Shown in pieces: positions 1 through 64,000 of a stretch of DNA of 64,000 nt (position 1 is the first letter of the stretch; each line of letters starts with the position of its first letter). A program made the translations under genes and the position numbers. This DNA comes from Arthrobacter sp. B3I4 (GTDB lineage: Bacteria; Actinomycetota; Actinomycetes; Actinomycetales; Micrococcaceae): contig NZ_JAUSYK010000001.1 of NCBI RefSeq assembly GCF_030816855.1, forward strand, positions 620,001 to 684,000, read 5' to 3'. The notes beneath the pieces are model-generated. The model worked only from the letters and a program-made list of their open reading frames with translations, was not told the origin of the DNA and ran no database searches.

Positions 1-162
1 GCCGCCGCCGGAGACAAGGCCGACCTTGCCCGCCACCGGCGCGTCCCTGCGGACGATGTATTTGGGATCCGGGTGGACGGTCACGAGGTCGGCGTGTGCA
101 AGCCCGAACCCCTCCACTGACTCGTCGACCACGGCTTTGGGATCATTGATGAGTTTCTTCAT
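1..162 (-). CDS. dhaK: Dihydroxyacetone kinase subunit DhaK, N-terminal fragment
   Basis: The 54 residues present begin [14 protein letters not shown] and end in VGLVSGGG, the highly conserved N-terminus of DhaK, the substrate-binding subunit that holds dihydroxyacetone covalently on a histidine further downstream. The reading frame runs off the left edge, so the catalytic histidine and the rest of the protein lie outside. The ATG at 162 is preceded on the minus strand by AGGGAG at a good distance. In this family DhaK works with DhaL, and with DhaM when phosphate comes from the PTS; those partners would lie to the left and cannot be seen, so PTS- versus ATP-dependence is open. Identification is confident for the family; completeness of the gene is unknown. 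Confidence 0.9.
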
Positions 163-556
163 GGCTGTGCTCCCTGGATGGTGTCCTGGCTGCTTGCTTA
201 GACCCTACTACCGGGGCCTGACCAGCGGTAGGCTCCGGATTCAACGCTGTTTGAGGCTCAAGTTCTGTGCACCGCCGGCGCCGTGAAGCCCGGCCAGGCG
301 TCGGCGCCGAGCGCGTCCTGGCGCTGGATTCTGCGCACGGAGTCACCTTCCGCGCCGCTACCGGGGTCCGCGCCGCCGGGGTCCAGCCGCACCGGGACGG
401 CGTCGATCGTCATTTGGAATGCGGAGAAATCTGGGAAAATTACGCGATGCTGCAATTTTGCCTCCGGGCGCCGGCGGCCCGCCCCATCGGGCCGGGATCA
501 GCTTATCCACCAACTAGATTTAGCGGAAGACCCGGTTCAGGCGGGCACGGCGGGGC
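163..556. other. Intergenic region, no supported gene
   Basis: About 394 bases separate dhaK from the acetyltransferase gene. Open frames exist on both strands but none has a recognisable protein or a convincing ribosome binding site with conserved composition. The right part (about 410-480) is richer in A and T than its surroundings and could hold a dhaK promoter, but I see no clear -35/-10 pair. Confidence 0.5.
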
Positions 557-1066
557 TTACAGCTCTCGGATCATCCGGGTGTTGCCGAGGGTGTTGGGTT
601 TAACCCGCGCGAGGTCCAAGAATTCCGCGACGCCTTCGTCGTGCGAGCGGAGCAGTTCCGAATACACCACGGGGTCGACCGCCGTCTGGTCCGCCATCAC
701 ATCGAAGCCGTGCTTTTTGAAGAACTCGACTTCGAAGGTGAGGCAGAAGACGCGGGAGATGCCGAGCGCTTTCGCGTCTTCCAGCAAGTGCTCCACCAAC
801 TGGTGACCGACTCCCCTGCCGCGCCAGGCCTCCGAGGTGGCCAGGGTGCGGACTTCGGCCAGGTCCTCCCACATCACGTGCAAAGCCCCGCAGCCGACCA
901 CCTCGCCGCCGTCGGTCTCGGCGATCCGGAACTCCTGCAGGCTCTCGTAGTACGCCACGGTTTCCTTGGCCATCAGGATCCGCTGTTCGGCCAGCGGCGC
1001 CACCAGGGTCTTAATCACCGGGACGTCACCGGTACGGGCAGGGCGGATGCGGATCGTCTCAGTCAC
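557..1066 (-). CDS. GNAT-family amino-acid N-acetyltransferase (ArgA-like)
   Basis: A 169-residue single-domain GNAT protein. The acetyl-CoA binding loop is WRGRGVG (about residues 81-87), following a beta strand EVRTLAT. The segment FEVEFFKKHGF and the C-terminal NTLGNTRMI match the short actinobacterial L-glutamate N-acetyltransferases typified by Rv2747 of M. tuberculosis, which make N-acetylglutamate for arginine biosynthesis. This type lacks the amino-acid-kinase domain of classical ArgA. The start is a GTG at 1066 with AGGAT upstream. No arginine genes are next to it, so the substrate rests on family resemblance only; a broader amino-acid acetyltransferase role remains possible. Confidence 0.8.
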   Translation of the reverse strand: MTETIRIRPARTGDVPVIKTLVAPLAEQRILMAKETVAYYESLQEFRIAETDGGEVVGCGALHVMWEDLAEVRTLATSEAWRGRGVGHQLVEHLLEDAKALGISRVFCLTFEVEFFKKHGFDVMADQTAVDPVVYSELLRSHDEGVAEFLDLARVKPNTLGNTRMIREL

Positions 1067-1113
1067 AGCCCAATCCTACGGCGCGGTCCGGGGCGCGCCC
1101 GCCCGGGCCCACC

Positions 1114-1165
1114 GGCTCGCACCGGGTGCCATTTCCAGTCCTCAAAATGACACCCGGTGCGAGTC
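1114..1165. repeat. Intergenic palindrome, class B (GCACCGGGTG type)
   Basis: Two 22-base arms (1114-1135 and 1144-1165) are inverted copies with 19 matches, around an 8-base loop. The core CTCGCACCGGGTG pairs with CACCCGGTGCGAG. It lies between the S9 peptidase stop (1184) and the next gene on the minus strand (start 1066). It has no following T-run, so it looks like a REP-type element or mRNA stabiliser rather than a classical terminator. Confidence 0.75.
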
Positions 1166-1183
1166 AGGCGGGTAGCCGCAGGG

Positions 1184-3301
1184 TCAGAGGCCCAGCTCGT
1201 CCGGGACGGGGAGGTCTTTGTCCAGCAGGTTCTTGGCCAGGAAGTGCTCGACGACGCCGTACCAGACCTTGGCGTGCTGCGGCTGCAGGATCCAGTGGTT
1301 CTCGTCCGGGAAGTAAAGGAAGCGGTGCTCGGTGTCACCGTTCTCGTCAGCCGGCAACTGCGACTTGGAGAGCAGTTCGTACCAGAGCCGCAGCCCCTCG
1401 CCGATCGGCACGCGGTAGTCTTTGTCGCCGTGGATTACCAGCATGGGGGTGCGGATGTTCTCCACGTGCAGGTGCGGGGAATTCTCGGCGGCCATCTCAG
1501 CCGTCATCTCCTTGAGCCAGTACTGGGCCGAGTCAGTGGTGGGCCCGAACTGGTCCAGGGCCCAGAGGCTAGCGTGCGTGACGATCGCCTTGAACCGGTC
1601 GGTGTGCCCGGCGACCCAGTTGGCCATGTAGCCGCCGAAAGAACCGCCCATCGCCGCGGTGCGGGTTTCGTCGATGTCCGGGCGCCGCACGACGGCGTCG
1701 GTGATCGTCATCAGGTCGGTGAAGGGCGCCTTTCCCCACTCCCCCCAGCCGCGCTGGATGTGCTCCTGGCCGTACCCGGTGGAAAGGGCGGGGTCAGGAA
1801 GCAGTACCGCGTAGCCGCTGGCCACGAGCAGCCAGGGGTTCCAGCGCCAGGTCCACGCGTTCCAGGAACCCAGCGGGCCGCCGTGGATCCAAAGCAGCAA
1901 CGGAGCCGGGCTTCCCTCCGAGGCACCTTCCGGAAGGGCCAGGTAGCCGGGAACGCGCGTGCCGTCCGCCGCGGTCGCCTCCACGCGCTCCAGGCTGCCG
2001 CGGTAGGCGGGCCGCTCGGCCGGCGCGGGAAGCCGGGTGACCTCGCCGCTGGCCAGGTCGATCCGCACGGCCTCGGCCGGGAACTCGTAGGAGCTTCGCA
2101 GCGCGTAGGCTGAGCGGCCGTCCGGGGCGACGACGACGTCGCTGTAGGCTGCGGCGTCGGCCGTCAACCGGGCCGGCGCGGCGTCACCGCCTGCTGCCGG
2201 GCCGGATACGCTGATCCGGAACACCGGCGAGGCTCCGTCCTCATCGGCGGTGACCAGCAGGGCAGAGCCGTCCGGCAGCCAGGCTGCCGGGCGCGGCCAG
2301 CGGTCCCAGCCTTCCGCCAGCGGGGTCAGCTCTCCGCCGTCGGAGGAGAGGTCCAGCAGGTGCAGCGCCACCACGGGTGCGCGCTCCGGGGTGGTCTCGC
2401 TCTGGCTCACCACCGCCAGGGTCCGGCCGTCGGGGCTGACCGGGCCGGGAGTGTAGTTCATGCCTTCGGTGTCCAGCAGGGTCCGGCGGGTTCCGGTGGC
2501 GACGTCCACGGCCACCAGCACGGTGCGGGAGTCGGCATTGGCAAGCGGCTTCGTGAAGCTGCTGTAGAGGGTTTTCCCGTCCGGACTGACGACGGTGTCG
2601 GCGTCGCGGAGGCCGTTTCCAGCGTCGGGAGTCAGGTTGCGTAGCTTGACCGGCGGCAGCGTGTCGACCGTGCCGGGTTTTCCCGGCTCCGGTTCGACGC
2701 CGGGGTCGACGGCGAACAGGCGCGGCTGCGCAGGTCCTAAGTCCGCATCCCAGTGGCGCACCGGGTAGCCGGTGTGAAGGATGGCGGCCACCTTGTTGTC
2801 CTTGCGGGCCGTGCGGCGCTCCTCGTCGTCGTCCTCGTCGGTGGAACCGGCGAGCACAGAGGCGGTGACGAACAAAGTGTCGGCATCCTTCGCGGCCAAC
2901 AACCCGTTGACGCCGCCGGCGCGGGAAAGCGCAACGCGGGCCTCGCCGCCGTCGGACGGAAGCACCCACAGCGCGTTGACCGGGTCGGCGTCCGGGCTTT
3001 CAGGATCGGGCCGCGCCGACGTGAAGTACAAGCTGCCGTCTGCCGCGAAAACGGCCCCCGCCTCACCTTTGGCGCTGCGCGTGATCCGGCGGGCCTGCTT
3101 CCGGCCGGCGGGATCCAGCTCCCACAGGGCCGTCCGGTACTCAGTGCCCTTCTCATTCAGCGTGGCCACGGTGGTGACCAGCCTCTCGCCGTCCCGACTT
3201 AACGCTAGACCGCCCACCCTCGGAATGGCGAGGTAATGGTCCAAGTCATGGAAAGGGGTCTCGGGGTGTTCGCTTAATGACTGCGCATCGGTAGAAGACA
3301 T
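1184..3301 (-). CDS. S9-family (prolyl oligopeptidase-like) serine peptidase
   Basis: About 705 residues. The N-terminal half shows the degenerate repeats of a beta-propeller (SPDGKTLYSS, SPDGRTLAVV, APDGRSAYAL), which in this family gates access to the active site. The C-terminal third is an alpha/beta hydrolase: oxyanion segment LLWIHGGP, nucleophile elbow GGSFGG, and a late HGDKD and DENHW supplying the Asp and His of the triad. This architecture fits acylaminoacyl peptidases/dipeptidyl peptidases of family S9C, probably cytoplasmic since no signal peptide is seen. I start at the ATG at 3301 (MSSTDAQ); an upstream in-frame GTG at 3328 would add nine residues. It is divergent from the Rieske gene. 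Exact peptide specificity cannot be read from sequence. Confidence 0.88.
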   Translation of the reverse strand: MSSTDAQSLSEHPETPFHDLDHYLAIPRVGGLALSRDGERLVTTVATLNEKGTEYRTALWELDPAGRKQARRITRSAKGEAGAVFAADGSLYFTSARPDPESPDADPVNALWVLPSDGGEARVALSRAGGVNGLLAAKDADTLFVTASVLAGSTDEDDDEERRTARKDNKVAAILHTGYPVRHWDADLGPAQPRLFAVDPGVEPEPGKPGTVDTLPPVKLRNLTPDAGNGLRDADTVVSPDGKTLYSSFTKPLANADSRTVLVAVDVATGTRRTLLDTEGMNYTPGPVSPDGRTLAVVSQSETTPERAPVVALHLLDLSSDGGELTPLAEGWDRWPRPAAWLPDGSALLVTADEDGASPVFRISVSGPAAGGDAAPARLTADAAAYSDVVVAPDGRSAYALRSSYEFPAEAVRIDLASGEVTRLPAPAERPAYRGSLERVEATAADGTRVPGYLALPEGASEGSPAPLLLWIHGGPLGSWNAWTWRWNPWLLVASGYAVLLPDPALSTGYGQEHIQRGWGEWGKAPFTDLMTITDAVVRRPDIDETRTAAMGGSFGGYMANWVAGHTDRFKAIVTHASLWALDQFGPTTDSAQYWLKEMTAEMAAENSPHLHVENIRTPMLVIHGDKDYRVPIGEGLRLWYELLSKSQLPADENGDTEHRFLYFPDENHWILQPQHAKVWYGVVEHFLAKNLLDKDLPVPDELGL

Positions 3302-3426
3302 GCCCCGATTCAACACCCGATGTGCCACCGATCACACCCCGTTCACTATGAGTGAAACACTGCTTTCAGATCATGGCCGCGCCGGTGGTGCAGGGAACTG
3401 TCAGGCACAGTTGGCAGAATGGGCCC

Positions 3427-3873
3427 ATGAATCCTGAAAAGTCCCTCCCGCGACGCTCATTTCTGCTCGGTGCCGGCGCTTTGGGCGGGAGTGCCGTTGC
3501 CCTCTCCGCCTGCGCGGGTCCCGGCCAGGATGCGGCCGCCTCTTCGGCGGCAGCTGGCCCCGCGGTTCCGGCCGGCACTCCGGTCCGGGTCGGCAAGCTC
3601 AGCGACGTGCAGGTCGGCGGCTCCGCCAGCGGCAAGGTCAACGGCAAAGCCGTCGTGGTTTTCCGGCCCACCGAGAACACCGTGGTGGCATACGACGCCG
3701 CCTGCACCCATGCCGGGTGCCCGGTGGCTCCCGCCGGCGGGGAATTCGACTGCCCCTGCCACGGCTCCTCCTTCAAGGGCTCGGACGGCAGCGTGATCAC
3801 CGGCCCGGCCCGGGCGCCGCTGGGCAAGCTGCAGGCCGCCGTCGACGGCGAATGGATCACCGTCAGCGCCTGA
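3427..3873 (+). CDS. Tat-exported Rieske [2Fe-2S] lipoprotein
   Basis: A 148-residue protein. The N-terminus has a twin-arginine motif (PRRSFLL, Arg9-Arg10), a hydrophobic stretch, and a lipobox ending at Cys29 (LSAC), so a folded protein is probably exported by Tat and lipid-anchored outside. The Rieske cluster ligands are visible: CTH (Cys93, His95) and CPCH (Cys109, His112), with Cys98 and Cys111 placed to form the stabilising disulfide. It is shorter than the Rieske subunit of cytochrome bc1 and has no oxygenase partner, so its redox partner is unknown. The sequence CAGAAT ends six bases before the ATG, which would fit a -10 box of a leaderless message. A strong terminator follows. Confidence 0.88.
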   Translation: MNPEKSLPRRSFLLGAGALGGSAVALSACAGPGQDAAASSAAAGPAVPAGTPVRVGKLSDVQVGGSASGKVNGKAVVVFRPTENTVVAYDAACTHAGCPVAPAGGEFDCPCHGSSFKGSDGSVITGPARAPLGKLQAAVDGEWITVSA

Positions 3874-3910
3874 CCCGGTCACAGCGCTCCGGAAGACGGC
3901 GAAGGACAGC

Positions 3911-3960
3911 AAGAGGCCCCGGCCGCCTCCCCTTTGGGGGAAGCGGCCGGGGCCTCTTTG
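3911..3960. terminator. Strong bidirectional terminator
   Basis: A long hairpin with the stem AGAGGCCCCGGCCGC paired to GCGGCCGGGGCCTCT, an inner TCCCC/GGGGA extension and a TTT loop. CTTTG follows on the plus strand. It sits between convergent Rieske (+) and clpC (-) genes and can stop both. Confidence 0.88.
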
Positions 3961-3967
3961 GTTTGCT

Positions 3968-4009
3968 CGCTCCTAGTGCGCTCCGCTCCTAGTGGCGCCG
4001 CTCCTAGTG
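3968..4009. repeat. Three tandem copies of CGCTCCTAGTG at the clpC stop codon
   Basis: The 11-base unit CGCTCCTAGTG occurs at 3968, 3984 and 3999 (periods 16 and 15). The copy at 3999 contains the clpC stop codon (complement of 4004-4006). Reading on in the clpC frame, the middle copy again gives His-stop. The array looks like local tandem duplication of the gene's last codons. Confidence 0.8.
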
Positions 4010-6496
4010 GCTCGGGGCGATCTCCGGGATGCTCGGCTTGGCGTTGCCTGCGAAGGTGAACTTCGCCTCGTCGCCTTCGCCCTGGACGTCCACCACCACG
4101 ATGTCGCCGGAGTGCAGCTCGCCGAAGAGGATCTTCTCGGAGAGCTGGTCCTCGATCTCGCGCTGGATGGTCCGGCGCAGCGGCCGGGCGCCCATGGCGG
4201 GATCGTAACCGCGGGTGGCCAGCAGCACCTTGGCCGCGGGCGTGAGCTCGATGCCCATGTCCTTGTCCTTGAGGCGCTTCTCGAGCCGGGTGACGAACAG
4301 GTCCACGATCTCGATGATCTCGTCCTGGGTCAGCTGCGGGAACACCACGACGTCGTCAACACGGTTCAGGAACTCGGGACGGAAGTGCTGCTTGAGTTCC
4401 TCCGTGACCCGGGCGCGCATCCGGTTGTAGCCGGTCTGCGTATCCGTGCCCGACTGGAAGCCGGTGGCGACGCTCTTGGAGATGTCCCGGGTACCGAGGT
4501 TCGTGGTCATGATGATCACGGTGTTCTTGAAGTCCACCACGCGGCCCTGGGAGTCGGTCAGACGGCCGTCTTCCAGAATCTGCAGCAGCGAGTTGAAGAG
4601 GTCGGCGTGCGCCTTCTCCACTTCGTCGAACAGCACCACGGAGAACGGACGACGGCGGACCTTCTCGGTCAGCTGGCCGCCTTCCTCGTAGCCCACGTAC
4701 CCCGGAGGGGCACCGAAGAGCCGCGAAACCGTGTGCTTCTCGGAGTACTCGGACATGTCCAGCGTGATCAGGGCGTCTTCCTCGCCGAAGAGGAACTCCG
4801 CGAGGGCCTTCGCCAGCTCGGTCTTGCCGACGCCGGTGGGGCCGGCGAAGATGAACGAACCGCCCGGACGCTTCGGGTCCTTCAGGCCTGCACGGGTGCG
4901 GCGGATCGCCTGGGACAGGGCCTTGATGGCCTCATTCTGGCCGACCACGCGCTTGTGCAGTTCGTCTTCCATCTTCAGCAGGCGCGAGGACTCTTCCTCG
5001 GTCAGCTTGAAGACCGGGATACCGGTGGAGTTCGCCAGCACCTCGGCGATGAGATCCTCATCCACCTCGGAGATGTCGTCCATGCCGCCGGTCTTCCACT
5101 GGCGTTCCTTCTCGGCGCGTTCGGCAATGAGCTTCTGCTCCTTGTCGCGCAGCGAGGCGGCGCCTTCGAAGTCCTGGGCGTCGATCGCGGATTCCTTCTC
5201 AAGCTTCATGGCCGAGATTTTCTCGTCCATGACCTTGAGCTCCGGCGGAGCCGTCATCCGGCGGATACGCAGCCGGGCACCGGCCTCGTCAATCAGGTCG
5301 ATGGCCTTGTCCGGCAGGAAGCGGTCCGAGATGTAGCGCTCGGAAAGGCTCGCGGCCGAGGCGAGGGCGCCGTCGGTGATGGTGACGCGGTGGTGCGCCT
5401 CGTAGCGGTCACGCAGGCCCTTGAGGATCTCAATCGCGTCAGCGACGGAAGGCTCCTTGACCTGGATCGGCTGGAAGCGGCGCTCCAGGGCGGCGTCCTT
5501 CTCGATGTGCTTGCGGTACTCATCCAGCGTGGTGGCACCGATGGTCTGCAGCTCGCCGCGGGCCAGCATGGGCTTCAGGATCGAGGCAGCATCGATGGCG
5601 CCCTCGGCGGCTCCGGCACCCACCAGGGTGTGGATCTCGTCGATGAACAGGATGATGTCGCCGCGGGTGCGGATTTCCTTGAGGACCTTCTTCAGGCGCT
5701 CTTCGAAGTCACCGCGGTAGCGGGAGCCGGCCACCAGGGACCCGAGGTCCAGGGTGTACAGCTGCTTGTCCTTGATGGTCTCCGGCACGTCGCCGCGGAC
5801 GATCGCCTGGGCGAGGCCTTCGACGACGGCGGTCTTGCCGACACCGGGCTCACCGATCAGCACCGGGTTGTTCTTGGTGCGGCGGGAAAGGACCTGCATG
5901 ACGCGTTCCATTTCCTGCTCGCGGCCGATCACGGGGTCCAGTTTGTTTTCCCGTGCGGCCTGGGTCAGGTTCCGGCCGAACTGGTCGAGGACGACCGAGC
6001 CGGCGGGGGTGCCTTCGGCCTGGCCGGGGCCAACGCCTGCGCCGGACGTCTCCTTGCCCTGGTAGCCGGAGAGCAGCTGGATGACCTGCTGGCGGACGCG
6101 GTTCAGGTCCGCTCCAAGCTTGACCAGCACCTGCGCCGCCACACCTTCACCCTCGCGGATGAGGCCGAGCAGAATGTGCTCCGTGCCGATGTAGTTGTGG
6201 CCCAGCTGCAAGGCCTCGCGCAGCGAGAGCTCCAGCACTTTCTTGGCCCGCGGCGTGAACGGGATGTGACCGGAAGGAGCCTGCTGGCCCTGGCCGATAA
6301 TCTCCTGCACCTGCTCGCGGACGCCGTCGAGCGAGATGCTCAAGGACTCGAGGGCTTTGGCGGCAACACCTTCACCCTCATGGATCAGACCCAAGAGGAT
6401 GTGTTCGGTACCGATGTAATTGTGGTTCAGCATGCGTGCCTCTTCTTGGGCAAGCACAACTACGCGACGGGCACGGTCCGTAAATCGCTCAAACAT
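4004..6496 (-). CDS. clpC: AAA+ chaperone ClpC, ATPase partner of ClpP
   Basis: An 830-residue class I Clp ATPase, the usual length for actinobacterial ClpC1. Two N-terminal Clp repeats each contain [13 protein letters not shown] (about residues 26-38 and 101-113). The first AAA+ domain has Walker A GEPGVGKT (215-222) and Walker [10 protein letters not shown] central coiled M/UVR segment with [12 protein letters not shown] follows. The second AAA+ domain has [16 protein letters not shown] near residue 550. It unfolds substrates for ClpP1P2 and is essential in mycobacteria. The ATG at 6496 is preceded by GGAG. A site resembling a ClgR box (GTTCGC at 6561) lies about 65 bases upstream. Confidence 0.97.
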
Positions 6497-6952
6497 TTCG
6501 CCACACTCCTAGCTACGACGTACTTTGATGCTACGTGCCGGAGTTCGAGATTTGGGGCTTGTTCGCCACGGGGGAAACCGGCCGCCGCTCCGGGCTTCAC
6601 GCTTCAGGGTCTGGCTGGACTGCCTGGCGGCGTATGAACCCGGTTACGCCGGCCGGCAGCCGGCCTGGCCGGGCGGTGCGACGGGCGGTGCGACTGGCGC
6701 TGCGACGCTCCTGCCCAGTTACTCCTTCCGGACCGGGAAAGACACCGCTTGTCGCCGGCCGGACGCCCCGGTTTGGGCCGGCAACTGGGCTGGAACGCAC
6801 GCCAACCACCCGTTGTGTCACCCGGCATCCGGCCCACCCGATCTGGCACCCGGCACAAGTCCTGGCACCCACCGGACATGACAATGCCCCCGCCGAGAGC
6901 GGGGGCAAAGTCATGGCCTGCAAGCGCACGACGGCGGCGGGCAAGTCCGGAG
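6497..6952. other. clpC-lsr2 intergenic region, no gene supported
   Basis: This 456-base gap carries the clpC promoter region at its left end. It also has three imperfect 12-base direct repeats related to GGTGCGACGGGC at 6674-6709, and a hairpin at 6885-6907. The open frames crossing it show no recognisable family. Confidence 0.5.
6885..6907 (-). terminator. Hairpin downstream of lsr2
   Basis: TGCCCCCGC and its complement enclose a five-base loop about 46 bases beyond the lsr2 stop codon. On the minus strand it is followed by only a short ATTGT, so it is a weak or factor-assisted terminator. Confidence 0.6.
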
Positions 6953-7279
6953 CTAGGAATTTGCCTTTTGGTAGGCTTCCTGAATTTCAGCCTGGATGCG
7001 GCCGCGGCTGTTAACCGCATAGCCGTTGTCCCGGGCCCACTGCCGGATCTGCGCCGAGTCCTGATTACGCGCTGTTGTTGCCTTTGTCCGGGTCGCCCGG
7101 CCAGTCGAAGTCTTACGCGCCTGGCCTACGAACCGCTCAAGTGCCGAGCGCAGTTCCGAGGCGTTGCCGGACGAGAGGTCAATTTCATAACTGACGCCGT
7201 CCAGGCCAAACCGGACAGTTTCGTCCGCGGATCCCCCATCCAGATCATCAACGAGGATGATTTTAACTTTCTGTGCCAT
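6953..7279 (-). CDS. lsr2: Nucleoid-associated xenogeneic silencer Lsr2
   Basis: A 108-residue basic protein with the complete Lsr2 layout. The N-terminal dimerisation half (VKIILVDDLDGGSADETVRFG...YEIDLS) is followed by a flexible basic linker and a C-terminal DNA-binding helix pair. The latter contains IRQWARDNGYAVNSRGRI, whose RGR inserts into the minor groove of AT-rich DNA. It bridges DNA and silences AT-rich, often acquired, genes, acting like H-NS. Its position between clpC and lysS is conserved in actinobacteria. The upstream region is unusually AT-rich and carries a good promoter, compatible with self-repression known for this family. Confidence 0.97.
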   Translation of the reverse strand: MAQKVKIILVDDLDGGSADETVRFGLDGVSYEIDLSSGNASELRSALERFVGQARKTSTGRATRTKATTARNQDSAQIRQWARDNGYAVNSRGRIQAEIQEAYQKANS

Positions 7280-7335
7280 AAAGACTCTCTTTTCAAAAGG
7301 ATGAGTATTTAGAAAAGCAGGATGTATCTGTAAAA

Positions 7336-7365
7336 AGTATCCATCGTTTTAAGGCCGCGAGTCAA
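7336..7365 (-). promoter_or_regulatory. lsr2 promoter
   Basis: On the minus strand TTGACT (7360-7365) and GATACT (7336-7341) are separated by 18 bases. The predicted start lies about 50 bases before the lsr2 ATG. The stretch 7280-7400 is clearly richer in A and T than surrounding DNA, so it may itself be an Lsr2 target. Confidence 0.6.
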
Positions 7366-7416
7366 AGCGGAAAATACGCGTCAAAGGAAATCCACAGGAA
7401 GGAATAGACCGAGCTT

Positions 7417-7605
7417 TTAGCGCTGCTCCGGGGAAGGACCGTTTTCCCGGGCTATATTCTGTTCCGGCCCACGGGCAGCCGCCTCGGCCTGCGCACGGGC
7501 TTCGGCCTGGCGCTCGGACTTGTCCGCATTGAAGATCGCTTTCATGGCGAACCAGAAGAGGAGTCCCACCACTATGGACGGGAGCAAGACTGCTACGTAT
7601 TCCAT
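7417..7605 (-). CDS. Small single-pass membrane protein downstream of lysS
   Basis: A 62-residue protein. One hydrophobic helix (about residues 4-24, VAVLLPSIVVGLLFWFAMKAI) is followed by a highly charged, alanine-rich tail (SERQAEARAQAEAAARG) that probably forms a cytoplasmic amphipathic helix. It starts two bases after the lysS stop, so it is almost surely cotranscribed and translationally coupled with lysS. I do not recognise a characterised family. Small proteins of this design sit at the same place in related genomes as far as I recall, which supports a real gene. Function unknown. Confidence 0.75.
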   Translation of the reverse strand: MEYVAVLLPSIVVGLLFWFAMKAIFNADKSERQAEARAQAEAAARGPEQNIARENGPSPEQR

Positions 7606-7607
7606 GG

Positions 7608-9140
7608 TCAGTGCCCTTCCGGCTTCAGCAGCGGGAAGAGGATGGTTTCGCGGATTCCGGCGCCGGTAAAGAGCATGACCAGCCGGTCGATGCCCAGTCC
7701 GATGCCGCCCATCGGCGGCGCTCCGTACTCAAGGGCGCGGAGGAAGTCCTCATCAAGCTGCATGGCTTCGACGTCGCCGGCTGCTGACCGGCGGGACTGC
7801 TCGGTGAGCCGTTCGCGCTGAATAACCGGGTCAATGAGTTCGGAGAACGCGGTGCCGCGCTCCATACCGCCGATAATCAGGTCCCACGCCTCGATCAGCC
7901 GACCGTCTTCGCGGTGCTGGCGGGCCAGCGGCTGCGCGGAGGGCGGGTAGTCGTAAACGAAAGTAGGGTTGAGCAGCGTCGGTTCAACCAGTTCGCCGAA
8001 GAGCTCGACGACGAGCTTCTCGGCGTCCCAGTTCGCATCGACCTTGACCTCATACTTCTCGGCCAGGGCCAGCAGCTCGGCTTCAGGCGTGTCCGGGGTG
8101 ATCTCCTGGCCCACAAAGTCGGAAAGGCCCGGGTACACCGCCATCCATGCCCAGTCGCCGTCGAGGTTGATCTCGCCGGCCTCGGTCTGCAGCACACGGC
8201 CCACTCCGGCCGCGTCGGCGGCGTCGAGGATGATCTCCTTAATGCGGTCCGCCATCACGAACTGGTCCGCCCAGGCCTCGTAGCTCTCGAGTGTGGTGAA
8301 CTCCGGGCTGTGCGTGGAGTCAACGCCCTCGTTCCGGAAGACGCGGCCCATGTCGTAGACGCGGTCGATGCCGCCGACGACGGTCCGCTTCAGGTACAGC
8401 TCGGTCGCGATCCGCAGCGTCATCTTCTGGTCGAAGGCGTTCATGTGGGTTTCAAACGGGCGCGCGGTGGCCCCGCCGTGCACGAGCTGCAGCATCGGGG
8501 TTTCCACCTCGACGTAGCCCTGGCGGTGCAGGGTTTCTCGGATGGAACGCGTGATCGCGGCCCGGGTGTAGACCATCTCGCGGGCCTCGTCGCGGACGAT
8601 CAGGTCCACGTAGCGCTGCCGGACGCGGGTTTCCTCGTTGAGCTCGGCGTGCAGCACCGGCAGCGGCCGCAGCGCCTTGGACGCCATGGTCCAGGACTCG
8701 GCCATCACGGAGAGCTCGCCGCGGCGGGAGGAGATGACCTCACCCTTGATGAAGACGTGGTCGCCAAGGTCGACGAGGGACTTCCAGTCCGCGAGCGCTT
8801 CCTCGCCGATGTTCGCCAGGCTGAGCATGATCTGCAGCCGTACGGCCTTTCCGTCGAGCCCGCCCTCCTGAAGGGTGGCGAAGCACAGCTTGCCGGTGTT
8901 GCGGATGAAGACGATGCGGCCGGTGACGCCGACGACGTCGCCCGTGGTTTCGTCTGCCACCAGGTGCGCGTACTTTTCGCGGATTTCCGTCAGCGAATGC
9001 GTCCGCTCGACCCCCACCGGGTACGCCTCAACGCTACGTTCGATCAGCTTGGCGCGCTTCTCCATCCGGACCAGCGTCTGTTCGCTGACGTCGGACGGCT
9101 CGGCGGCGGTGTTCGGGGCGGGGGTGTTTTGGGAAGTCAC
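7608..9140 (-). CDS. lysS: Lysyl-tRNA synthetase, class II
   Basis: A 510-residue class II synthetase that charges tRNA-Lys. The N-terminal OB-fold includes VTGRIVFIRNTGKLCFATLQ. The catalytic domain has motif 2 (GRVFRNEGVDSTHSPEFT) and motif 3 near the end (GGIGLGIDRLVMLFTG). I place the start at GTG 9140, with TTAGGGA in the right position upstream. The open frame continues 40 residues further, but that extension is Pro/Ala/Gly-rich and unlike the family. It is followed at two bases by the small membrane protein gene and is divergent from tdk. Confidence 0.96.
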   Translation of the reverse strand: MTSQNTPAPNTAAEPSDVSEQTLVRMEKRAKLIERSVEAYPVGVERTHSLTEIREKYAHLVADETTGDVVGVTGRIVFIRNTGKLCFATLQEGGLDGKAVRLQIMLSLANIGEEALADWKSLVDLGDHVFIKGEVISSRRGELSVMAESWTMASKALRPLPVLHAELNEETRVRQRYVDLIVRDEAREMVYTRAAITRSIRETLHRQGYVEVETPMLQLVHGGATARPFETHMNAFDQKMTLRIATELYLKRTVVGGIDRVYDMGRVFRNEGVDSTHSPEFTTLESYEAWADQFVMADRIKEIILDAADAAGVGRVLQTEAGEINLDGDWAWMAVYPGLSDFVGQEITPDTPEAELLALAEKYEVKVDANWDAEKLVVELFGELVEPTLLNPTFVYDYPPSAQPLARQHREDGRLIEAWDLIIGGMERGTAFSELIDPVIQRERLTEQSRRSAAGDVEAMQLDEDFLRALEYGAPPMGGIGLGIDRLVMLFTGAGIRETILFPLLKPEGH

Positions 9141-9295
9141 AATCCCTAAGTTTACCGGTCGTTCGGCCACCGCCGGTGCGGCAGGCGCGGAAGGACCCCG
9201 GGCAGAGGCCGCGCCTCCGGGGTCCGGGACGGCCGCGCCGGGGCCGCTGGCTTCTGGCACTAGAATCGGGGGCGACCGATGTCGAAAGGACCCCC

Positions 9296-9922
9296 TTGGC
9301 CAAGCTCTACTTCCGTTACGGCGCGATGAACTCCGGCAAGTCGACGGGGCTGCTGCAGGCCGCGTTCAACTACGAGGAGCGCGGCCAGCGGGTGCTGCTC
9401 GCCAAGCCGGATATCGACACCAAGGGCGACGCCGACGTCGTCTCCCGGCTGGGGATGACGCGGTCGGTGGACTTTCTGATCCCCGCCGGCGCATCCGCCC
9501 GGGAGCTGTTTTCGGCGCAGGCCCACGGCGACGACCCGGACGCACTGCTTCAGCATGTGGACACGCCGCCGGTGGCCTGCCTGCTGGTGGATGAAGCCCA
9601 GTTCCTGGAACCGGAGCAGGTGGACGACCTGTTCCGCATCGCCGTCCTGGACAACGTCCCGGTGCTGGCCTACGGCATCCGCACCGACTTCCGGACCCGG
9701 GCCTTCCCCGGCTCGCTCCGGCTGCTGGAAATCGCGCACACGCTGGAGGAGCTCAAGACCATCTGCCGGTGCGGGCGCAAGGCCATCTTCAACACCCGCC
9801 GGATCGGCGAGCAGGTGGTGTTCGACGGCGAGCAGGTCGCCATCGACGGCCAGGACGCCTGGTACGAGTCGCTCTGCGGGTCCTGCTACCTTGAGCTTTC
9901 CGGCGGCCGGCTGGGCAGCTGA
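9296..9922 (+). CDS. tdk: Thymidine kinase
   Basis: A 208-residue TK1-like kinase of the thymidine salvage pathway. The P-loop is GAMNSGKST (residues 9-17), followed by DEAQFLEPEQV (99-109) with the catalytic acid. Arg/Phe-rich TDFRTRAFPGS belongs to the family. A C-terminal zinc site is suggested by Cys157/Cys159 (CRCG) and Cys194/Cys197 (CGSC). The start is an uncommon TTG at 9296, chosen because GAAAGGA lies just before it and the family N-terminus begins there. TAGAAT at 9261-9266 is a likely -10 box. It is transcribed away from lysS. Confidence 0.94.
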   Translation: MAKLYFRYGAMNSGKSTGLLQAAFNYEERGQRVLLAKPDIDTKGDADVVSRLGMTRSVDFLIPAGASARELFSAQAHGDDPDALLQHVDTPPVACLLVDEAQFLEPEQVDDLFRIAVLDNVPVLAYGIRTDFRTRAFPGSLRLLEIAHTLEELKTICRCGRKAIFNTRRIGEQVVFDGEQVAIDGQDAWYESLCGSCYLELSGGRLGS

Positions 9923-10022
9923 CGACGGGTCAGGCGGCAGGCCGGACGGTACGCGAGACCCCGGGTCAGGCCGCGGGCGAGGTTTACTGTCCGGTACCGG
10001 ACGCCTCGGTTAGGCTCGAAGC

Positions 10023-10856
10023 ATGACCCGCGAGAACATTCGAACCCCAGACGGCGGAACCCTCGAGCTTTTTAGCACGGGCGCGGAGCTTGCGGCGGCA
10101 GGCTCCGGCGTCGTCGTCGTGCCCGCCTCGATGGTGACGGCCGCGGACTACACCCGTTTCGCGCAAAAGCTCAGCGCCGCCCTGGGCCGGCCAGTCCACA
10201 CCTTTAACCGGCGCGGCCGCGGCTCCTCCTCACCGCAGCCGGAGGATTACACCCTCGATGTCGACATCCGGGACCTGGACGCCGTGATGCGGCACACCGC
10301 CAGCACCGACGTCTTCGGCCACAGCTTCGGCGGCGCCGTCGCGCTGCACGCGGCACGGACCCTGCCGGTGGAGCGCTTGGCCGTGTACGACCCCGCCGTG
10401 TCGGTGAACCACAGCGTCACGGCCGACTGGACCTCCGAATACGAGCGCCTGACCGCCGCCGGCGACGACGACCGTGCCCTGGCCGTGCTGGTCCGCGGCC
10501 TCGAGACCGGCAGTGCGCTGTCCCGGATGCCGCTGTCCATGCTGACCCTCGCGAACAAGTTCACCGCCGGCACTCCGGTGGGCAAGCAGCTGCGCGAGCT
10601 CATGAAGACAGGTGTCCGCGAGATCAAGGCGATCGTGGCCGCGGATATGCCGGCCGAGCCGTTCCTCGAACTGCCCTTGGAGACGCTGATCATCGTGGGC
10701 GAGAAGAGCCCCGCGTATTTCGGTGTCGCCTGCGGGCAGATCCACGACGTGCTCTCCGGTTCCAGCTACACGATTCTGCCGGGCATGGGTCACGACGGAG
10801 TCAACAAGGCGCCTGACCGGCTGATCTCCGAACTCACCGACTTCTACGCCGGCTGA
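10023..10856 (+). CDS. Alpha/beta hydrolase
   Basis: A 277-residue single-domain alpha/beta hydrolase without signal peptide. The nucleophile elbow is GHSFGG (99-104, Ser101). A likely acid follows the late strand TLIIVGEKS, and the catalytic His is in GMGHDG near residue 260. The cap region is short. The substrate cannot be deduced, because such proteins range from esterases to C-C hydrolases and haloperoxidase-like enzymes. TTAGGCT lies just before the ATG and would act as a -10 box for a near-leaderless message. The gene stands alone and ends in a repeat element facing the convergent exporter gene. Confidence 0.8.
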   Translation: MTRENIRTPDGGTLELFSTGAELAAAGSGVVVVPASMVTAADYTRFAQKLSAALGRPVHTFNRRGRGSSSPQPEDYTLDVDIRDLDAVMRHTASTDVFGHSFGGAVALHAARTLPVERLAVYDPAVSVNHSVTADWTSEYERLTAAGDDDRALAVLVRGLETGSALSRMPLSMLTLANKFTAGTPVGKQLRELMKTGVREIKAIVAADMPAEPFLELPLETLIIVGEKSPAYFGVACGQIHDVLSGSSYTILPGMGHDGVNKAPDRLISELTDFYAG

Positions 10857-10869
10857 TCCACCCCTCCCC

Positions 10870-10960
10870 AGAGCGCGAACGGACACTTCCGGCCCTCCCC
10901 CCAGAGCGCGAACGGACACTTCCGGCCCTCCCGCCGGGGCGCGAAGTGTACGTTCGCGCG
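10870..10960. repeat. Palindromic intergenic element, class A, with one arm duplicated
   Basis: A 33-base unit beginning AGAGCGCGAACGGACACTTC occurs twice in tandem (10870-10902, 10903-10935; one difference). An inverted partner at 10939-10960 reads GCGCGAAGTGTACGTTCGCG. It lies between two convergent genes. The same core, GCGCGAACGTACACTT, is repeated at 26834-26899. Confidence 0.85.
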
Positions 10961-10974
10961 ATGAGCCGGGTGGG

Positions 10975-12444
10975 TTAGTGGCCGCCCGGAGTTGCGGCGC
11001 CGTCGGTCTTGCGCATCAGAACGGACAGCACGACGGCGGCGCATGCGATGCCGGCCGCCGTCAGGAATGCCGCGTGCATGCCCGCGACGATGCCGGACCC
11101 GGCGGAGACGACGGCGAAGATCGAAATCAGCAACGCGGTGCCGGCCGCCCCGGCAACCTGCTGCAGCGTGCTCATAATGGCCGAGCCGTGCGAGTAGAGC
11201 TGCGGCGGCAATGGGTTCAGGCCGGTGGTGAACGCAGGCGTGAACAGCAGCGCCAGTCCCAGGCTAAGGGCAACATGCAATGCGATGATCCAGCCCACCG
11301 GTGTCTGGGCGTCAAGGCGCGAGAACTGCCAGAGCGAGAGCACCATCAGAACCGATCCTGTCACGGTCAACGGCAGCGGGCCCAGCTTGTCGAAGAGCCG
11401 GCCGATAACCGGGCCCAGCAGGCCCATCGCGAGGCCGCCCGGTAGCAGGACGAGACCTGTTTCCAGCGATTTGAGCCCGCGGATCTCCTGCAGGTACAGG
11501 GGCAACAGGATCACGGCGCCGAACAAGGCAATCATCGCGACCACGAGCAGCAGCACGGAGACGGTGAACATCCGGAAGTTGAAGGCGCGCAGGTCCAGCA
11601 GCGGCGCCGTCGACTTTTGCAGCGTGAGCTGGCGCAGGACGAAGGCCAGCAGGGCGACAACGCCGACGCCGAGGGCCACGACTGCCGGGACGGCGGGGCC
11701 TCCGTTTCCGCTGCCGATCTGGCTCAGCCCGTAAACGACGCCGCCGAACGCCGGGACCGTCAGCAGCACGGAGAGCACGTCCAGGCGGGTCTTCTCGGTG
11801 TCGCCGATGTTGCGCAGGAACCTGGCGCCGATGCCGAAAGCGAGCAGGGCGACCGGCAGGACGAAGACGAACATGAACCGCCAGGAGAAATGCTGGAGGA
11901 TCAGCCCGGACACCGTCGGCCCCATGGCCGGTGCCACCGAGATCGCGATGCTCACGTTGCCCATCACGGCGCCCCGGCGGGCAACCGGAACCAGGGTGAG
12001 GATGGTGGTCATCAGCAGCGGCAGCATAATGGCCGTGCCGCCGGCCTGGATGATCCTGGCCAGCAGCAGCACCTCGAAGCCGGGCGCGAGGGCCGCGAGC
12101 AGCGTGCCGCCGGAGAAGAGTCCCATGGCCAGCATGAAGGCCGCCCTGGTGGAGAGCCGCTGCAGAATGAACCCGGTAGTGGGAATGACCACGGCCATGG
12201 TCAGCATGAAACCGGTGGAGAGCCACTGCACGGTGGGCGCATCAACCCGCAGGTCAACCATGAGCCGCTGCAGTGCAACGTTCATGATCGTCTCGTTCAG
12301 GATCACCACGAAGGTGGCCACCAGCAAGGTGGCGATGACGGTGACGGACTCGCGGGACAGTTTGTCCGGTGCCGGGTTCCGCTTCTCGGGGGCGACGCCG
12401 GCCGGGGCAGGATTGCTGTGGGCGGGCGAAACGTCGGTAGACAT
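10975..12444 (-). CDS. DHA2-type MFS multidrug exporter
   Basis: A 489-residue integral membrane protein with about 14 hydrophobic helices, the layout of the DHA2 (EmrB/QacA) proton-driven exporters. The N-terminal cytoplasmic tail is polar. Family marks include the helix-1 region VILNETIMNVALQRL, the loop PTTGFILQRLSTRAAF, and motif C-like SVAPAMGPTVSGLI in helix 5. It probably pumps hydrophobic or cationic compounds out of the cell; the substrate is unknown. There is no adjacent regulator. It is convergent with the alpha/beta hydrolase and lies upstream of panC on the same strand, at a gap of about 100 bases. Confidence 0.9.
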   Translation of the reverse strand: MSTDVSPAHSNPAPAGVAPEKRNPAPDKLSRESVTVIATLLVATFVVILNETIMNVALQRLMVDLRVDAPTVQWLSTGFMLTMAVVIPTTGFILQRLSTRAAFMLAMGLFSGGTLLAALAPGFEVLLLARIIQAGGTAIMLPLLMTTILTLVPVARRGAVMGNVSIAISVAPAMGPTVSGLILQHFSWRFMFVFVLPVALLAFGIGARFLRNIGDTEKTRLDVLSVLLTVPAFGGVVYGLSQIGSGNGGPAVPAVVALGVGVVALLAFVLRQLTLQKSTAPLLDLRAFNFRMFTVSVLLLVVAMIALFGAVILLPLYLQEIRGLKSLETGLVLLPGGLAMGLLGPVIGRLFDKLGPLPLTVTGSVLMVLSLWQFSRLDAQTPVGWIIALHVALSLGLALLFTPAFTTGLNPLPPQLYSHGSAIMSTLQQVAGAAGTALLISIFAVVSAGSGIVAGMHAAFLTAAGIACAAVVLSVLMRKTDGAATPGGH

Positions 12445-12543
12445 GGTGTTCCCTCACGGAGTGGATGAATTGGGCCGCGTCGGGGCTGCCTCAGATTCCA
12501 ACCATCAGGTCCGGGGAGTAATTCCCGCTCCGGGAGGTCCGGG

Positions 12544-13431
12544 TTAGGAGTCCAGCGGAACGTTGTCGATCAGCCGCACCGGACCGACCTTCGCGGCGAT
12601 CAGCACGAGGCCCTCGCCGCGGAACGGTGTCTCGCGGCAGTTCTCCGCAAGCGGCTCCAGGGTGAGCGGATCGACGACGTCGAAGTAATCCAGCTCCACG
12701 AGGGGCTGGGATTCCACCAGCGCCCGGGCCGAGTCCAGGTCCAGGGGTTCGTGCGCGTTGGCACGGTCCTCGACCAGCCGCAACGCCCGGGACAGCACGA
12801 GGGCGGCCTCGCGCTCGGGATCGGACAGGAACCGGTTGCGGCTCGAGAGTGCCAGCCCGTCCGGTGACCGGACGATCGGCACCGGCACGATTTCCACCGG
12901 GAAATTCAGGTCCGCCACCATCCTCCGCACCAGGGTCAGCTGCTGGGCATCCTTTTGGCCGAAATACGCCCGGTAAACGGTCTGGCCTGTGCCGGGAAGC
13001 CCGTAGTGCAGCAGCTTCGCCACCACCGTCAGGGCGCCGTCGAAGTGCCCGGGCCGGGACGCGCCCTCCCACTTGTCCGCGAGCGTGCCGGACGTGATCC
13101 GCACCATCGGTTCCCCGCCCGGGTACACCTCCTCCACCGAGGGCGCAAAGACCAGATCCACCCCTTCGGCCTCGAGCAGGGCCAGGTCAGCCTCGAGAGT
13201 CCGCGGGTAACGCTCGAGGTCCACCGCTTCGCCGAACTGCAACGGATTGACGAAGATGCTGGCCACCACGACGTCGTTCTGTTCGACGGCGGTGCGCGCC
13301 AGCCGGGCGTGGCCCGCGTGCAGGGCGCCCATCGTGGGCACCAGCCCTTGCGAAGTTCCGCCTTTCTCGGTGAGCAGGCGGGCACTTTCGGCGCGCAACT
13401 GGGCGGCGGTGGTCACAAGCTGGATTCCCAT
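12544..13431 (-). CDS. panC: Pantothenate synthetase (pantoate--beta-alanine ligase)
   Basis: A 295-residue enzyme joining pantoate and beta-alanine with ATP to make pantothenate, the coenzyme A precursor. The nucleotide-binding motif is [10 protein letters not shown] (32-41). Pantoate-binding segments FVNPLQF and [10 protein letters not shown], and the SSRNRFL loop (KMSKS equivalent), are present. Its ATG shares one base with the stop codon of the preceding DUF2520 gene (TGATG), so the two are translationally coupled. No panD or panB is nearby; in M. tuberculosis panD follows panC here, but in this window it does not. Confidence 0.96.
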
Positions 13432-14351
13432 CAGGGTCCTTCCTCAGGAAGCGGGCCGTCGGCATCGCGGGCTTCAAGCGCCCGGTGAATGCCCTGGACC
13501 TGCTCCGGCTTCAGCAGCCCGCGGCTGCCGGCACGGCGGGCGGTCGCCCGGGCCATGGCCAGGTACGCGTCCAGAATATCGCCGCCGGAGCCGCCGTCGA
13601 GTTCCCGCAGGGCCTCCGAGTGCGCGCTGACGGTGCCGGCGTCGCCGCGGGCCACCGGGCCGGTGAGCGCGGACTCCCCCGAGGCAAGGGCGTTTTCCAG
13701 GCTGGCGCGCAGCAGCGGGCCCAGCATGCGTTCGGGGGCGTCGACGCCGACCTCCCGCAGCAGTTCGGACGCCTGGGCCACGAGGGTGACCAGATGGTTG
13801 GACCCGTGCGCCAGGGCCGCGTGGTACAGGACCCGGTCACCCTCGGCGATGGCGACCGGCTCGGCACCCATTTCCACTACCAGGGCCTGCGCGATGGGAA
13901 GCATGGCCGGGTCCGCGGTCACCCCGAAACTGCAGTCCAGCAGCCGGGTGAGGTCCAGGCTCATGCCGGTGAAGGTCATGGCGGGGTGCAGCGCGAGCGG
14001 GACCGCCCCCGCGGCGCGGACCGGGTGCAGGATGCCGACGCCGAAGCGGCCTGAGGTGTGGGCCACGAGCTGGCCGGGCTGCCAGGCGCCGAGTTTGGCC
14101 AGGCCTTGCACGAGCGGGCCCAGTGCGTCGTCCGGAACGGCCAGCAGCACCAGTTCCGCGCGCTCCACAATGTCCTGGATGTCGAGGACAGGGACGCCGG
14201 GGAGCAGGGTTTCCGCGCGTTCCCGGCTCGCGTCGGATACGGCGGAGACCCCGACGACGGCGTGTTCGGCCGCGCGCAGGGCCGCCCCCAGGACGGCCCC
14301 GACCTTCCCGGCTCCGATGATTCCGACGCCGAGGCGTCCTGGCTTAGCCAT
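13431..14351 (-). CDS. Rossmann-fold DUF2520 protein (predicted dehydrogenase)
   Basis: About 306 residues. The N-terminal Rossmann domain has GAGKVG (13-18) and resembles ketopantoate/pyrroline-carboxylate reductases. The C-terminal DUF2520 helical domain includes HPAMTFTG and [12 protein letters not shown] start at ATG 14351 (AGGAAGGG upstream); this overlaps the preceding gene by eight bases. Homologues sit next to panC in actinobacteria (Rv3603c). That position suggests an oxidoreductase role in pantothenate supply, perhaps in place of PanE, but this is inference and the substrate is not established. Confidence 0.85.
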
Positions 14352-15915
14352 GTTGCGGCCCTTCCTGTGGTGCGTGTTCGAGGGGGTGGGACCGGACGAG
14401 CCAGTGTTCACTGAGTTGCTGCTTCCGCGCGGTCCGGGCTCGGGCTGCCTGCGCGTCAAGCAAGGCGCGGCCCTCGTCCAGGCCGACCTGGATCAGCCGC
14501 GGCGCCACTGGGCCCGCGGTGGTGTGCAGAACCAGGTCCGCGACACGGAAGCGCCGGGCCAACGGACCCTGCTGGAGTGCCATCGACTGCGTGCGCTGAT
14601 GCGGGACCAGCACGAGGTGGCGCCACCAGCGGCCGGAGCGGATCAGCAGCGCGGTGTCCGTGGCGGTGAAACCGTTGCGGCGCCAGCCCAGCGGAGCGAG
14701 CAGGCGCGCCCGCTGCGGGGTGGTGACGAAGCCGCCGTCGTCGGGGGCCGCGGCACCGCCGGGAACGCCGCCGGCAGCGGGACCGCCGATACTTCGGGCG
14801 GGAGTGCCGGCGGCACCGGGGATGGGCGCGAGCCCGTGCAGCCCGGCGGTGAAGACCCGCACGGGGTCCGGGGTGCCGGGGTCGGGCAGGACCAGCGAAA
14901 GCATGGCGAGCACCTCCGGCAGAGTTCCAACGGGCAGCAGGGTGGTCCGGGAAGCGCTGTCGCCGTTGCCGGGGGCGCCGTAGCCGGCCACGTTGACCTG
15001 CATCCGGTACCAGCCGAGGATCCGCCACAGCGGCGGCTGGCTGACGCGCAGGGCCTGGATCCGTCCGGGCGGGAGGGTCTGCGCCAGGGTGTCCAGCAGG
15101 CCGTAGCGGAGCCGGATGCCGTCGTCGGAAACGGCCGCAGTGAAGTTGTAGCCCTTGTTGAAGGAATTCCAGTACGCCGCGAGGATGCCCAGGCCGGCCG
15201 GGATCAGGTAAAAGTAGAAGCTGCGGTTCTCGGTGACGGCGGATAGCAGCACGGAGGCCGCGGCCCCGAGGACGAGGACGACGGTCTGTTCGCTCAGCAC
15301 CAGTGACCCGGCCAGCCGCTGCGGCGGAACCGTGAGCACCGGGCGTTCCAGCGCCTCGGCGACGGCGTGTGGCGGCCCCGGTGGGTTCTCCTGCCCCTGG
15401 GCAACCGCGGCACCGACGGCACCCGGCGCGGAACCGGCGGCCCCGGCCAGAATCGCGGCACGCAGCCGTCGCGCCTCGTCCACCCGCAGGTAGGCCAGGT
15501 GCACCGCGGACTGGCCGGCGTCGGCAACTTCGAACCGGAGTTCCGCGAGCCCGAAGATCCGTGCCAGCAGGGGTTGCACAACGTCGATTGCCTGTACCCG
15601 GTCGAGCCTCGCCTGGCGCTGCTGCTTGAACAGGAAGCCGGTGTTGACCCGCACGTACCCGTCCGCCACTTGGTAACGGGTGAAATACCAGCTCAACACA
15701 AAACCGAGCACGGTCAGCAGCAGCACGGTGCCGCCGCCCAGCAGCAGCCAGGGTGCCCGCGCCGCGAAGCGCTCATCGAAGACCGGGGCGCCGCGGAGCA
15801 GGCGTTCGAAGGCGTCACGGCCGAAGAAGAACAACAGCGCCGCCAGCGCCAGCCAGCCGCGGACAAACGGTGAGGCCGGATGCACCCGCTGCCAGGTGCT
15901 GCCCGTGTCCGTCAC
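14344..15915 (-). CDS. Membrane protein with bacterial PH domains (YdbT-like)
   Basis: About 523 residues with paired hydrophobic helices near the N-terminus (WLALAALLFFF; LLLGGGTVLLLTVLGFVLSWYF) and another pair mid-protein. After each pair comes a bacterial PH (DUF304) segment, such as TRYQVADGYVRVNTGFL and ALRVSQPPLWRILG. This matches YdbT of Bacillus, which forms a pair with YdbS. The GTG at 15915 overlaps the upstream gene's stop as GTGA. The frame stays open beyond that point, but this is an overlap artefact. A Pro/Gly/Ala-rich loop lies between domains. Role unknown; a membrane-stress or envelope function has been proposed for the Bacillus pair. Confidence 0.82.
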   Translation of the reverse strand: MTDTGSTWQRVHPASPFVRGWLALAALLFFFGRDAFERLLRGAPVFDERFAARAPWLLLGGGTVLLLTVLGFVLSWYFTRYQVADGYVRVNTGFLFKQQRQARLDRVQAIDVVQPLLARIFGLAELRFEVADAGQSAVHLAYLRVDEARRLRAAILAGAAGSAPGAVGAAVAQGQENPPGPPHAVAEALERPVLTVPPQRLAGSLVLSEQTVVLVLGAAASVLLSAVTENRSFYFYLIPAGLGILAAYWNSFNKGYNFTAAVSDDGIRLRYGLLDTLAQTLPPGRIQALRVSQPPLWRILGWYRMQVNVAGYGAPGNGDSASRTTLLPVGTLPEVLAMLSLVLPDPGTPDPVRVFTAGLHGLAPIPGAAGTPARSIGGPAAGGVPGGAAAPDDGGFVTTPQRARLLAPLGWRRNGFTATDTALLIRSGRWWRHLVLVPHQRTQSMALQQGPLARRFRVADLVLHTTAGPVAPRLIQVGLDEGRALLDAQAARARTARKQQLSEHWLVRSHPLEHAPQEGPQHG

Positions 15916-16430
15916 AGCCCGGCCAGCCGGGCCTCGCCGCGGGCCGACAGCTGTTCGCGCAGCCGCGCGCCCTCGCCGGCGGGCAGGCCGGGGATCTCGG
16001 CGCTGGTTCCGGCCGAGGCGGTGTGCAGTTTCAGCGTGCACAGGCCCAGTCCGCGTTCCACCGGGCCCGCGCCGATGTCCACGTACTGCATCCGCCCGTA
16101 CGGCACCACCAGGGTGCGCTGGAAGAAGATGCCGCGGCGGATCAGCAGGTCGTCCTCGCGTTCGGCGTACCCGATGGACCGCACCTGGCGCGGAATGAGC
16201 AGCAGCCGCCAGAGGGCCAGCAGGAAGACGGCGGCGGGCAGCACGACGGCGAACCACAGCGGCGGCCAGGTCCATGCCCCGTTCAGGACCAGCACCAGCG
16301 GCAGGGACAGGACCGCGACGGCGGCCAGGTTCCCCAGCGCCCAGCCGACGAGGCGCACGGTGACGTACTTCGGCGACACCCTCAGCCAGGCGACCCCCGG
16401 GGGGTCAATCGCCTCGGTAGGCATATTCAC
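15912..16430 (-). CDS. PH-domain membrane protein (YdbS-like)
   Basis: 172 residues. Two adjacent hydrophobic helices (about 35-80: WALGNLAAVAVLSLPLVLVL and WFAVVLPAAVFLLALW) are followed by one bacterial PH domain with RSIGYAEREDDLLIRRGIFF and VPYGRMQYVDI. It is the small partner of the YdbT-like protein encoded next, with a four-base overlap (GTGA). Its own 5' end overlaps the DUF3180 gene by 26 bases. The pair probably forms one membrane complex. Function unknown. Confidence 0.82.
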   Translation of the reverse strand: MNMPTEAIDPPGVAWLRVSPKYVTVRLVGWALGNLAAVAVLSLPLVLVLNGAWTWPPLWFAVVLPAAVFLLALWRLLLIPRQVRSIGYAEREDDLLIRRGIFFQRTLVVPYGRMQYVDIGAGPVERGLGLCTLKLHTASAGTSAEIPGLPAGEGARLREQLSARGEARLAGL

Positions 16431-16926
16431 CTTCCGCTGTCGGCTTGCGCTTTCCGGGTACCCCCGGCGTGCCCTCGGCGTCGCCGTCCTCGGGCGGAAT
16501 CCGGCAGAACCGCTCCACCACTAGGCCAACCACAATCATGACCAGTCCGCCGCCCGCCATCGCCAGCGTCTGCCAGGTGATCTCCTGCCCGCTGCGGACG
16601 TTCCAGAGCCGAAGCTGGTCCATAAAGATCCCGGCGTGCCAGCCCAGCAGGACGGCGCCGGTGTAGGCGCACGCCTGCGCGAGGACCAGGGTCCACGCAG
16701 CCAGGAGCGGGTTGAGCATCTTCTTCTTCTTGCCGTTGCGCCACCGCAGCACCCGGACCCCCAGGATCAGGGTGATCACCACGATGACCCCCATCGTGAC
16801 CAGACCGGTCAGCGGCAGTACCGGCGTCGCCAGGCTGTAGCGGGCGGCCATCAGCGTGGCGAACCAGCCAGCGGCGGCGAGCCCGACGCCGATCACCAGC
16901 AGCACGAGGGGGTTGGTCAGCTTCAC
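16405..16926 (-). CDS. DUF3180 membrane protein
   Basis: 173 residues with four hydrophobic helices (PLVLLVIGVGLAAAGWFATLMA; LTGLVTMGVIVVITLILGVRVL; a third around residues 75-95; and AMAGGGLVMIVVGLVVERF) and a charged C-terminal tail. A basic KKKK segment lies between helices two and three. It corresponds in family and position to Rv3605c, downstream of folK in M. tuberculosis. Function is not known. It overlaps folK by four bases and the next gene by 26, so it is part of the fol/pan operon. Confidence 0.85.
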   Translation of the reverse strand: MKLTNPLVLLVIGVGLAAAGWFATLMAARYSLATPVLPLTGLVTMGVIVVITLILGVRVLRWRNGKKKKMLNPLLAAWTLVLAQACAYTGAVLLGWHAGIFMDQLRLWNVRSGQEITWQTLAMAGGGLVMIVVGLVVERFCRIPPEDGDAEGTPGVPGKRKPTAEGEYAYRGD

Positions 16927-17477
16927 GGCAGGTCCGCCGTTCCGGCCCCCGGCACACCGTTGAGTTCCTCAAAGCCGTCGAACGGGGCAAGGTCGCGGAA
17001 ATCGGCAGCCCGCGCGGCGAGCTCCCCGACGCGGACACCGTTGAGCTCCGCTGCGGGGTCGATCAGGGACCAGGGGTAGAGCACGAAAGCGCGCTCGGCG
17101 GCACGCCTGTGCGGGAGGGTGAGCTCCGGGTCGGAGCTGACGAGTTCGCCGTAGGTGATGACGTCCACGTCGAGGGTGCGCGGGCCCCAGTGGACCTCCC
17201 GGACCCGCAGGTGCTTTTGTTCGACGGCGTGGCAGTGCGCCAGCAGTTGCTGCGGGGACAAGGAGGTCTCGACGCCGATGACCATGTTCAGGAAGTCCGG
17301 CTGATCCGGCGGGCCGCCGACGGCCTTGGTCTGGACGATCGGGGAAATCGCCAGCAGCCGCACCTCCGGAGGGTCCACCAGGTCAGCGACGGCGGCCGAA
17401 AGGGTGTCGTTGCGGGCCCCCAGATTGCTGCCGAGCGCGAGTACCGCCCGCGTGTATACGGCGGCGGGGGCGTTCAT
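16923..17477 (-). CDS. folK: HPPK, 6-hydroxymethyl-7,8-dihydropterin pyrophosphokinase
   Basis: 184 residues. The enzyme transfers pyrophosphate from ATP to 6-hydroxymethyl-dihydropterin, the step before FolP. Typical signatures are ALGSNLGARNDTL near the N-terminus, FLNMVIGVET, and the metal- and substrate-binding run WGPRTLDVDVITYG. A final LPHRRAAERAFVLYPW also fits the family. It overlaps folB by four bases and the DUF3180 gene by four bases. Confidence 0.96.
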   Translation of the reverse strand: MNAPAAVYTRAVLALGSNLGARNDTLSAAVADLVDPPEVRLLAISPIVQTKAVGGPPDQPDFLNMVIGVETSLSPQQLLAHCHAVEQKHLRVREVHWGPRTLDVDVITYGELVSSDPELTLPHRRAAERAFVLYPWSLIDPAAELNGVRVGELAARAADFRDLAPFDGFEELNGVPGAGTADLP

Positions 17478-17833
17478 GGCCGTTCCCGGTGCACGCTGAC
17501 GGAGACGTCGCCGAAGTCCACCTGGATCGGAGCCTTTGGTTTGTGCACCGTGATGTCAACGGCGGCCACCGGGAAACGCGCCAGCACGTCGTCGGCGATC
17601 CGCACCGCGAGGGCCTCGATGAGGTTCAACGGCGTGCCGGTGATCCAGCCGCGGATGCACTCGGCCACCTCGCCGTAGTGGGCGGTGTCCAGCACGTCGT
17701 CGCTGGCCGCGGCGGCCGTGAAGTCCAGGTGCAGTACGGCGTCCACGACGAAGGGCTGCCCGTCGCGTCGTTCAAAATCGAACACCCCGTGGTGCCCGAC
17801 GGCGGTGACACCGCTTAGCGTGATCCGGTCCAT
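17474..17833 (-). CDS. folB: Dihydroneopterin aldolase
   Basis: 119 residues, the normal length. It cleaves dihydroneopterin to 6-hydroxymethyl-dihydropterin and glycolaldehyde. The conserved VTAVGHHGVFDFERRDGQPF at the N-terminus, NLIEALA in the middle and VTVHKPKAPI at the C-terminus are family marks. It overlaps folK by four bases and follows folP by 12. Confidence 0.95.
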   Translation of the reverse strand: MDRITLSGVTAVGHHGVFDFERRDGQPFVVDAVLHLDFTAAAASDDVLDTAHYGEVAECIRGWITGTPLNLIEALAVRIADDVLARFPVAAVDITVHKPKAPIQVDFGDVSVSVHRERP

Positions 17834-17845
17834 GGCGCGGCCGGT

Positions 17846-18802
17846 TCAGGTGTTGCCGGGCGCGGCCGGCGGCACCGAGGAGGAAGCCGACGAGGAAGCC
17901 GGGGCAATCCGGGCGGCGACCTTGACGGCGTCGAGGCTGGGGCCGACGTCGTGCACCCGGACGGCCCAGGCGCCGCGGAAGGCGCTGATAGCCGTCACGG
18001 CGGCGGTCGCCGCGTCACGTTCGGCCGGCGGGGCGGACTTGCCGGCGACGGTGAGGAGGCTTCCGAGGAACCGTTTCCGGGACGCGGCCACGAGGACCTT
18101 GTGGCCCATCGCCTGCAGCACATCGAGGCGCTGCAGCAGTTCCCAGTTCTGCTCCCCGGTCTTGGCGAAGCCCAGGCCCGGGTCGAGGATGATCTGTTCC
18201 GGCGTTGCGCCGGCGGCGTACAGCTTGTCCCGGACGCCGGCCAGCTCGGCGGCCACGTCCTCGGCCACGTCGCGGTAGTCGGTGAGCGAGTCCATCGTGC
18301 TGGCGTCGCCGCGGCGGTGCGTCAGGACGTAGGGCACCTTGCTGCGTGCTACGAGTTCGGCCATTTCCGGTTCGATCGTGAGGCCGGAGACGTCGTTGAT
18401 GATCGCGGCGCCGGCGGCGAGTGCAGCCTCGGCCGTGGCGGCATGGGTGGTGTCGATGCTGACCAGGGCCCCGGCCTTGACCAGCGCCTCGATCACCGGC
18501 AGGACCCGGCGCTGTTCCTCCTCCACGGTGACCTCGGCGGCGCCGGGACGGGTGGATTCCCCGCCGACGTCGATGATGTCAGCACCGGCATAGTACATCC
18601 GCAGGCCGGCTGCGACGGCGGTGTCCGGCGTCGCATGCTTGCCGCCGTCGCTGAACGAATCCGGCGTGACATTCAGGATCCCCATCACGAGCGTCCGGTC
18701 CGTCGACAGGTCCTTGAAGGCGGCGGCGGGGCGCGGCTTGCGCAGCACGGGCAAAGGTGACGTGGCAGGCCCTGTTCCGGGGGCTGCAGCGAGGGAGTCC
18801 AT
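17846..18802 (-). CDS. folP: Dihydropteroate synthase
   Basis: 318 residues. It condenses hydroxymethyl-dihydropterin pyrophosphate with p-aminobenzoate and is the target of sulfonamides. The TIM-barrel signatures are MGILNVTPDSFSDGG, DVGGESTRPGA, INDVSG, DPGLGFAKT and the final ASRKRFLG. About 40 extra N-terminal residues precede the barrel. A Ser/Ala-rich tail of about 20 residues extends past it. It lies 11 bases after folE. Confidence 0.96.
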   Translation of the reverse strand: MDSLAAAPGTGPATSPLPVLRKPRPAAAFKDLSTDRTLVMGILNVTPDSFSDGGKHATPDTAVAAGLRMYYAGADIIDVGGESTRPGAAEVTVEEEQRRVLPVIEALVKAGALVSIDTTHAATAEAALAAGAAIINDVSGLTIEPEMAELVARSKVPYVLTHRRGDASTMDSLTDYRDVAEDVAAELAGVRDKLYAAGATPEQIILDPGLGFAKTGEQNWELLQRLDVLQAMGHKVLVAASRKRFLGSLLTVAGKSAPPAERDAATAAVTAISAFRGAWAVRVHDVGPSLDAVKVAARIAPASSSASSSVPPAAPGNT

Positions 18803-18813
18803 AGGGTGTCTTC

Positions 18814-19455
18814 TTACCTTCCGAGGATGAGGCTCATGGCTTCGGCGCGGGTGGCCGGGTCATGCAACTGCCCGCGGACCGCGCTGGTGACGGTTTTCGC
18901 TCCGGGCTTGCGGATGCCGCGCATCGACATGCAGAGGTGTTCGCATTCGACCACGACGATCGCGCCGCGGGGCTTGAGGTGGGTGGTGAGAGCTTCAACG
19001 ATCTGGGTGGTCAGCCGCTCCTGGACCTGGGGCCGGCGGGCGAACATGTCCACCAGCCTGGCGAGCTTGCTCAGCCCGGTGACCTTGCCGTCGTGCGAAG
19101 GGATATAGCCGACATGGGCGACGCCGTGGAAAGGCACGAGGTGGTGCTCGCAGGTCGAATAGAAGGGAATGTCCTTCACGAGCACGAGTTCCTCGTGGTC
19201 CAGGTCGAAGGTGGTGCCGAGGATCTCCGCCGGGTCGTGGTGCAGACCGGCGAACATCTCCGCGTACGCCCTGGCTACCCGTTTCGGGGTGTCCAGCAGG
19301 CCGCTGCGGTCCGGGTCCTCGCCGATGGCGAAGAGGATCTCGCGTACCGCCGCCTGGATGCGGTCCTGGTCGACGGCGGCGGCGGGGACGGACCCTCCCG
19401 CCGCCAGAAGACCGGTGGCGGGAGCGTCGTCGTCGTCGTTTAAGAAGGAAGTCAC
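18814..19455 (-). CDS. folE: GTP cyclohydrolase I
   Basis: 213 residues. It opens GTP to dihydroneopterin triphosphate, the first step of folate synthesis. The zinc and active-site residues are in [14 protein letters not shown] and [12 protein letters not shown], and a VQERLT segment precedes the latter. The start is a GTG at 19455, nine bases after the ftsH stop codon, so ftsH-folE-folP-folB-folK are probably one transcript. Confidence 0.96.
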
Positions 19456-19464
19456 TGCAAAAGC

Positions 19465-21531
19465 CTAGCCGGGATGGCCGTCAGGCCCCAGATCCGTTGC
19501 GCCGCCCTGGAAGGGCTCCTGCGCGGGGACGCCCTGGGCGTGCGGCGGGAGGGTGTCCAGCGGCTCCTCGAGCCGGGCCTCCTTGGCTTCTTCCTGCGCT
19601 TCACGTTCGGCCTTTTCGCGGCGCGACTCCACCGGTCCGACAGCCTGGATGGGCCGGCTTTCCTTGGAGAGCCAGATTTCGCGGAAGTCGCGCTTGCGGA
19701 TGTGCGTGAACACCTGGGCGATCTCGGCCTGGTTCAGCGTTTCGCGTTCCAGCAGTTCCAGGGCCAGCTGGTCCAGAACGTCACGGTTGGCGGTCAGGAT
19801 CTCATACGCCTCGTCGTGCGCGCCCTCGATCAGGCGGCGCACTTCCTCGTCCACGACGTAGGCGATCTGATCCGAGTAGTTGCGTTCGTGGCCGGCGTCG
19901 CGGCCCAGGAACGGCTCGCCGCCGCCCTGGCCGAGGCGGACGGCACCGACGCGCTCACTCATGCCGAACTCGGTGACCATTTTCCGGGCGATGCCGGTGG
20001 CCTTCTCGATGTCGTTGGAGGCGCCGGTGGACGGATCGTGGAAGACGAGTTCCTCGGCCACCCGGCCGCCCATGGCGTAGGCCATCTGGTCCAGCAGTTC
20101 GTTGCGGGTTACGGAGTACTTGTCGTTTTCCGGCACCACCATGGTGTAGCCGAGGGCTCGGCCGCGCGGCAGGATGGTGATCTTCGTGACCGGGGCCGAG
20201 TTCCGCAGCGCCGCCGCCACCAGGGCGTGGCCGCCTTCGTGGTACGCGGTGACCTTGCGCTCGTGTTCCTTCATGACGCGGCTGCGCTTCTGCGGCCCGG
20301 CCATCACGCGGTCGATCGCCTCGTCCAGGGCACGGTCATCGATCAGGTTGGCGTTGGAGCGGGCCGTGAGCAGCGCCGCCTCGTTGAGCACGTTGGCCAG
20401 GTCGGCGCCGGTGTAGCCGGGGGTTTTCTTCGCGACAGCCTTGAGGTCGACGCCGGGGGCCATCGGCTTGCCCTTGGCGTGCACCTTCAGGATCTGGTCG
20501 CGGCCGATCAGGTCGGGGGCCTCGACGGAGATCTGGCGGTCGAAGCGGCCGGGCCGGAGCAGGGCCGGGTCGAGCACGTCGGGACGGTTCGTGGCGGCGA
20601 TGAGGATGACGTTGGTCTTGACGTCAAAGCCGTCCATTTCAACCAGGAGCTGGTTGAGCGTCTGCTCGCGTTCATCGTTGCCGCCGCCGATGCCGGCACC
20701 GCGGTGACGGCCGACGGCGTCGATCTCGTCAACGAAGATGATCGCCGGGGAGTTGGTCTTGGCCTGTTCAAAGAGGTCGCGGACGCGGGAAGCGCCGACG
20801 CCGACGAACATCTCGACAAAGTCCGAACCGGAGATGGAGAAGAACGGCACGCCGGCTTCACCGGCGACGGCGCGGGCCAGCAGGGTCTTGCCGGTGCCGG
20901 GAGGGCCGTACAGCAGCACACCCTTGGGGATCTTGGCGCCGACAGCCTGGAACTTTGCCGGTTCCTGGAGGAACTCCTTGATTTCCTGAAGCTCCTCGAC
21001 GGCCTCGTCGGCTCCGGCGACGTCGCTGAAGGTCACCTGCGGCATGTCCTTATTGACCATCTTGGCCTTGGATTTGCCGAACTGCATGACCTTGGAGCCG
21101 CCGCCCTGCATCCGGGAAAGCAGGAACCAGAAAAGCACGCCCAGCAGCAGCACCGGGACCAGCAGCGAGAACAATCCGGAGAACCAGTTGCTTTCCACCG
21201 GCTGGTCGGTGAAGCCGCTCGGCGGCTTCGACTCGTTGACGGCCTTGACGATGTCCTGGGCGCGGGCGTTCACGAAGTAGAACTGGACGTTCTTGCCCTT
21301 GTCCTGCCCATCGACCTGCAGGTTGTCCTTCAGGACCAGGTCCACACGGTTCTCGGCGTCGAAGATTTTGGCCTGCTCAACCTTGCCGCCCTCAGTCAAC
21401 AGCGCCAGGCCCTTGTCCGTGTCAATGCGGCTTGAGCCGCCCGGAGCGAGGGTGGCAAAGGCCAGCAGGAGCATGCCGATCACTACGACAATCCAAATGC
21501 CGGGGCCCTTGAGGAAACTCTTTGCTTTCAT
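19465..21531 (-). CDS. ftsH: Membrane-bound ATP-dependent zinc protease FtsH
   Basis: 688 residues. Two transmembrane helices (about 11-28 and 119-138) flank a periplasm-facing domain. The AAA+ module has Walker A GPPGTGKT (209-216), Walker [12 protein letters not shown] and the second region of homology with [18 protein letters not shown]. The zinc protease site is HEGGH near residue 430. A charged, Glu-rich C-terminal tail follows. It degrades membrane and short-lived cytoplasmic proteins. It heads the fol operon, as in M. tuberculosis. Confidence 0.97.
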
Positions 21532-21731
21532 CTGATCGGGGGCTGGCCCCGTCCCTCCTGGTAGTGCTGCACGGCGACTGTTCTGCGCGCGTGGTGGTGC
21601 TGCGTCAGTCTAGCTATACACCGTCGCCCTAACTCACGCACGGCCAGGGCATAAAGTTCCCTGTGGGCGTAGCGGGGCACCCCGCTGGGACCGGTCAAGG
21701 CCGGCGTCGAAACCGGCCGGCGGGGCCGGGT

Positions 21732-22283
21732 TTACTCGTAGACGTGCGGGGCGAGGGTGCCCACAAAGTCCAGGTTGCGGTACTTCTCGGCGTAGTCCAA
21801 GCCGTAGCCGACGACGAATTCGTTGGGGATGTCGTAACCGACGTACTTAACGTCAATCTGGACCTTCGCGGCGGTGGGCTTGCGGAAGGCGGTGCAAATT
21901 TCCACGGACGCGGTGCCGCGGGATTCCAGGTTGGTCTTCAACCAGGACAGCGTCAGGCCGGAGTCGATGATGTCTTCGACGATCAGGACGTCCTTGCCCA
22001 TCAGGTCCGTGTCGAGGTCCTTGAGGATGCGGACGACGCCGGAGGACTGGGTGCCGGAGCCGTAGGAGGAGACAGCCATCCAGTCCATGGAGACGTGGCT
22101 GTGCAGCGCGCGGGCAAGGTCGGCCATGACCATCACCGCCCCCTTGAGCACGCCGACGATGAGCAGATCGCGGCCTTCATAGTCCCGGTCAATCTCGGCT
22201 GCGAGTTCGGTGATGCGGGACTGGATCTGTTCCTTGGAGTAGAGAACGTGCTTGAGGTCTGCCTGGACGTCGTTTGAATCCAC
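21732..22283 (-). CDS. hpt: Hypoxanthine phosphoribosyltransferase
   Basis: 183 residues. It salvages hypoxanthine and guanine with PRPP. The PRPP-binding loop VLIVEDIIDSGLTLSWL is canonical, as are the N-terminal LLIVGVLKGAVMV and the late KYVGYDIPNEFVVGYGLDY. I choose the GTG at 22283, six bases after AGGAG. An adjacent TTG (22286) would add one residue. It follows tilS on the same strand, as in many bacteria. Confidence 0.95.
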   Translation of the reverse strand: MDSNDVQADLKHVLYSKEQIQSRITELAAEIDRDYEGRDLLIVGVLKGAVMVMADLARALHSHVSMDWMAVSSYGSGTQSSGVVRILKDLDTDLMGKDVLIVEDIIDSGLTLSWLKTNLESRGTASVEICTAFRKPTAAKVQIDVKYVGYDIPNEFVVGYGLDYAEKYRNLDFVGTLAPHVYE

Positions 22284-22312
22284 CAATGGCTCCTGTGTAG
22301 ATGCGGGTGCGA

Positions 22313-23467
22313 CTAATCTTGGGGCCGCTGTTGAGGCCGGAATACTAGCTTCCCACAGCGGGCGCCCTCGCGGGGCACTCCGGCCACGGACTGCCCTGCC
22401 TCGGACTGCTCCGCCGCGAGCAGCTGCGCGAGTGAGAGCCGGTACACGCCCACACCGCCGGGCAGCTCCACCGGCCCGGCGGATCCCTGCCGGCGCAGCA
22501 GCGCTTCGGCGGCGAGCAGCCGCTGGTAGCTGGGCTGTTGACCACCGACGGCGGCGGCGGCCTTGGCGATCACGCGGAACCGCACGGCCGGAGCCAGCTC
22601 GCGCAGCGCTGCCTCGGGCAGGCTGAGCTCCTGGCTGAACTCCGTGCCGGTGCGCTGCTGCAGGCGGGCGAATGTGTCGTCCGCGACCTGTTCCAGGTAA
22701 TCGGCGTCAAGCTGCAGGATCGACGCCGTCCGGGCCAACGATTCGGCCACCCCGGGGCCGAGCTTGTCCTCGAGCATCGGCAGCACCTCAACCCGGGTCC
22801 GGGACCGGGCAAAAGAAACGTCAGTGTTGCTCGGATCGTGCCACGGGTCCAGGCCTTCGACGCCGCAGATTTCCAGCGTCTCGATCCGGCGCAGGCCTAG
22901 GAACGGCCGCAGCAGACGGCCGCGGACGGGCCGCATTCCGGCCAGCGAACGGGTTCCGGAGCCCCGCGCCAGCCCCAGCAGGACCTGCTCGGCCTGGTCG
23001 TCCAGGGTGTGGCCCAGCAGCACCGCCGACGCACCGGTGTCATCCGCGGCCGTTTCAAGGGCCGCATGCCGGGCGTCCCGGGCGGCAGCTTCCGGGCCGG
23101 TCCCGGCCGCGGCGACCTCGACCTTCCGCACCAGGATCGGGTCGAGACCCAGCTCCTGTAGGGTCACCGCTGCGGCCGCGGCCACGGCGGCGGATCCGGG
23201 CTGGAGTTGGTGGTCCACGACGACGGCGCCGATGGAGACCGGGTGGCCATCCACGTGGCCGCGGCGGGCAAAGTAGGCGGCGACGGCGGCGAGTGCCAGC
23301 GAATCCGGGCCGCCGCTGCAGGCCACGAGCACCCGTGCCGGGTACCCTGCCTCGGCGAGCGCATCCTGCAGCATCTTGCGCGCCTTGCCCAGGACGGGCG
23401 CGAGCCGGCCGGGCCGGCGTCGCCCGGCGGAAGCGGCCGGCAGGTCCGGCTCGGTCGTACCAGGCAC
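22313..23467 (-). CDS. tilS: tRNA(Ile)-lysidine synthetase
   Basis: About 384 residues. It attaches lysine to C34 of tRNA-Ile with anticodon CAU, allowing AUA decoding. The PP-loop ATP pyrophosphatase motif CSGGPDSLAL is at about 52-61, followed by VVVDHQLQPGS and LLGHTLDDQAE. The C-terminal substrate-binding region is shorter than in E. coli TilS, as usual for actinobacteria. The GTG at 23467 starts six bases after the preceding gene's stop; an upstream start would create an 80-base overlap. Confidence 0.93.
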   Translation of the reverse strand: MPGTTEPDLPAASAGRRRPGRLAPVLGKARKMLQDALAEAGYPARVLVACSGGPDSLALAAVAAYFARRGHVDGHPVSIGAVVVDHQLQPGSAAVAAAAAVTLQELGLDPILVRKVEVAAAGTGPEAAARDARHAALETAADDTGASAVLLGHTLDDQAEQVLLGLARGSGTRSLAGMRPVRGRLLRPFLGLRRIETLEICGVEGLDPWHDPSNTDVSFARSRTRVEVLPMLEDKLGPGVAESLARTASILQLDADYLEQVADDTFARLQQRTGTEFSQELSLPEAALRELAPAVRFRVIAKAAAAVGGQQPSYQRLLAAEALLRRQGSAGPVELPGGVGVYRLSLAQLLAAEQSEAGQSVAGVPREGARCGKLVFRPQQRPQD

Positions 23468-23472
23468 GCGGA

Positions 23473-24603
23473 CTAGAGCCCCATCCGATCGATCCAGACT
23501 TTCGAGTCGTGGATTTCGACCTCGGTGGGGAGATGGTCCGCAGACTCCCAAACCCGGTTAAAGCCCGGCATCCCGACGGTGTCCACGACTTCCCGGACGA
23601 ACTTCGAGCCGTCACTGTACTGCCGCATCTTCGCGTCGAGGCCCAGCAGGCTGCGGATGAACTTCTCGACGGCGCCGCGGTCCTTACCGCGGGCGTTGAA
23701 GCGCTGCCGGATGGTCTTGACTGAGGGCACGATGCTGGCATCCACCGCGTCCATGACCACGTTCGCGTGGCCTTCCAGCAGGCTCATCACCGCCGTGAGG
23801 TGCGAGATTGCTGCGCGTTCCTCCGGGTCCTGCAGCAGGTCCAGGATGGCGCCGCGGCCCGGGGCCGACCCTGGAGCGGTCCGGTCTTTCAGCGACTTTG
23901 CGGCCGCCGCGGCGCGTTCCATGATGGAGTCGACGTTGCCCAGCAGGTGCTCGCTGAGGCTTTCGATCTGGTCGAGCATGTGGTGGCGCAACCAGGGGGC
24001 GGCAGCGAACTGCACCCGGTGCGTTTGTTCGTGCAGGCACACCCACAGGCGGAAGTCCTCGGGCGTCACGTTCAGCTCGCGTTCGACCGAAATGATGTTC
24101 GGTGCCACCAGCAGCAGCCGGCCGGCGGCGGGGGCGGTGGAGTTGGGGGCCAGCGCAGCAAAGGGGTCGTACTGTCCCAGGACCTTGCTGGAGAGGAAGG
24201 CGAGAATCGCGCCGAGTTGACTGCCGGTGATGGCACCGCTGACACTCGCGGCGCTCGGACTTACGCTCCCGTGGCGGCTTTCGAGCATTTTTTCGATCGC
24301 GGGCTGGAGCATGACGGCGAAGCTTTGCGTATTCGCCTTGGCCCACGAGGCCCGGTCCACCACCAGGACGGAGGAGTCGCGGAGGTCACGAGCGGCCTCA
24401 AGTCCGGTGATGTCGTGCACGTGCGGCACTGAGATGTCGGCCATAAGGCGCAGGTTGTCGACGGCCGCGCCGATTTCCTTGGACCCCAGCGAAGGTCCGG
24501 CCGGCGCGAGCCGCGCGGCCGTGGACGCCGCCATCTCCCAGTTGATCAGGGCCTGGGCCCGGGCTGATGTCTCTGCTGAGGTGGCGCGCGAAGAGGACTC
24601 CAT
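23473..24603 (-). CDS. Zinc-dependent metalloprotease family protein (Rv3626c-like)
   Basis: 376 residues. The sequence LHEQTHRVQF carries an HExxH zinc-binding motif mid-protein. The surrounding regions (FNARGKDRGAVEKFIRSLLGLDAKMRQY near the end, RLLLVAPNI before the motif) match the actinobacterial family once called 'coenzyme F420 biosynthesis associated', typified by Rv3626c. There is no signal peptide. Its place between dacB and tilS is conserved. Proteolytic activity is predicted from the motif; the substrate and role are not known. Confidence 0.85.
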   Translation of the reverse strand: MESSSRATSAETSARAQALINWEMAASTAARLAPAGPSLGSKEIGAAVDNLRLMADISVPHVHDITGLEAARDLRDSSVLVVDRASWAKANTQSFAVMLQPAIEKMLESRHGSVSPSAASVSGAITGSQLGAILAFLSSKVLGQYDPFAALAPNSTAPAAGRLLLVAPNIISVERELNVTPEDFRLWVCLHEQTHRVQFAAAPWLRHHMLDQIESLSEHLLGNVDSIMERAAAAAKSLKDRTAPGSAPGRGAILDLLQDPEERAAISHLTAVMSLLEGHANVVMDAVDASIVPSVKTIRQRFNARGKDRGAVEKFIRSLLGLDAKMRQYSDGSKFVREVVDTVGMPGFNRVWESADHLPTEVEIHDSKVWIDRMGL

Positions 24604-24664
24604 AGCCCCATGAGATCACAGGGCACGGCGGATGCGCCTTAATTTCGCTGAGCGGTTAAGCCCG

Positions 24665-26170
24665 TCAGCGGCACCCGCAGGCGGCGAGGACCGACGCCGT
24701 CCGGTCCAGCGCCTCCTTGTTGCCGGCCGCGCCGGGCGTGAGGCCGTTGCCGATAAAGGAGAAGACCAGCAACCGGCCGTCGGCGTCCACCACGTACCCG
24801 CTGAGGGCGATCACGGTGTTCAACGTCCCGGTCTTCGCCCGGACCAGGCCCGCTCCCCCCGCGGTGCTGGTGTCCGAATACCGGCTGCCGAGGGTTCCGG
24901 TCAGCCCGGCCACCGGGAAGCCGGCAAGGGCGGAACGCAGCCGGGTGTCGGGTCCGGTGGTCATCGCGCGGATCACCGCCGTAAGCTGCCGGGCCGAGAC
25001 GCGGTTGTCCAGGGTCAGCCCGGCAAGATCGGCAGCGTGGAGCGAGGCCGCGGGGATTCCCAGCTCCTCGAGCTGCTGCAGCACCGCGGCGACCGCGCCG
25101 TTGTTGCTGGCCGGTTTGCCGCTCGCCGTCGCCACCATCCGGCCCATCACCTCGGTGAGGTAGTTGTCCGAGGTGCGCAGCAGCAGGTCCACCTGCTGGC
25201 TGACGGTCGCGGATTCCACCGCGGCGAGGACCTTGCCCGCCTGCCCGCCGTCCGGGGCCGGCTGGGGGGCCGGCCCCCGGATCACGCCCGGCGCCACGGC
25301 AATTCCGACGGCGGCACCGGCCTCGGTAAGCCGGGCTGCAAAGGCCTCCGCGGCGGTCATGGCGGCGTCCTGCGGCCGGGGTCCGGTGCTGGTTCCGGGC
25401 GTGAAGCGTGCCGAGTTCAAGGCCAGCGGGAACAACGGGGCCACCTCGCCAGCGGCCACGTCCTCCGGGCTCCAGGCCGGGCTGAGGGCGGGGCCGGTAA
25501 AGAGCGAATCATCCAGCAGCACCGACACCGGGCCGGTGGCCCCGCCCTGCTGCAGCGCCTGGACCGTGGACCGGGCGAGCGTGGCCAGCCCGGCGTGGCC
25601 CAGCACCGCATCCGGAGCCGAGTCGCCGGCGCCCAGCAGCACGTCGCCGCCGGCGGTCAGGACAACGGTTCCGGGGGTGCTGCCCGCGACGGTCCGGGTG
25701 CTGAAACGCCGGTCCGGGCCAAGCGTGCGCAGGGCTGCGGCGGCAGTCAGCAGCTTGATGTTGGAGGCCGGGGCGCGGCCCTCGTCGCCGGACCGGTCGA
25801 AGAGCACCTCCCCGGTGGCCGCGTCCTGCACCATCCCGCTGAAGGACCCGGCGCCGTCGGCCTTCAAAGTGGCGCTCAGTTGGGCGGCGAGGGCGGCGGC
25901 GTCGGGCACCGGAGCCGCGGCGTTGAGCGGGCGGATACCGGCACCGCTTCCACTGCCGGCGGCAGTGCTCAGGGTGGCGGGGGGAAGCTGCCAGGGGCCG
26001 GCCGGGGCGGGGCCCGGCGGCCGTGCGGGGCCGAGGAAACCGGGACCAATCGCCACGCCCGCGGGGACGGCGAGGGCGACGACCAGCAGCATCAGGAGCA
26101 GCAGGGGGAGGCTGCGGCCGAGCCTTCCGGGCGGCGGAGCGGCGCCCTCCTGGCCTTTTTTGGGTGTCAT
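24665..26170 (-). CDS. dacB: D-alanyl-D-alanine carboxypeptidase/endopeptidase (PBP4, DacB type)
   Basis: 501 residues. One N-terminal membrane anchor or signal (about 18-42, [19 protein letters not shown]) is followed by a Pro/Ala-rich linker. The three penicillin-binding motifs are in order: SxxK in ASNIKLLT, SxN in SDNYLTEV and KTG in AKTGTLN. It trims or cleaves cross-linked peptidoglycan outside the membrane. It is divergent from ppa and upstream of the metalloprotease gene, as in M. tuberculosis (Rv3627c). Confidence 0.92.
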
Positions 26171-26321
26171 GCTGCTGCTGGTCCTTAGTCCCGAAATGTC
26201 CCCACCAGTTCCTGAAACCAGCGCCTGTCGCTATATCCTCAATAATAGTCGGCGGCATCGGTCGTGCTCTTTCCGGGCATCACCTGTGCCGCGCACCCCT
26301 GAATCCGTCGAGGAGTATTCC

Positions 26322-26813
26322 ATGAAGCATGACGTGACCATCGAGATCCCCAAGGGATCCCGCGTCAAGTACGAAGTCGACCACGAGACCGGCCGTGTCC
26401 GCCTGGACCGCGTCCTGTTCACCTCCATGCAGTACCCGACGCACTACGGGTTCTTCGAGAACACCCTGGGCGAAGACGGCGACCCGCTGGATGCGCTGGT
26501 GCTGCTGCAGGACTTCGACCTGCACCCAGGCGTGATCGTCGAGGCCCGCCCGATCGGCGTCTTCAACATGACCGACGATGGCGGCGGGGACGCCAAGGTC
26601 CTGTGCGTGCCGGCCGACGCTCGGTTCGACCACATCAACGAGATCAGCGATGTCAGCGAGTTCCTGATCAAGGAAATCGAGCACTTCTTCACGCGGTACA
26701 AGGACCTGGAGCCCGGCAAGTGGGTCAAGGCCGAGGGCTGGGGCGACCGCGCGGCCGCCGAAGCCGAGCTCGAAGCCTCGATCAAGCGCTACGTCCCGGG
26801 CGCGGGCCACTAA
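26322..26813 (+). CDS. ppa: Inorganic pyrophosphatase
   Basis: 163 residues, family I soluble pyrophosphatase, which hydrolyses PPi and so drives biosynthesis. The signature with metal ligands is [12 protein letters not shown]-terminal [14 protein letters not shown] and late [16 protein letters not shown] are typical. The ATG at 26322 is six bases after AGGAG. It is divergent from dacB; the intervening region contains AT-rich sequence (CTATATCCTCAATAATAG) suited to promoters on both strands. Confidence 0.97.
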
Positions 26814-26833
26814 CCCGCCGCCCTCCCCCGGGG

Positions 26834-26899
26834 AGCGCGAACGTACACTTGACGCCCTGGAATCTGCGGATTCCGGGGCCTCAAGTGTACGTTCGCGCT
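26834..26899. repeat. Palindromic intergenic element, class A (perfect)
   Basis: A perfect 19-base inverted repeat (26834-26852 with 26881-26899) built on GCGCGAACGTACACTTGA. A second inner palindrome, GGAATC-TGCG-GATTCC, sits in the loop. It lies between ppa and the esterase gene, both on the plus strand. It matches the element at 10870-10960. Confidence 0.88.
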
Positions 26900-26939
26900 T
26901 TGTCAGCCGCGGGTCAGGAAGATGTGAAATCGTTGGGCC

Positions 26940-28265
26940 ATGATTTCCGAGCCAACTTTCAGCCCGCCGTGCGGCCCGGTCACCGGCCGGCGGGACGGCG
27001 ACGTGCTGCGCGCCACCGGCATCCCCTATGCCACAGCGGCCCGCTTCCAGCCTCCCGTTGCCGCGGCTGACTGGACCGAGACCCTCGCCGCCACCTCGCT
27101 TACCCCCGCCTGCCCGCAGGCCCCGGTCCCGTTCCTGGACGACATCCTTGGTACCCGCTACGGGGAACTGCCCGGTAGCGAAGACTGCCAGCGGCTCTCG
27201 ATCACCCTGCCGGCGGACCTTGGCGACGGCGAACGCGTCCCGGTCATGGTCTGGCTGCACGGCGGCTCCTACACCTCCGGCTCCGGCGACCTCGCCATTT
27301 TCGACCCCAGGGCCCTGGTGGCCGAGAACCGGGTCATCGTGGTCTCCGTGACGTACCGTCTGGGCCTGTTCGGCTACCTTGCGGCCGGCACCGACCGCCC
27401 CGGCAACCTCGGTTTGCTGGATCAGCTCGAGGCGTTCCGGTGGGTGCAGCGCAACATCGGGGCCTTCGGCGGCGACCCGGGATGCGTCACGGCTTTCGGC
27501 CAGTCCGCCGGCGGCGACGCCGTGGCCCACCTGATGGCGACACCGGAAGCGCCTGCCCTGTTCCGCCGCGCCATCATCCAGAGCGCCCCGCTGGGCATCA
27601 CCCGGGGCCGGGCGAAGATGAGCGCTGCGATGGGGGTCGCGGCGGAAGACATCACTGAAGAAACCCCGGCGATGGATGTCGTGGCGGCCGAAGCGCGGGT
27701 GTCGCAGGCAGCCCGGAAGTTCGGGCTGATCGCCGCCATGCCGTTCGGCACCCAGTACGGGCACGCTCCGCTGCCGCCCGAACCTGACATCGAAGACGCC
27801 TGGAATGCCACGGCCCCGGGGATTGAGGTATTGATCGGCCATACATCGGAGGAAGCCCGGATGTTTCTGCCGCGCAACCCGGTGGTGGGCCGGCTCGGAA
27901 AGGTCCCGGTGGTCGGCACCGCCGTCGTCAAGGCCGTCAACTGGGCGGTAACCGAGGCGGTGTACGGCAAAGCTGCCCGGAAGTTCGCCCGCCGTCATGC
28001 CCGGGCCGGCGGAACTGCATACCGTTACCTGCTGACCTGGCACGCGCCGGGAAACATTTACGGCGCCGCCCATACAGTGGACCTGCCGTTGCTTTTCGGC
28101 GACCAGCAGACCTGGGCCGGGGCAGGTCTGCTGGCCGGCGCAAGCTGGGAGGACATCAATGCCCCGGGCAAGGCGCTGCGTGCCCTCTGGGCCCGCTTCG
28201 CCTCGGGCGACGGTCTTGACGCCGACGGCGGGATCCCCGGCGCCTTGCGGTACCGCGCGGTCTGA
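26940..28265 (+). CDS. Type-B carboxylesterase
   Basis: 441 residues, with no signal peptide. The carboxylesterase/cholinesterase fold is marked by EDCQRLSITLP, the oxyanion loop WLHGGSYTSGS and the nucleophile elbow FGQSAGGDAVA. It is somewhat short; family members usually have about 490-550 residues. The expected late catalytic His is probably the one in GAAHTVDLPLLFG. It belongs with PnbA-like esterases acting on small esters; the natural substrate is unknown. It is followed three bases later by the DUF429 gene, so the two are likely one transcript. Confidence 0.86.
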   Translation: MISEPTFSPPCGPVTGRRDGDVLRATGIPYATAARFQPPVAAADWTETLAATSLTPACPQAPVPFLDDILGTRYGELPGSEDCQRLSITLPADLGDGERVPVMVWLHGGSYTSGSGDLAIFDPRALVAENRVIVVSVTYRLGLFGYLAAGTDRPGNLGLLDQLEAFRWVQRNIGAFGGDPGCVTAFGQSAGGDAVAHLMATPEAPALFRRAIIQSAPLGITRGRAKMSAAMGVAAEDITEETPAMDVVAAEARVSQAARKFGLIAAMPFGTQYGHAPLPPEPDIEDAWNATAPGIEVLIGHTSEEARMFLPRNPVVGRLGKVPVVGTAVVKAVNWAVTEAVYGKAARKFARRHARAGGTAYRYLLTWHAPGNIYGAAHTVDLPLLFGDQQTWAGAGLLAGASWEDINAPGKALRALWARFASGDGLDADGGIPGALRYRAV

Positions 28266-28268
28266 GCC

Positions 28269-29036
28269 GTGAAGACCCTCGGCGTCGACCTCGCAGCGGC
28301 CGCCAAGAAGACCGCGGCGGCCGTCGTCGAATGGGGCGATGCGGGGGCCCGGCTGGTGCACTTGTCCCTCGGCGTCGACGACGCCGAGATCGTCCGGCTC
28401 TTCGGCACCTGCCGCCTGACCGGAATCGACTGCCCGGTGGGCTGGCCGGACGCGCTCCTGCCCTTTTTGACCGGGCACCTGGCCGGCGATGCGCGGCCGG
28501 TGCTGGACCGCGACGGCATCGAAGGCCGCCGGATGCTGGCCTATCGGGACACCGACCGGTTCGTCACCGCCCGGACCGGCCTGATCCCGCTGAGCGTCTC
28601 CGCCGACCGTCTGGCACACCCGGCGATGCGCTGCGCCGTGATACAGGCCAAAATCGCGCAGGAGCACGGGTTCCAGCAGAGGGACGGCAGCTGCCGGCTG
28701 GCCGAGGTCTACCCGGCGGCGTCGCTGAAGTCCTGGGGCTTGCTGGCCCGGGGCTACAAAGGGCGCGGCGGTGCGGAGGCCCAACGCCTGGCCGGCCTCG
28801 TGGGCGGGCTCAAGCAGGCTGCCCCGTGGCTCGATCTGGCCGGTTGCGAGGACCGGCTTGCCGGTTCGGATGATCTGTTTGACGCCCTGATCGCCGCCCT
28901 GACCGCCCGGGCCGTGGCGCAGGGCGGGACCCTGCGCCCGGACGCGGGCCAGGCTGCGGCCGCCCGGACCGAAGGCTGGATCCACCTGCCCGTCGGCGGC
29001 CTGCAGGCGCTCCGTTCCGCAAGCCCCGTCGGTTAG
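28269..29036 (+). CDS. DUF429 protein, predicted RNase H-like nuclease
   Basis: 255 residues starting at GTG 28269, three bases after the esterase stop. It begins VKTLGVDLAAAAKKTAAAVV, the first beta hairpin and acidic residue of a ribonuclease H-like fold. TGIDCPVGWP and AEVYPAASLKSWG follow, and a late GSDDLFDALIAALTARA carries further acidic residues. All are marks of DUF429. Nuclease activity is predicted from fold only. The pairing with a carboxylesterase has no clear biochemical meaning to me. Confidence 0.82.
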   Translation: MKTLGVDLAAAAKKTAAAVVEWGDAGARLVHLSLGVDDAEIVRLFGTCRLTGIDCPVGWPDALLPFLTGHLAGDARPVLDRDGIEGRRMLAYRDTDRFVTARTGLIPLSVSADRLAHPAMRCAVIQAKIAQEHGFQQRDGSCRLAEVYPAASLKSWGLLARGYKGRGGAEAQRLAGLVGGLKQAAPWLDLAGCEDRLAGSDDLFDALIAALTARAVAQGGTLRPDAGQAAAARTEGWIHLPVGGLQALRSASPVG

Positions 29037-29052
29037 CGGGCCGGAACGGCGG

Positions 29053-31467
29053 CTACTCCAGGCTGAGGGTCCAGCCGCTGATCTCCTTCGCGTCCTCCCC
29101 GTGCACCCGGGTGTGGTTGTGCGCCCGGATCCGCCGGTCCTGCAGCGACTGGCGCAGCAGCGAATGCCGTTCGGCCATTCCCGGCACCCGGTCGATCGCG
29201 TCGATGGCCAGCTGGTAGCGGTCGATCCCGTTGAGCATGGCCATGTCGAACGGTGTCGTCGTCGTGCCTTCCTCCTTATAACCGCGCACGTGCAGGCCCT
29301 CCTGGTTGGTGCGCCGGTACGCCAGTCGGTGGATCAGCGAGGGATAGCCGTGATAGGCGAAAATGACCGGCTTGTCGGTCGTGAAGATGCCGTCAAAGTC
29401 CCGGGACGTCAGGCCATGCGGGTGTTCGGCGGCGTCCTGCAGCCGCATCAGGTCCACCACGTTCACCACCCGGATCTTCAGCCCGGGCGCCCCTTCCTTG
29501 AGCAGTTCGGCCGCCGCGACGGTCTCAACGGTGGGAACGTCGCCGGCGCAGGCCAGCACGACGTCGGGCTCCTCGCCGGGGACCTCGGAACCAGCGAACT
29601 CCCAGATCCCCAGCCCGCGCTGGCAGTGGTGCGCCGCCTCGGCGGGATTCAGCCAGGTGGGTGAGGGCTGCTTGCCGCTGACGACAATGTTGACGTAGTC
29701 CCGGGAGCGGAGGCAGTGCTCCATTACCGAGAGTAGGGTGTTGGCGTCCGGCGGCAGGTAGACCCGGATGACCTCGGCCTTCTTGTTCACCGCATGGTCA
29801 ATGAAGCCCGGGTCCTGGTGGGAGAAGCCGTTGTGGTCCTGCTGCCAGACGTGGGAGGACAGCAGGTAGTTCAGCGAGGCCACGGGCCGGCGCCAGGGCA
29901 GCTCCCGGTGCACCTTGAGCCATTTGGCGTGCTGGTTGAACATCGAGTCGACGATGTGGATGAAGGCCTCATAGCAGTTGAAGACCCCGTGCCGGCCGGT
30001 GAGGAGGTACCCCTCCAGCCAGCCCTGGCAGAGGTGCTCGCTGAGGACCTCCATCACCCGGCCGGCACGGGCCAGGTGCTCGTCGACGTCGTCGATCCGG
30101 TACTGCCACACCTTGTCCGTGACCTCGTATACGTCTTGCAGCCGGTTGGACGCGGTCTCGTCCGGGCCGAAGAGCCGGAAGGTCTCCGGGTTCAGCGCTA
30201 TCACGTCGCGCAGCCAGGAACCCAGGGTGAGCATGGCACTGACGCGGTCCCGGCCGGGCCGGTCCATTTCCACGGCGTGGTCTTCGTAGCGGGGAAGTTT
30301 CAGGTCGCGCAGCAGAATGCCGCCGTTGGCATGCGGCGTGGCGCTCATCCGGAGCTCTCCGGCCGGTGCGTTCGCCGCGACGTCGGTCCGGAGCCGGCCC
30401 TCGCCGTCGAAGAGTTCGTCCGGCTGGTAGGACTCCAGCCACCGGCCCAGCATCGCCAGGTGTTCAGGATTGGTGTTCACGCCGGCGAGGGGCACCTGGT
30501 GGCTGCGCCAGGTGCCTTCGACCTGCAGCCCGTCAACGGTTTTGGGCCCGGTCCAGCCTTTGGGCGAGCGGAGCACGATCATCGGCCACGCTGCAGTGGC
30601 CGCGTCCCCGTCCAGCCCGCCGACCCTGCGGGCGCCCTGGATGGCACGGATTTCGGCCAGGCAGGCATCGAGCGCCGCGGCGAAATCCCGGTGGGCCGTT
30701 GCCGTGTCCTGCGGGTCGGTGACGGTGACGAAGTGCGGTTCGTGGCCGTAGCCGCGCAACAGCTGCTCCAGCTGGGCTTCAGGCATGCGCGCGAGGATCG
30801 TCGGGTTGGCGATCTTGTAGCCGTTCAGGTGCAGGATCGGCAGGACGGCGCCATCCGCGGCAGGGTCAAGGAAGTTGTGTGAGTGCCAGCTCGCGGCCAG
30901 CGGGCCGGTTTCCGCCTCCCCGTCGCCGATCACGACGGCGGTTACCAGCTCCGGGTTGTCGAAGACGGTGCCGTAAGCGTGGGCCAGCGAATAGCCGAGC
31001 TCGCCGCCTTCGTTGATGGAGCCCGGGGTTTCCGGGGCGGCGTGGCTGGGGATGCCGCCGGGGTAGGAGAACTGCCGGAACAGCTCGGCCAGTCCGTCCT
31101 CGTCATTGCCAACGTTGCTGTAAATCTCGGAGTAGGTACCCTCGAGCCAGGCATTGGCGACCACGGCCGGTCCGCCGTGGCCTGGACCGGCGACGAACAG
31201 CATCTTCTGCCCGTCCCGGCGGATGACGCGGTTCAGATGCGAGTAGACGAAGTTGAGCCCGGGGGTGGTGCCCCAGTGGCCCAGCAGCCGCGCCTTGGTA
31301 TCAGCGGCGCTAAGCGGCCGGCGCAGCAGCGGATTGGCGCGCAGGTAGATCTGGCCTACGGACAGGTAGTTGGCCGCCCGCCACCACCGGTCCACAAGGG
31401 CGAGCTCCGCGTCGTCGGCGGCCTCTGCGGTCCGCTGTCTGGTCCCGATATCCGTGCCATCAGCCAC
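29053..31467 (-). CDS. xfp: Xylulose 5-phosphate/fructose 6-phosphate phosphoketolase
   Basis: About 804 residues, full length for the family. This thiamine-diphosphate enzyme splits xylulose 5-phosphate (and often fructose 6-phosphate) with phosphate to acetyl phosphate plus a triose or tetrose phosphate. Seen here are [21 protein letters not shown], the ThDP motif [20 protein letters not shown], and in the last third [15 protein letters not shown]. The GTG at 31467 follows GCGGGGTG; the frame stays open beyond, but that part overlaps the divergent gene's region. No acetate kinase or phosphotransacetylase is close by. Confidence 0.95.
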
Positions 31468-31642
31468 GTGAACACCCCGCTTCCGTCCGTGCCGCCGGCG
31501 GCAGCCTCTCCCCTCATCGCAACACCTATCCGGGCCGGACACAAGCCAGCGGAGTGTCGCGGCCAGGGCATTACCAGGACCGTAATGGGGCCCGCACCTC
31601 TTACTTGCCTCCCGGTTACCACGCGGTAGTGTGGCATCCAGT

Positions 31643-32242
31643 ATGTTCACGCTGACCATCAACCAAACCGACAGCCGACGCGACGGTGACCGTGTGCCGC
31701 AGCTCCTCAAGGACCTGCGGCACATTCCCGCGCGCCTTGATTTCGACCGTTCGGTGGAGGATGAAGTGCAGGGCATCCTGGACTGCCCCCGCCAGACTGT
31801 CGAGGCCGCGTTGATCGCCCTGCGCACCGGCGCCTGGTACGTCGGTATCGGCGTCGGACCGGTCAACGAGCCGTTGCCGAACCAGATCAAGGACGCTTCC
31901 GGCCATGGCCTGGTTTATGCCCGGCGTGCGGTGGACCGGCTGCGGAACAGCAAGGAGCGGGTTCCGGTGGCGGTGGAGGGCCCGCTCGCGGATTTGGCCG
32001 CGGAGGCCGAGGCCGTGCTGCGGCTGCTGGGCCTCATCGTGCACGACCGCAGCGCCGCCGAGTGGCGCGTGCTGGACCTGCTCACCCCCGGCGTCCGCGG
32101 GCAGCAGAAGGCCGTGGCCCAGGAACTGGGCATCACCACCCAGGCCGTCAGCAAGGCCGTCGCCCGCGCCCAGTGGAACGAGGAACACGCGGCCCGGCCT
32201 GCCGCTGCCCGGCTGCTGGGCCTGATCCTCGACGTCCGCTAG
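31643..32242 (+). CDS. SatD-family protein with C-terminal helix-turn-helix
   Basis: 199 residues. The N-terminal half ([16 protein letters not shown], then [11 protein letters not shown] and [17 protein letters not shown]) matches the SatD family consensus as I know it. The C-terminal part [25 protein letters not shown] is a clear MarR/sigma-like helix-turn-helix. I start at ATG 31643; a GTG 12 bases upstream is also in frame. SatD was first noted in a streptococcal SAT locus and has no settled biochemical role. The gene is divergent from the phosphoketolase with about 175 bases between, so regulation of xfp is possible but untested. Confidence 0.75.
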
Positions 32243-32275
32243 CCTGCCCAGGTTGCGGCCGCCGTCGGCCTTTCC

Positions 32276-33121
32276 TTAGCGGAGGAGGCTGCGCAGCACG
32301 TGGGCGGCGCCGTCCTCGTGCACCGAGTGGGTAACCTCGTTGGCGGCGGCGATCACCTCTGCCGGGGCCTGGCCCATGGCCACACCCCGCCGGGCCCAGG
32401 TGAGCATCTCGATGTCGTTGCGGCCGTCACCGACGGCGACGGTGCGGTGCGCCTCAATGCTCAGCCGGCCGCGCAGCTGTTCCAGCGCGCTGGCCTTCGT
32501 GACGCCGGCGGCGGCAATGTCCAGCCACGCGGTCCATCCCACGGAATAGGTGACGCCGGCGAGTCCCACGTGCCGGATCGCGGTGTTGAACTCCTCGGGC
32601 GTGTTCTCGGAACTGAACACCACGACGCGGACGGCGGTGGCCTCGAGCATCGTCTGGAAGTCGACGCCGATCGCCTCCACGCCGAAGCTCGCATCCTGGA
32701 ACCGCTCGGTGGAGAGGAAGTTGCCGTGTTCGTCTTCAAGCGCGTACTTGGCGGACGGCAGCCGCTTGCGCAGGGCGCGCAGGGCGGGGCCGGGGTCGAA
32801 GGTGGCCTTGTGGAGCACCTCGTAGCCGTCGGCGAGCCCGGAATCCACGCGGAGGGTGACGCCGCCGTTGGAGCAGACCGCGTAGCCGTTCTCGATGCCG
32901 ATGTGCTCGATAATGGGCAGCGTGGCGTTGAGCGACCGGCCGGTCGCGATCATCACCTCGTGTCCGGCGGCCACCACGGCCTGGGCGGCTTCCCGGACCG
33001 GAACCGACATGTGTCCGTCGTGGTCGACGAGCGTGCCGTCAACGTCGAGCGCGATCATCATTTTGTTTGCATCTCGCTGGTCATCGTTGCCAGCGACTGA
33101 GGCTTCAGTCAGTGTTGTCAT
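32276..33121 (-). CDS. HAD-superfamily (Cof-type) phosphatase
   Basis: About 281 residues. The first HAD motif DVDGTLVDHDG carries the nucleophile Asp, then ATGRS (motif 2) and the late motif GDGRNDIEMLTWA with metal-binding Asp residues. A C2B-type cap domain lies between. Proteins of this group dephosphorylate sugar phosphates and similar small metabolites. I start at ATG 33121 (MTTLTEAS), where TAATTA stands four bases upstream and fits a -10 box of a leaderless message. An internal MM pair about 20 residues later, just before ALDVDGTL, is an alternative. Confidence 0.86.
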   Translation of the reverse strand: MTTLTEASVAGNDDQRDANKMMIALDVDGTLVDHDGHMSVPVREAAQAVVAAGHEVMIATGRSLNATLPIIEHIGIENGYAVCSNGGVTLRVDSGLADGYEVLHKATFDPGPALRALRKRLPSAKYALEDEHGNFLSTERFQDASFGVEAIGVDFQTMLEATAVRVVVFSSENTPEEFNTAIRHVGLAGVTYSVGWTAWLDIAAAGVTKASALEQLRGRLSIEAHRTVAVGDGRNDIEMLTWARRGVAMGQAPAEVIAAANEVTHSVHEDGAAHVLRSLLR

Positions 33122-33214
33122 CTGATAATTAGAGCAGACGGCGGGGGCAGCCGCTAGGATCCGCACCACAGCAGGAGGGGAAACCTGGGTTAACGGCTGA
33201 CGACAATTGACGGG

Positions 33215-34495
33215 TCAGAGGACAGGCAGGACCGTCATGCCGCCGAGGTACTTCTGCAACGCCGCGGGGACGTTGACCGAGCCGTCCGGGTTCTGGTGAT
33301 GCTCAAGGATGGCGACGATCCAGCGGGTCGTGGCCAGGGTGCCGTTCAGCGTAGCCACCGCACGGGTGCCCTTGGGCGTCCCGTCCGCGCTGATCACCCG
33401 TTCGCGGATGTTGAGCCGCCGCGCCTGGAAGGTGGTGCAGTTAGAGGTGGAGGTCAGTTCGCGGTAGGCGCCTTGGGTGGGGACCCAGGCCTCGCAGTCG
33501 AACTTGCGAGCTGCTGAATTGCCGAGGTCCCCTGCCGCGGTGTCAATGACGCGGTACGGCAGCTCGCACTTGGCCAGCATCTCTTCCTCCCACGCCAGCA
33601 GGCGGGCATGTTCGGCGGCTGCTTCTTCGACCGTGGTGTAGATGAACATTTCGACTTTGTTGAACTGGTGCACCCGGATGATGCCGCGGGTGTCCTTGCC
33701 GTGCGACCCGGCCTCGCGGCGGTAGCAGGAGCTCTGCCCGGCGTAGCGCACCGGCCCGGCGGACAGGTCGAGGATTTCGTCGGCGTGGTAGCCGGCCAGG
33801 GCCACCTCAGAGGTTCCCACCAGGTAGAGGTCGTCTTCCGCGAGGCGGTAGATCTCGGCGTCGTGCTTGACGTCGAAGCCGGTGCCCTGCATGGTCTCGG
33901 GACGGACCAGGGTCGGGGTGATCATTGGGACGAACCCGGCGTCGATGGCCTGCTCCATGGCCATCTGCAGCAGCGCCATCTCAAGCCGGGCGCCCACGCC
34001 GCGCAGGAAGTAGAAACGTGAGCCGGACACCTTGGCACCGCGCTCCATGTCGATCGCACCGATCAGCTCGCCGATTTCCAGGTGGTCCTTCGGCTCGAAG
34101 TCGGGGAACTCCCGCGGCGTTCCGACGGTCTTGACCACGACGTAGTCATCCTCGCCGCCGGCGGGGACACCGTCCTCAACGAGATTGGGCATCCCGCGGA
34201 GGAGTTCCTCCTGGGCGGACTGGGCGACGTCGGCCTCAGCGGCGGCTTCCTTGACCGAGGCAGCGAGCACCTTTACTTCGGCGAGCAGTGCCTGCTTCTC
34301 CTCGCCCTTGGCCTGCGCCACTTTCTTGCCAAACACGTTTTGCTCGGCCCGCAGGTTCTCGAAGCGGATTAACGCAGCGCGCCGGGCGGAATCGGCCGCA
34401 ATGATCGCGTCCACGACGGACTCATCGGCGCCTCGGGCACGCTGGCTGGCACGGAACTTGTCCGGGTTTTCGCTGAGGTCTTTTACGTCGATCAC
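33215..34495 (-). CDS. serS: Seryl-tRNA synthetase
   Basis: 426 residues, full length. The N-terminal part is the long antiparallel coiled coil that grips tRNA-Ser (residues about 30-100, [16 protein letters not shown]... [17 protein letters not shown]). Class II motif 2 is [24 protein letters not shown] and motif 3 is [14 protein letters not shown]. The start is GTG 34495. It is upstream of the HAD phosphatase on the same strand and divergent from the lipid kinase gene. Confidence 0.97.
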
Positions 34496-34573
34496 CAGAT
34501 AAGAGTATCGAATGCGCAGGGTGTCCTTTGGCCGTCCTGCCGCAGCACGCGCCCGGGATAGTGTTGGAGCAAT

Positions 34574-35659
34574 ATGCGCGATTGGCTGCTCTACCTCATC
34601 ATCGCCGGGGCCCTGGTCTTTGCCGTCTCCAGCTGGTGGGGTGTGCGCCGCTTACGGGCGCTGCATACCCGCAGCGCCGTCTGGGAGGACACGCACAATC
34701 CCGGGCTGTCCCGGCAGAAGGTCGCGGTGGTGCTGAACCCGATCAAGGCCCGGTCCGCGGAGGCGCGCGCCCTGGTCGAGAGCGCCTGTCTCGCCGCCGG
34801 CTGGGAGGCGCCCTGCTTCTTCGAAACCACTGCTGAGGATCCCGGCTTCGGGCAGGCGCGGGCCGCCGTCGAGTCCGGCGCCGACGTCGTTCTGGTGGGC
34901 GGCGGTGACGGCACAGTACGCGTCGTGGCCGACGTCCTGGCCCATACGAACGTCGCCATGGGGCTGCTCCCGCTGGGCACCGGCAACCTGCTGGCCCGCA
35001 ACATCCATTTGGACATCGGAGACCTGCACGGCTGCGTGCAGACCGCACTGTTCGGGCACCAGCGCTTCATCGATACCGCCCGCATGACGGTGCAGAACGC
35101 CCTGACTGACGAATCCGCGGAGTACGCCTTCCTGGTCATCGCCGGCATCGGGATGGACGCCGAGGTCATCGGCGACACTAACGACGGTCTCAAGAAGGCG
35201 GTGGGCTGGCTTGCCTACACGGAGGCGGGGGTGCGGCACCTGCCCGGCCGCCGCAAACGGGTTTCCATCTCGCTCGACGACCAGCCGGAGCAGTCCAGGA
35301 AGATCCGCAGCGTCCTGTTCGCCAATTGCGGCCTGATCCCCGGCGGCATCGACTTCATTCCGCAGGCCATGATCGACGACGGCGTGCTGGACGTGGTGGT
35401 GATGAGCCCGCGCAGCGCGATCGGCTGGGTGGCGATGTACTGGAAAATTGTGCTGAAACACAAGCGGAACCTGCCGGTGATGACGTACTACCGCTCGGGC
35501 AAGATCGTGATCACGTGCGCCGAACCGATGCCAACCCAGGTGGACGGCGATCCGTCCGGCGACGCCACCACTCTCACGGTCCGGGTAGCACCCCACTCCC
35601 TGCTGGTGCGGGTCAAGGAAGACGCCCTGGTCCGGGACAAGGGAGTCACAGCTGCCTAG
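34574..35659 (+). CDS. Diacylglycerol-kinase-family lipid kinase, membrane anchored
   Basis: 361 residues. One N-terminal transmembrane helix (about 4-22, [19 protein letters not shown]) is followed by a DAGK catalytic domain: [10 protein letters not shown], the nucleotide-binding GGGDGT (109-114) and GTGNLLAR (135-142). The C-terminal half has the YegS/DgkB-type beta sandwich with [10 protein letters not shown]. It probably phosphorylates diacylglycerol or a related lipid at the membrane. TTGGAG precedes the ATG. Its stop overlaps that of the next, convergent gene by four bases. Confidence 0.88.
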
Positions 35660-35889
35660 CTGGCTTCTTTCTCAGCGGCTTCCTTCTCCGCTTCGGCGGA
35701 CTTTTTGGCCTCTGCCGCTGCCTTGGCGGCGCGGGCTTCGGACTGCTCGCGGATCATGGCCTGTTCCTCTTCGAAGCGCAGGCGGTCGGCGCGGTCGGCG
35801 TCGTCGCCGTCCCAGTCCTGGTTCTCAGCTGTCGGCTTCGGGTTGACGATCATGCCCTGGCCGTCGTTGTCTGTGCTGGTGTCTGGCAT
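35656..35889 (-). CDS. Small charged, alanine/glutamate-rich protein
   Basis: 77 residues. The first 35 are polar and acidic (DNDGQGM, DWDGDDADRADR). The rest is a single predicted helix with strong coiled-coil character: REQSEARAAKAAAEAKKSAE and [10 protein letters not shown]. No signal or membrane segment. The ATG is preceded by GGAGGGAG. It ends in a four-base overlap with the convergent lipid kinase gene. I recognise no family; the good ribosome binding site argues that it is real. Confidence 0.65.
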   Translation of the reverse strand: MPDTSTDNDGQGMIVNPKPTAENQDWDGDDADRADRLRFEEEQAMIREQSEARAAKAAAEAKKSAEAEKEAAEKEAS

Positions 35890-35983
35890 TACCTGCTCCC
35901 TCCGGTAGGGGACTGCCCCAATATGGTTCAGGCCAGCATACGCCGGTTCAGAAAGGGTGGAAGGGCAGGACGGGCCGCTTCAG

Positions 35984-36964
35984 CTACGCTGTGGGCGAAG
36001 CGGCCGGCTTATATTCCGGCACCACAGATGCCCCCGCGAGTATGTTCTCCACCCAGCTGTGGGCGGCCCGGAATGCCTGGTCGGACGTGTGCGGGGCGAC
36101 CTCGGTCTGCTGCCCGTCGGCCCGGCCGTAGGAGCCCAGGAAGCGGGTTGCCGGGCTGATCCGATGCAGTCCGGCCAGCGCGTCGGCAACCCGGGCGTCA
36201 CCCACATGCCCGTCGGCGTCGATGCTGAAGAAGTAATGGCCCAGGTATTGCCCGGTGGGCCGCGATTCGATCCGGCTCAGGTTAACGCCCCGGGTGGCGA
36301 ACTGATCCAGAATCTCCATCAGGGCGCCGGGACGGTCCTCGGGCAGCGGCACCACGACGGTCGTCTTGTCCGCACCGGTTGGTTCGGGCAGGGCGCCGGG
36401 CCGGCCCACCAGGACGAAGCGCGTGACCGCCCCAGGGTTGTCGCCGATGTTTTCTGCGAGGACCGTCAGGCCTGGCTGCTCGGCGGCAACGATCGGCGCG
36501 CAGATAGCGGCGTCGTAGTGGACGTCGTCCTCCAGCAGCCCCATCGCAGCGGCGGCCGTAGAGGAGCCGGGGATGTATTCCGCCTCCGGAATATGATTTC
36601 CCACCCAGATCCTGCACTGCGCCCAGGCATGCCCGTGGGTGGAAACGCGGCGGATGTCCTCGAGCCGGACACCGGGCCGGACCACCAGGACGAAGCTGAT
36701 TGGCACCAGGGCCTCGCGGAGGATGCGCAGCTCGGGGCCGGTGGCGATGGCATCGAGCGTGGCGGTGACTCCGCCCTCCACTGAATTCTCGATCGGCACC
36801 ATCGCAGCGTCGGCGGAACCATCGCGGACCTTATCCAGCGCGGTGTTGACGTTCGACGCCGGAACGCGGGTGGCCTCGCCTGCGCCCGGCACCTGCATCA
36901 GCGCCGCCTCGGTGAAGGTGCCTTCGGGGCCGAGGAAGGTGTAGGTGACGGGCGAGGCAGGCAT
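35984..36964 (-). CDS. pheA: Prephenate dehydratase
   Basis: 326 residues. It converts prephenate to phenylpyruvate for phenylalanine synthesis. The catalytic domain starts TYTFLGPEGTFTEAAL, contains VPIENSVEGGV and NPGAVTRFVLVGR (with the TRF motif). A C-terminal ACT domain (TTVVVPLPEDRPGALMEILDQF, then RIESRP) gives feedback control by phenylalanine. There is no fused chorismate mutase. The rhodanese gene follows upstream on the same strand with 14 bases between. Confidence 0.96.
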   Translation of the reverse strand: MPASPVTYTFLGPEGTFTEAALMQVPGAGEATRVPASNVNTALDKVRDGSADAAMVPIENSVEGGVTATLDAIATGPELRILREALVPISFVLVVRPGVRLEDIRRVSTHGHAWAQCRIWVGNHIPEAEYIPGSSTAAAAMGLLEDDVHYDAAICAPIVAAEQPGLTVLAENIGDNPGAVTRFVLVGRPGALPEPTGADKTTVVVPLPEDRPGALMEILDQFATRGVNLSRIESRPTGQYLGHYFFSIDADGHVGDARVADALAGLHRISPATRFLGSYGRADGQQTEVAPHTSDQAFRAAHSWVENILAGASVVPEYKPAASPTA

Positions 36965-36978
36965 GGATTGTTCCTTCG

Positions 36979-37305
36979 TTAGAGGATGACGGGCTTGAGC
37001 CCGTTATCGGAGACGAGCGGCAGGCCGTTCTCCAGCCACTGGTCCATGCCGCCGGCCACGTTCAGCGCGGAGTAGCCGTTGCCGACGAGCCACTGCGCGG
37101 CCCGGAAGGAGCGGCCGCCGGTGCGGCAGATGACATAGAGGTCCTCATCCGGGTCCAGCTCGTCGAGCCGCGCCGGGAGCTGGTCGAGCGGGATGTGCAG
37201 TGCCTGCTCGGCGTGGCCGGCGGCCCATTCATAGTCCTCCCGCACGTCCAGAATCCGCGCCGCCTTGGGAATGTCGGAAACGGTCACGGTGTCGATGTCG
37301 CTCAT
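36979..37305 (-). CDS. Single-domain rhodanese-like sulfurtransferase
   Basis: 108 residues, one rhodanese domain. Catalytic Cys60 sits in the loop CRTGGRS, flanked by ARILDVREDYEWAAGH at the N-terminal side and NVAGGMDQWLENGLPL at the end. It probably moves sulfane sulfur between small thiols or proteins. The ATG at 37305 has AGAGGA upstream. The same frame is open much further upstream but that is antisense to the alcohol dehydrogenase. It lies just upstream of pheA and may share its transcript. Confidence 0.9.
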   Translation of the reverse strand: MSDIDTVTVSDIPKAARILDVREDYEWAAGHAEQALHIPLDQLPARLDELDPDEDLYVICRTGGRSFRAAQWLVGNGYSALNVAGGMDQWLENGLPLVSDNGLKPVIL

Positions 37306-37425
37306 GGTCGTCCTCTCCGCTGAAAACCAGGTCTGCCACCAGCGTATCGCCAGGGGTCCGGGGTCCTGGCAATCCCGTGGCACGTTACGCCGCAGAGATT
37401 TCCTGGGCAGAGCGGTCTGGGGTTT

Positions 37426-37475
37426 ACTGGTGCCAACGGGGCACGACAGCGACTGGTGCCGACGGGGCCAACGAC
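37426..37475 (+). repeat. Tandem direct repeat before the alcohol dehydrogenase gene
   Basis: ACTGGTGCC(A/G)ACGGGGC occurs at 37426 and 37452, a 26-base period, directly upstream of the ribosome binding site of the next gene. It may be a regulator site or a chance duplication. Confidence 0.6.
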
Positions 37476-37488
37476 GGGAGAGGGATCG

Positions 37489-38601
37489 ATGAAGATCACT
37501 GGTGCAGTACTTGAGGAAATCGGCCGGACCCGGCCGTTTGCGGAATCGACACCCATCAGCATCTCCGAGCTCGAGCTTTCCGCCCCCGGACCGACGGAAC
37601 TCCTGGTCCGGCTCGAGGCCGCCGGCATCTGCCACTCCGACCTGAGCGTGGTGGACGGGAACCGGGTCCGCCCCGTGCCCATGCTGCTCGGCCATGAAGC
37701 GGCCGGACGGGTCGTGGAGGTAGGAGCCGAAGTCACCGACCTGCAGCCCGGCCAGCGGGTGGTGATGTCCTTCCTGCCCCGCTGCGAGCAGTGCGCCAAC
37801 TGTGGCGCCGACGGCCGGCTCCCCTGCACCGCCGGCTCGAAGAGCAACGGCGAGGGAACCCTGCTGCACGGGTCCCGGCACCTGAGCCGGGACGGCGAAA
37901 CGGTGCACCACCACCTCGGCGTATCCGGGTTCGCCACCCACGCCGTCGTGGACCGCGCCTCCGCGGTCCCGGTCGGCGACGACATCCCGCCGGAAATCGC
38001 CGCCGTCCTGGGCTGCGCCGTGCTGACCGGCGGCGGCGCGGTCCTGAACGCGGCGAAACCCCGGCCCGAGGACAGCATCATGATCGTCGGCCTTGGCGGC
38101 GTCGGCATGGCCGCACTGATCACCGCCGTTTCCCAGGGGATCTCCCGGATCGTGGCCGTGGACACGCTGGCGGAAAAACTGGAGCACGCCCGCCGCCTCG
38201 GTGCGCACGAAACCTACACGCCGCAGCAACTGGCGGAACAAGGCGTCAAGGCCAAGTTCGTCGTCGAGTGTGCCGGCAGTGCCCGCGCCTTCGAGAGTGC
38301 GTTCGCCGCAACCGACGTCGGCGGCACCACGATCACCGCCGGCCTCCCCTCCCCCGACGCCCGCGCCCAGCTGTCCCCGCTGACCATCACGGCCGAGGCC
38401 CGCACGATCGTCGGCAGCTACCTGGGTTCGGCCGTGCCGGCGCGGGACATCCCCAAGTACGCCCAGCTGTGGCGGGAGGGAAAGCTGCCGGTCGAGGAAC
38501 TCATTTCGTCCCGGATCGCCCTGGCGGACATCAACCAGGCCATGGACCAGCTCGCCGAGGGGAAGGCCGTCCGCCAGGTCATCATGTTCGACGCCGAATA
38601 G
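37489..38601 (+). CDS. Zinc-dependent medium-chain alcohol dehydrogenase
   Basis: 370 residues, MDR superfamily. Catalytic zinc ligands are Cys48 (GICHSD) and His69/Glu70 (GHEAAGRV). Structural zinc is held by Cys99, 102, 105 and 113. The NAD-binding motif is GLGGVGMAA. The set LGCAVLTGGGAVLNAA resembles the group with mycothiol- or glutathione-dependent formaldehyde dehydrogenases and aryl-alcohol dehydrogenases, but the substrate is not certain. Start at ATG 37489 after AGAGGG; upstream in-frame codons are not supported. It is a single gene with a palindrome at its 3' end. Confidence 0.88.
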   Translation: MKITGAVLEEIGRTRPFAESTPISISELELSAPGPTELLVRLEAAGICHSDLSVVDGNRVRPVPMLLGHEAAGRVVEVGAEVTDLQPGQRVVMSFLPRCEQCANCGADGRLPCTAGSKSNGEGTLLHGSRHLSRDGETVHHHLGVSGFATHAVVDRASAVPVGDDIPPEIAAVLGCAVLTGGGAVLNAAKPRPEDSIMIVGLGGVGMAALITAVSQGISRIVAVDTLAEKLEHARRLGAHETYTPQQLAEQGVKAKFVVECAGSARAFESAFAATDVGGTTITAGLPSPDARAQLSPLTITAEARTIVGSYLGSAVPARDIPKYAQLWREGKLPVEELISSRIALADINQAMDQLAEGKAVRQVIMFDAE

Positions 38602-38614
38602 CCTGCCTCCCCCG

Positions 38615-38675
38615 GTTGCTCTATCACTTACAGCTGCTAAAACCGGCCCGGGACGGCAACAAGTGATGGAGCAAC
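38615..38675. repeat. Intergenic palindrome, class C (GTTGCTCTATCACTT type)
   Basis: Fifteen-base arms 38615-38629 and 38661-38675 are inverted copies with one mismatch, around a 31-base loop that itself holds CCGGCCCGGG. It lies 13 bases after the alcohol dehydrogenase stop and before the peptide transporter gene. Confidence 0.82.
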
Positions 38676-38757
38676 TCCCGCGAAACACTTCCGGCTTGAC
38701 TTGCACCGGCGCGCCGCGAATGTGACAATCCCGCGCCGCGGTGCCAGCATTGAAACA

Positions 38758-40227
38758 ATGAGCACAACTCATTTATCCGATCCCCCCGCTTCCAAGCCGG
38801 GCGACACGTCGTTTTTCGGCCAGCCGAAGATGCTGGCGAGCCTCTTCTCCGTAGAAATGTGGGAGCGCTTCTCCTTCTACGGCATGCAGGGAATCCTGCT
38901 GTACTACATGTACTTCACGGCCGCGCAGGGCGGCCTGGAAATCGAGCAGGGATTGGCCGCCAGCCTCGTTGGAGCCTACGGCGGCGGCGTCTACCTCTCA
39001 ACCATCCTTGGCGCGTGGCTGGCTGACCGGCTCTTCGGCTCGGAGAAAGTGCTGTTTGGTTCGGCCCTGATGATTATGGCCGGCCACATTGCCCTCGCCC
39101 TGGTTCCCGGCATTCCCGGCCTGGTCGCCGGCCTCGTCCTGGTCGGCGTCGGCTCCGGCGGGCTGAAGGCCAACGCCACCGCCCTGGTCGGCAGCCTTTA
39201 CGGCGAAAAGGATGAACGCCGCGACGCCGGGTTCTCCATCTTCTACATGGGCATCAACGCCGGTGCGCTTATCGGCCCGCTGGTCACCGGCTGGTTGCAG
39301 GTGAGCCAGGGTTTCCACTGGGGCTTCGGTGCTGCCGCCGTCGGCATGGCCGTGGGTCTGGCGATCTACGGGGCGGGCCGTAAGAACCTCCCCGAAGAAG
39401 CGCACCGGGTGCACAACCCGCTCCCCGCCGCGGAGCGGACCAAGTACGCCCTGATATTCGCCGGTTTCACGGTGGTAATCGCCGTGCTGCTGGCCACCGG
39501 AGCCGTCAACGCGGGAAACCTGGCCCTGTCCATGGCCTACGCGGCAATCGGTGCGTCGGTTCTTTACTTCGCCCTGATCTTCAGCAGCAAGAAGGTCAAC
39601 GGCACGGAACGCCGCCGGGTCGGCGCGTTCATCCCGTTGTACATTGCCTCCGCCGCGTTCTGGGCCCTGTTCCAGCAGCAGTTCACCTTCATCGCCGTGT
39701 ACTCGCAGGAGAAGCTGGACCGGAACCTGTTCGGCTGGGAAATGCCCGCCGCCTGGGTCCAGTCAATCAACCCGGTGTTCATCATCATCTTCGCGGGCGT
39801 CCTGGCGGCTCTGTGGACCCGGCTGGGCAGCCGGCAGCCGGGCTCAGCCATGAAATTTTCGGTCGGCCTGTTCGTCATGGGCCTGGCCTTCCTGGCCTTC
39901 ATTCCGCTGGCCGGGGAGGGCAAGACACCGCTGCTGGCGCTGGTGGGAATCCTGTTCCTGTTTACCCTCGCGGAACTGTTCCTCTCCCCCATCGGCTTGT
40001 CGGTGACCACGAAATTGGCTCCGGAGGCCTTCCGCACCCAGATGGTGGCGCTGTTCTTCCTTTCGGTTTCGCTGGGCACCACGCTGGCCGGCATTCTGGC
40101 CGGGCTGTACAACCCGAACGACGAACTGCCGTACTTCATCGGCGTCGGCGGCACGGCGATCATCCTGGCCGTCGGCCTGGCCGCGGCGTCGCCTGCTATT
40201 AAGAAGCTCATGGGCGGCGTACGCTGA
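38758..40227 (+). CDS. Proton-dependent di/tripeptide transporter (POT/PTR family)
   Basis: 489 residues with about 12-14 hydrophobic helices. The POT signature is plain: the helix-1 ExxERFxYY-like SVEMWERFSFYGMQGILLYYM, then GAYGGGVYLSTILGAWLADR, and FSIFYMGINAGALIGPLVTGWL. It imports small peptides with protons. The ATG at 38758 gives the normal N-terminus; the frame is open 19 codons further. A possible promoter is TTGCAC (38701-38706) and GACAAT (38723-38728), 16 bases apart. The phosphotransferase gene follows after four bases. Confidence 0.93.
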   Translation: MSTTHLSDPPASKPGDTSFFGQPKMLASLFSVEMWERFSFYGMQGILLYYMYFTAAQGGLEIEQGLAASLVGAYGGGVYLSTILGAWLADRLFGSEKVLFGSALMIMAGHIALALVPGIPGLVAGLVLVGVGSGGLKANATALVGSLYGEKDERRDAGFSIFYMGINAGALIGPLVTGWLQVSQGFHWGFGAAAVGMAVGLAIYGAGRKNLPEEAHRVHNPLPAAERTKYALIFAGFTVVIAVLLATGAVNAGNLALSMAYAAIGASVLYFALIFSSKKVNGTERRRVGAFIPLYIASAAFWALFQQQFTFIAVYSQEKLDRNLFGWEMPAAWVQSINPVFIIIFAGVLAALWTRLGSRQPGSAMKFSVGLFVMGLAFLAFIPLAGEGKTPLLALVGILFLFTLAELFLSPIGLSVTTKLAPEAFRTQMVALFFLSVSLGTTLAGILAGLYNPNDELPYFIGVGGTAIILAVGLAAASPAIKKLMGGVR

Positions 40228-40231
40228 CCCG

Positions 40232-41092
40232 ATGAGCCCCACCCATCGCCCGCCGGTTGAGGCGCGCGTCTACGCACCCGCCGACGGCGAGGCGTCCGAC
40301 GTCGAACTCATGCCGGCGGGCGATGTCACCGAAGGCGTGGTCCGTATCGGCGGGACTATCCGCCGTCCGCACCAGCGGCAGAGCCGTGCCGTGGCGGAGT
40401 ACCTCGACTGGCTCGAGGACGCCGGTTTCGAGGGCTCGCCGCGGTTCCTGGGCCGCGACGACGAGGGCCGGGACGTGCTGACCTTCGTCCCCGGCCGCTG
40501 CGCCGCGGCGGTGCCGGAAGAGTGGGTGCAGTCCGAGGAGCTGCTGGCCTCCGTGGGCCGGCTGGTCCGCCGCCTGCACGGCGCTTCGGCCGGTTTCGTC
40601 CCGCGGGCGCACCCGTTCCCGCCGCATCCCGTTCCCCGGCGTGCCGACAGGCATGATGCTGCGGAGCTGGTGTGCCATCTGGACGTCACGCCGCAGAATG
40701 TCGTGGTCCGCGACGGCCGCGCCGCCGGCCTGGTGGACTTCGACCTCGCCGGCCCCAGCACGGCGCTTCGGGATTCCTACAACACCGCGATGCACTGGGT
40801 CCCGCTCTGCGACCCCGCGGATGCGTGGCCGGGCTGGGAGGGGCTGGACCCCTACCGCCGGCTCCGCATCTTCGCCGACGCTTACGGCTGGGATCGGGAG
40901 GAACGACGGCGGCTGCCCGGGCTGGGCGTGGACGCCGGCACGCTGACCCACGAACGGATGCGGCACAACGCCGTCGCGCTTGGTGGCGGCTGGGCCCGGA
41001 TGTGGGACGAGGGTGTCGGCGGGCTCATTCTGCGCCGCCGCCGCTGGCTCCAGGCCAACGCGGAGCGGCTGTTGGACGCGCTCCTGGCCTGA
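40232..41092 (+). CDS. Aminoglycoside-phosphotransferase-like kinase
   Basis: 286 residues. The catalytic loop CHLDVTPQNVVV (Asp151, Asn156) and the metal-binding VDFDLAGP (Asp169) are the kinase marks of the APH/choline kinase superfamily. The N-lobe lacks an obvious glycine-rich loop but has VRIGGTIRRP, typical of this subgroup. It is four bases after the peptide transporter gene and probably cotranscribed. The natural substrate is unknown; sequence alone does not show antibiotic resistance. Confidence 0.8.
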   Translation: MSPTHRPPVEARVYAPADGEASDVELMPAGDVTEGVVRIGGTIRRPHQRQSRAVAEYLDWLEDAGFEGSPRFLGRDDEGRDVLTFVPGRCAAAVPEEWVQSEELLASVGRLVRRLHGASAGFVPRAHPFPPHPVPRRADRHDAAELVCHLDVTPQNVVVRDGRAAGLVDFDLAGPSTALRDSYNTAMHWVPLCDPADAWPGWEGLDPYRRLRIFADAYGWDREERRRLPGLGVDAGTLTHERMRHNAVALGGGWARMWDEGVGGLILRRRRWLQANAERLLDALLA

Positions 41093-41117
41093 CTGCCGCC
41101 GCACGCACGGCCGCAGG

Positions 41118-42089
41118 CTAGCGGTGCACGGGGTCGACCAGGTCGAGCAGCCCGAGTTCGGAACGGCGCGGCATCCCCTCCCAGTCGCCGGGGACCATGC
41201 ATGCGTAGGCCCCGGTACGGACGGCGGTCAGCAGCCGCTGCTGTACCGGCTGCCCGTCGAGCAGTTCGGCGAGATAGCCGCCAACGAACGCATCCCCTGC
41301 ACCCACGGTGTCCAGCACCCGGACCGGAACCGCGTCCTGACGGTATTCTTGCCCGTCGACCAGGGCAACGCATCCTCGTTCTCCCAGCTTGACCACCACT
41401 TGGCCGGGGCCAAGTTGGGCGACCCGGTGCGCCAGTTCCAGCGGATCGGAAGCGTTTCCCACGAAGATCGCGGCCTCGTCATCTCCTGCGAACACCACAT
41501 CCGCCTGGCGGGCCAGTGTTTGAAACGTTACCGCTGCAGACTGCCTGGTCCAGAGCGCGGACCGGTAGTTGACGTCGAAAGACACCAGCGTGCCGGCGGT
41601 CTTGGCGCAGTCGATGGCGGCTTGGACCGCGGCTGCCGCGGAGGCCGAAAGCGCCGGGGTGATGCCGGTGATGTGGAGGAGCCGGGCGGCAGCGATTTTT
41701 CCTTCCGGCAGGTCCTGCGGCGACAACTTAGAACCTGCACTGCCGGAACGGTAGTACCAGACTTTTGCCGTCTCACTGGTGCGGCGTTCCTTGATCATGA
41801 GCCCGGTGGTGGCGCCGGCATCGCGGCTGCAGTCGACGTCGAGCCCTTCCGCCATTAGCTCCCGCAGGACCAGGTCGCCCAGGCTGTCGTTGCCGACCCT
41901 GCCCACCCAGGTCACCGACGTGCCCAGCCGGCGCAGGGCGATGGCCACGTTGCTTTCGGCGCCGCCGATGCCCAGCCGGAGGGACTCGGTGAAGGCCAGC
42001 GGCCCGGGGGTTGCTGCCTTCATCAGTGCCATCGTTTCGCCGAGTGTGACGACTTCGCTGGGCGTGCCGCCGCCCGGTCCGGCGTTCAT
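41118..42089 (-). CDS. kdgK: 2-keto-3-deoxygluconate kinase
   Basis: 323 residues, PfkB-family sugar kinase. N-terminal GIGGAESNVAIALRRLG binds the sugar and the C-terminal LDTVGAGDAFVGGYLAELL supplies the anion hole and catalytic Asp. Given its neighbours, it phosphorylates 2-keto-3-deoxygluconate made by UxaA or ManD to give KDPG. The start ATG overlaps the eda stop by four bases (ATGA). It is the last gene of the minus-strand hexuronate operon. Confidence 0.92.
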   Translation of the reverse strand: MNAGPGGGTPSEVVTLGETMALMKAATPGPLAFTESLRLGIGGAESNVAIALRRLGTSVTWVGRVGNDSLGDLVLRELMAEGLDVDCSRDAGATTGLMIKERRTSETAKVWYYRSGSAGSKLSPQDLPEGKIAAARLLHITGITPALSASAAAAVQAAIDCAKTAGTLVSFDVNYRSALWTRQSAAVTFQTLARQADVVFAGDDEAAIFVGNASDPLELAHRVAQLGPGQVVVKLGERGCVALVDGQEYRQDAVPVRVLDTVGAGDAFVGGYLAELLDGQPVQQRLLTAVRTGAYACMVPGDWEGMPRRSELGLLDLVDPVHR

Positions 42090-42769
42090 CCGCCGCTCCG
42101 GGCGCTTACGGCGTCGGCCACCAGGGCGCTGACACGTTCGGCCCGTCTGGTCAGCTCGCCGAGGTCACCGCCCTTGAAGGCGTCTCCGATCAGTGGACCG
42201 CCCAGGCTGACTGCCAGCGCACCGGCGCGGATCCAGTCCGGTGCTTCCTCTATGGCCACCCCGCCGGACGGAATGACTTGCAGTTCCGGGAAGGGTCCGC
42301 GCAGCTGGGAAATGTACCCGGGACCGACGGTGGAGGCGGGAAAGACTTTGACGGCCGTCGCTCCGGCCCGCCAGCCGGCCAGCAGTTCCGTGGGCGTCAG
42401 GCCGCCCGGGAAGACCGGCGTGCCGTGCTCGACGGCGGCCTGGACGATGCCGACGTCGGTCACGGGCGTGACGAGGAAACGCGCGCCGGCGGCCAGGGCT
42501 TCCCGCGCCTCGGATTCCGTGGTGATCGTGCCGACGCCGATCTCGATCCGGTCCCCGAAGCCGCTGGTCAGTTCCGGCAGGAGTTCGAAGACCCCGGCCG
42601 TACTCAAGGTCAGCTCGATCGACCGGACGCCGCCGCCGGCGAGCGCCTCGATGACGGGGGCGTATTCGCGGGCGTGCCCGGCGCGGAGGACTGCCACGAC
42701 GGGATTCGCCTGCAGGATCCGACTCATCGCCGGCCGCTGCAGGGTCCCGGTCCCGGTCCCGCCGCTCAT
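42086..42769 (-). CDS. eda: KDPG/KHG aldolase
   Basis: 227 residues. It cleaves 2-keto-3-deoxy-6-phosphogluconate to pyruvate and glyceraldehyde 3-phosphate, the end of the hexuronate route. The TIM-barrel signatures are VVAVLRAG, GVGTITTESEA with the catalytic Glu, and AVKVFPAS with the Schiff-base lysine. I use ATG 42769, which overlaps the uxaA stop as ATGA. An ATG seven codons upstream (42790) also has AGGAAG and cannot be excluded. Confidence 0.94.
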   Translation of the reverse strand: MSGGTGTGTLQRPAMSRILQANPVVAVLRAGHAREYAPVIEALAGGGVRSIELTLSTAGVFELLPELTSGFGDRIEIGVGTITTESEAREALAAGARFLVTPVTDVGIVQAAVEHGTPVFPGGLTPTELLAGWRAGATAVKVFPASTVGPGYISQLRGPFPELQVIPSGGVAIEEAPDWIRAGALAVSLGGPLIGDAFKGGDLGELTRRAERVSALVADAVSARSGG

Positions 42770-44337
42770 GTCACTGTCCCTAGTTGCCATGGCACAAATT
42801 CTTCCTGTCCGAGATCGAGTTCTTCACTGACGGTCTGCGCTCCGGAGGCGACGGCGAGGATGCGGGCGAAGATCTGTGCCCCCACCTCCTGGACCGTAGC
42901 CTCACCGTCGACGATGATGCCGCAGTTGAGGTCAAGGTCCTCAGGCATCCTGTTGTAGAGCTCGGTGTTGGTGCCAAGCTTGATACTGGGCACCGGTTTG
43001 CAGCCGAAGACGGATCCGCGGCCGGTGGTGAAGCATACGACGTTGGCGCCGCCGGCCACCAGCCCGGTGACGGACACCGGGTCGTACCCCGGGGTGTCCA
43101 TGAACACCAGTCCGGGGGCGGTCATGGGTTCGGCGTAGGCGTAGACGGCGGACAGCTCGGCCTGGCCGGCTTTGGCCACCGCGCCCAGGGATTTCTCCAG
43201 GATGGTGGTCAGGCCGCCGGCTTTGTTGCCCGGCGAGGGGTTGTTGTCCAGGCTTCCGCCGCCGGAGCTTGCATAGTCCTGCCACCAGGAAAGCTGGTCG
43301 AGCAGCCGCTGCCCCACCTCGGGCGCGACGGCGCGGCGGGTCAGCAGGTGCTCGGCCCCGAAGACCTCCGGGGTCTCGGCGAGCGCCGACGTTCCGCCGT
43401 AGGCCACCAGCAGGTCCGAGGCGACGCCCAGGGCAGGGTTGGCCGTGATGCCCGAGTAGCCGTCGGAGCCGCCGCAGTTCAGGCCCAGCACGAGCTCTGA
43501 AACATCCACCGGCTCGCGCTGCAGGGCGTTGATGGCCGGGAGCATGCCCTGGATCAGGGCCACTCCCGCTTTGACGGTGGCCCGGATGCCGCCGGAGTCC
43601 TGGATGGTGAGCCGCTCGATAAGTGCGGGGGCGGTCTCCGGATCGAGGAAGCGTTCGGTCTGCAGCATTTCGCAGCCCAGGCCGAGCACCAGCAGACCGG
43701 CGAAGTTGGGGTGCGCCGCGTAGCCGCGGAGGGTGCGGACCAGGACTTCGGCGCCGGCGCTTCCCAGCACCATGCCGCAGCCGCTGCCGTGGGTCAGGGC
43801 GAAGACCCCGTCCACGTTGGGATAGTCGTCCAGGGCGCTGCCGCGGAACTGGTCGGCAATCATCCGGGCCGTGCTGGCCGAACAGTTGACGGAGGTCAGG
43901 ATGCCCACGTAGTTGCGGGTGCCGACTTTGCCGTTGGGCCGGCGGTAGCCCTGGAAGGTGGGGCGCGGCCCGGGGGGCGCTGCGGGGGTGACCCTGGCCG
44001 TGCCGAACTCGTAGTCCTGCTTCACCTCGTCCATGCCGAGGTTGTGGGTGTGGACGTGGGCGCCGGGACGGATGTCGGCCAGGGCGCGGCCGATCGACTG
44101 CCCGTACTTGTGGACGGGGTTGCCGGCGGCCACGGGTTTGAGCGCGATCTTGTGTCCGCGGGGAATGTTGGCGCTGACCGTCAGCTCCCAACCGGCGCTG
44201 TCCGGTCCGGCGCTGCCCAGGAGAACCGTTCCGGCGGGAAGGTCGCGGGTGGCGACGCCTACTTCATCATCCGCTGCCAGCCGCAGGACACAGGATTCGA
44301 GCGGGAGGGCTGCGGCGGCGGCTTCTACGCTATTCAC
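42766..44337 (-). CDS. uxaA: Altronate dehydratase
   Basis: 523 residues. An N-terminal SAF domain (about 10-100, with [15 protein letters not shown]) is followed by the large UxaA/GarD catalytic part ([47 protein letters not shown]). It dehydrates D-altronate to 2-keto-3-deoxygluconate on the galacturonate branch. The GTG start overlaps the stop of the mannonate dehydratase gene by four bases. A separate tagaturonate reductase (uxaB) is not present in the window. Confidence 0.94.
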
Positions 44338-45561
44338 CAGTCGTGCACCGTCCCGTCAAGGAGGCGGGCGGCAGGCAGGTACGCCGGGGTGTACTCGTAG
44401 CCGGCGGCCAGCCCGTCGTCGTACTCCACCCCCAGGCCGGGATTGTTACCCGGATGCAGCAGCCCGTCCTCGAACGTGTAGCTGGTGCGGAATACCTGCA
44501 GCGTCTCCTCGGAGTGTTTCATGTACTCCTGGATGCCGAAGTTGTGGATCGCCAGTCCCAGGTGCAGCTGCGCTGCCTGGCCCACCGGCGAGATGTCTGT
44601 CGGGCCGTGGAACCCGGACTTGATCTGGTAGATCGCGGCGAAATCCATCAGCTTGCGGAGCGCCGTGATGCCGCCCGTGTGGGTGACCGCCGAGCGCACA
44701 TAGTCGATCAGCTGTTCGGTGATCAGCGTCTGGTAGTCGTAGACACTGTTGAAAACCTCCCCGATCGCCAGCGGGGTGGTGGTCTGGGACCGCACCCGAC
44801 GCATGCCCTCCTGGTTTTCACCGGGCGTACAGTCCTCAAGCCAGAACAAGTCGTACGGCTCCAGGCTCTTGCCCAGCGAGGCGGCCTGGTTAGGGGTCAT
44901 GCGGTGGTGTCCGTCATGCAGCAGGACCAGCTCCGGACCGAATTTCTCCCGGACCGCTGCGAACACCCCGGGGACGTGGCGGAGGTAGGCGCGGGTGTCC
45001 CAGAGTTCCTCTGCCGGCTTCGGGAGGCGCTTGGCAGGCTCGTAGTCGTAACGCTGCCCGGGGCGCTGGTCACCGGCGACGCCGTAAATCTGGCCCAGGC
45101 CGGGGACCCCGGTCTGGACGCGGATCGCCTTGAAACCCTGGTCCAGGTGGTTCTGGATGGACACGCACAGGGCGTCCAAGTCGGTACCCGAGGCGTGGCC
45201 GTAGGCCAGGCAGCCGGTGCGCGAAGCGCCGCCCAGCAGCTGGTACAGCGGCAGGCCGGCGACCTTTGCCTTGATGTCCCAGAGCGCGACGTCGACGGCG
45301 GCGATCGCGGCCATGGTGACGGGTCCGCGGCGCCAGTAGGCGCTGCGGTAAAGGAACTGCCAGGCGTCCTCGATCTTCGCCTCGTCACGTCCGATCAGCA
45401 GCGGCACGACATGCTCCGTGAGGTAGGCGCTGACGGCCAGTTCACGGCCGTTGACCGTGGCATCACCAAGCCCCACCACCCCGTCCTCCGGTGGTGATGC
45501 GCAGCGTGACGAAGTTCCTTCCCGGGCTGCTGACCAGGACCTCGGCTGAGCGTATCGTCAT
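44334..45561 (-). pseudogene. manD: D-mannonate dehydratase ManD/RspA, single-base frameshift
   Basis: An enolase-superfamily enzyme, expected to dehydrate D-mannonate to 2-keto-3-deoxygluconate. The first 24 codons from ATG 45561 (good AAGGA upstream) read [18 protein letters not shown] and then RITT. The frame is then lost: an extra C in the CC at 45488-45489 leads to GGRGGGAW and a stop. Removing it gives [18 protein letters not shown], the family sequence, continuing to the end at 44334. The total of 1228 bases is a multiple of three plus one. The rest is intact: [29 protein letters not shown] and [14 protein letters not shown]. Either a true mutation or a sequencing error. Confidence 0.88.
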
Positions 45562-45579
45562 TGTTGTTCCTTCCGGGGG

Positions 45580-47010
45580 TCAGCGGCGGGCCGCGTAGGA
45601 CTGCAGGGGCAAGTTGTAGGTGAGGTCGACGGCGGTCTCCACGGCCTCAGCCATGCCCAGCCGTCCTTCGGTGACCAGGCGCGCCAGGTATCCGGCGTCG
45701 ATCCGGCGGGACAGGTCATGGCGGGCCGGGATGGAGGCCAGCGCCCGGGTGTCATCGACGAAGCCGCTGGTGTTGTAAAACCCGGCCGTTTCGACGGCGG
45801 ACTCACGGAAGCGCCGCATCTGTTCGGGGCTGTCCAGGAACCACCAGGGGGCGCCGAGTTTCATGGCGGGATAGCAGCCGGCGAGCGGCGCGAGCTCGCG
45901 CGAATAGACAGTCTCATCTGTGGTGAAGGCGATGAAGCGGAAGTCCTTGTTCATGCCGAAGCTCTCCAGCACGGGCCGCAGGGAACGGGTGAACTCCACG
46001 CTGACGGGGATGTCGAAGCCCTTGTCCGGACCGTAGGAGTCATAGACGCTGTGGCAGTGGTTGCGGAGCACCCCGGGGTGGAGCTGCATCACCAGTCCGT
46101 CCTCGACGGACATCCGGGCCATCTCGTACAGCATGCTGCCGGAGAAGGCCTGCGCCTCCTCGGCGGTCGCTTCGCCGCGGGTGGCTGCAGCGAAGATGCG
46201 CTGTGCCTCCGCTGCCGGCAACGGGGTAGTGTCAGCGGACAGGTGGCCGTGGTCGGTGGCGCGGGCGCCGGCCTCGACGAACGCATCACGGCGCTGCCGG
46301 AGGGCGGCCAGGAAGCCGGCATAGTCCGCCACCTCCACGCCGGAAACCTCGGAGAGCGTCCGGATTTCGTCCTGCCACCGGGGATGGTCGACGTGCAGCA
46401 GCGAGTCGGGACGGAAGGTCGGAACAATCCGGCCCGGCCCCAGTTCGTCGCTGAGTTTGCGGTGGGCGGACAGGTCCGACAACGCCGAATCTGTGGTGGC
46501 CAGGATCTCCACGTTGAAGCGGTCGAGGATGGCCCGGGGACGGAACGGTTCGGTCTGGAGCAGGGCTGCGAGCCTGTCATAAAGGACATCGGCGTTCTCG
46601 GCGGACGGCTGCAGCGGGGTGTCGAAAACCACCGCCAGCTCGTGTTCGAGCCAGTACCGGGTGGGCGTTCCGCGGAACAGCTTCCAGTTCTCGCAGAAAC
46701 GCCGCCAGATCAGGCGGGCGTCCCGCTCCGCGAGCGCTGTGTCCTGCCGGTTCGGCACGCCCAGCTCGGCCGGCGTATAGCCCTGCGAAACCAGCATGCG
46801 CACCAGGTAGTGGTCCGGAATCACCAGCAGTTCGGCGGGATTCCCAAAGAACTCGTTGTCCACGAACACTTCGGCTTCGACGTGGCCGTGCATGGAGACG
46901 ATCGGCAGGCCGGCGACTGTGCTGTACAGCTCCCGGGCGATGGACCGCGTCGTTGGATCGGCAGGAAGGGCCCGGTCCGGATCGATGGCCCATGCAGTGG
47001 CATCACTCAT
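45580..47010 (-). CDS. uxaC: Glucuronate/galacturonate isomerase
   Basis: 476 residues, amidohydrolase-superfamily uronate isomerase. It turns glucuronate into fructuronate and galacturonate into tagaturonate, the entry step for both branches. Metal-binding MHGHVE near residue 40 and the typical RYWLEHELAVVF, LATTDSALSDL, VMQLHPGVLRNH and ALASIPARHDL are all present. AGAAGAGGCG precedes the ATG. It is the first gene of the minus-strand operon uxaC-manD-uxaA-eda-kdgK. Confidence 0.95.
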   Translation of the reverse strand: MSDATAWAIDPDRALPADPTTRSIARELYSTVAGLPIVSMHGHVEAEVFVDNEFFGNPAELLVIPDHYLVRMLVSQGYTPAELGVPNRQDTALAERDARLIWRRFCENWKLFRGTPTRYWLEHELAVVFDTPLQPSAENADVLYDRLAALLQTEPFRPRAILDRFNVEILATTDSALSDLSAHRKLSDELGPGRIVPTFRPDSLLHVDHPRWQDEIRTLSEVSGVEVADYAGFLAALRQRRDAFVEAGARATDHGHLSADTTPLPAAEAQRIFAAATRGEATAEEAQAFSGSMLYEMARMSVEDGLVMQLHPGVLRNHCHSVYDSYGPDKGFDIPVSVEFTRSLRPVLESFGMNKDFRFIAFTTDETVYSRELAPLAGCYPAMKLGAPWWFLDSPEQMRRFRESAVETAGFYNTSGFVDDTRALASIPARHDLSRRIDAGYLARLVTEGRLGMAEAVETAVDLTYNLPLQSYAARR

Positions 47011-47069
47011 GTAATTCGCCTCTTCTATGAAACAAAATGCAACAAATGTTTGGGGGTTGAACTGTTACC

Positions 47070-47098
47070 AATATGCATGGCGGGTCGGGATAAAGCAA
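47070..47098 (-). promoter_or_regulatory. Promoter of the uxaC operon
   Basis: On the minus strand TTGCTT (47093-47098) and CATATT (47070-47075) are 17 bases apart. The predicted leader is about 50 bases and contains an operator-like TGCAACAAATGTTTG on the plus strand at 47038, without the central CG of a typical LacI-family site. Confidence 0.6.
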
Positions 47099-47169
47099 TG
47101 AAAACCCGGCAATTGTCGGGAAGCTGAACATCCCGGCGGGCCGGCTCAGATGATTTTCGTTGCAGCCTA

Positions 47170-47199
47170 TTGACAGATTACTGCAAACGGTTGCAGGAT
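47170..47199 (+). promoter_or_regulatory. lacI-importer promoter with LacI-family operator
   Basis: TTGACA (47170-47175) and CAGGAT (47194-47199) are 18 bases apart. Between and into the -10 box lies the perfect palindrome TGCAAACGGTTGCA (47182-47195), the LacI/GalR-family consensus TGCAANCGNTTGCA. Bound repressor would block this promoter, so the regulator probably controls itself and the importer operon. Confidence 0.78.
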
Positions 47200-47250
47200 G
47201 TGACGTGCCGCACAAAGCGGCAGTTTAGCGAAATGTTAGGTGAAGTACGC

Positions 47251-48309
47251 ATGAAGGGTTCCATTACCGTCCGCGACGTGGCGAAGGCGCTGGGCGTGTC
47301 GCCGTCGACAGTGTCCCGGGCGCTGTCGGCCTCGGACCTGGTTGCCCCGCGCACCCGCCAGCAGATTATCGACAAGGCGCGGGAGCTGGGGTACGTCCCG
47401 AACAACGCCGCCCGCGGACTCGCCACCGGACGCAAGGGGACACTGGGCCTGGTGGTGCCGGATCTGGAGAACCCCTACTTCGCCTCGGTCACCAAGGGGG
47501 TCCAGGCCAGGGCACTCGCCGCCGGTTACTCCGTCTTTGTCGCCGATTCGGACGAGGACAGCCGCGTGGAGCGTGAGCTGGTGGGCAAGCTCAAGCCGCA
47601 GGTTGACGGACTCATTCTGTGCTCGTCCCGGATGCCCGACGCGGACCTCGCCTCACTCGTGGACGGAATCCCCGTGGTGCTGATCAACCGGCGCATGCAG
47701 GGCCTCCCGGATATCACCGTCAATGACCAGGAAATCGTCCGCCAGGCGCTGGAGCATCTGCATGCCTTGGGGCACCGGAAGGTGGGCTACGCCGGTGGCC
47801 CCACCGGCTCCTGGTCGGACCAGCAGCGCCGCCGGGGCATCGAACAGGCCGTCCCTGGCCTTCCCGGGCTTGAGGTGGTCTCCCTGGGGTCGTTCGCGCC
47901 GGTCTTCGGCGGCGGACAATCCGCCGCAGACCTCGCCTTCGCCGCCGGCCTCACCGCCGTCCTGGCCTACAACGACCTCGTGGCCCTGGGCGTCATCGCC
48001 CGGCTACATGCCCGGGGTATCAGTGTCCCGGAGGAGATGAGCGTGGTGGGCATCGACGACATCAACGCCGCGACCCTCGTCTCCCCCGCGCTGACCACCG
48101 TCCGGGCGCCCCTGCGCAGGGTGGGCAGCGCCGCCGTCGACCGTCTGGTGGACAGCCTTGACCCCCACTCCGTGCCCCGCACCGCCGAATACCTTCCCAT
48201 TGAGATCGTTGTCCGGCAGTCCACATCTGTAGTTCCGTCCGCTATCCGTGAGCGTCCGTCCGGCAACGTTGCCGAACGCAATGAAAGGAAATCCCATGCG
48301 AGCATCTAG
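47251..48309 (+). CDS. LacI-family transcriptional regulator of hexuronate genes
   Basis: 352 residues. The N-terminal DNA-binding helix-turn-helix is TVRDVAKALGVSPSTVSRALSA (about 5-26), with the hinge region RELGYVPNNAARGLATGR. A periplasmic-binding-protein-like sensor domain follows (LGLVVPDLENPYFASV...; GYAGGPTGSWSDQQRRRG; VVGIDDINAATLVSPALTTV). Start at ATG 47251 after TTAGGTGA. It overlaps the binding-protein gene by 14 bases, so regulator and importer are cotranscribed. The inducer is probably a uronate or a pathway intermediate; this comes from context. Confidence 0.92.
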   Translation: MKGSITVRDVAKALGVSPSTVSRALSASDLVAPRTRQQIIDKARELGYVPNNAARGLATGRKGTLGLVVPDLENPYFASVTKGVQARALAAGYSVFVADSDEDSRVERELVGKLKPQVDGLILCSSRMPDADLASLVDGIPVVLINRRMQGLPDITVNDQEIVRQALEHLHALGHRKVGYAGGPTGSWSDQQRRRGIEQAVPGLPGLEVVSLGSFAPVFGGGQSAADLAFAAGLTAVLAYNDLVALGVIARLHARGISVPEEMSVVGIDDINAATLVSPALTTVRAPLRRVGSAAVDRLVDSLDPHSVPRTAEYLPIEIVVRQSTSVVPSAIRERPSGNVAERNERKSHASI

Positions 48310-49523
48310 AAGAGTCCAGTGGGCTGCAACCCTCGGCGTGGCCGGGCTGCTGGCCACGGGTTGCGGCGCCCCCGGGAGCGACAACGCCTCCGCCACGTCG
48401 CTGTCCGCGGGCAGCGTGCCGGAGAAGCCTTCCAAGGCCGTCACCCTGAACATCCTCGACGTCGCCGGAAACAAGCAGCTGACCGGTGCCATCTTCGACC
48501 AGTTCGCCAAGGACCACCCGGACATCATCTCCTCCGTCACCTGGGAGACCGCCGGCGCCCCGGACATGGCCGGCAAGGTCAAGGCACAGCAGCAGGCCGG
48601 GAACCTGAAGATCGACCTGGTCCTGACCGGCACCGACGGCCTGGCTGCAGGCATCAGCGAGAGCTTGTTCGCGCCGGTGGCAAAGGATTACAAGGACCGG
48701 CTGGGGAACATGGCCAACTACCAGGAGCCCGCGGCGGCGATGCAGAAGCTGGCCGAGGACCAGGCCGTGGAGCTGACCTACTACCCCTCGGGACCGCTGC
48801 TTGAATACAACCCGGACAAGGTCCCCAACCCGCCCACCACTGCGGAGGAGCTCCTGGCCTGGGCCAAGGACCACCCGGGCCGCTTCGGCTACGCCCGCCC
48901 GGCCAACTCCGGGCCCGGCCGCACATTCCTCATGGGCCTGCCCTACATCCTGGGCGACTCCGATCCGAAGGACCCGGTGAACGGCTGGGAGCAAGACCTG
49001 GGATTACCTCAAGCAGCTTAACCAGACCGTCTCCTCCTACCCGACCGGCACGGGCGTGACCATGAACAACCTGAAGAACGGCACCTGGGACATGGCCCTG
49101 ACCACCACGGGCTGGGACATCAACCCCCGCGCCCTGGGCCAGGTTCCGGAGAACTTCAAGACGCAGGCGCTCAAAAACTTCACCTGGGTCACGGACGCGC
49201 AGTACGCCGCCGTCCCCAAGGGTGTCTCCGCTGACAAGATGGCGGCCATCCTGCAGGTGCTGCAGTACGCACTGACCCCGGAGCAGCAGGCCAAGACCTT
49301 CGACACCGGCTACTTCTACCCCGGCCCGGCCATCAAGGACGTCACCGTCGACCTCGCTCCGCAGGCCAGCAAGGACGTCATCGCCAAGTTCGGCCGCCCC
49401 GAATACGACGCCCTCATCAAGGACAACCCCAAGGCCACGCCGATCGACGCCGCCGCCCTGGTCAAGGCTTTCGACACCTGGGACACGCAGGTGGCCACCG
49501 GAAAGGTTGAGCAAAAGAAATGA
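48296..49523 (+). pseudogene. ABC importer substrate-binding lipoprotein, single-base frameshift
   Basis: A family 1 extracellular solute-binding protein. The N-terminus has a signal with lipobox ATGC (Cys23), then LNILDVAGNKQLTGAIFDQF. At 48991-48994 the sequence GAGCAAGACC carries one base too many. Before it the frame reads to NGWEQ and then to a stop near 49021; after it the +1 frame reads TWDYLKQLNQTVSSYPTGTG to the natural stop at 49523. Total length 1228, a multiple of three plus one. The stop overlaps the ATPase gene start (ATGA). It should deliver a uronate or oligouronide to the permeases. As written, only the N-terminal half would be made. Confidence 0.86.
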
Positions 49524-50653
49524 GCATCCACGCCACGAGTTTTGAAACCCTCGAGCTGGACAATGTGGCCCGCTCCTTCGGCGGGCAGAATGCCCTCCGG
49601 AACCTCAACCTCTCGATCCGCAGCGGCGAGTTCATCGCACTGCTCGGACCTTCCGGCTGCGGCAAGTCCACCGCCCTGAACTGCCTGGCCGGCCTGCTGC
49701 CCCTGACCGGGGGCCGCATCCTGATGGACGGCAAGCAGATTGACCAGCTGCCGCCCGAGAAGCGCGGCTTCGGCATGGTCTTCCAGAACTACGCCCTCTT
49801 CCCGCACCTCAGCGTGGAAAAGAACATCGCGTTCGGCCTGGAAATGCGCAACGTGCCCAAGGCGGAGATCAAGAAGCGTGTCGCCGAGGCCATCGAGCTG
49901 GTCCAGCTTGGTCCGCACGCCTCCAAGCTGCCGGGGCAGATGTCCGGCGGCCAGCAGCAGCGGGTGGCGATCGCCCGCGCCGTGGTGCTGCGTCCGCCGC
50001 TGGTCCTCATGGACGAGCCGCTGTCCAACCTGGACGCAAAGCTGCGCCTGGAGATGCGCACCGAGATCCGCCGGCTGCACCAGTCGCTGGGTCTCACCAC
50101 GCTCTACGTGACGCACGACCAGGAGGAAGCCCTGTCCCTGGCTGACCGGCTTGTGGTGCTGCGCCTCGGCGAGGTGCAGCAGGTGGGCACCCCGCAGGAG
50201 CTCCATGAACACCCGGCCAACTGGCACGTCGCGGACTTCATGGGCTACCGCAACCTGCTCGAAGGCGTCGTGGAGCGGGCCCACGGCGGGGCCGTGACCG
50301 TCTCGGTCCTCGGTACCACCGTAACCGGCTCGTCCAAGGAAGCGCTCCGGGCCGGCGACGCCGTCAAGATCGGCCTGCGACCGGAAGACTTCGACATCGC
50401 CCCGGCAGGCTCGGCTCCCGCCGGCCTGGCCAGCATCGACGCCATGGTCGAAGTGGTCGAATACCAGGGCCGCGAGTTCGCCGTGGAGGCCAGGTCCGAC
50501 GCCGGGAAGCCGCTGCACGTGCGCACGCACCGCCACGTGGAGCCCGGCCAGCGGGTCACCCTGACGGCGTCGCAGGACCGTGTGCTGGTCTTCCCCGCCG
50601 AGCTGGCGCCGCCGGTAAAATCCGCTCCCGAGTTTGAGGCGGCGGCGCTGTGA
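49520..50653 (+). CDS. ABC importer ATPase subunit
   Basis: 377 residues. Walker A GPSGCGKST, signature MSGGQQQRVAIARA, Walker B VLMDEPLSNLD and the switch His in YVTHDQEEA are all present. A C-terminal TOBE regulatory domain (about 270-360) includes VKIGLRPEDFDI. This is the MalK/PotA/UgpC type that energises importers for sugars and polyamines. It overlaps its neighbours by four bases on both sides. The substrate is inferred from the surrounding hexuronate genes. Confidence 0.93.
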   Translation: MSIHATSFETLELDNVARSFGGQNALRNLNLSIRSGEFIALLGPSGCGKSTALNCLAGLLPLTGGRILMDGKQIDQLPPEKRGFGMVFQNYALFPHLSVEKNIAFGLEMRNVPKAEIKKRVAEAIELVQLGPHASKLPGQMSGGQQQRVAIARAVVLRPPLVLMDEPLSNLDAKLRLEMRTEIRRLHQSLGLTTLYVTHDQEEALSLADRLVVLRLGEVQQVGTPQELHEHPANWHVADFMGYRNLLEGVVERAHGGAVTVSVLGTTVTGSSKEALRAGDAVKIGLRPEDFDIAPAGSAPAGLASIDAMVEVVEYQGREFAVEARSDAGKPLHVRTHRHVEPGQRVTLTASQDRVLVFPAELAPPVKSAPEFEAAAL

Positions 50654-51573
50654 CAGTCACCGGGCAGCGCCCGGCCCGGGGGAAGCAGGACGCCGCCAAT
50701 CGTCCCGCACTGTCCCACCGGCTGGCCGAACGCGGAATCGACAAGCTCCTTCTCCTGCTGGTCCCGGCGTTGCTGTTCGCCCTGGTGCTGTTCGTGTATC
50801 CGTTCGTTTACGGCCTGGGCCTGTCCTTCCAGCCCAAGACCGGCGGGCTTTTCGGCGCGTACGTGAAGTTCTTCACGGACCCTTCGGTCAGGGGCATGGA
50901 CTCGATCTGGGTCACGCTGCAATTGGCGCTCCCGGCGGCCCTGCTGAACGTCCTGGTCTCGGTTCCCCTCGCGTATAAGATGCGCGGGAAGTTCCGCGGC
51001 AAGCGGGCCCTGACCACCGTCCTGGTCATCCCGATCACGCTCGGGACCGTTCTCACGGCCGAGGGCCTGCTGAACTTCTTCGGCCAGCGTGGCTGGCTGA
51101 ACCGGTTCCTGGGCGTCCTGGGTTTTGAGCCCCTCCAGCTGGTCCAGAACTACTGGGGCGTGCTCTGGTCGCTGATCATCTCGGGGTTCCCCTTCGCGTT
51201 CCTGCTGATCCTGTCCTACCTCTCCGGCATCGATCCGTCGCTGGAGGCGGCCGCCCGGACCCTGGGCGCGGACTGGAAGCAGCGTTTCCGCCGGATCACC
51301 CTCCCGCTGCTGGCGCCCGGCCTGGCCATCACCTTTTGCCTGACCTTCGTCCTGGCCTTCAGCGTCTTCCCGTCGGCCATCCTGGTCGGTGATCCGTCCG
51401 GGTCCACGCGCGTGATCGCCTACGTCGCGTACAACGCCTGGGGCCAGCAGTTCGACTACCCGCTCGCATCCGCCGCGGCCATCATCATGGGCGTCGTGGA
51501 ACTGATCGTCATCATCCTGGTGCTGATCTGGCGCTCCCGCATGTACAAAGGATCCACCGGAGGTAAGGGCTAA
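50650..51573 (+). CDS. ABC importer permease 1 (PotB-like)
   Basis: 307 residues, six hydrophobic helices. The EAA loop that contacts the ATPase is LEAAARTLGADWKQRFRRI followed by LPLLAPG. The GTG start overlaps the ATPase stop as GTGA; the stop overlaps the next ATG by one base. Sequence type is closer to the spermidine/iron permease group (PotB/FbpB) than to the usual sugar permeases, an unusual choice for a uronate importer. Confidence 0.9.
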   Translation: MTVTGQRPARGKQDAANRPALSHRLAERGIDKLLLLLVPALLFALVLFVYPFVYGLGLSFQPKTGGLFGAYVKFFTDPSVRGMDSIWVTLQLALPAALLNVLVSVPLAYKMRGKFRGKRALTTVLVIPITLGTVLTAEGLLNFFGQRGWLNRFLGVLGFEPLQLVQNYWGVLWSLIISGFPFAFLLILSYLSGIDPSLEAAARTLGADWKQRFRRITLPLLAPGLAITFCLTFVLAFSVFPSAILVGDPSGSTRVIAYVAYNAWGQQFDYPLASAAAIIMGVVELIVIILVLIWRSRMYKGSTGGKG

Positions 51574-52451
51574 TGAGCGTTGCACTGAAACCGAAAACGG
51601 CCGCCACCCCGCGGGCCGCCAAGCGGCCCCTGGCGTCCTCCCCGGGCACGTTCCTGATCTGGGGAAGCATGGCTGTGTTCCTGCTGCTGCTCCTGGGCGT
51701 CGTCTCCTCCGTGGTGGTCAACTCCTTCGCCAAGGAATGGTTCGACACCTGGCTGCCCTCCGGCTACACCCCGGCCTGGTACGCGGACGCGTGGAAGGAG
51801 TACGACCTCTCCCAGGTCATCGGCACCACGCTGACGGTGTCCGTCGCCGTCGTCGGCATCTCCGTCCTGATCGGAGCACCTGCCTCCTACGTGCTGGCCC
51901 GCCGGAGCTTTCCGGGCAAGAGCCTCCTGATGCTCGTCTTCCTGCTCCCCATCATGATGCCGCCCATCACCTACGGCATCCCGCTGGCGACGCTGCTGAC
52001 GTACTACCACCTCGCCCCGGGCCTGACCGGGGTAATCCTGGCCAACCTGGTCCCCTCCATCCCGTTCGTCATCCTGACCATGACGCCGTTCATCGAGCAG
52101 ATCAACCCGTCAATCGAGTCGGCGGCGCGGATGTGCGGCGCCAACATGCTGCGGCTCTTCACCAGGATCCTCGCACCGCTCCTGGTGCCGGGCATCCTCG
52201 CGGCCGCCGTCCTGGTGCTGGTCCGCACCGTGGGCATGTTCGAACTGACCTTCCTGACCTCGGATTCGACGTCGGACACCCTCGTCGTTGCCTTGTTCAC
52301 GGCCATGACCGGTGCCGGCATCCGCGCCCAGCAGTCGGTGGACGCGATGGCCGTGGTCTACATGCTCATGATGATGGTCCTGCTGGTCGTGGCCCTCCGG
52401 TTCGTCAATCCCACCCAGCTTGTTTCGCAGGTCCGGGAAGAGACCGACTGA
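51573..52451 (+). CDS. ABC importer permease 2 (PotC-like)
   Basis: 292 residues, six helices. The EAA loop is IESAARMCGANMLRLFTRI followed by LAPLLVPG. It starts on the last base of the preceding stop codon (TAATG). It pairs with permease 1 to form the membrane channel. A 42-base gap separates it from the reductase gene, which is likely in the same transcript. Confidence 0.9.
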   Translation: MSVALKPKTAATPRAAKRPLASSPGTFLIWGSMAVFLLLLLGVVSSVVVNSFAKEWFDTWLPSGYTPAWYADAWKEYDLSQVIGTTLTVSVAVVGISVLIGAPASYVLARRSFPGKSLLMLVFLLPIMMPPITYGIPLATLLTYYHLAPGLTGVILANLVPSIPFVILTMTPFIEQINPSIESAARMCGANMLRLFTRILAPLLVPGILAAAVLVLVRTVGMFELTFLTSDSTSDTLVVALFTAMTGAGIRAQQSVDAMAVVYMLMMMVLLVVALRFVNPTQLVSQVREETD

Positions 52452-52493
52452 CCAGTAACCCGTCCGCGCCCTCCTCCCCCGGCTGAAAGGCCC

Positions 52494-53996
52494 ATGATGT
52501 CTGCAATTACCCTCACGGACCGCCTGTCGCTGGCCACCTTGGCTCCGGCGGCGGAACGCCCCGGCGTCTCCGGCCCTGCCGTGAATCCCCGCGCGCTCAG
52601 CACCGGGATGGTCCACTTCGGCGTCGGCGCGTTCCACCGCGCGCACCAGGCTGTCTATACCGAGGACGCCGCGGCGGCCTCAGGCGACACCCGGTGGGGC
52701 ATCCTTGGCGTCACCGGCCGTTCCGCGAAGGTTGCGGAACAGCTCGGCCCTCAGGACGGCCTTTATTCAGTGCTGACGAAGGCCAGGGACGCCACGTCGC
52801 TGCGCGTCATGGGGTCGCTACGTAAAGTGGCGTTCCCGGGAGTCGATTCCGAGGAAGTGCTGCGGACGCTGGCTGCCGAGACAGTGCACCTAGCGTCTCT
52901 GACCATCACCGAGAAGGGCTATCCTCGGACCCCTCAGGGCTCGCTGGATCTGGCCAGCCCGGCGGTGGCCGCCGATGTTGTAGCGCTCAAGGCCGAGCTG
53001 TCGGGCGGCGGCTTCGCCGGCGCTGCCCGGACCCCCCTCGGCCTACTGGCGCGTGGCCTGGCTCGGCGCCACGCCACCTCCGGCGCCCCGTTCGCGGTGG
53101 TGTGCTGTGACAACCTGATGTCCAACGGCAGCGTTACCCGCGGCCTGGTGCTCGCCCTGGCGGAAGCGGCCGGGGCCGGACAGATGCTCGAGTGGCTGGA
53201 CACCGCCGTCACGTTCCCCTCCACCATGGTGGACCGGATCGTGCCGGCGACAACCGAGGCAAACCGCCGGGAAGCCGAAGGGATGCTGGGGCTCCGGGAT
53301 GAAGCTCTGGTGGTTGCAGAGCCGTTTGGCCAGTGGATCATCGAAGATAATTTCAAGGTCCCCCGGCCGGCATGGGATCGCGCCGGAGCCGTCGTGACCG
53401 CCGATGTCGGTGTCTTCGAGGTCGCCAAGCTGCGGATGCTTAACGCCACCCACTCCCTGCTGGCCTATCTGGGTGCCCTGCGCGGGTACCGGACGATCGC
53501 TGAGGCCGTGTCCGCCGAGGGACTGGCCGAGGAGGCGCGCCGGCTGCAGCGCAATGACATTATCCCCACCTTGACCGCCCCGCCCCGCACCGATCTGGCG
53601 GACTACGGCGAGTCAATCCTGGAGCGTTTCGCCAATCCAAACCTCGGGCACACCACCATCCAGGTGGCTATGGACGGGTCGCAGAAGCTGCCGGTGCGGA
53701 TTCTCGGAACGGTTATCGACCGCTTGGCCGCGGGGGAAGTTCCGCAGTCCGGCGCCCTGCTGGTTGCCGCCTGGATGGTATTTGTCTACCGCGGACGGGA
53801 CGTCAATGGCCGGCCCCTGGTTTTGGACGACCCCGTTGCGGACATGCTCCGCGCAGCCGCGGCCGGCTCCGAGGCCGGACTTGCTGACCGGCTCCTGGCC
53901 GTCCGGGAGATCTTTCCTGCAGAGCTTGCCGACCACCCGGAGTTCCGGGCGGCGGTGGCTGAGGCGGTCCGGCAGCTGCTGTCCGAGGTGCCGTAA
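52494..53996 (+). CDS. uxuB: Mannitol-dehydrogenase-family hexuronate reductase (fructuronate reductase)
   Basis: 500 residues, long-chain polyol dehydrogenase family. The N-terminal Rossmann-type region holds VHFGVGAFHRAHQAVYTED and later TITEKGY; the catalytic lysine region is KLRMLNATHSLLAYLG. It reduces fructuronate to mannonate with NAD(P)H. Because no uxaB is present, it may also reduce tagaturonate to altronate, giving substrate to UxaA; this is inference. ATGATG offers two start codons (52494, 52497) after AAAGG. Confidence 0.88.
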   Translation: MMSAITLTDRLSLATLAPAAERPGVSGPAVNPRALSTGMVHFGVGAFHRAHQAVYTEDAAAASGDTRWGILGVTGRSAKVAEQLGPQDGLYSVLTKARDATSLRVMGSLRKVAFPGVDSEEVLRTLAAETVHLASLTITEKGYPRTPQGSLDLASPAVAADVVALKAELSGGGFAGAARTPLGLLARGLARRHATSGAPFAVVCCDNLMSNGSVTRGLVLALAEAAGAGQMLEWLDTAVTFPSTMVDRIVPATTEANRREAEGMLGLRDEALVVAEPFGQWIIEDNFKVPRPAWDRAGAVVTADVGVFEVAKLRMLNATHSLLAYLGALRGYRTIAEAVSAEGLAEEARRLQRNDIIPTLTAPPRTDLADYGESILERFANPNLGHTTIQVAMDGSQKLPVRILGTVIDRLAAGEVPQSGALLVAAWMVFVYRGRDVNGRPLVLDDPVADMLRAAAAGSEAGLADRLLAVREIFPAELADHPEFRAAVAEAVRQLLSEVP

Positions 53997-54023
53997 ACCG
54001 GGAGGCCGAGGTTCCCCTTTTGT

Positions 54024-54087
54024 CCGTGCCCTTTTACGGAACCCTTTAGCCGTGCCCTTTGCGGAACCCTTTAGCGGCGCCCTCTAG
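54024..54087. repeat. Tandem repeats at the 3' end of the DUF4190 gene
   Basis: CCGTGCCCTTT(T)(A/G)CGGAACCCTTTAG occurs at 54024-54049 and 54050-54074, with a shortened copy at 54075-54087 that includes the stop codon of the minus-strand gene (54084-54086). It fills the space between two convergent genes. Confidence 0.8.
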
Positions 54088-54572
54088 CGGGTGACGAACT
54101 CCGCGTTGGAGAAGGCCACGCCGAGCACGACCATCACCAGCACCGTGATGGCGATCGCGACGTAGCCAAGAACCAGGCCGGCGATGGCGAGGCCCTTGCC
54201 GCCCGGTTCGCGTTGCAGGGCCAGGTGGCCGAGGACGACGGCGGCCAGCTGTGGAAGAACGAAGAAACCAAACCCCATGAAGGCCGCGATGCCGCAGCAC
54301 AGGCTCGCGATACTCAGGGCCCTTGGCACCGGCGGGGCGGCGTAATACTGGGGCTGGCCGTAGCCGTTTAGGTACGGGCTGGGCTGCGGGGGCCCATAAG
54401 CGCCATAGCCGCCGCCCGGCTGCCCGGGCGGGCCGAGGTGCGGGGCGGAGGGCGGCATCGGCGGGATGTGGCTGTCGGGCCGACCCGATGGCTTGAATAC
54501 CGGCGCCGGGTTCCACTGCGGCTGGTAACCGCGGTGCGACTCGTCCTCCCCGTACCTGTCCTGCTCGGTCAT
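54084..54572 (-). CDS. DUF4190 membrane protein
   Basis: About 162 residues. The N-terminal half is polar and rich in Pro, Gly, Tyr and Gln ([32 protein letters not shown]), a likely disordered cytoplasmic segment. Two hydrophobic helices follow (about 95-125 and 140-160; [14 protein letters not shown], then [21 protein letters not shown]). I use ATG 54572, six bases after AAGGGGG; ATG 54578 touches that motif directly. Function unknown; such proteins are common in actinobacteria. Confidence 0.82.
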
Positions 54573-54703
54573 CGACATCCCCCTTACGTGTGTCCGTCCA
54601 GCGTACCGCCGGGGCGTTTTCCTGTCCGGACGTCGGACGTCACCCCAGCTTCGATTCCGGCCCAATCATGTCACCGGGCCGCGTCGTCTGGCATGCTGGA
54701 GCC

Positions 54704-56365
54704 ATGGCTAGCCGCGCGGGCACAGTTGCCCAACCCCAAGACCTTGTTGATCTCACTGCGCTCCTGGACGCGTACTACGACGTTACGCCGGATTTGAACG
54801 ACCCCGGCCAGCGGGTGGTGTTCGGCACTTCCGGGCACCGGGGCTCCAGCCTTAAAGCGTCGTTCAATGAGCCGCATATCCTTGCCATCACCCAAGCGAT
54901 TGTGGAGTACCGCCGGGGCCAGGGCATTACCGGACCGCTGTATCTGGCCAAAGACACACACGCGCTGAGCGAACCGGCCCAGAACTCTGCCCTGGAGGTC
55001 CTGGCAGCCAATGGCGTCCACGTGCTGATCGATGCCCGCCACGGCTACACGCCAACCCCGGCCCTGAGCCACGCAATCCTGACCCACAACAACAACTCCC
55101 CTGCCGGTGCGCCGCAGGCCGACGGCATCGTGGTGACACCCAGCCACAACCCGCCCGGCGACGGCGGTTTCAAGTACAACCCGCCGCACGGCGGCCCGGC
55201 CGACAGCGACGCCACCGGCTGGATCGCCAACCGCGCCAATGAACTCCTCGAGAACGCGCTGCGCGGAGTCAAGCGGGTTCCCATCGCTGATGCCCTGGCC
55301 GCGGACAGCACCGGGAAGTTCGACTTCCTGTCCAGCTACGTTGATGACCTGCCCTCCGTGCTGGACCTCGACGCCATCCGCGACGCGGGCGTCCGCATCG
55401 GCGCTGATCCCATGGGCGGCGCCTCCGTGGACTACTGGGGCGAAATCGGCGAGCGCCACCACCTCAACCTCACGGTGGTGAACCCGACCGTGGACCCGCA
55501 GTGGGCCTTCATGACGCTGGACTGGGACGAGAAGATCCGGATGGACTGCTCCTCGCCGTCCGCGATGGCCTCGCTGATCAGCCGGATGGCCGCCGGGGCG
55601 GACGGGTCCGCACCGTTTGATGTTGCCACCGGGAACGACGCCGACGCCGACCGGCACGGGATCGTTACGCCGGACGGCGGTCTGATGAACCCAAACCACT
55701 ACCTCGCCGTCGCCATTGATTACCTTTACCGGAACCGCAGCGGGTGGAACCCCCAGTCGGTGGTCGGCAAGACCCTGGTGTCCTCGTCGATCATTGACCG
55801 GGTGGCCGACAGCCTGGGCCGCAAACTTGTTGAGGTCCCGGTGGGCTTCAAATGGTTCGTTCCCGGTCTGCTGTCCGGGGAGGGCGCGTTTGGTGGCGAG
55901 GAATCCGCCGGTGCTTCCTTCAACAAAAAAGACGGCAGCGTCTGGACCACGGACAAGGACGGTATCCTGCTGGCATTGCTGGCCTCGGAAATCACGGCCG
56001 TCACCGGCAAGTCCCCCTCGCAGCTGTACAAGGGCCTGACCGACAAGTTCGGCGACCCCGTCTACGCGCGTATCGACGCCGCCGCGACGCGAGAACAGAA
56101 GTCCGCTCTGGCCAAGCTGTCGCCGTCGGACGTTACCGCGACCGAACTGGCCGGCGAAACGATCACCGCCAAGCTGACCGAGGCGCCGGGCAACGGCGCG
56201 GCCATCGGCGGCCTCAAAGTGGTGACGGAGAGCGCCTGGTTCGCGGCCCGCCCGTCCGGCACGGAGGATGTCTACAAGATTTATGCCGAGTCATTCAAGG
56301 GCGAGGAGCACCTCAAGCAGGTGCAGGCCGAGGCCAAAGCCCTGGTCGACGGAGTCATTTCGTAG
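54704..56365 (+). CDS. pgm: Phosphoglucomutase (alpha-D-glucose phosphate-specific)
   Basis: 553 residues. It interconverts glucose 1- and 6-phosphate. Four domain marks are present: [13 protein letters not shown], the phosphoserine loop [13 protein letters not shown], the metal loop [12 protein letters not shown] and the sugar-binding [10 protein letters not shown]; the phosphate-binding [13 protein letters not shown] closes the protein. The ATG at 54704 follows GGAG closely. The open frame upstream lacks family similarity. Confidence 0.95.
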
Positions 56366-56399
56366 CCGCCCAGGCGGTTGTAGCCGCTCAGGCTGTTTG
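56363..56399. repeat. Tandem duplication at the pgm stop codon
   Basis: TAGCCGCCCAGGCGGTTG (56363-56380, starting with the pgm stop codon) is followed by TAGCCGCTCAGGCTGTTTG (56381-56399). The second copy runs into the 3' end of the convergent diguanylate cyclase gene. Confidence 0.75.
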
Positions 56400-57554
56400 T
56401 TCCTCGCGCAGGCTGGTTGCCAGCACCGACCGGTCCCGGCCGAGCGTTTTGGCCCGGTAGAGGGCGGCGTCGGCCGAGTCGATCAGGGCTTGCAGGTCGA
56501 CCCGGCCGGGGCCGGTCGAGGCGATCCCGTAGCTTACCGTGGGAAGCTTCGCCGCCACGTTGGGTTGTTCTTCCTGTAGCCGCCGGCTGATTATCGCGGC
56601 CATCTCTCTGGCCCGTTCGGGGCTCACGCCGGGAAGGAGCAGGATGAACTCCTCACCGCCGTAGCGGCCGACGAGGTCAGTGGAGCGGACGGAGGCCGTA
56701 CACGCCGCGGCGAAGGTCTGCAGCGCCGCGTCCCCGGCCGCGTGTCCGTACTTGTCGTTGACGGCCTTGAAGTGGTCCAGGTCGGCCAGGACGATGGACG
56801 CCGTGGTCCGGGCACCGCTCAGGCGGCGCAGCTCGTTCTCGGCCAGGTCCAGGAACGCGGTGCGGTTCAGCAGCCCGGTTAGCCCGTCGACAGTGGCGCG
56901 GGCGCGGAGGTCACGGGTCAGCTGTTCGTTGCTCACCTCGGCCATGGTGAAGGACGCGAGCACCAGGATTACCGATGTCAGCAGCGTGGTCACCACGGAG
57001 CCAAAGTAGGTGACAAAGACCGGCCCTTCTTGGCCGTCGAGGAGAAAGGCGATCAGGCGGCCGAGGTAGAAAAGTCCCAGCAGCGCCGAACCGTAAGCGA
57101 GGGGCCGGTGCACCCTTGAGTAATCGGGGTCGAGCCGGAAGAGTTCGCGCGAGGACAGCCCCAGCATCAGGGCCATCAGCCCCAGCATCACCGCACCGCC
57201 GGACCAGTTGTTCGTCGCGGGATGATCCATCACGGAAACGACCCCGGTCACCACCGGTCCTGCCAGCAAGGACCACAGCTTGGGACTGGTCCTCCGTAAC
57301 GACCTCGCCCCAGCCCACATCGCCCCGGCACCGCCGACAAGCAGGGTGTTGCCCAGCGGATTCGCCCAGCTCTGATGCACCGTTCCGTCGAGCAGATAGG
57401 ACGCGGATCCGGTCAGGAAGAGCAGCAGAGCGGAACACCACCAGCCGCTGTAGGACGAACGCGTGCGCCGGAAGGTGATGAAGTAGAACAGGCACAGCAA
57501 AGTCAGCGTCACGATGGCGAGGGCGACACGCAGGGTGGAAGTGTCAAGCATCAT
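56388..57554 (-). CDS. Membrane diguanylate cyclase (GGDEF)
   Basis: 388 residues. Six or so hydrophobic helices fill residues 5-205. A short linker leads to a GGDEF domain (about 215-380). The active-site loop is YGGEEF (GGEEF at 299-303), and an RxxD inhibitory site, RSTD at 290-293, lies exactly five residues before it. The protein should therefore make cyclic di-GMP and be product-inhibited. The N-terminal helices have no recognised sensor family (not clearly MASE). The start is the ATGATG at 57554. No EAL or PilZ partner is nearby. Confidence 0.92.
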   Translation of the reverse strand: MMLDTSTLRVALAIVTLTLLCLFYFITFRRTRSSYSGWWCSALLLFLTGSASYLLDGTVHQSWANPLGNTLLVGGAGAMWAGARSLRRTSPKLWSLLAGPVVTGVVSVMDHPATNNWSGGAVMLGLMALMLGLSSRELFRLDPDYSRVHRPLAYGSALLGLFYLGRLIAFLLDGQEGPVFVTYFGSVVTTLLTSVILVLASFTMAEVSNEQLTRDLRARATVDGLTGLLNRTAFLDLAENELRRLSGARTTASIVLADLDHFKAVNDKYGHAAGDAALQTFAAACTASVRSTDLVGRYGGEEFILLLPGVSPERAREMAAIISRRLQEEQPNVAAKLPTVSYGIASTGPGRVDLQALIDSADAALYRAKTLGRDRSVLATSLREEQTA

Positions 57555-57671
57555 CCGGTGGTTCCCCCAGCAATCACCCAGTGACCCCGGTATCCATCGG
57601 TGTCAGACTCTCAAAGTTGACCCCAGTATTGCACCTTGTTTGCACCTCGGGCGGGAAATGAAGAGACTCAT

Positions 57672-58211
57672 TCACATTGCAGCCCTCCAGAGCTTTAGCA
57701 CGCGCCGGCTGGCATGACCGCCGTCGGGCGCCATGTCCACCAAGGCGACCCGGTTCAGGACCAGTTTTTCGCCTGCCAGCGGTGCCTTTCCGCCGCGATG
57801 GGAAACATGGGGACGGTACCCGCTCCGGGTGTAAGCCGGGGTCGAGACCCGCCCCGGCAACGCTTCCACCACATCAACCAATGCTTCGTGAAGGTGCTGA
57901 AGTGCGGCGCTGGGTTCGATCAGGCTGACCGGCACGGACCCGCCGCGGCCGAACCCGGCCCCGCCGCCGACGGTCAGCGAACTGCCCAGGAATGCCCGGA
58001 CCGGCGCGTCCATGAGCCCTGCCACCGTTTCGACGACGGGGTCACGGTGGCCTTCGCCGTCGGCGCCCCCCTCGCTATCGCCGTCGCCGGGCGGGAGCGG
58101 ATCGACGACGTCGAACTTCACCAGGGTGATGTGCAACGGCCAGGCCTCGCGGGGGAAGTCCGTCCCCTCGGTGACCGGTTCCAGGAAGGCCACCACTATC
58201 AGGTTCCGCAT
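57672..58211 (-). CDS. 2H phosphoesterase (2'-5' RNA ligase-like)
   Basis: 179 residues. Two HxT/S motifs form the active site: HIT (27-29) in WPLHITLVKF and HVS (135-137) in GYRPHVSHRG. This arrangement and size fit the 2H superfamily, which includes LigT/ThpR and cyclic phosphodiesterases. It probably acts on 2',3'- or 2',5'-linked RNA ends. A glycine- and glutamate-rich insert (PPGDGDSEGGADGEG) sits between the motifs. No partner gene is obvious. Confidence 0.85.
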   Translation of the reverse strand: MRNLIVVAFLEPVTEGTDFPREAWPLHITLVKFDVVDPLPPGDGDSEGGADGEGHRDPVVETVAGLMDAPVRAFLGSSLTVGGGAGFGRGGSVPVSLIEPSAALQHLHEALVDVVEALPGRVSTPAYTRSGYRPHVSHRGGKAPLAGEKLVLNRVALVDMAPDGGHASRRVLKLWRAAM

Positions 58212-58261
58212 GGGCTCAGTTTGCCACTGCCCGCCGAGGCGCGCCCCGCACGCCTGCAGCG

Positions 58262-58867
58262 CTAGACGGTTTGCACCACGTCTTCGTAGGCGAACTTGGG
58301 CTTGGGGGCGCCCCAGGCGTTCTCGGCGGGCTGGCCGATGTTAACCACCATGAAGCTTTTCTGGCCGCCGCGGGGGAAGAAGGCGGCGTCGATCTTGCCG
58401 AAGTCGGCGCCGGTCATCGGTCCCGCCGCAAGCCCGAGCGAGCGGACCGCCAGGATGAAGTAGCCGGCCTGCAGATGCGCGTTGTTGTTGCCGGTAGCCG
58501 CGGCGAGCTCCGGGGAGGCGTCGTACATGGCCTTTGGCGCGCCGTAGCCGGGGAGGAAGTTGTCCCACTGCTCGTGCCAGGCCGTGTCGGTGCTGAGGAT
58601 AGCAACCAGCGGCGCGGACGCCGTCTTCGCACGGTTGCCAGCGGAAAGTGCCTCCACGAGGGTCGCCCGCGCGTCGTCCGAGCGCACGTAGGTCACCCGC
58701 AGCGGCTGGGAGTTGAAGGCGGTGGGACCGAACTTCGTGAGTTCATAGATGGCGCGGGCCTGCTCGTCCGTGACGTCTCCGGTGAAGGCGTTGGCAGTGC
58801 GTGCCTCGGCAAAGATGGCGTCGACGGCTGCGGCGTCGATTACTGCTTCTTCATGGGCGATCGTCAT
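58262..58867 (-). CDS. Nitroreductase-family flavoenzyme (malonic semialdehyde reductase-like)
   Basis: 201 residues. FMN-binding marks are KFGPTAFNSQPLRVTYVRS near residue 48, an NNNAHLQAGYFILAVRSLGLAAGPMTG stretch mid-protein and a C-terminal VNIGQPAENAWGAPKPKF. This is the RutE/HadB subgroup. RutE reduces malonic semialdehyde in pyrimidine degradation, but no other rut gene is seen here, so a general oxidoreductase role is equally possible. ATG 58867 follows AAGAGA. Confidence 0.86.
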   Translation of the reverse strand: MTIAHEEAVIDAAAVDAIFAEARTANAFTGDVTDEQARAIYELTKFGPTAFNSQPLRVTYVRSDDARATLVEALSAGNRAKTASAPLVAILSTDTAWHEQWDNFLPGYGAPKAMYDASPELAAATGNNNAHLQAGYFILAVRSLGLAAGPMTGADFGKIDAAFFPRGGQKSFMVVNIGQPAENAWGAPKPKFAYEDVVQTV

Positions 58868-59006
58868 TCTGGTCTCTTTCCCTGGCTCGCCCGGTCCCGG
58901 GCGCGATTGGTGTTGTCTCTGGTTCAACCGGGGCCGGCCGCGGCTGCTTCCCCGCGCGGCGCGTGACCTCGACCACAGGCGTTGCACCCCTAACCAAAGT
59001 CCCGGC

Positions 59007-59747
59007 TCACGCGTCCTCCGCGAGCCGGGCCATCCGGGCGCTGTCGCCTCGGTACATGGCCGCATGATCATTGAGTTCGGTCCGTCCGGTCTCGGCCGCA
59101 CGTCTGTCAGAGTATTCGGCAAGTTCAAGAAGCCGAACTGCAAGGGTTTCGAACACCTCCCGGTGCGTAAACGGGCGGCCGTACACCGCTATGAGGTCAT
59201 TGAGGCGGGGAAGTTTCTCCGCTGCCTCCGGTTCGCCGGGTCCTGTTCCACGGATCAACGGGACCAGCTGGTAAGCCAGGTAAGCGAAGTCCCAGATCCT
59301 CGGGCCGGGTGAGGCCGCGTCGAAATCAAAGACACCGGCAAGCTTCCGGTCCTCGAACGCCATGTTGTACGGGGCGAAGTCGTTGTGGCAGACCACTTCA
59401 ATCGGTTCGTGGCTCGCCAGCTGCCAGGTCAGCCGGGTGCGGACCAAATCAACGCTGGCGTCATGGAACTGCCGGAGCAGTTTCCCAGCCTCCGCGAGGA
59501 TCGCTGGGTGCCAAACCCACGCCGGCAGCGGATACTGCACGGTCTCGCCCGGCAGAAAGGAAAGGACTTCGCGGCCCAGATCGTCCAGGCCTGCGGCCAC
59601 CGGAACGCCGGTGACTCCGGCAGCGTGCAGTGCGTCCAGCAGCGCGTGCACGGCCGGCGTCCACGGTCCGGAGTTCCTGCGTACGGTATCCCCAACCCGC
59701 ACCACAACGCTGGAATTACCGCCGGTCAGGATTTCTTCGTTCGCCAC
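59007..59747 (-). CDS. Phosphotransferase-family kinase (APH superfamily)
   Basis: 246 residues. The Brenner loop VCHNDFAPYNMAF (Asp123, Asn128) and metal-binding FDFDAASPGP (Asp141/143) are clear. N-lobe residues GGNSSVVVRVGDTVRR fit the same superfamily. It is only distantly like the kinase at 40232 and is probably not a recent duplicate. It starts ten bases downstream of the broken MFS exporter on the same strand and may have shared its transcript. Substrate unknown. Confidence 0.82.
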   Translation of the reverse strand: MANEEILTGGNSSVVVRVGDTVRRNSGPWTPAVHALLDALHAAGVTGVPVAAGLDDLGREVLSFLPGETVQYPLPAWVWHPAILAEAGKLLRQFHDASVDLVRTRLTWQLASHEPIEVVCHNDFAPYNMAFEDRKLAGVFDFDAASPGPRIWDFAYLAYQLVPLIRGTGPGEPEAAEKLPRLNDLIAVYGRPFTHREVFETLAVRLLELAEYSDRRAAETGRTELNDHAAMYRGDSARMARLAEDA

Positions 59748-59757
59748 CGAACCAAAT

Positions 59758-61104
59758 CTAGAGCACGGAGGGCGCCGGTTCAGCGCGTCCGGCCCCGCCG
59801 ACGTCGATCTCTTCCGGGAATACCGTCCAGCTCCTCAGCGGTGACAGGATGACCGGCAAAGCCGAGGATGCCGCGATCAAAGCTGCTGTCCAAAGTACAG
59901 GTGCCTCTCCAGCAAGAAGCGCCAGGTAGCCACCCGTGAGACTGGCAACCGGCATCACGCCCAGGGTGACCAGGCGGTTTGTGGACATGACCCTGCCCGT
60001 CAGCCCGGGCGGGATAAGCCGGGGCAGAATGCCGGCTCCCGCCAGACCGGTCAACACCACGAAAAAGGACCAGCCGAACCCTGACAAGCCGACCCAGAAG
60101 ACGGCCTCCAGTCCCATGGAAGGGGCTGCCGGAACGAGGACCATGCAAGCCGCACCGGCCAGCCCGGCGATGATCTTCGTCCTCCCGATTCCCAAGCGGC
60201 TGGTGACGCCCGTGGCCAGCAACGAAGCCAGCAGGCCACCGGCGGCGGACACGGTACCAAGGGCCAGCACCTGGTCGACCGATAGGTGGAGAGTCTTGAG
60301 AATATAGACGACCTTCGCACCAGCCCCCCACATGCCGGCCGCGTTGAGCAGCGCCACTGAAACCATCAGTGTCCGCACAAGGGGGTGCTTGAGCGCGAAC
60401 GACGCGCCATGGCCAGCCTCGGCCCAGAAACCGGCGGGACCCGCGGACGGGGCCTTCTGCGGTTCGGGCAGCCAGCAGGTTACGGCGGCCGAGAATAGGT
60501 AGGCCACACCGGAAATGACCAGAACCACCGGCAGAGCCAACACCCTGATGAGCACTCCAACTAGTCCAGGGACCGTAACCGCCAGCCCACTTTGGACGGC
60601 CTGGATATGGGCGTAGCCCCGGCCGAGCTGCTGACCGGCTAGGAGTGTAGGCATTACCGCCGAGTGGGCAGCGGTAAAGAAGACGTCGGCAGTACTGACG
60701 ATGGCGGCAACGAGGAACAGCTGGCAAAGGCTCAGGGATCCCCACGCAAAAGCCAGGGGTACCGTCAGCACAGCAACCGCCCGGACAAGGTTGGCGCCGA
60801 TCAGGACCGGCTTCCGGCGCCGACGGTCCACCAGGACGCCCGCCGGCACGCCCATGAACAAGAAAGCGGCCATGCTAAGGGCGTTGAGGATGCCAGCTTA
60901 TAAGGCGCTAGCGCCAAGGACAGCCACCGCGACGACGGGCAGCACTGATCGGACGACGTCGTCACCAATCCCGTCGCCGATGGTCGCTATAAAGAGGCTG
61001 CGAAAAGGGCCACGGAGAAGTACCCGGGCAGGATCGGGGCCTCGGTCCTCCCGGTTCCGGCCGGAGCGGCTATTCTTGGTATCGCCAGCTTTGCGTAAGG
61101 TCAC
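59758..61104 (-). pseudogene. MFS exporter interrupted by an in-frame TAA codon
   Basis: A major-facilitator protein of about 448 codons. The N-terminal part reads LLRGPFRSLFIATIGDGIGD and then VLPVVAVAVLGASAL. It then meets TAA (complement of 60898-60900) and continues in the same frame as AGILNALSMAAFLFMGVPAGVLVDRRRRKP to the end. One C-to-T change (CAA or CAG to TAA/TAG) would explain it; the present codon is TAA. The start is probably GTG 61104, about seven bases after GACACT. Downstream of the stop, an internal ATG at 60873 could only give a truncated transporter lacking helix 1. It is divergent from a small regulator-like gene. Confidence 0.85.
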
Positions 61105-61105
61105 A

Positions 61106-61140
61106 CCTGACAGTGTCAGGTTAAGCCTGACGCTGTCAAC
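61106..61140. promoter_or_regulatory. Double palindromic operator and divergent promoter region
   Basis: CCTGACAGTGTCAGG (61106-61120) is a perfect palindrome around a single base. CCTGACGCTGTCAAC (61126-61140) is a near copy. Their centres are 20 bases apart, two helical turns. On the minus strand TTGACA (61134-61139) and GACACT (61112-61117), 16 bases apart, lie inside the two copies and would start transcription at the GTG of the MFS gene. Confidence 0.72.
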
Positions 61141-61159
61141 GGCGCCCGAAGGAGTATCA

Positions 61160-61531
61160 ATGCACAAGCACGACCCGGAACGCCCTTTTTGCTCCTTCTG
61201 CGGTCTCGGGCCAGCCCCCGACCGGCGGCTCGTAGCGGGTCCGGGCGTCTGTATCTGTGAACAGTGCGTGGCGAAAGCCCGGCAACTGCTGGGCGCGCCC
61301 GACGCTGCAACCACTTCGGACCGTTCGCTCGGGCCGGCTTGGGACCGTCTAAGCGATGCCGAAATCCTCGAGCACCTGCCGGAGGTCTCGCGCGTGGGTG
61401 CGCAGCTCGATGATCAGCTCAAACGCTGGGTGCTCGCAGCAAGGGAGCGGAGTATCAGCTGGTCCCGGATCGGCGAGGCATTGGGCATCACCCGGCAAAC
61501 CGCCTGGGAACGGTTCAAAACCATGGACTGA
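61160..61531 (+). CDS. Small protein with ClpX-type zinc finger and helix-turn-helix
   Basis: 123 residues. The first 40 are a ClpX-type C4 zinc finger: Cys11 and Cys14 in CSFCG, then RRLVAGPGVCICEQC with Cys33 and Cys36. There is no AAA+ domain. The C-terminal ISWSRIGEALGITRQTAWERF (about 99-119) is a strong helix-turn-helix. In ClpX this zinc finger binds adaptors and dimerises, so here it may be a dimerisation or adaptor-binding module on a DNA-binding protein. GAAGGAG lies six bases before the ATG. The gene faces the MFS exporter across a double palindrome, the usual place of a local regulator. Function not known. Confidence 0.82.
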   Translation: MHKHDPERPFCSFCGLGPAPDRRLVAGPGVCICEQCVAKARQLLGAPDAATTSDRSLGPAWDRLSDAEILEHLPEVSRVGAQLDDQLKRWVLAARERSISWSRIGEALGITRQTAWERFKTMD

Positions 61532-61678
61532 GCCAGCGGCAATAATTGACGCTTCCGCAGTTCAGGAATTCCGGAGTTACCGGGAGTTCGCGGGGTCGCC
61601 AAATTATCAGCCCCGGACTGACGCCGACGTTAGGCGGCTGCCGCAATTATTGTCATAGGTCTGCGGCAGGATTGGTTC

Positions 61679-63546
61679 ATGGGAACCAGCGCAGCGGTCA
61701 CCTTTTCACCGGCCACCCGGCCGGCGAGTGATGGCCGATGCGCCCCGCCGCTGGAGATTGGGCCGACGACTCCATTGTTGGATGATGTGCTGGGCCAGTT
61801 GCGTGAGCTGACGGCAACCGCTGCCACGGACACCGCGGGGCTGGGCTTCCGCGCTGCGGCGGCGTACGCGGGGCAGATCGAGGAAGCCGGCCGTGCCCTG
61901 GAGTACCTGCAGGTTATGGCCGCCGGCGCGGTGGACCGGACCCGCACGTCCGCCCCGGACGCGGTCCCGGCCGGGGAAGACGGGTACCGCCGGACCGAGG
62001 ACTTCCTGCGGGACCGGCTGCAGATCAGCGCCGCCGAAGCGCACCGCCGCCTGTCCCTGGCCCGCACCGTGCTGCCGCGCACCGGGATCACCGGGGACCG
62101 GCTGCCTGCGGTGCATGAGGAACTTGGGGATGCGTTCGCTGCCGGGGACGTCCCGACCCGGTCAGCGACGATTATCAACCAGGCGTTGGAGCGGGTCCGG
62201 CCGCTGTGTGATGCGGAGACCGCGGCGCGGATGGAACACTCCCTGACCTGCGCCGCGGCCGAGCATGACCCGGACTTCCTGTCCCGTCTGGCCCGGCGCT
62301 GGTGGACGGCATCGACCAGGACGGCGGAGAACCTTCCGAGGAGCTCCTGCGCCAACTTCAGGGCGTGTTCATCCGCCGGCCCCGCCACGGGTTGCAGCAC
62401 CTGGAGATCTTCGCGACCAACGAACAGTTCGAACACCTCCTCACCGCAATGAACACCGCCACCAACCCCCGCACCCCCAACCCCGCCACCAGTACCAAAG
62501 AAACGGCAGGAACCGGCACCCGGGCGGCAACCGGCACCGGCACCCCGGCAACCGGCACCGCGGGCGCCGCGACAGGAGGAGCTGGCACCGCTGGCGCCGT
62601 TGGGGCTGGGTACGCAGGTGACCGGGCCGAGCAGGATGTGTTCGTTCCGGGTCTGGACTGGCGGTCGCGGCCGCAGAAACTCCTCGACGGTCTTGTCGGC
62701 GCTTCCAAAGTCGCCCTCGCCTCCGGCGGGATGCCCGCCACCGGCGGACTCCGGCCCCAGGTCATGGTCACCATCGACTACCGTGACCTCCTCGACCGCC
62801 TCCAAAACACCACCACCAATACAGCTGCCGACACAACAGCCACAGCCGGGACAACCGAGGCGCCGGGAGCCGGTGACGGTAACGCGTTCACCTTCGGCAA
62901 CAGCGGCACCACCAACGCCGGTGACGGTAACGGATTCAGCTTCGGCAACAGCGTCACCACCACCAACGCGGAGAGCGGTAACGGATTCAGCTTCGGCCAA
63001 GGCTTCGGGTGGGACACCGGCCAAAGCGCCGAGGGCGGTAAGGAATTCAGCTTCCGCAACGGCGGCAACACCACCGGCTTGGGGTCCCGGGTCAGCTGCG
63101 GCGGGGCCGGGCCGTTAGGGTTCACCGGAACCGGGACCCTGGCGTTCACCGGACCTGTCACGGCCTCAACGATCCGCAAGATCGCCTGCGACGCGGACAT
63201 CATCCCCGTCCTGCTCGGCTCCCAAGGCCGGGTCCTGGACATCGGCCGCGCCAGCCGGGTCTTCCCGCCCCACATCCGCAAAGCCCTCACTGCCCGCGAC
63301 CAGGGCTGTACCTTCCCCGGCTGCACCATCCCCGCGTCCTGGTGCGAAGCCCACCACATCACCTACTGGTCCCGCGGCGGCACCACCGGAACCGACAACG
63401 GAACCCTGCTCTGCTCCCACCACCATCACCTGATCCACAAAGAAGCCTGGACCATCCAACTGCGAAGCGGCGTCCCGTGGTTCATCCCGCCACCCCACCT
63501 CGACCCACGCCAAACACCAAGACAAAACCACTACTTCCGCTCATGA
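61679..63546 (+). pseudogene. DUF222/HNH endonuclease-like protein (13E12-type), single-base deletion
   Basis: The N-terminal part from ATG 61679 is DUF222 (LRELTATAATDTAGLGFRAA; RTEDFLRDRLQISAAEAHRRL). At about 62297 one base is missing in CCCGGCGCTGGTGG: the original frame drifts into WWTASTRT and stops at 62452, while the shifted frame continues DGIDQDGGEPSEELLRQLQG. Total length 1868, three times 622 plus two. The C-terminus has an HNH motif (GCTFPGCTIPASWCEAHH; then DNGTLLCSHHHHLIH). An Ala/Thr/Gly linker and FSFGN repeats lie between. These proteins are common and multicopy in this group; their nuclease role is unproven. Confidence 0.85.
62878..63063 (+). repeat. Four imperfect coding repeats (GNGFSFGN)
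   Basis: A unit around GGTAACGGATTCAGCTTCGG recurs at about 62878, 62926, 62977 and 63040, encoding GNAFTFGNS, GNGFSFGNS, GNGFSFGQG and GKEFSFRNG. Spacing is 48, 51 and 63 bases, all multiples of three. Confidence 0.8.
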
Positions 63547-63755
63547 CGGCAGCTGGCGGGAAAGCGTCTTAGAGGTACTGCCATCCCTTTCTACATGACG
63601 AGCGCGGGCAGACAGTCACCATTGCCGGGGAGCGGCCGATGCTCCAGACTGGCCGGAGGTGAATGTACACGCAGGACGGCTCAGATAGGTTGGAATGCAA
63701 CAACCGGTATCTCGCGCCCTGGCCTGAGAGCCGTCAACAGAGAGGAAGTACAGCC

Positions 63756-64000
63756 GTGCAGAGCCCTACCCCGGCAAACCCGGACAGAGTGCAGCAGCAG
63801 CTGGCCATCTTTGATGTTGTCCGACGTGCCCGAGGCAAGTCGCTTGCCGAGGTGAAGACAATGCTCACCAAGGCGTTCGCGGACCGTGGCCTGCCCAGGC
63901 AGCCGGACCTGTGGGTCGATGCTGTGGCGTCCGAGGCCGCCTACGGGAAGCCCTATATCGTGGACCTCCCTGCCGCCGTTGCCGCGGACAGCATCACCAA
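63756..64000 (+). CDS. Unrecognised protein, N-terminal fragment
   Basis: 81 residues from GTG 63756 to the right edge, preceded by AGAGGAAG at a good distance. It begins VQSPTPANPDRVQQQLAIFDV, then RRARGKSLAEVKTMLTKAFA and GLPRQPDLWVDAVASEAAYGKPYIVDLP. The middle part looks helical and amphipathic; the frame is open to the window edge with normal high-GC codon use. No family is recognised. The longer open frame at 63595-63855 in another register is less likely. Confidence 0.6.
   Translation, partial: MQSPTPANPDRVQQQLAIFDVVRRARGKSLAEVKTMLTKAFADRGLPRQPDLWVDAVASEAAYGKPYIVDLPAAVAADSIT

Follow-up and report, generated by a model that had tools for sequence, protein, structure and literature searches.

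A ClpX-finger/HTH regulator and its predicted GTCAGG-N5-CCTGAC operator: a probable self-controlled switch and ClpX counterpart of ClpC2

We propose that a 123-residue protein of Arthrobacter sp. B3I4, in which a ClpX-type zinc finger is joined to a helix-turn-helix (HTH) domain, and the inverted repeat GTCAGG-N5-CCTGAC in front of its gene form a self-controlled switch, a reading that we regard as likely and in which the regulator would be the ClpX counterpart of mycobacterial ClpC2. Comparison with related loci suggests that the protein very likely binds the site at 61115..61131, that it probably represses its own gene, and that it probably also represses the divergent MFS gene in those relatives in which that gene is intact. 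The features concerned lie as follows in the window, the whole stretch of 64,000 nucleotides that was analysed.

61160..61531, plus strand: regulator gene, 123 aa, ClpX-type zinc finger and HTH (ORF read, Pfam)
61187..61291, plus strand: ClpX-type C4 zinc finger, residues 10-44 (Pfam; finger residues as in ClpX)
61418..61522, plus strand: HTH domain, residues about 87-121, recognition helix TRQTAWERF (homology to the ClpC2 N-terminal domain and RelI, 9SDC)
61115..61131, no strand: predicted main operator, GTCAGG-ttaag-CCTGAC (genome scan and genus alignment)
61095..61111, no strand: predicted second operator, GTAAGG-tcaca-CCTGAC, with one mismatch, a weaker tandem copy 20 bp upstream
61106..61120, no strand: first palindrome of the sequence-only reading, made of the second operator's right half and the main operator's left half
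61126..61140, no strand: near-copy palindrome of that reading, made of the main operator's right half and an unpaired half-site-like GTCAAC
61112..61139, minus strand: possible transporter promoter TTGACA-16-GACACT with a weak -10 (read from the sequence; missed by the consensus scan)
60901..61104, minus strand: MFS transporter frame, first part, GTG start at 61104 (ORF read; tblastn matches in relatives)
59758..60873, minus strand: MFS transporter frame, remainder after the stop (PF07690, 3.1e-15; TIGR00900, 1.4e-33, below its cut-off)

Farther along, at 61679-63546, two long ORFs overlap in different frames; together they resemble an HNH-endonuclease repeat gene that a frame change has broken in two.

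The inverted repeat between the MFS frame and the regulator gene

The sequence-only reading had described twin 15-bp palindromes at this locus, and both are present where it placed them: CCTGACAGTGTCAGG at 61106-61120 is perfect, in a 7-1-7 arrangement, CCTGACGCTGTCAAC occupies 61126-61140, their centres at 61113 and 61133 are 20 bp apart, and the start of the HTH gene at 61160 is 20 bases past 61140. Do these palindromes stand out from their surroundings? In a scan of the window, CCTGACNSTGTCA occurs exactly at a single place and gives 12 matches at up to two mismatches against 11.1 expected, while exact CCTGACNNTGTCA has two occurrences in the whole genome, one here and one within a long ORF that presumably encodes DNA polymerase I. 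The window contains 10 perfect 7-1-7 palindromes (shuffle mean 8.95) and three palindrome pairs with a copy of at least 11/15 within 60 bp (shuffle mean 0.97), and at least one such pair appears in 61 of 100 shuffles of the window. Twin palindromes 20 bp apart are not beyond chance within the window alone; the significance of the repeats arises only through comparison, and in a different register.

The copy of GTCAGG-N5-CCTGAC at 61115-61131 is the only exact one found by the whole-genome scan, and its 12 specified bases are all invariant in the nine aligned genus loci, the window included. In the same alignment one genome (G043) no longer has the outer left half of the first palindrome, and the distance from CCTGAC to CCTGAC is 20, 21 or 22 bp, such that the 20-bp spacing of centres is not conserved. 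Because the 12 columns are invariant while the outer half is lost and the distance varies, conservation falls on the inverted repeat between the palindromes. This GTCAGG-N5-CCTGAC repeat, built from the inner halves of both palindromes, is the likely dimer site, instead of the 15-bp TGACA-N-TGTCA unit that had been put forward. In L005, L011-L014, L199, L228, L242 and L271, too, an exact site is accompanied by the GTAAGG variant of the second operator.

Matches that span both finger and HTH, the only ones taken into the count, were found in 10 of 150 genus genomes, the window's included, at E 2.3e-21 or better; most of the other listed genus matches are the clpX finger, and a few are partial HTH matches. 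Eight of the nine other genus loci have the same block in the gap that separates the MFS frame from the regulator gene. The ninth, L016, has a regulator with a stop, no site and no MFS match within its 3.3 kb. Separately, loci L017-L023 and L032 show matches to part of the HTH, without the finger or outside it, and these could be relatives or fragments. One explanation of the conservation is that it reflects the transporter promoter and coding start without any operator, and the conserved block does in part coincide with the start of the MFS frame (GTG or ATG) and its first codons. This is the remotest of the explanations considered, as the 12 invariant bases fall beyond that frame and appear again in front of the family gene at loci that lack an MFS gene.

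The MFS gene itself is divergent from the regulator at all eight other Arthrobacter loci with the site. Compared segment by segment, the part of the window's transporter frame after the stop shares 37.5-76% identity with the divergent gene of eight of nine genus loci, and tblastn matches the first part of the frame in place in seven of the eight transporter-bearing loci (all but L011). Relatives have copies without such a stop, one of them a 444-aa frame in L005. In the window, the frame carries an in-frame stop at 60898-60900 (minus strand), either a real mutation or an assembly error, and one target of the regulator may therefore be dead in this genome. The minus-strand promoter described earlier is present as letters, with TTGACA at 61139-61134 and GACACT at 61117-61112 separated by 16 bp; its -10 element matches TATAAT at only three of six positions, and a consensus promoter scan of 61030-61230 returned no promoter. 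Since the GTG at 61104 lies seven bases past the possible -10, the MFS message may be leaderless.

Linkage of the site to the regulator gene outside the genus

Homologues of the 123-aa protein number 302 at E <= 0.001. Full-length matches were found in 44 of 394 genomes of the class sample and 4 of 396 of the phylum sample, as well as in 3 of 246 and 9 of 148 genomes of two genus samples (g8 and g9, respectively); in the other 139 matched genomes of the phylum sample it is the finger part that matches, mostly in a frame about as long as clpX. Among 72 rows of sequence upstream of a family gene, GTCAGG-N5-CCTGAC is exact in 52, has one mismatch in 10 and two in 2, and has at least four mismatches in the remaining 8 (L016, L253, L277 and L279-L283); the row of L243 is only 158 bp long. 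Locus L253 was scored a miss in this tally on a wrong ORF, and two exact sites precede its real gene. With L236b (which repeats the L241 gene) and L241b (a stray row of 3,252 bp holding the site of the upstream copy) also dropped, the corrected tally of 70 rows reads 51 exact, 10 with one mismatch, 2 with two and 7 misses. L008, a contig as long as that of L005, and L197, taken as the window, were omitted. None of 38 upstream controls of clpX type comes within fewer than four mismatches of the site, none of the 72 rows has the reversed halves with fewer than three mismatches, and spacers of 0-4 and 6-10 give a single exact row in all (spacer 4).

Sites are often repeated: at least two, at up to two mismatches each, occur in 53 of the 72 rows (52 without the stray L241b), and at least two exact ones in 23, with neighbouring sites 18-38 bp apart. 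The cooperative two-turn geometry that had been suggested for the locus does not generalise, given these spacings and the genus distance of 20-22 bp. The idea behind it, that two TGACA-N-TGTCA palindromes two turns apart are the sites of cooperating dimers, can point to the presence of both, with 20-bp centres, in the window's genome and in the Arthrobacter MAG L005, which are also the only genus loci compared in which the twin pattern of CCTGACNSTGTCA is kept before the orthologue; a search for CCTGACNSTGTCA ahead of orthologues, as the sequence-only reading suggested, would thus not have succeeded. We consider it very unlikely, as the swapped halves CCTGAC-N-GTCAGG show no preferred spacer (at most 6 exact among 72 rows at spacers 0-10), it is the GTCAGG-N5-CCTGAC register that prevails in those rows, the distance varies, and the pair is not beyond chance in the window.

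The linkage of the 6-5-6 site to the ClpX-finger/HTH gene extends far outside the genus. Two copies of GTCAGG-N5-CCTGAC precede the gene both in a Nonomuraea gerenzanensis record (46% identity) and on a Streptomyces zaomyceticus plasmid (43% identity), and homologues with 37% and 36% identity on viral contigs have two exact copies (L039) and one exact plus one single-mismatch copy (L040). By this comparison, the earlier view of the divergent promoter region as operator-bearing appears sound, with the motif accompanying the regulator gene whether in Actinobacteria, on a plasmid or on viral contigs, and the adjoining ClpX-finger/HTH protein is by far the best candidate to bind the repeats, as had been supposed. 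Within one genus (L277-L283) the family gene is present with no exact upstream site; L278 has an upstream site with one mismatch, and L279, L281 and L282 have a related site 205-281 bp past the HTH start. Genome G904 carries two copies of the family gene (L236 and L241) about 1.6 kb apart, with the same operator at each.

The converse path, from site to HTH, was followed with the extended exact form TGTCAGG-N5-CCTGACA, whose outermost base pair the window's site lacks. This form occurs in 107 viral stretches, of which 14 have a match to the HTH profile, 11 of them within -400..+500 bp of the site; the HTH gene of L143 and that of L113 have the site downstream. HTH matches are found in 0 of 115 viral stretches with a spacer of 4, and in 0 of 120 among the stretches listed for a spacer of 6 (at least 120 stretches). 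The finger is absent from 10 of the 11 site-adjacent viral HTH proteins. Among 59 relatives' genomes the exact extended form is present in two, before the family gene in G014 and, in G016 (L565), with no HTH relative up to 1.5 kb away in either direction; the latter may be a chance occurrence or an orphan target.

Outside Arthrobacter, neighbouring ORFs were chosen by a rough longest-frame rule, and 46 upstream and 49 downstream ORFs were scanned out of 58 picks each. The Pfam family seen most often accounts for 3 of the 46 ORFs upstream and 2 of the 49 downstream, and MFS_1 is found in 1 of 46 and 2 of 49, respectively. As no family is common to the scanned neighbours, the first job of the regulator is probably its own control, as in ClpC2.

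The HTH domain and its operator bases

In the 123-aa protein, Pfam identifies zf-C4_ClpX (1.4e-11, residues 10-44), along with only generic HTH matches below cut-off over residues 82-122 and DUF6362, also below cut-off. Membership of the TetR family was considered and rejected, no TetR family having come up in the Pfam or NCBIfam results. A Foldseek search had no match at E <= 0.001, and a literature search found no published description of the ClpX-finger/HTH family. Profile comparison places the HTH more precisely: it is a homologue of the domain at the N-terminus of mycobacterial ClpC2 (hhalign 96.5%, E 8.2e-10, 40% identity over 55 columns), the ClpC2 side of the alignment being six short Clp_N proteins, four with the site and two (L556 and L559) without it. 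The family profile also matches the HTH of RelI (Rv2664, PDB 9SDC) at E 5.3e-10, and the RelI HTH is itself described as similar to that of ClpC2 in the available text of the RelI report (PMC13284704).

The recognition helix and the operator change together. Helices with RQS or KQS go with GTCAGG in 172 of 176 half-sites, and RQT helices, the window's type, do so in 10 of 10. For [KR]QAAW helices the 62 half-sites divide into GTCAAG (38), GTCAGG (22) and others (2), and [KR]QAAQ helices, from ClpC2 and one phage, have GTCAAC in 23 of 24 half-sites; a single GAQ phage protein has GTCAAT and GTCAAC. L141, which lies on the contig of L039, and the mistaken L253 ORF are not in this tally. Because its rows share ancestry and 10 viral-contig rows entered it on the strength of the motif itself, the co-variation cannot be counted as so many independent events. 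Five actinophage HTH proteins (L229, L230, L232, L233 and L561) likewise have GTCA-N9-TGAC nearby with differing inner bases, their half-sites being GTCAAC in Decurro, GTCAAG in BlueFeather, GTCAGG in PensacolaC28 and GTCAAT/GTCAAC in NBR1 and GMA5.

These observations bear on whether another transcription factor, such as a TetR-type or global regulator, owns the site. Inverted repeats of such length suit many repressors. Ownership by another factor is nonetheless highly improbable here, since the site accompanies the HTH on a plasmid, on viral contigs and in a phage without a common neighbour, helix and site vary in concert, and the genome holds one exact site.

Five of 11 short Clp_N loci (L550-L554) combine the ClpC2 HTH with two or three GTCAAC-N5-GTTGAC sites, and the other six have no GTCA-N9-TGAC within the range scanned. 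Both proteins, each with its own type of site, occur in 5 of 10 genomes (G244, G525, G1210, G1082 and G1121). Clp_N matches in the window's genome are confined to frames of 834 and 896 aa, and so no ClpC2 is seen there.

A proposed switch and its relation to ClpX, phage proteins, RelI and ClpC2

How might such a regulator work? We hypothesize that the 123-aa protein is a mimic of the ClpX zinc-binding domain joined to an HTH of the ClpC2/RelI kind, and that its dimer would bind GTCAGG-N5-CCTGAC and the weaker tandem site near the divergent transporter start, where it would repress its own gene and, in Arthrobacter, the MFS transporter. By analogy with ClpC2, a molecule that binds the finger, whether a natural product or a phage or host ClpX ligand, would release the repressor; release would raise the level of the regulator, which would soak up the ligand, and would switch the transporter on. 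The ClpX sequence is closely kept in the finger, and a sensor or sponge that also opens the transporter gene is therefore proposed. We give this role of the finger a chance somewhat below even, no ligand of the family having been found, and within the proposal only the operator part is well supported.

The finger could instead be a mere dimerisation or degradation handle on a repressor tuned by ClpXP turnover or by zinc, with no decoy role, and we give this a chance somewhat below even. ClpX zinc domains dimerise, and the finger matches structures of the ClpX zinc-binding domain, both of which would suit a handle. Against this stand the ClpX-like finger, in our judgement kept perhaps more closely than a bare dimer needs, and the parallel of ClpC2, whose Clp-like domain is described as sensing a drug (PMC10030653). 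Returning to the sensor and sponge, we tentatively suggest that Actinobacteria and some mobile elements carry a ClpX-finger autorepressor that senses or sponges natural products or phage proteins that target the zinc-binding domain of ClpX, that it is coupled to a transporter in Arthrobacter, and that its HTH superfamily has a readable helix-to-operator code, in which the residue after RQ or KQ goes with the fifth operator base. If this is true, a decoy-repressor may shadow ClpX just as one shadows ClpC1, and there may be compounds or phage proteins in nature that act on the zinc finger of ClpX. For the family itself (44/394 class genomes), a concrete predicted operator and a testable role are gained, and the co-variation permits site prediction for phage and bacterial relatives.

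Among known systems, ClpX has the C4 zinc-binding domain in common with the regulator, whereas its AAA+ module is absent from the 123-aa protein, to which an HTH is added (Pfam and NCBIfam). The phrog_686 'HTH DNA binding protein' of actinophages has the same HTH and no zinc finger; its relatives PensacolaC28 gp19 and 10 finger-less viral-contig proteins have GTCAGG-N5-CCTGAC nearby, while some phage relatives have GTCAAG, GTCAAC or GTCAAT. RelI is described as a short antitoxin paired with the RelS toxin and as having no inverted repeats within 1000 bp upstream, and a zinc finger is not mentioned in the available text of its report (PMC13284704); the regulator, in contrast, has a finger. Its upstream neighbour is a divergent MFS frame.

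The closest parallel is ClpC2 (Rv2667 family), which the available text of its report presents as an autorepressor and cyclomarin sponge with the operator CGTCAAC-n5-GTTGACG, often present twice, over a promoter whose transcripts are thought to be leaderless, and which is released from DNA when cyclomarin binds its ClpC-like domain (PMC10030653). Both proteins contain the ClpC2 HTH-bearing domain, C-terminal in the 123-aa protein and N-terminal in ClpC2, and both have a GTCANN-N5-NNTGAC (6-5-6) operator layout, often in tandem, with inner bases GG/CC at the regulator locus and AC/GT in ClpC2 (GTCAAC-n5-GTTGAC). The shared HTH suggests that ClpC2 contacts DNA through its N-terminal domain, whereas that text proposes contact in the C-terminal domain, where an arginine double mutant was tested (PMC10030653). 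The recognition helix lies at about residues 71-81 as counted on L552, and the published ClpC2 crystal construct (residues 4-72, 8ADA) therefore probably lacks it. The construct seems to stop before the helix; where ClpC2 touches DNA may have to be examined anew. Each protein also carries a domain derived from a Clp unfoldase, the ClpX zinc finger in the regulator and the ClpC N-domain in ClpC2. The 123-aa protein has no ClpC1-like N-domain (Clp_N), Pfam finding only zf-C4_ClpX and weak HTH families, and is therefore not filed as ClpC2; the divergent MFS gene, a feature of the regulator locus in Arthrobacter, further sets it apart from ClpC2.
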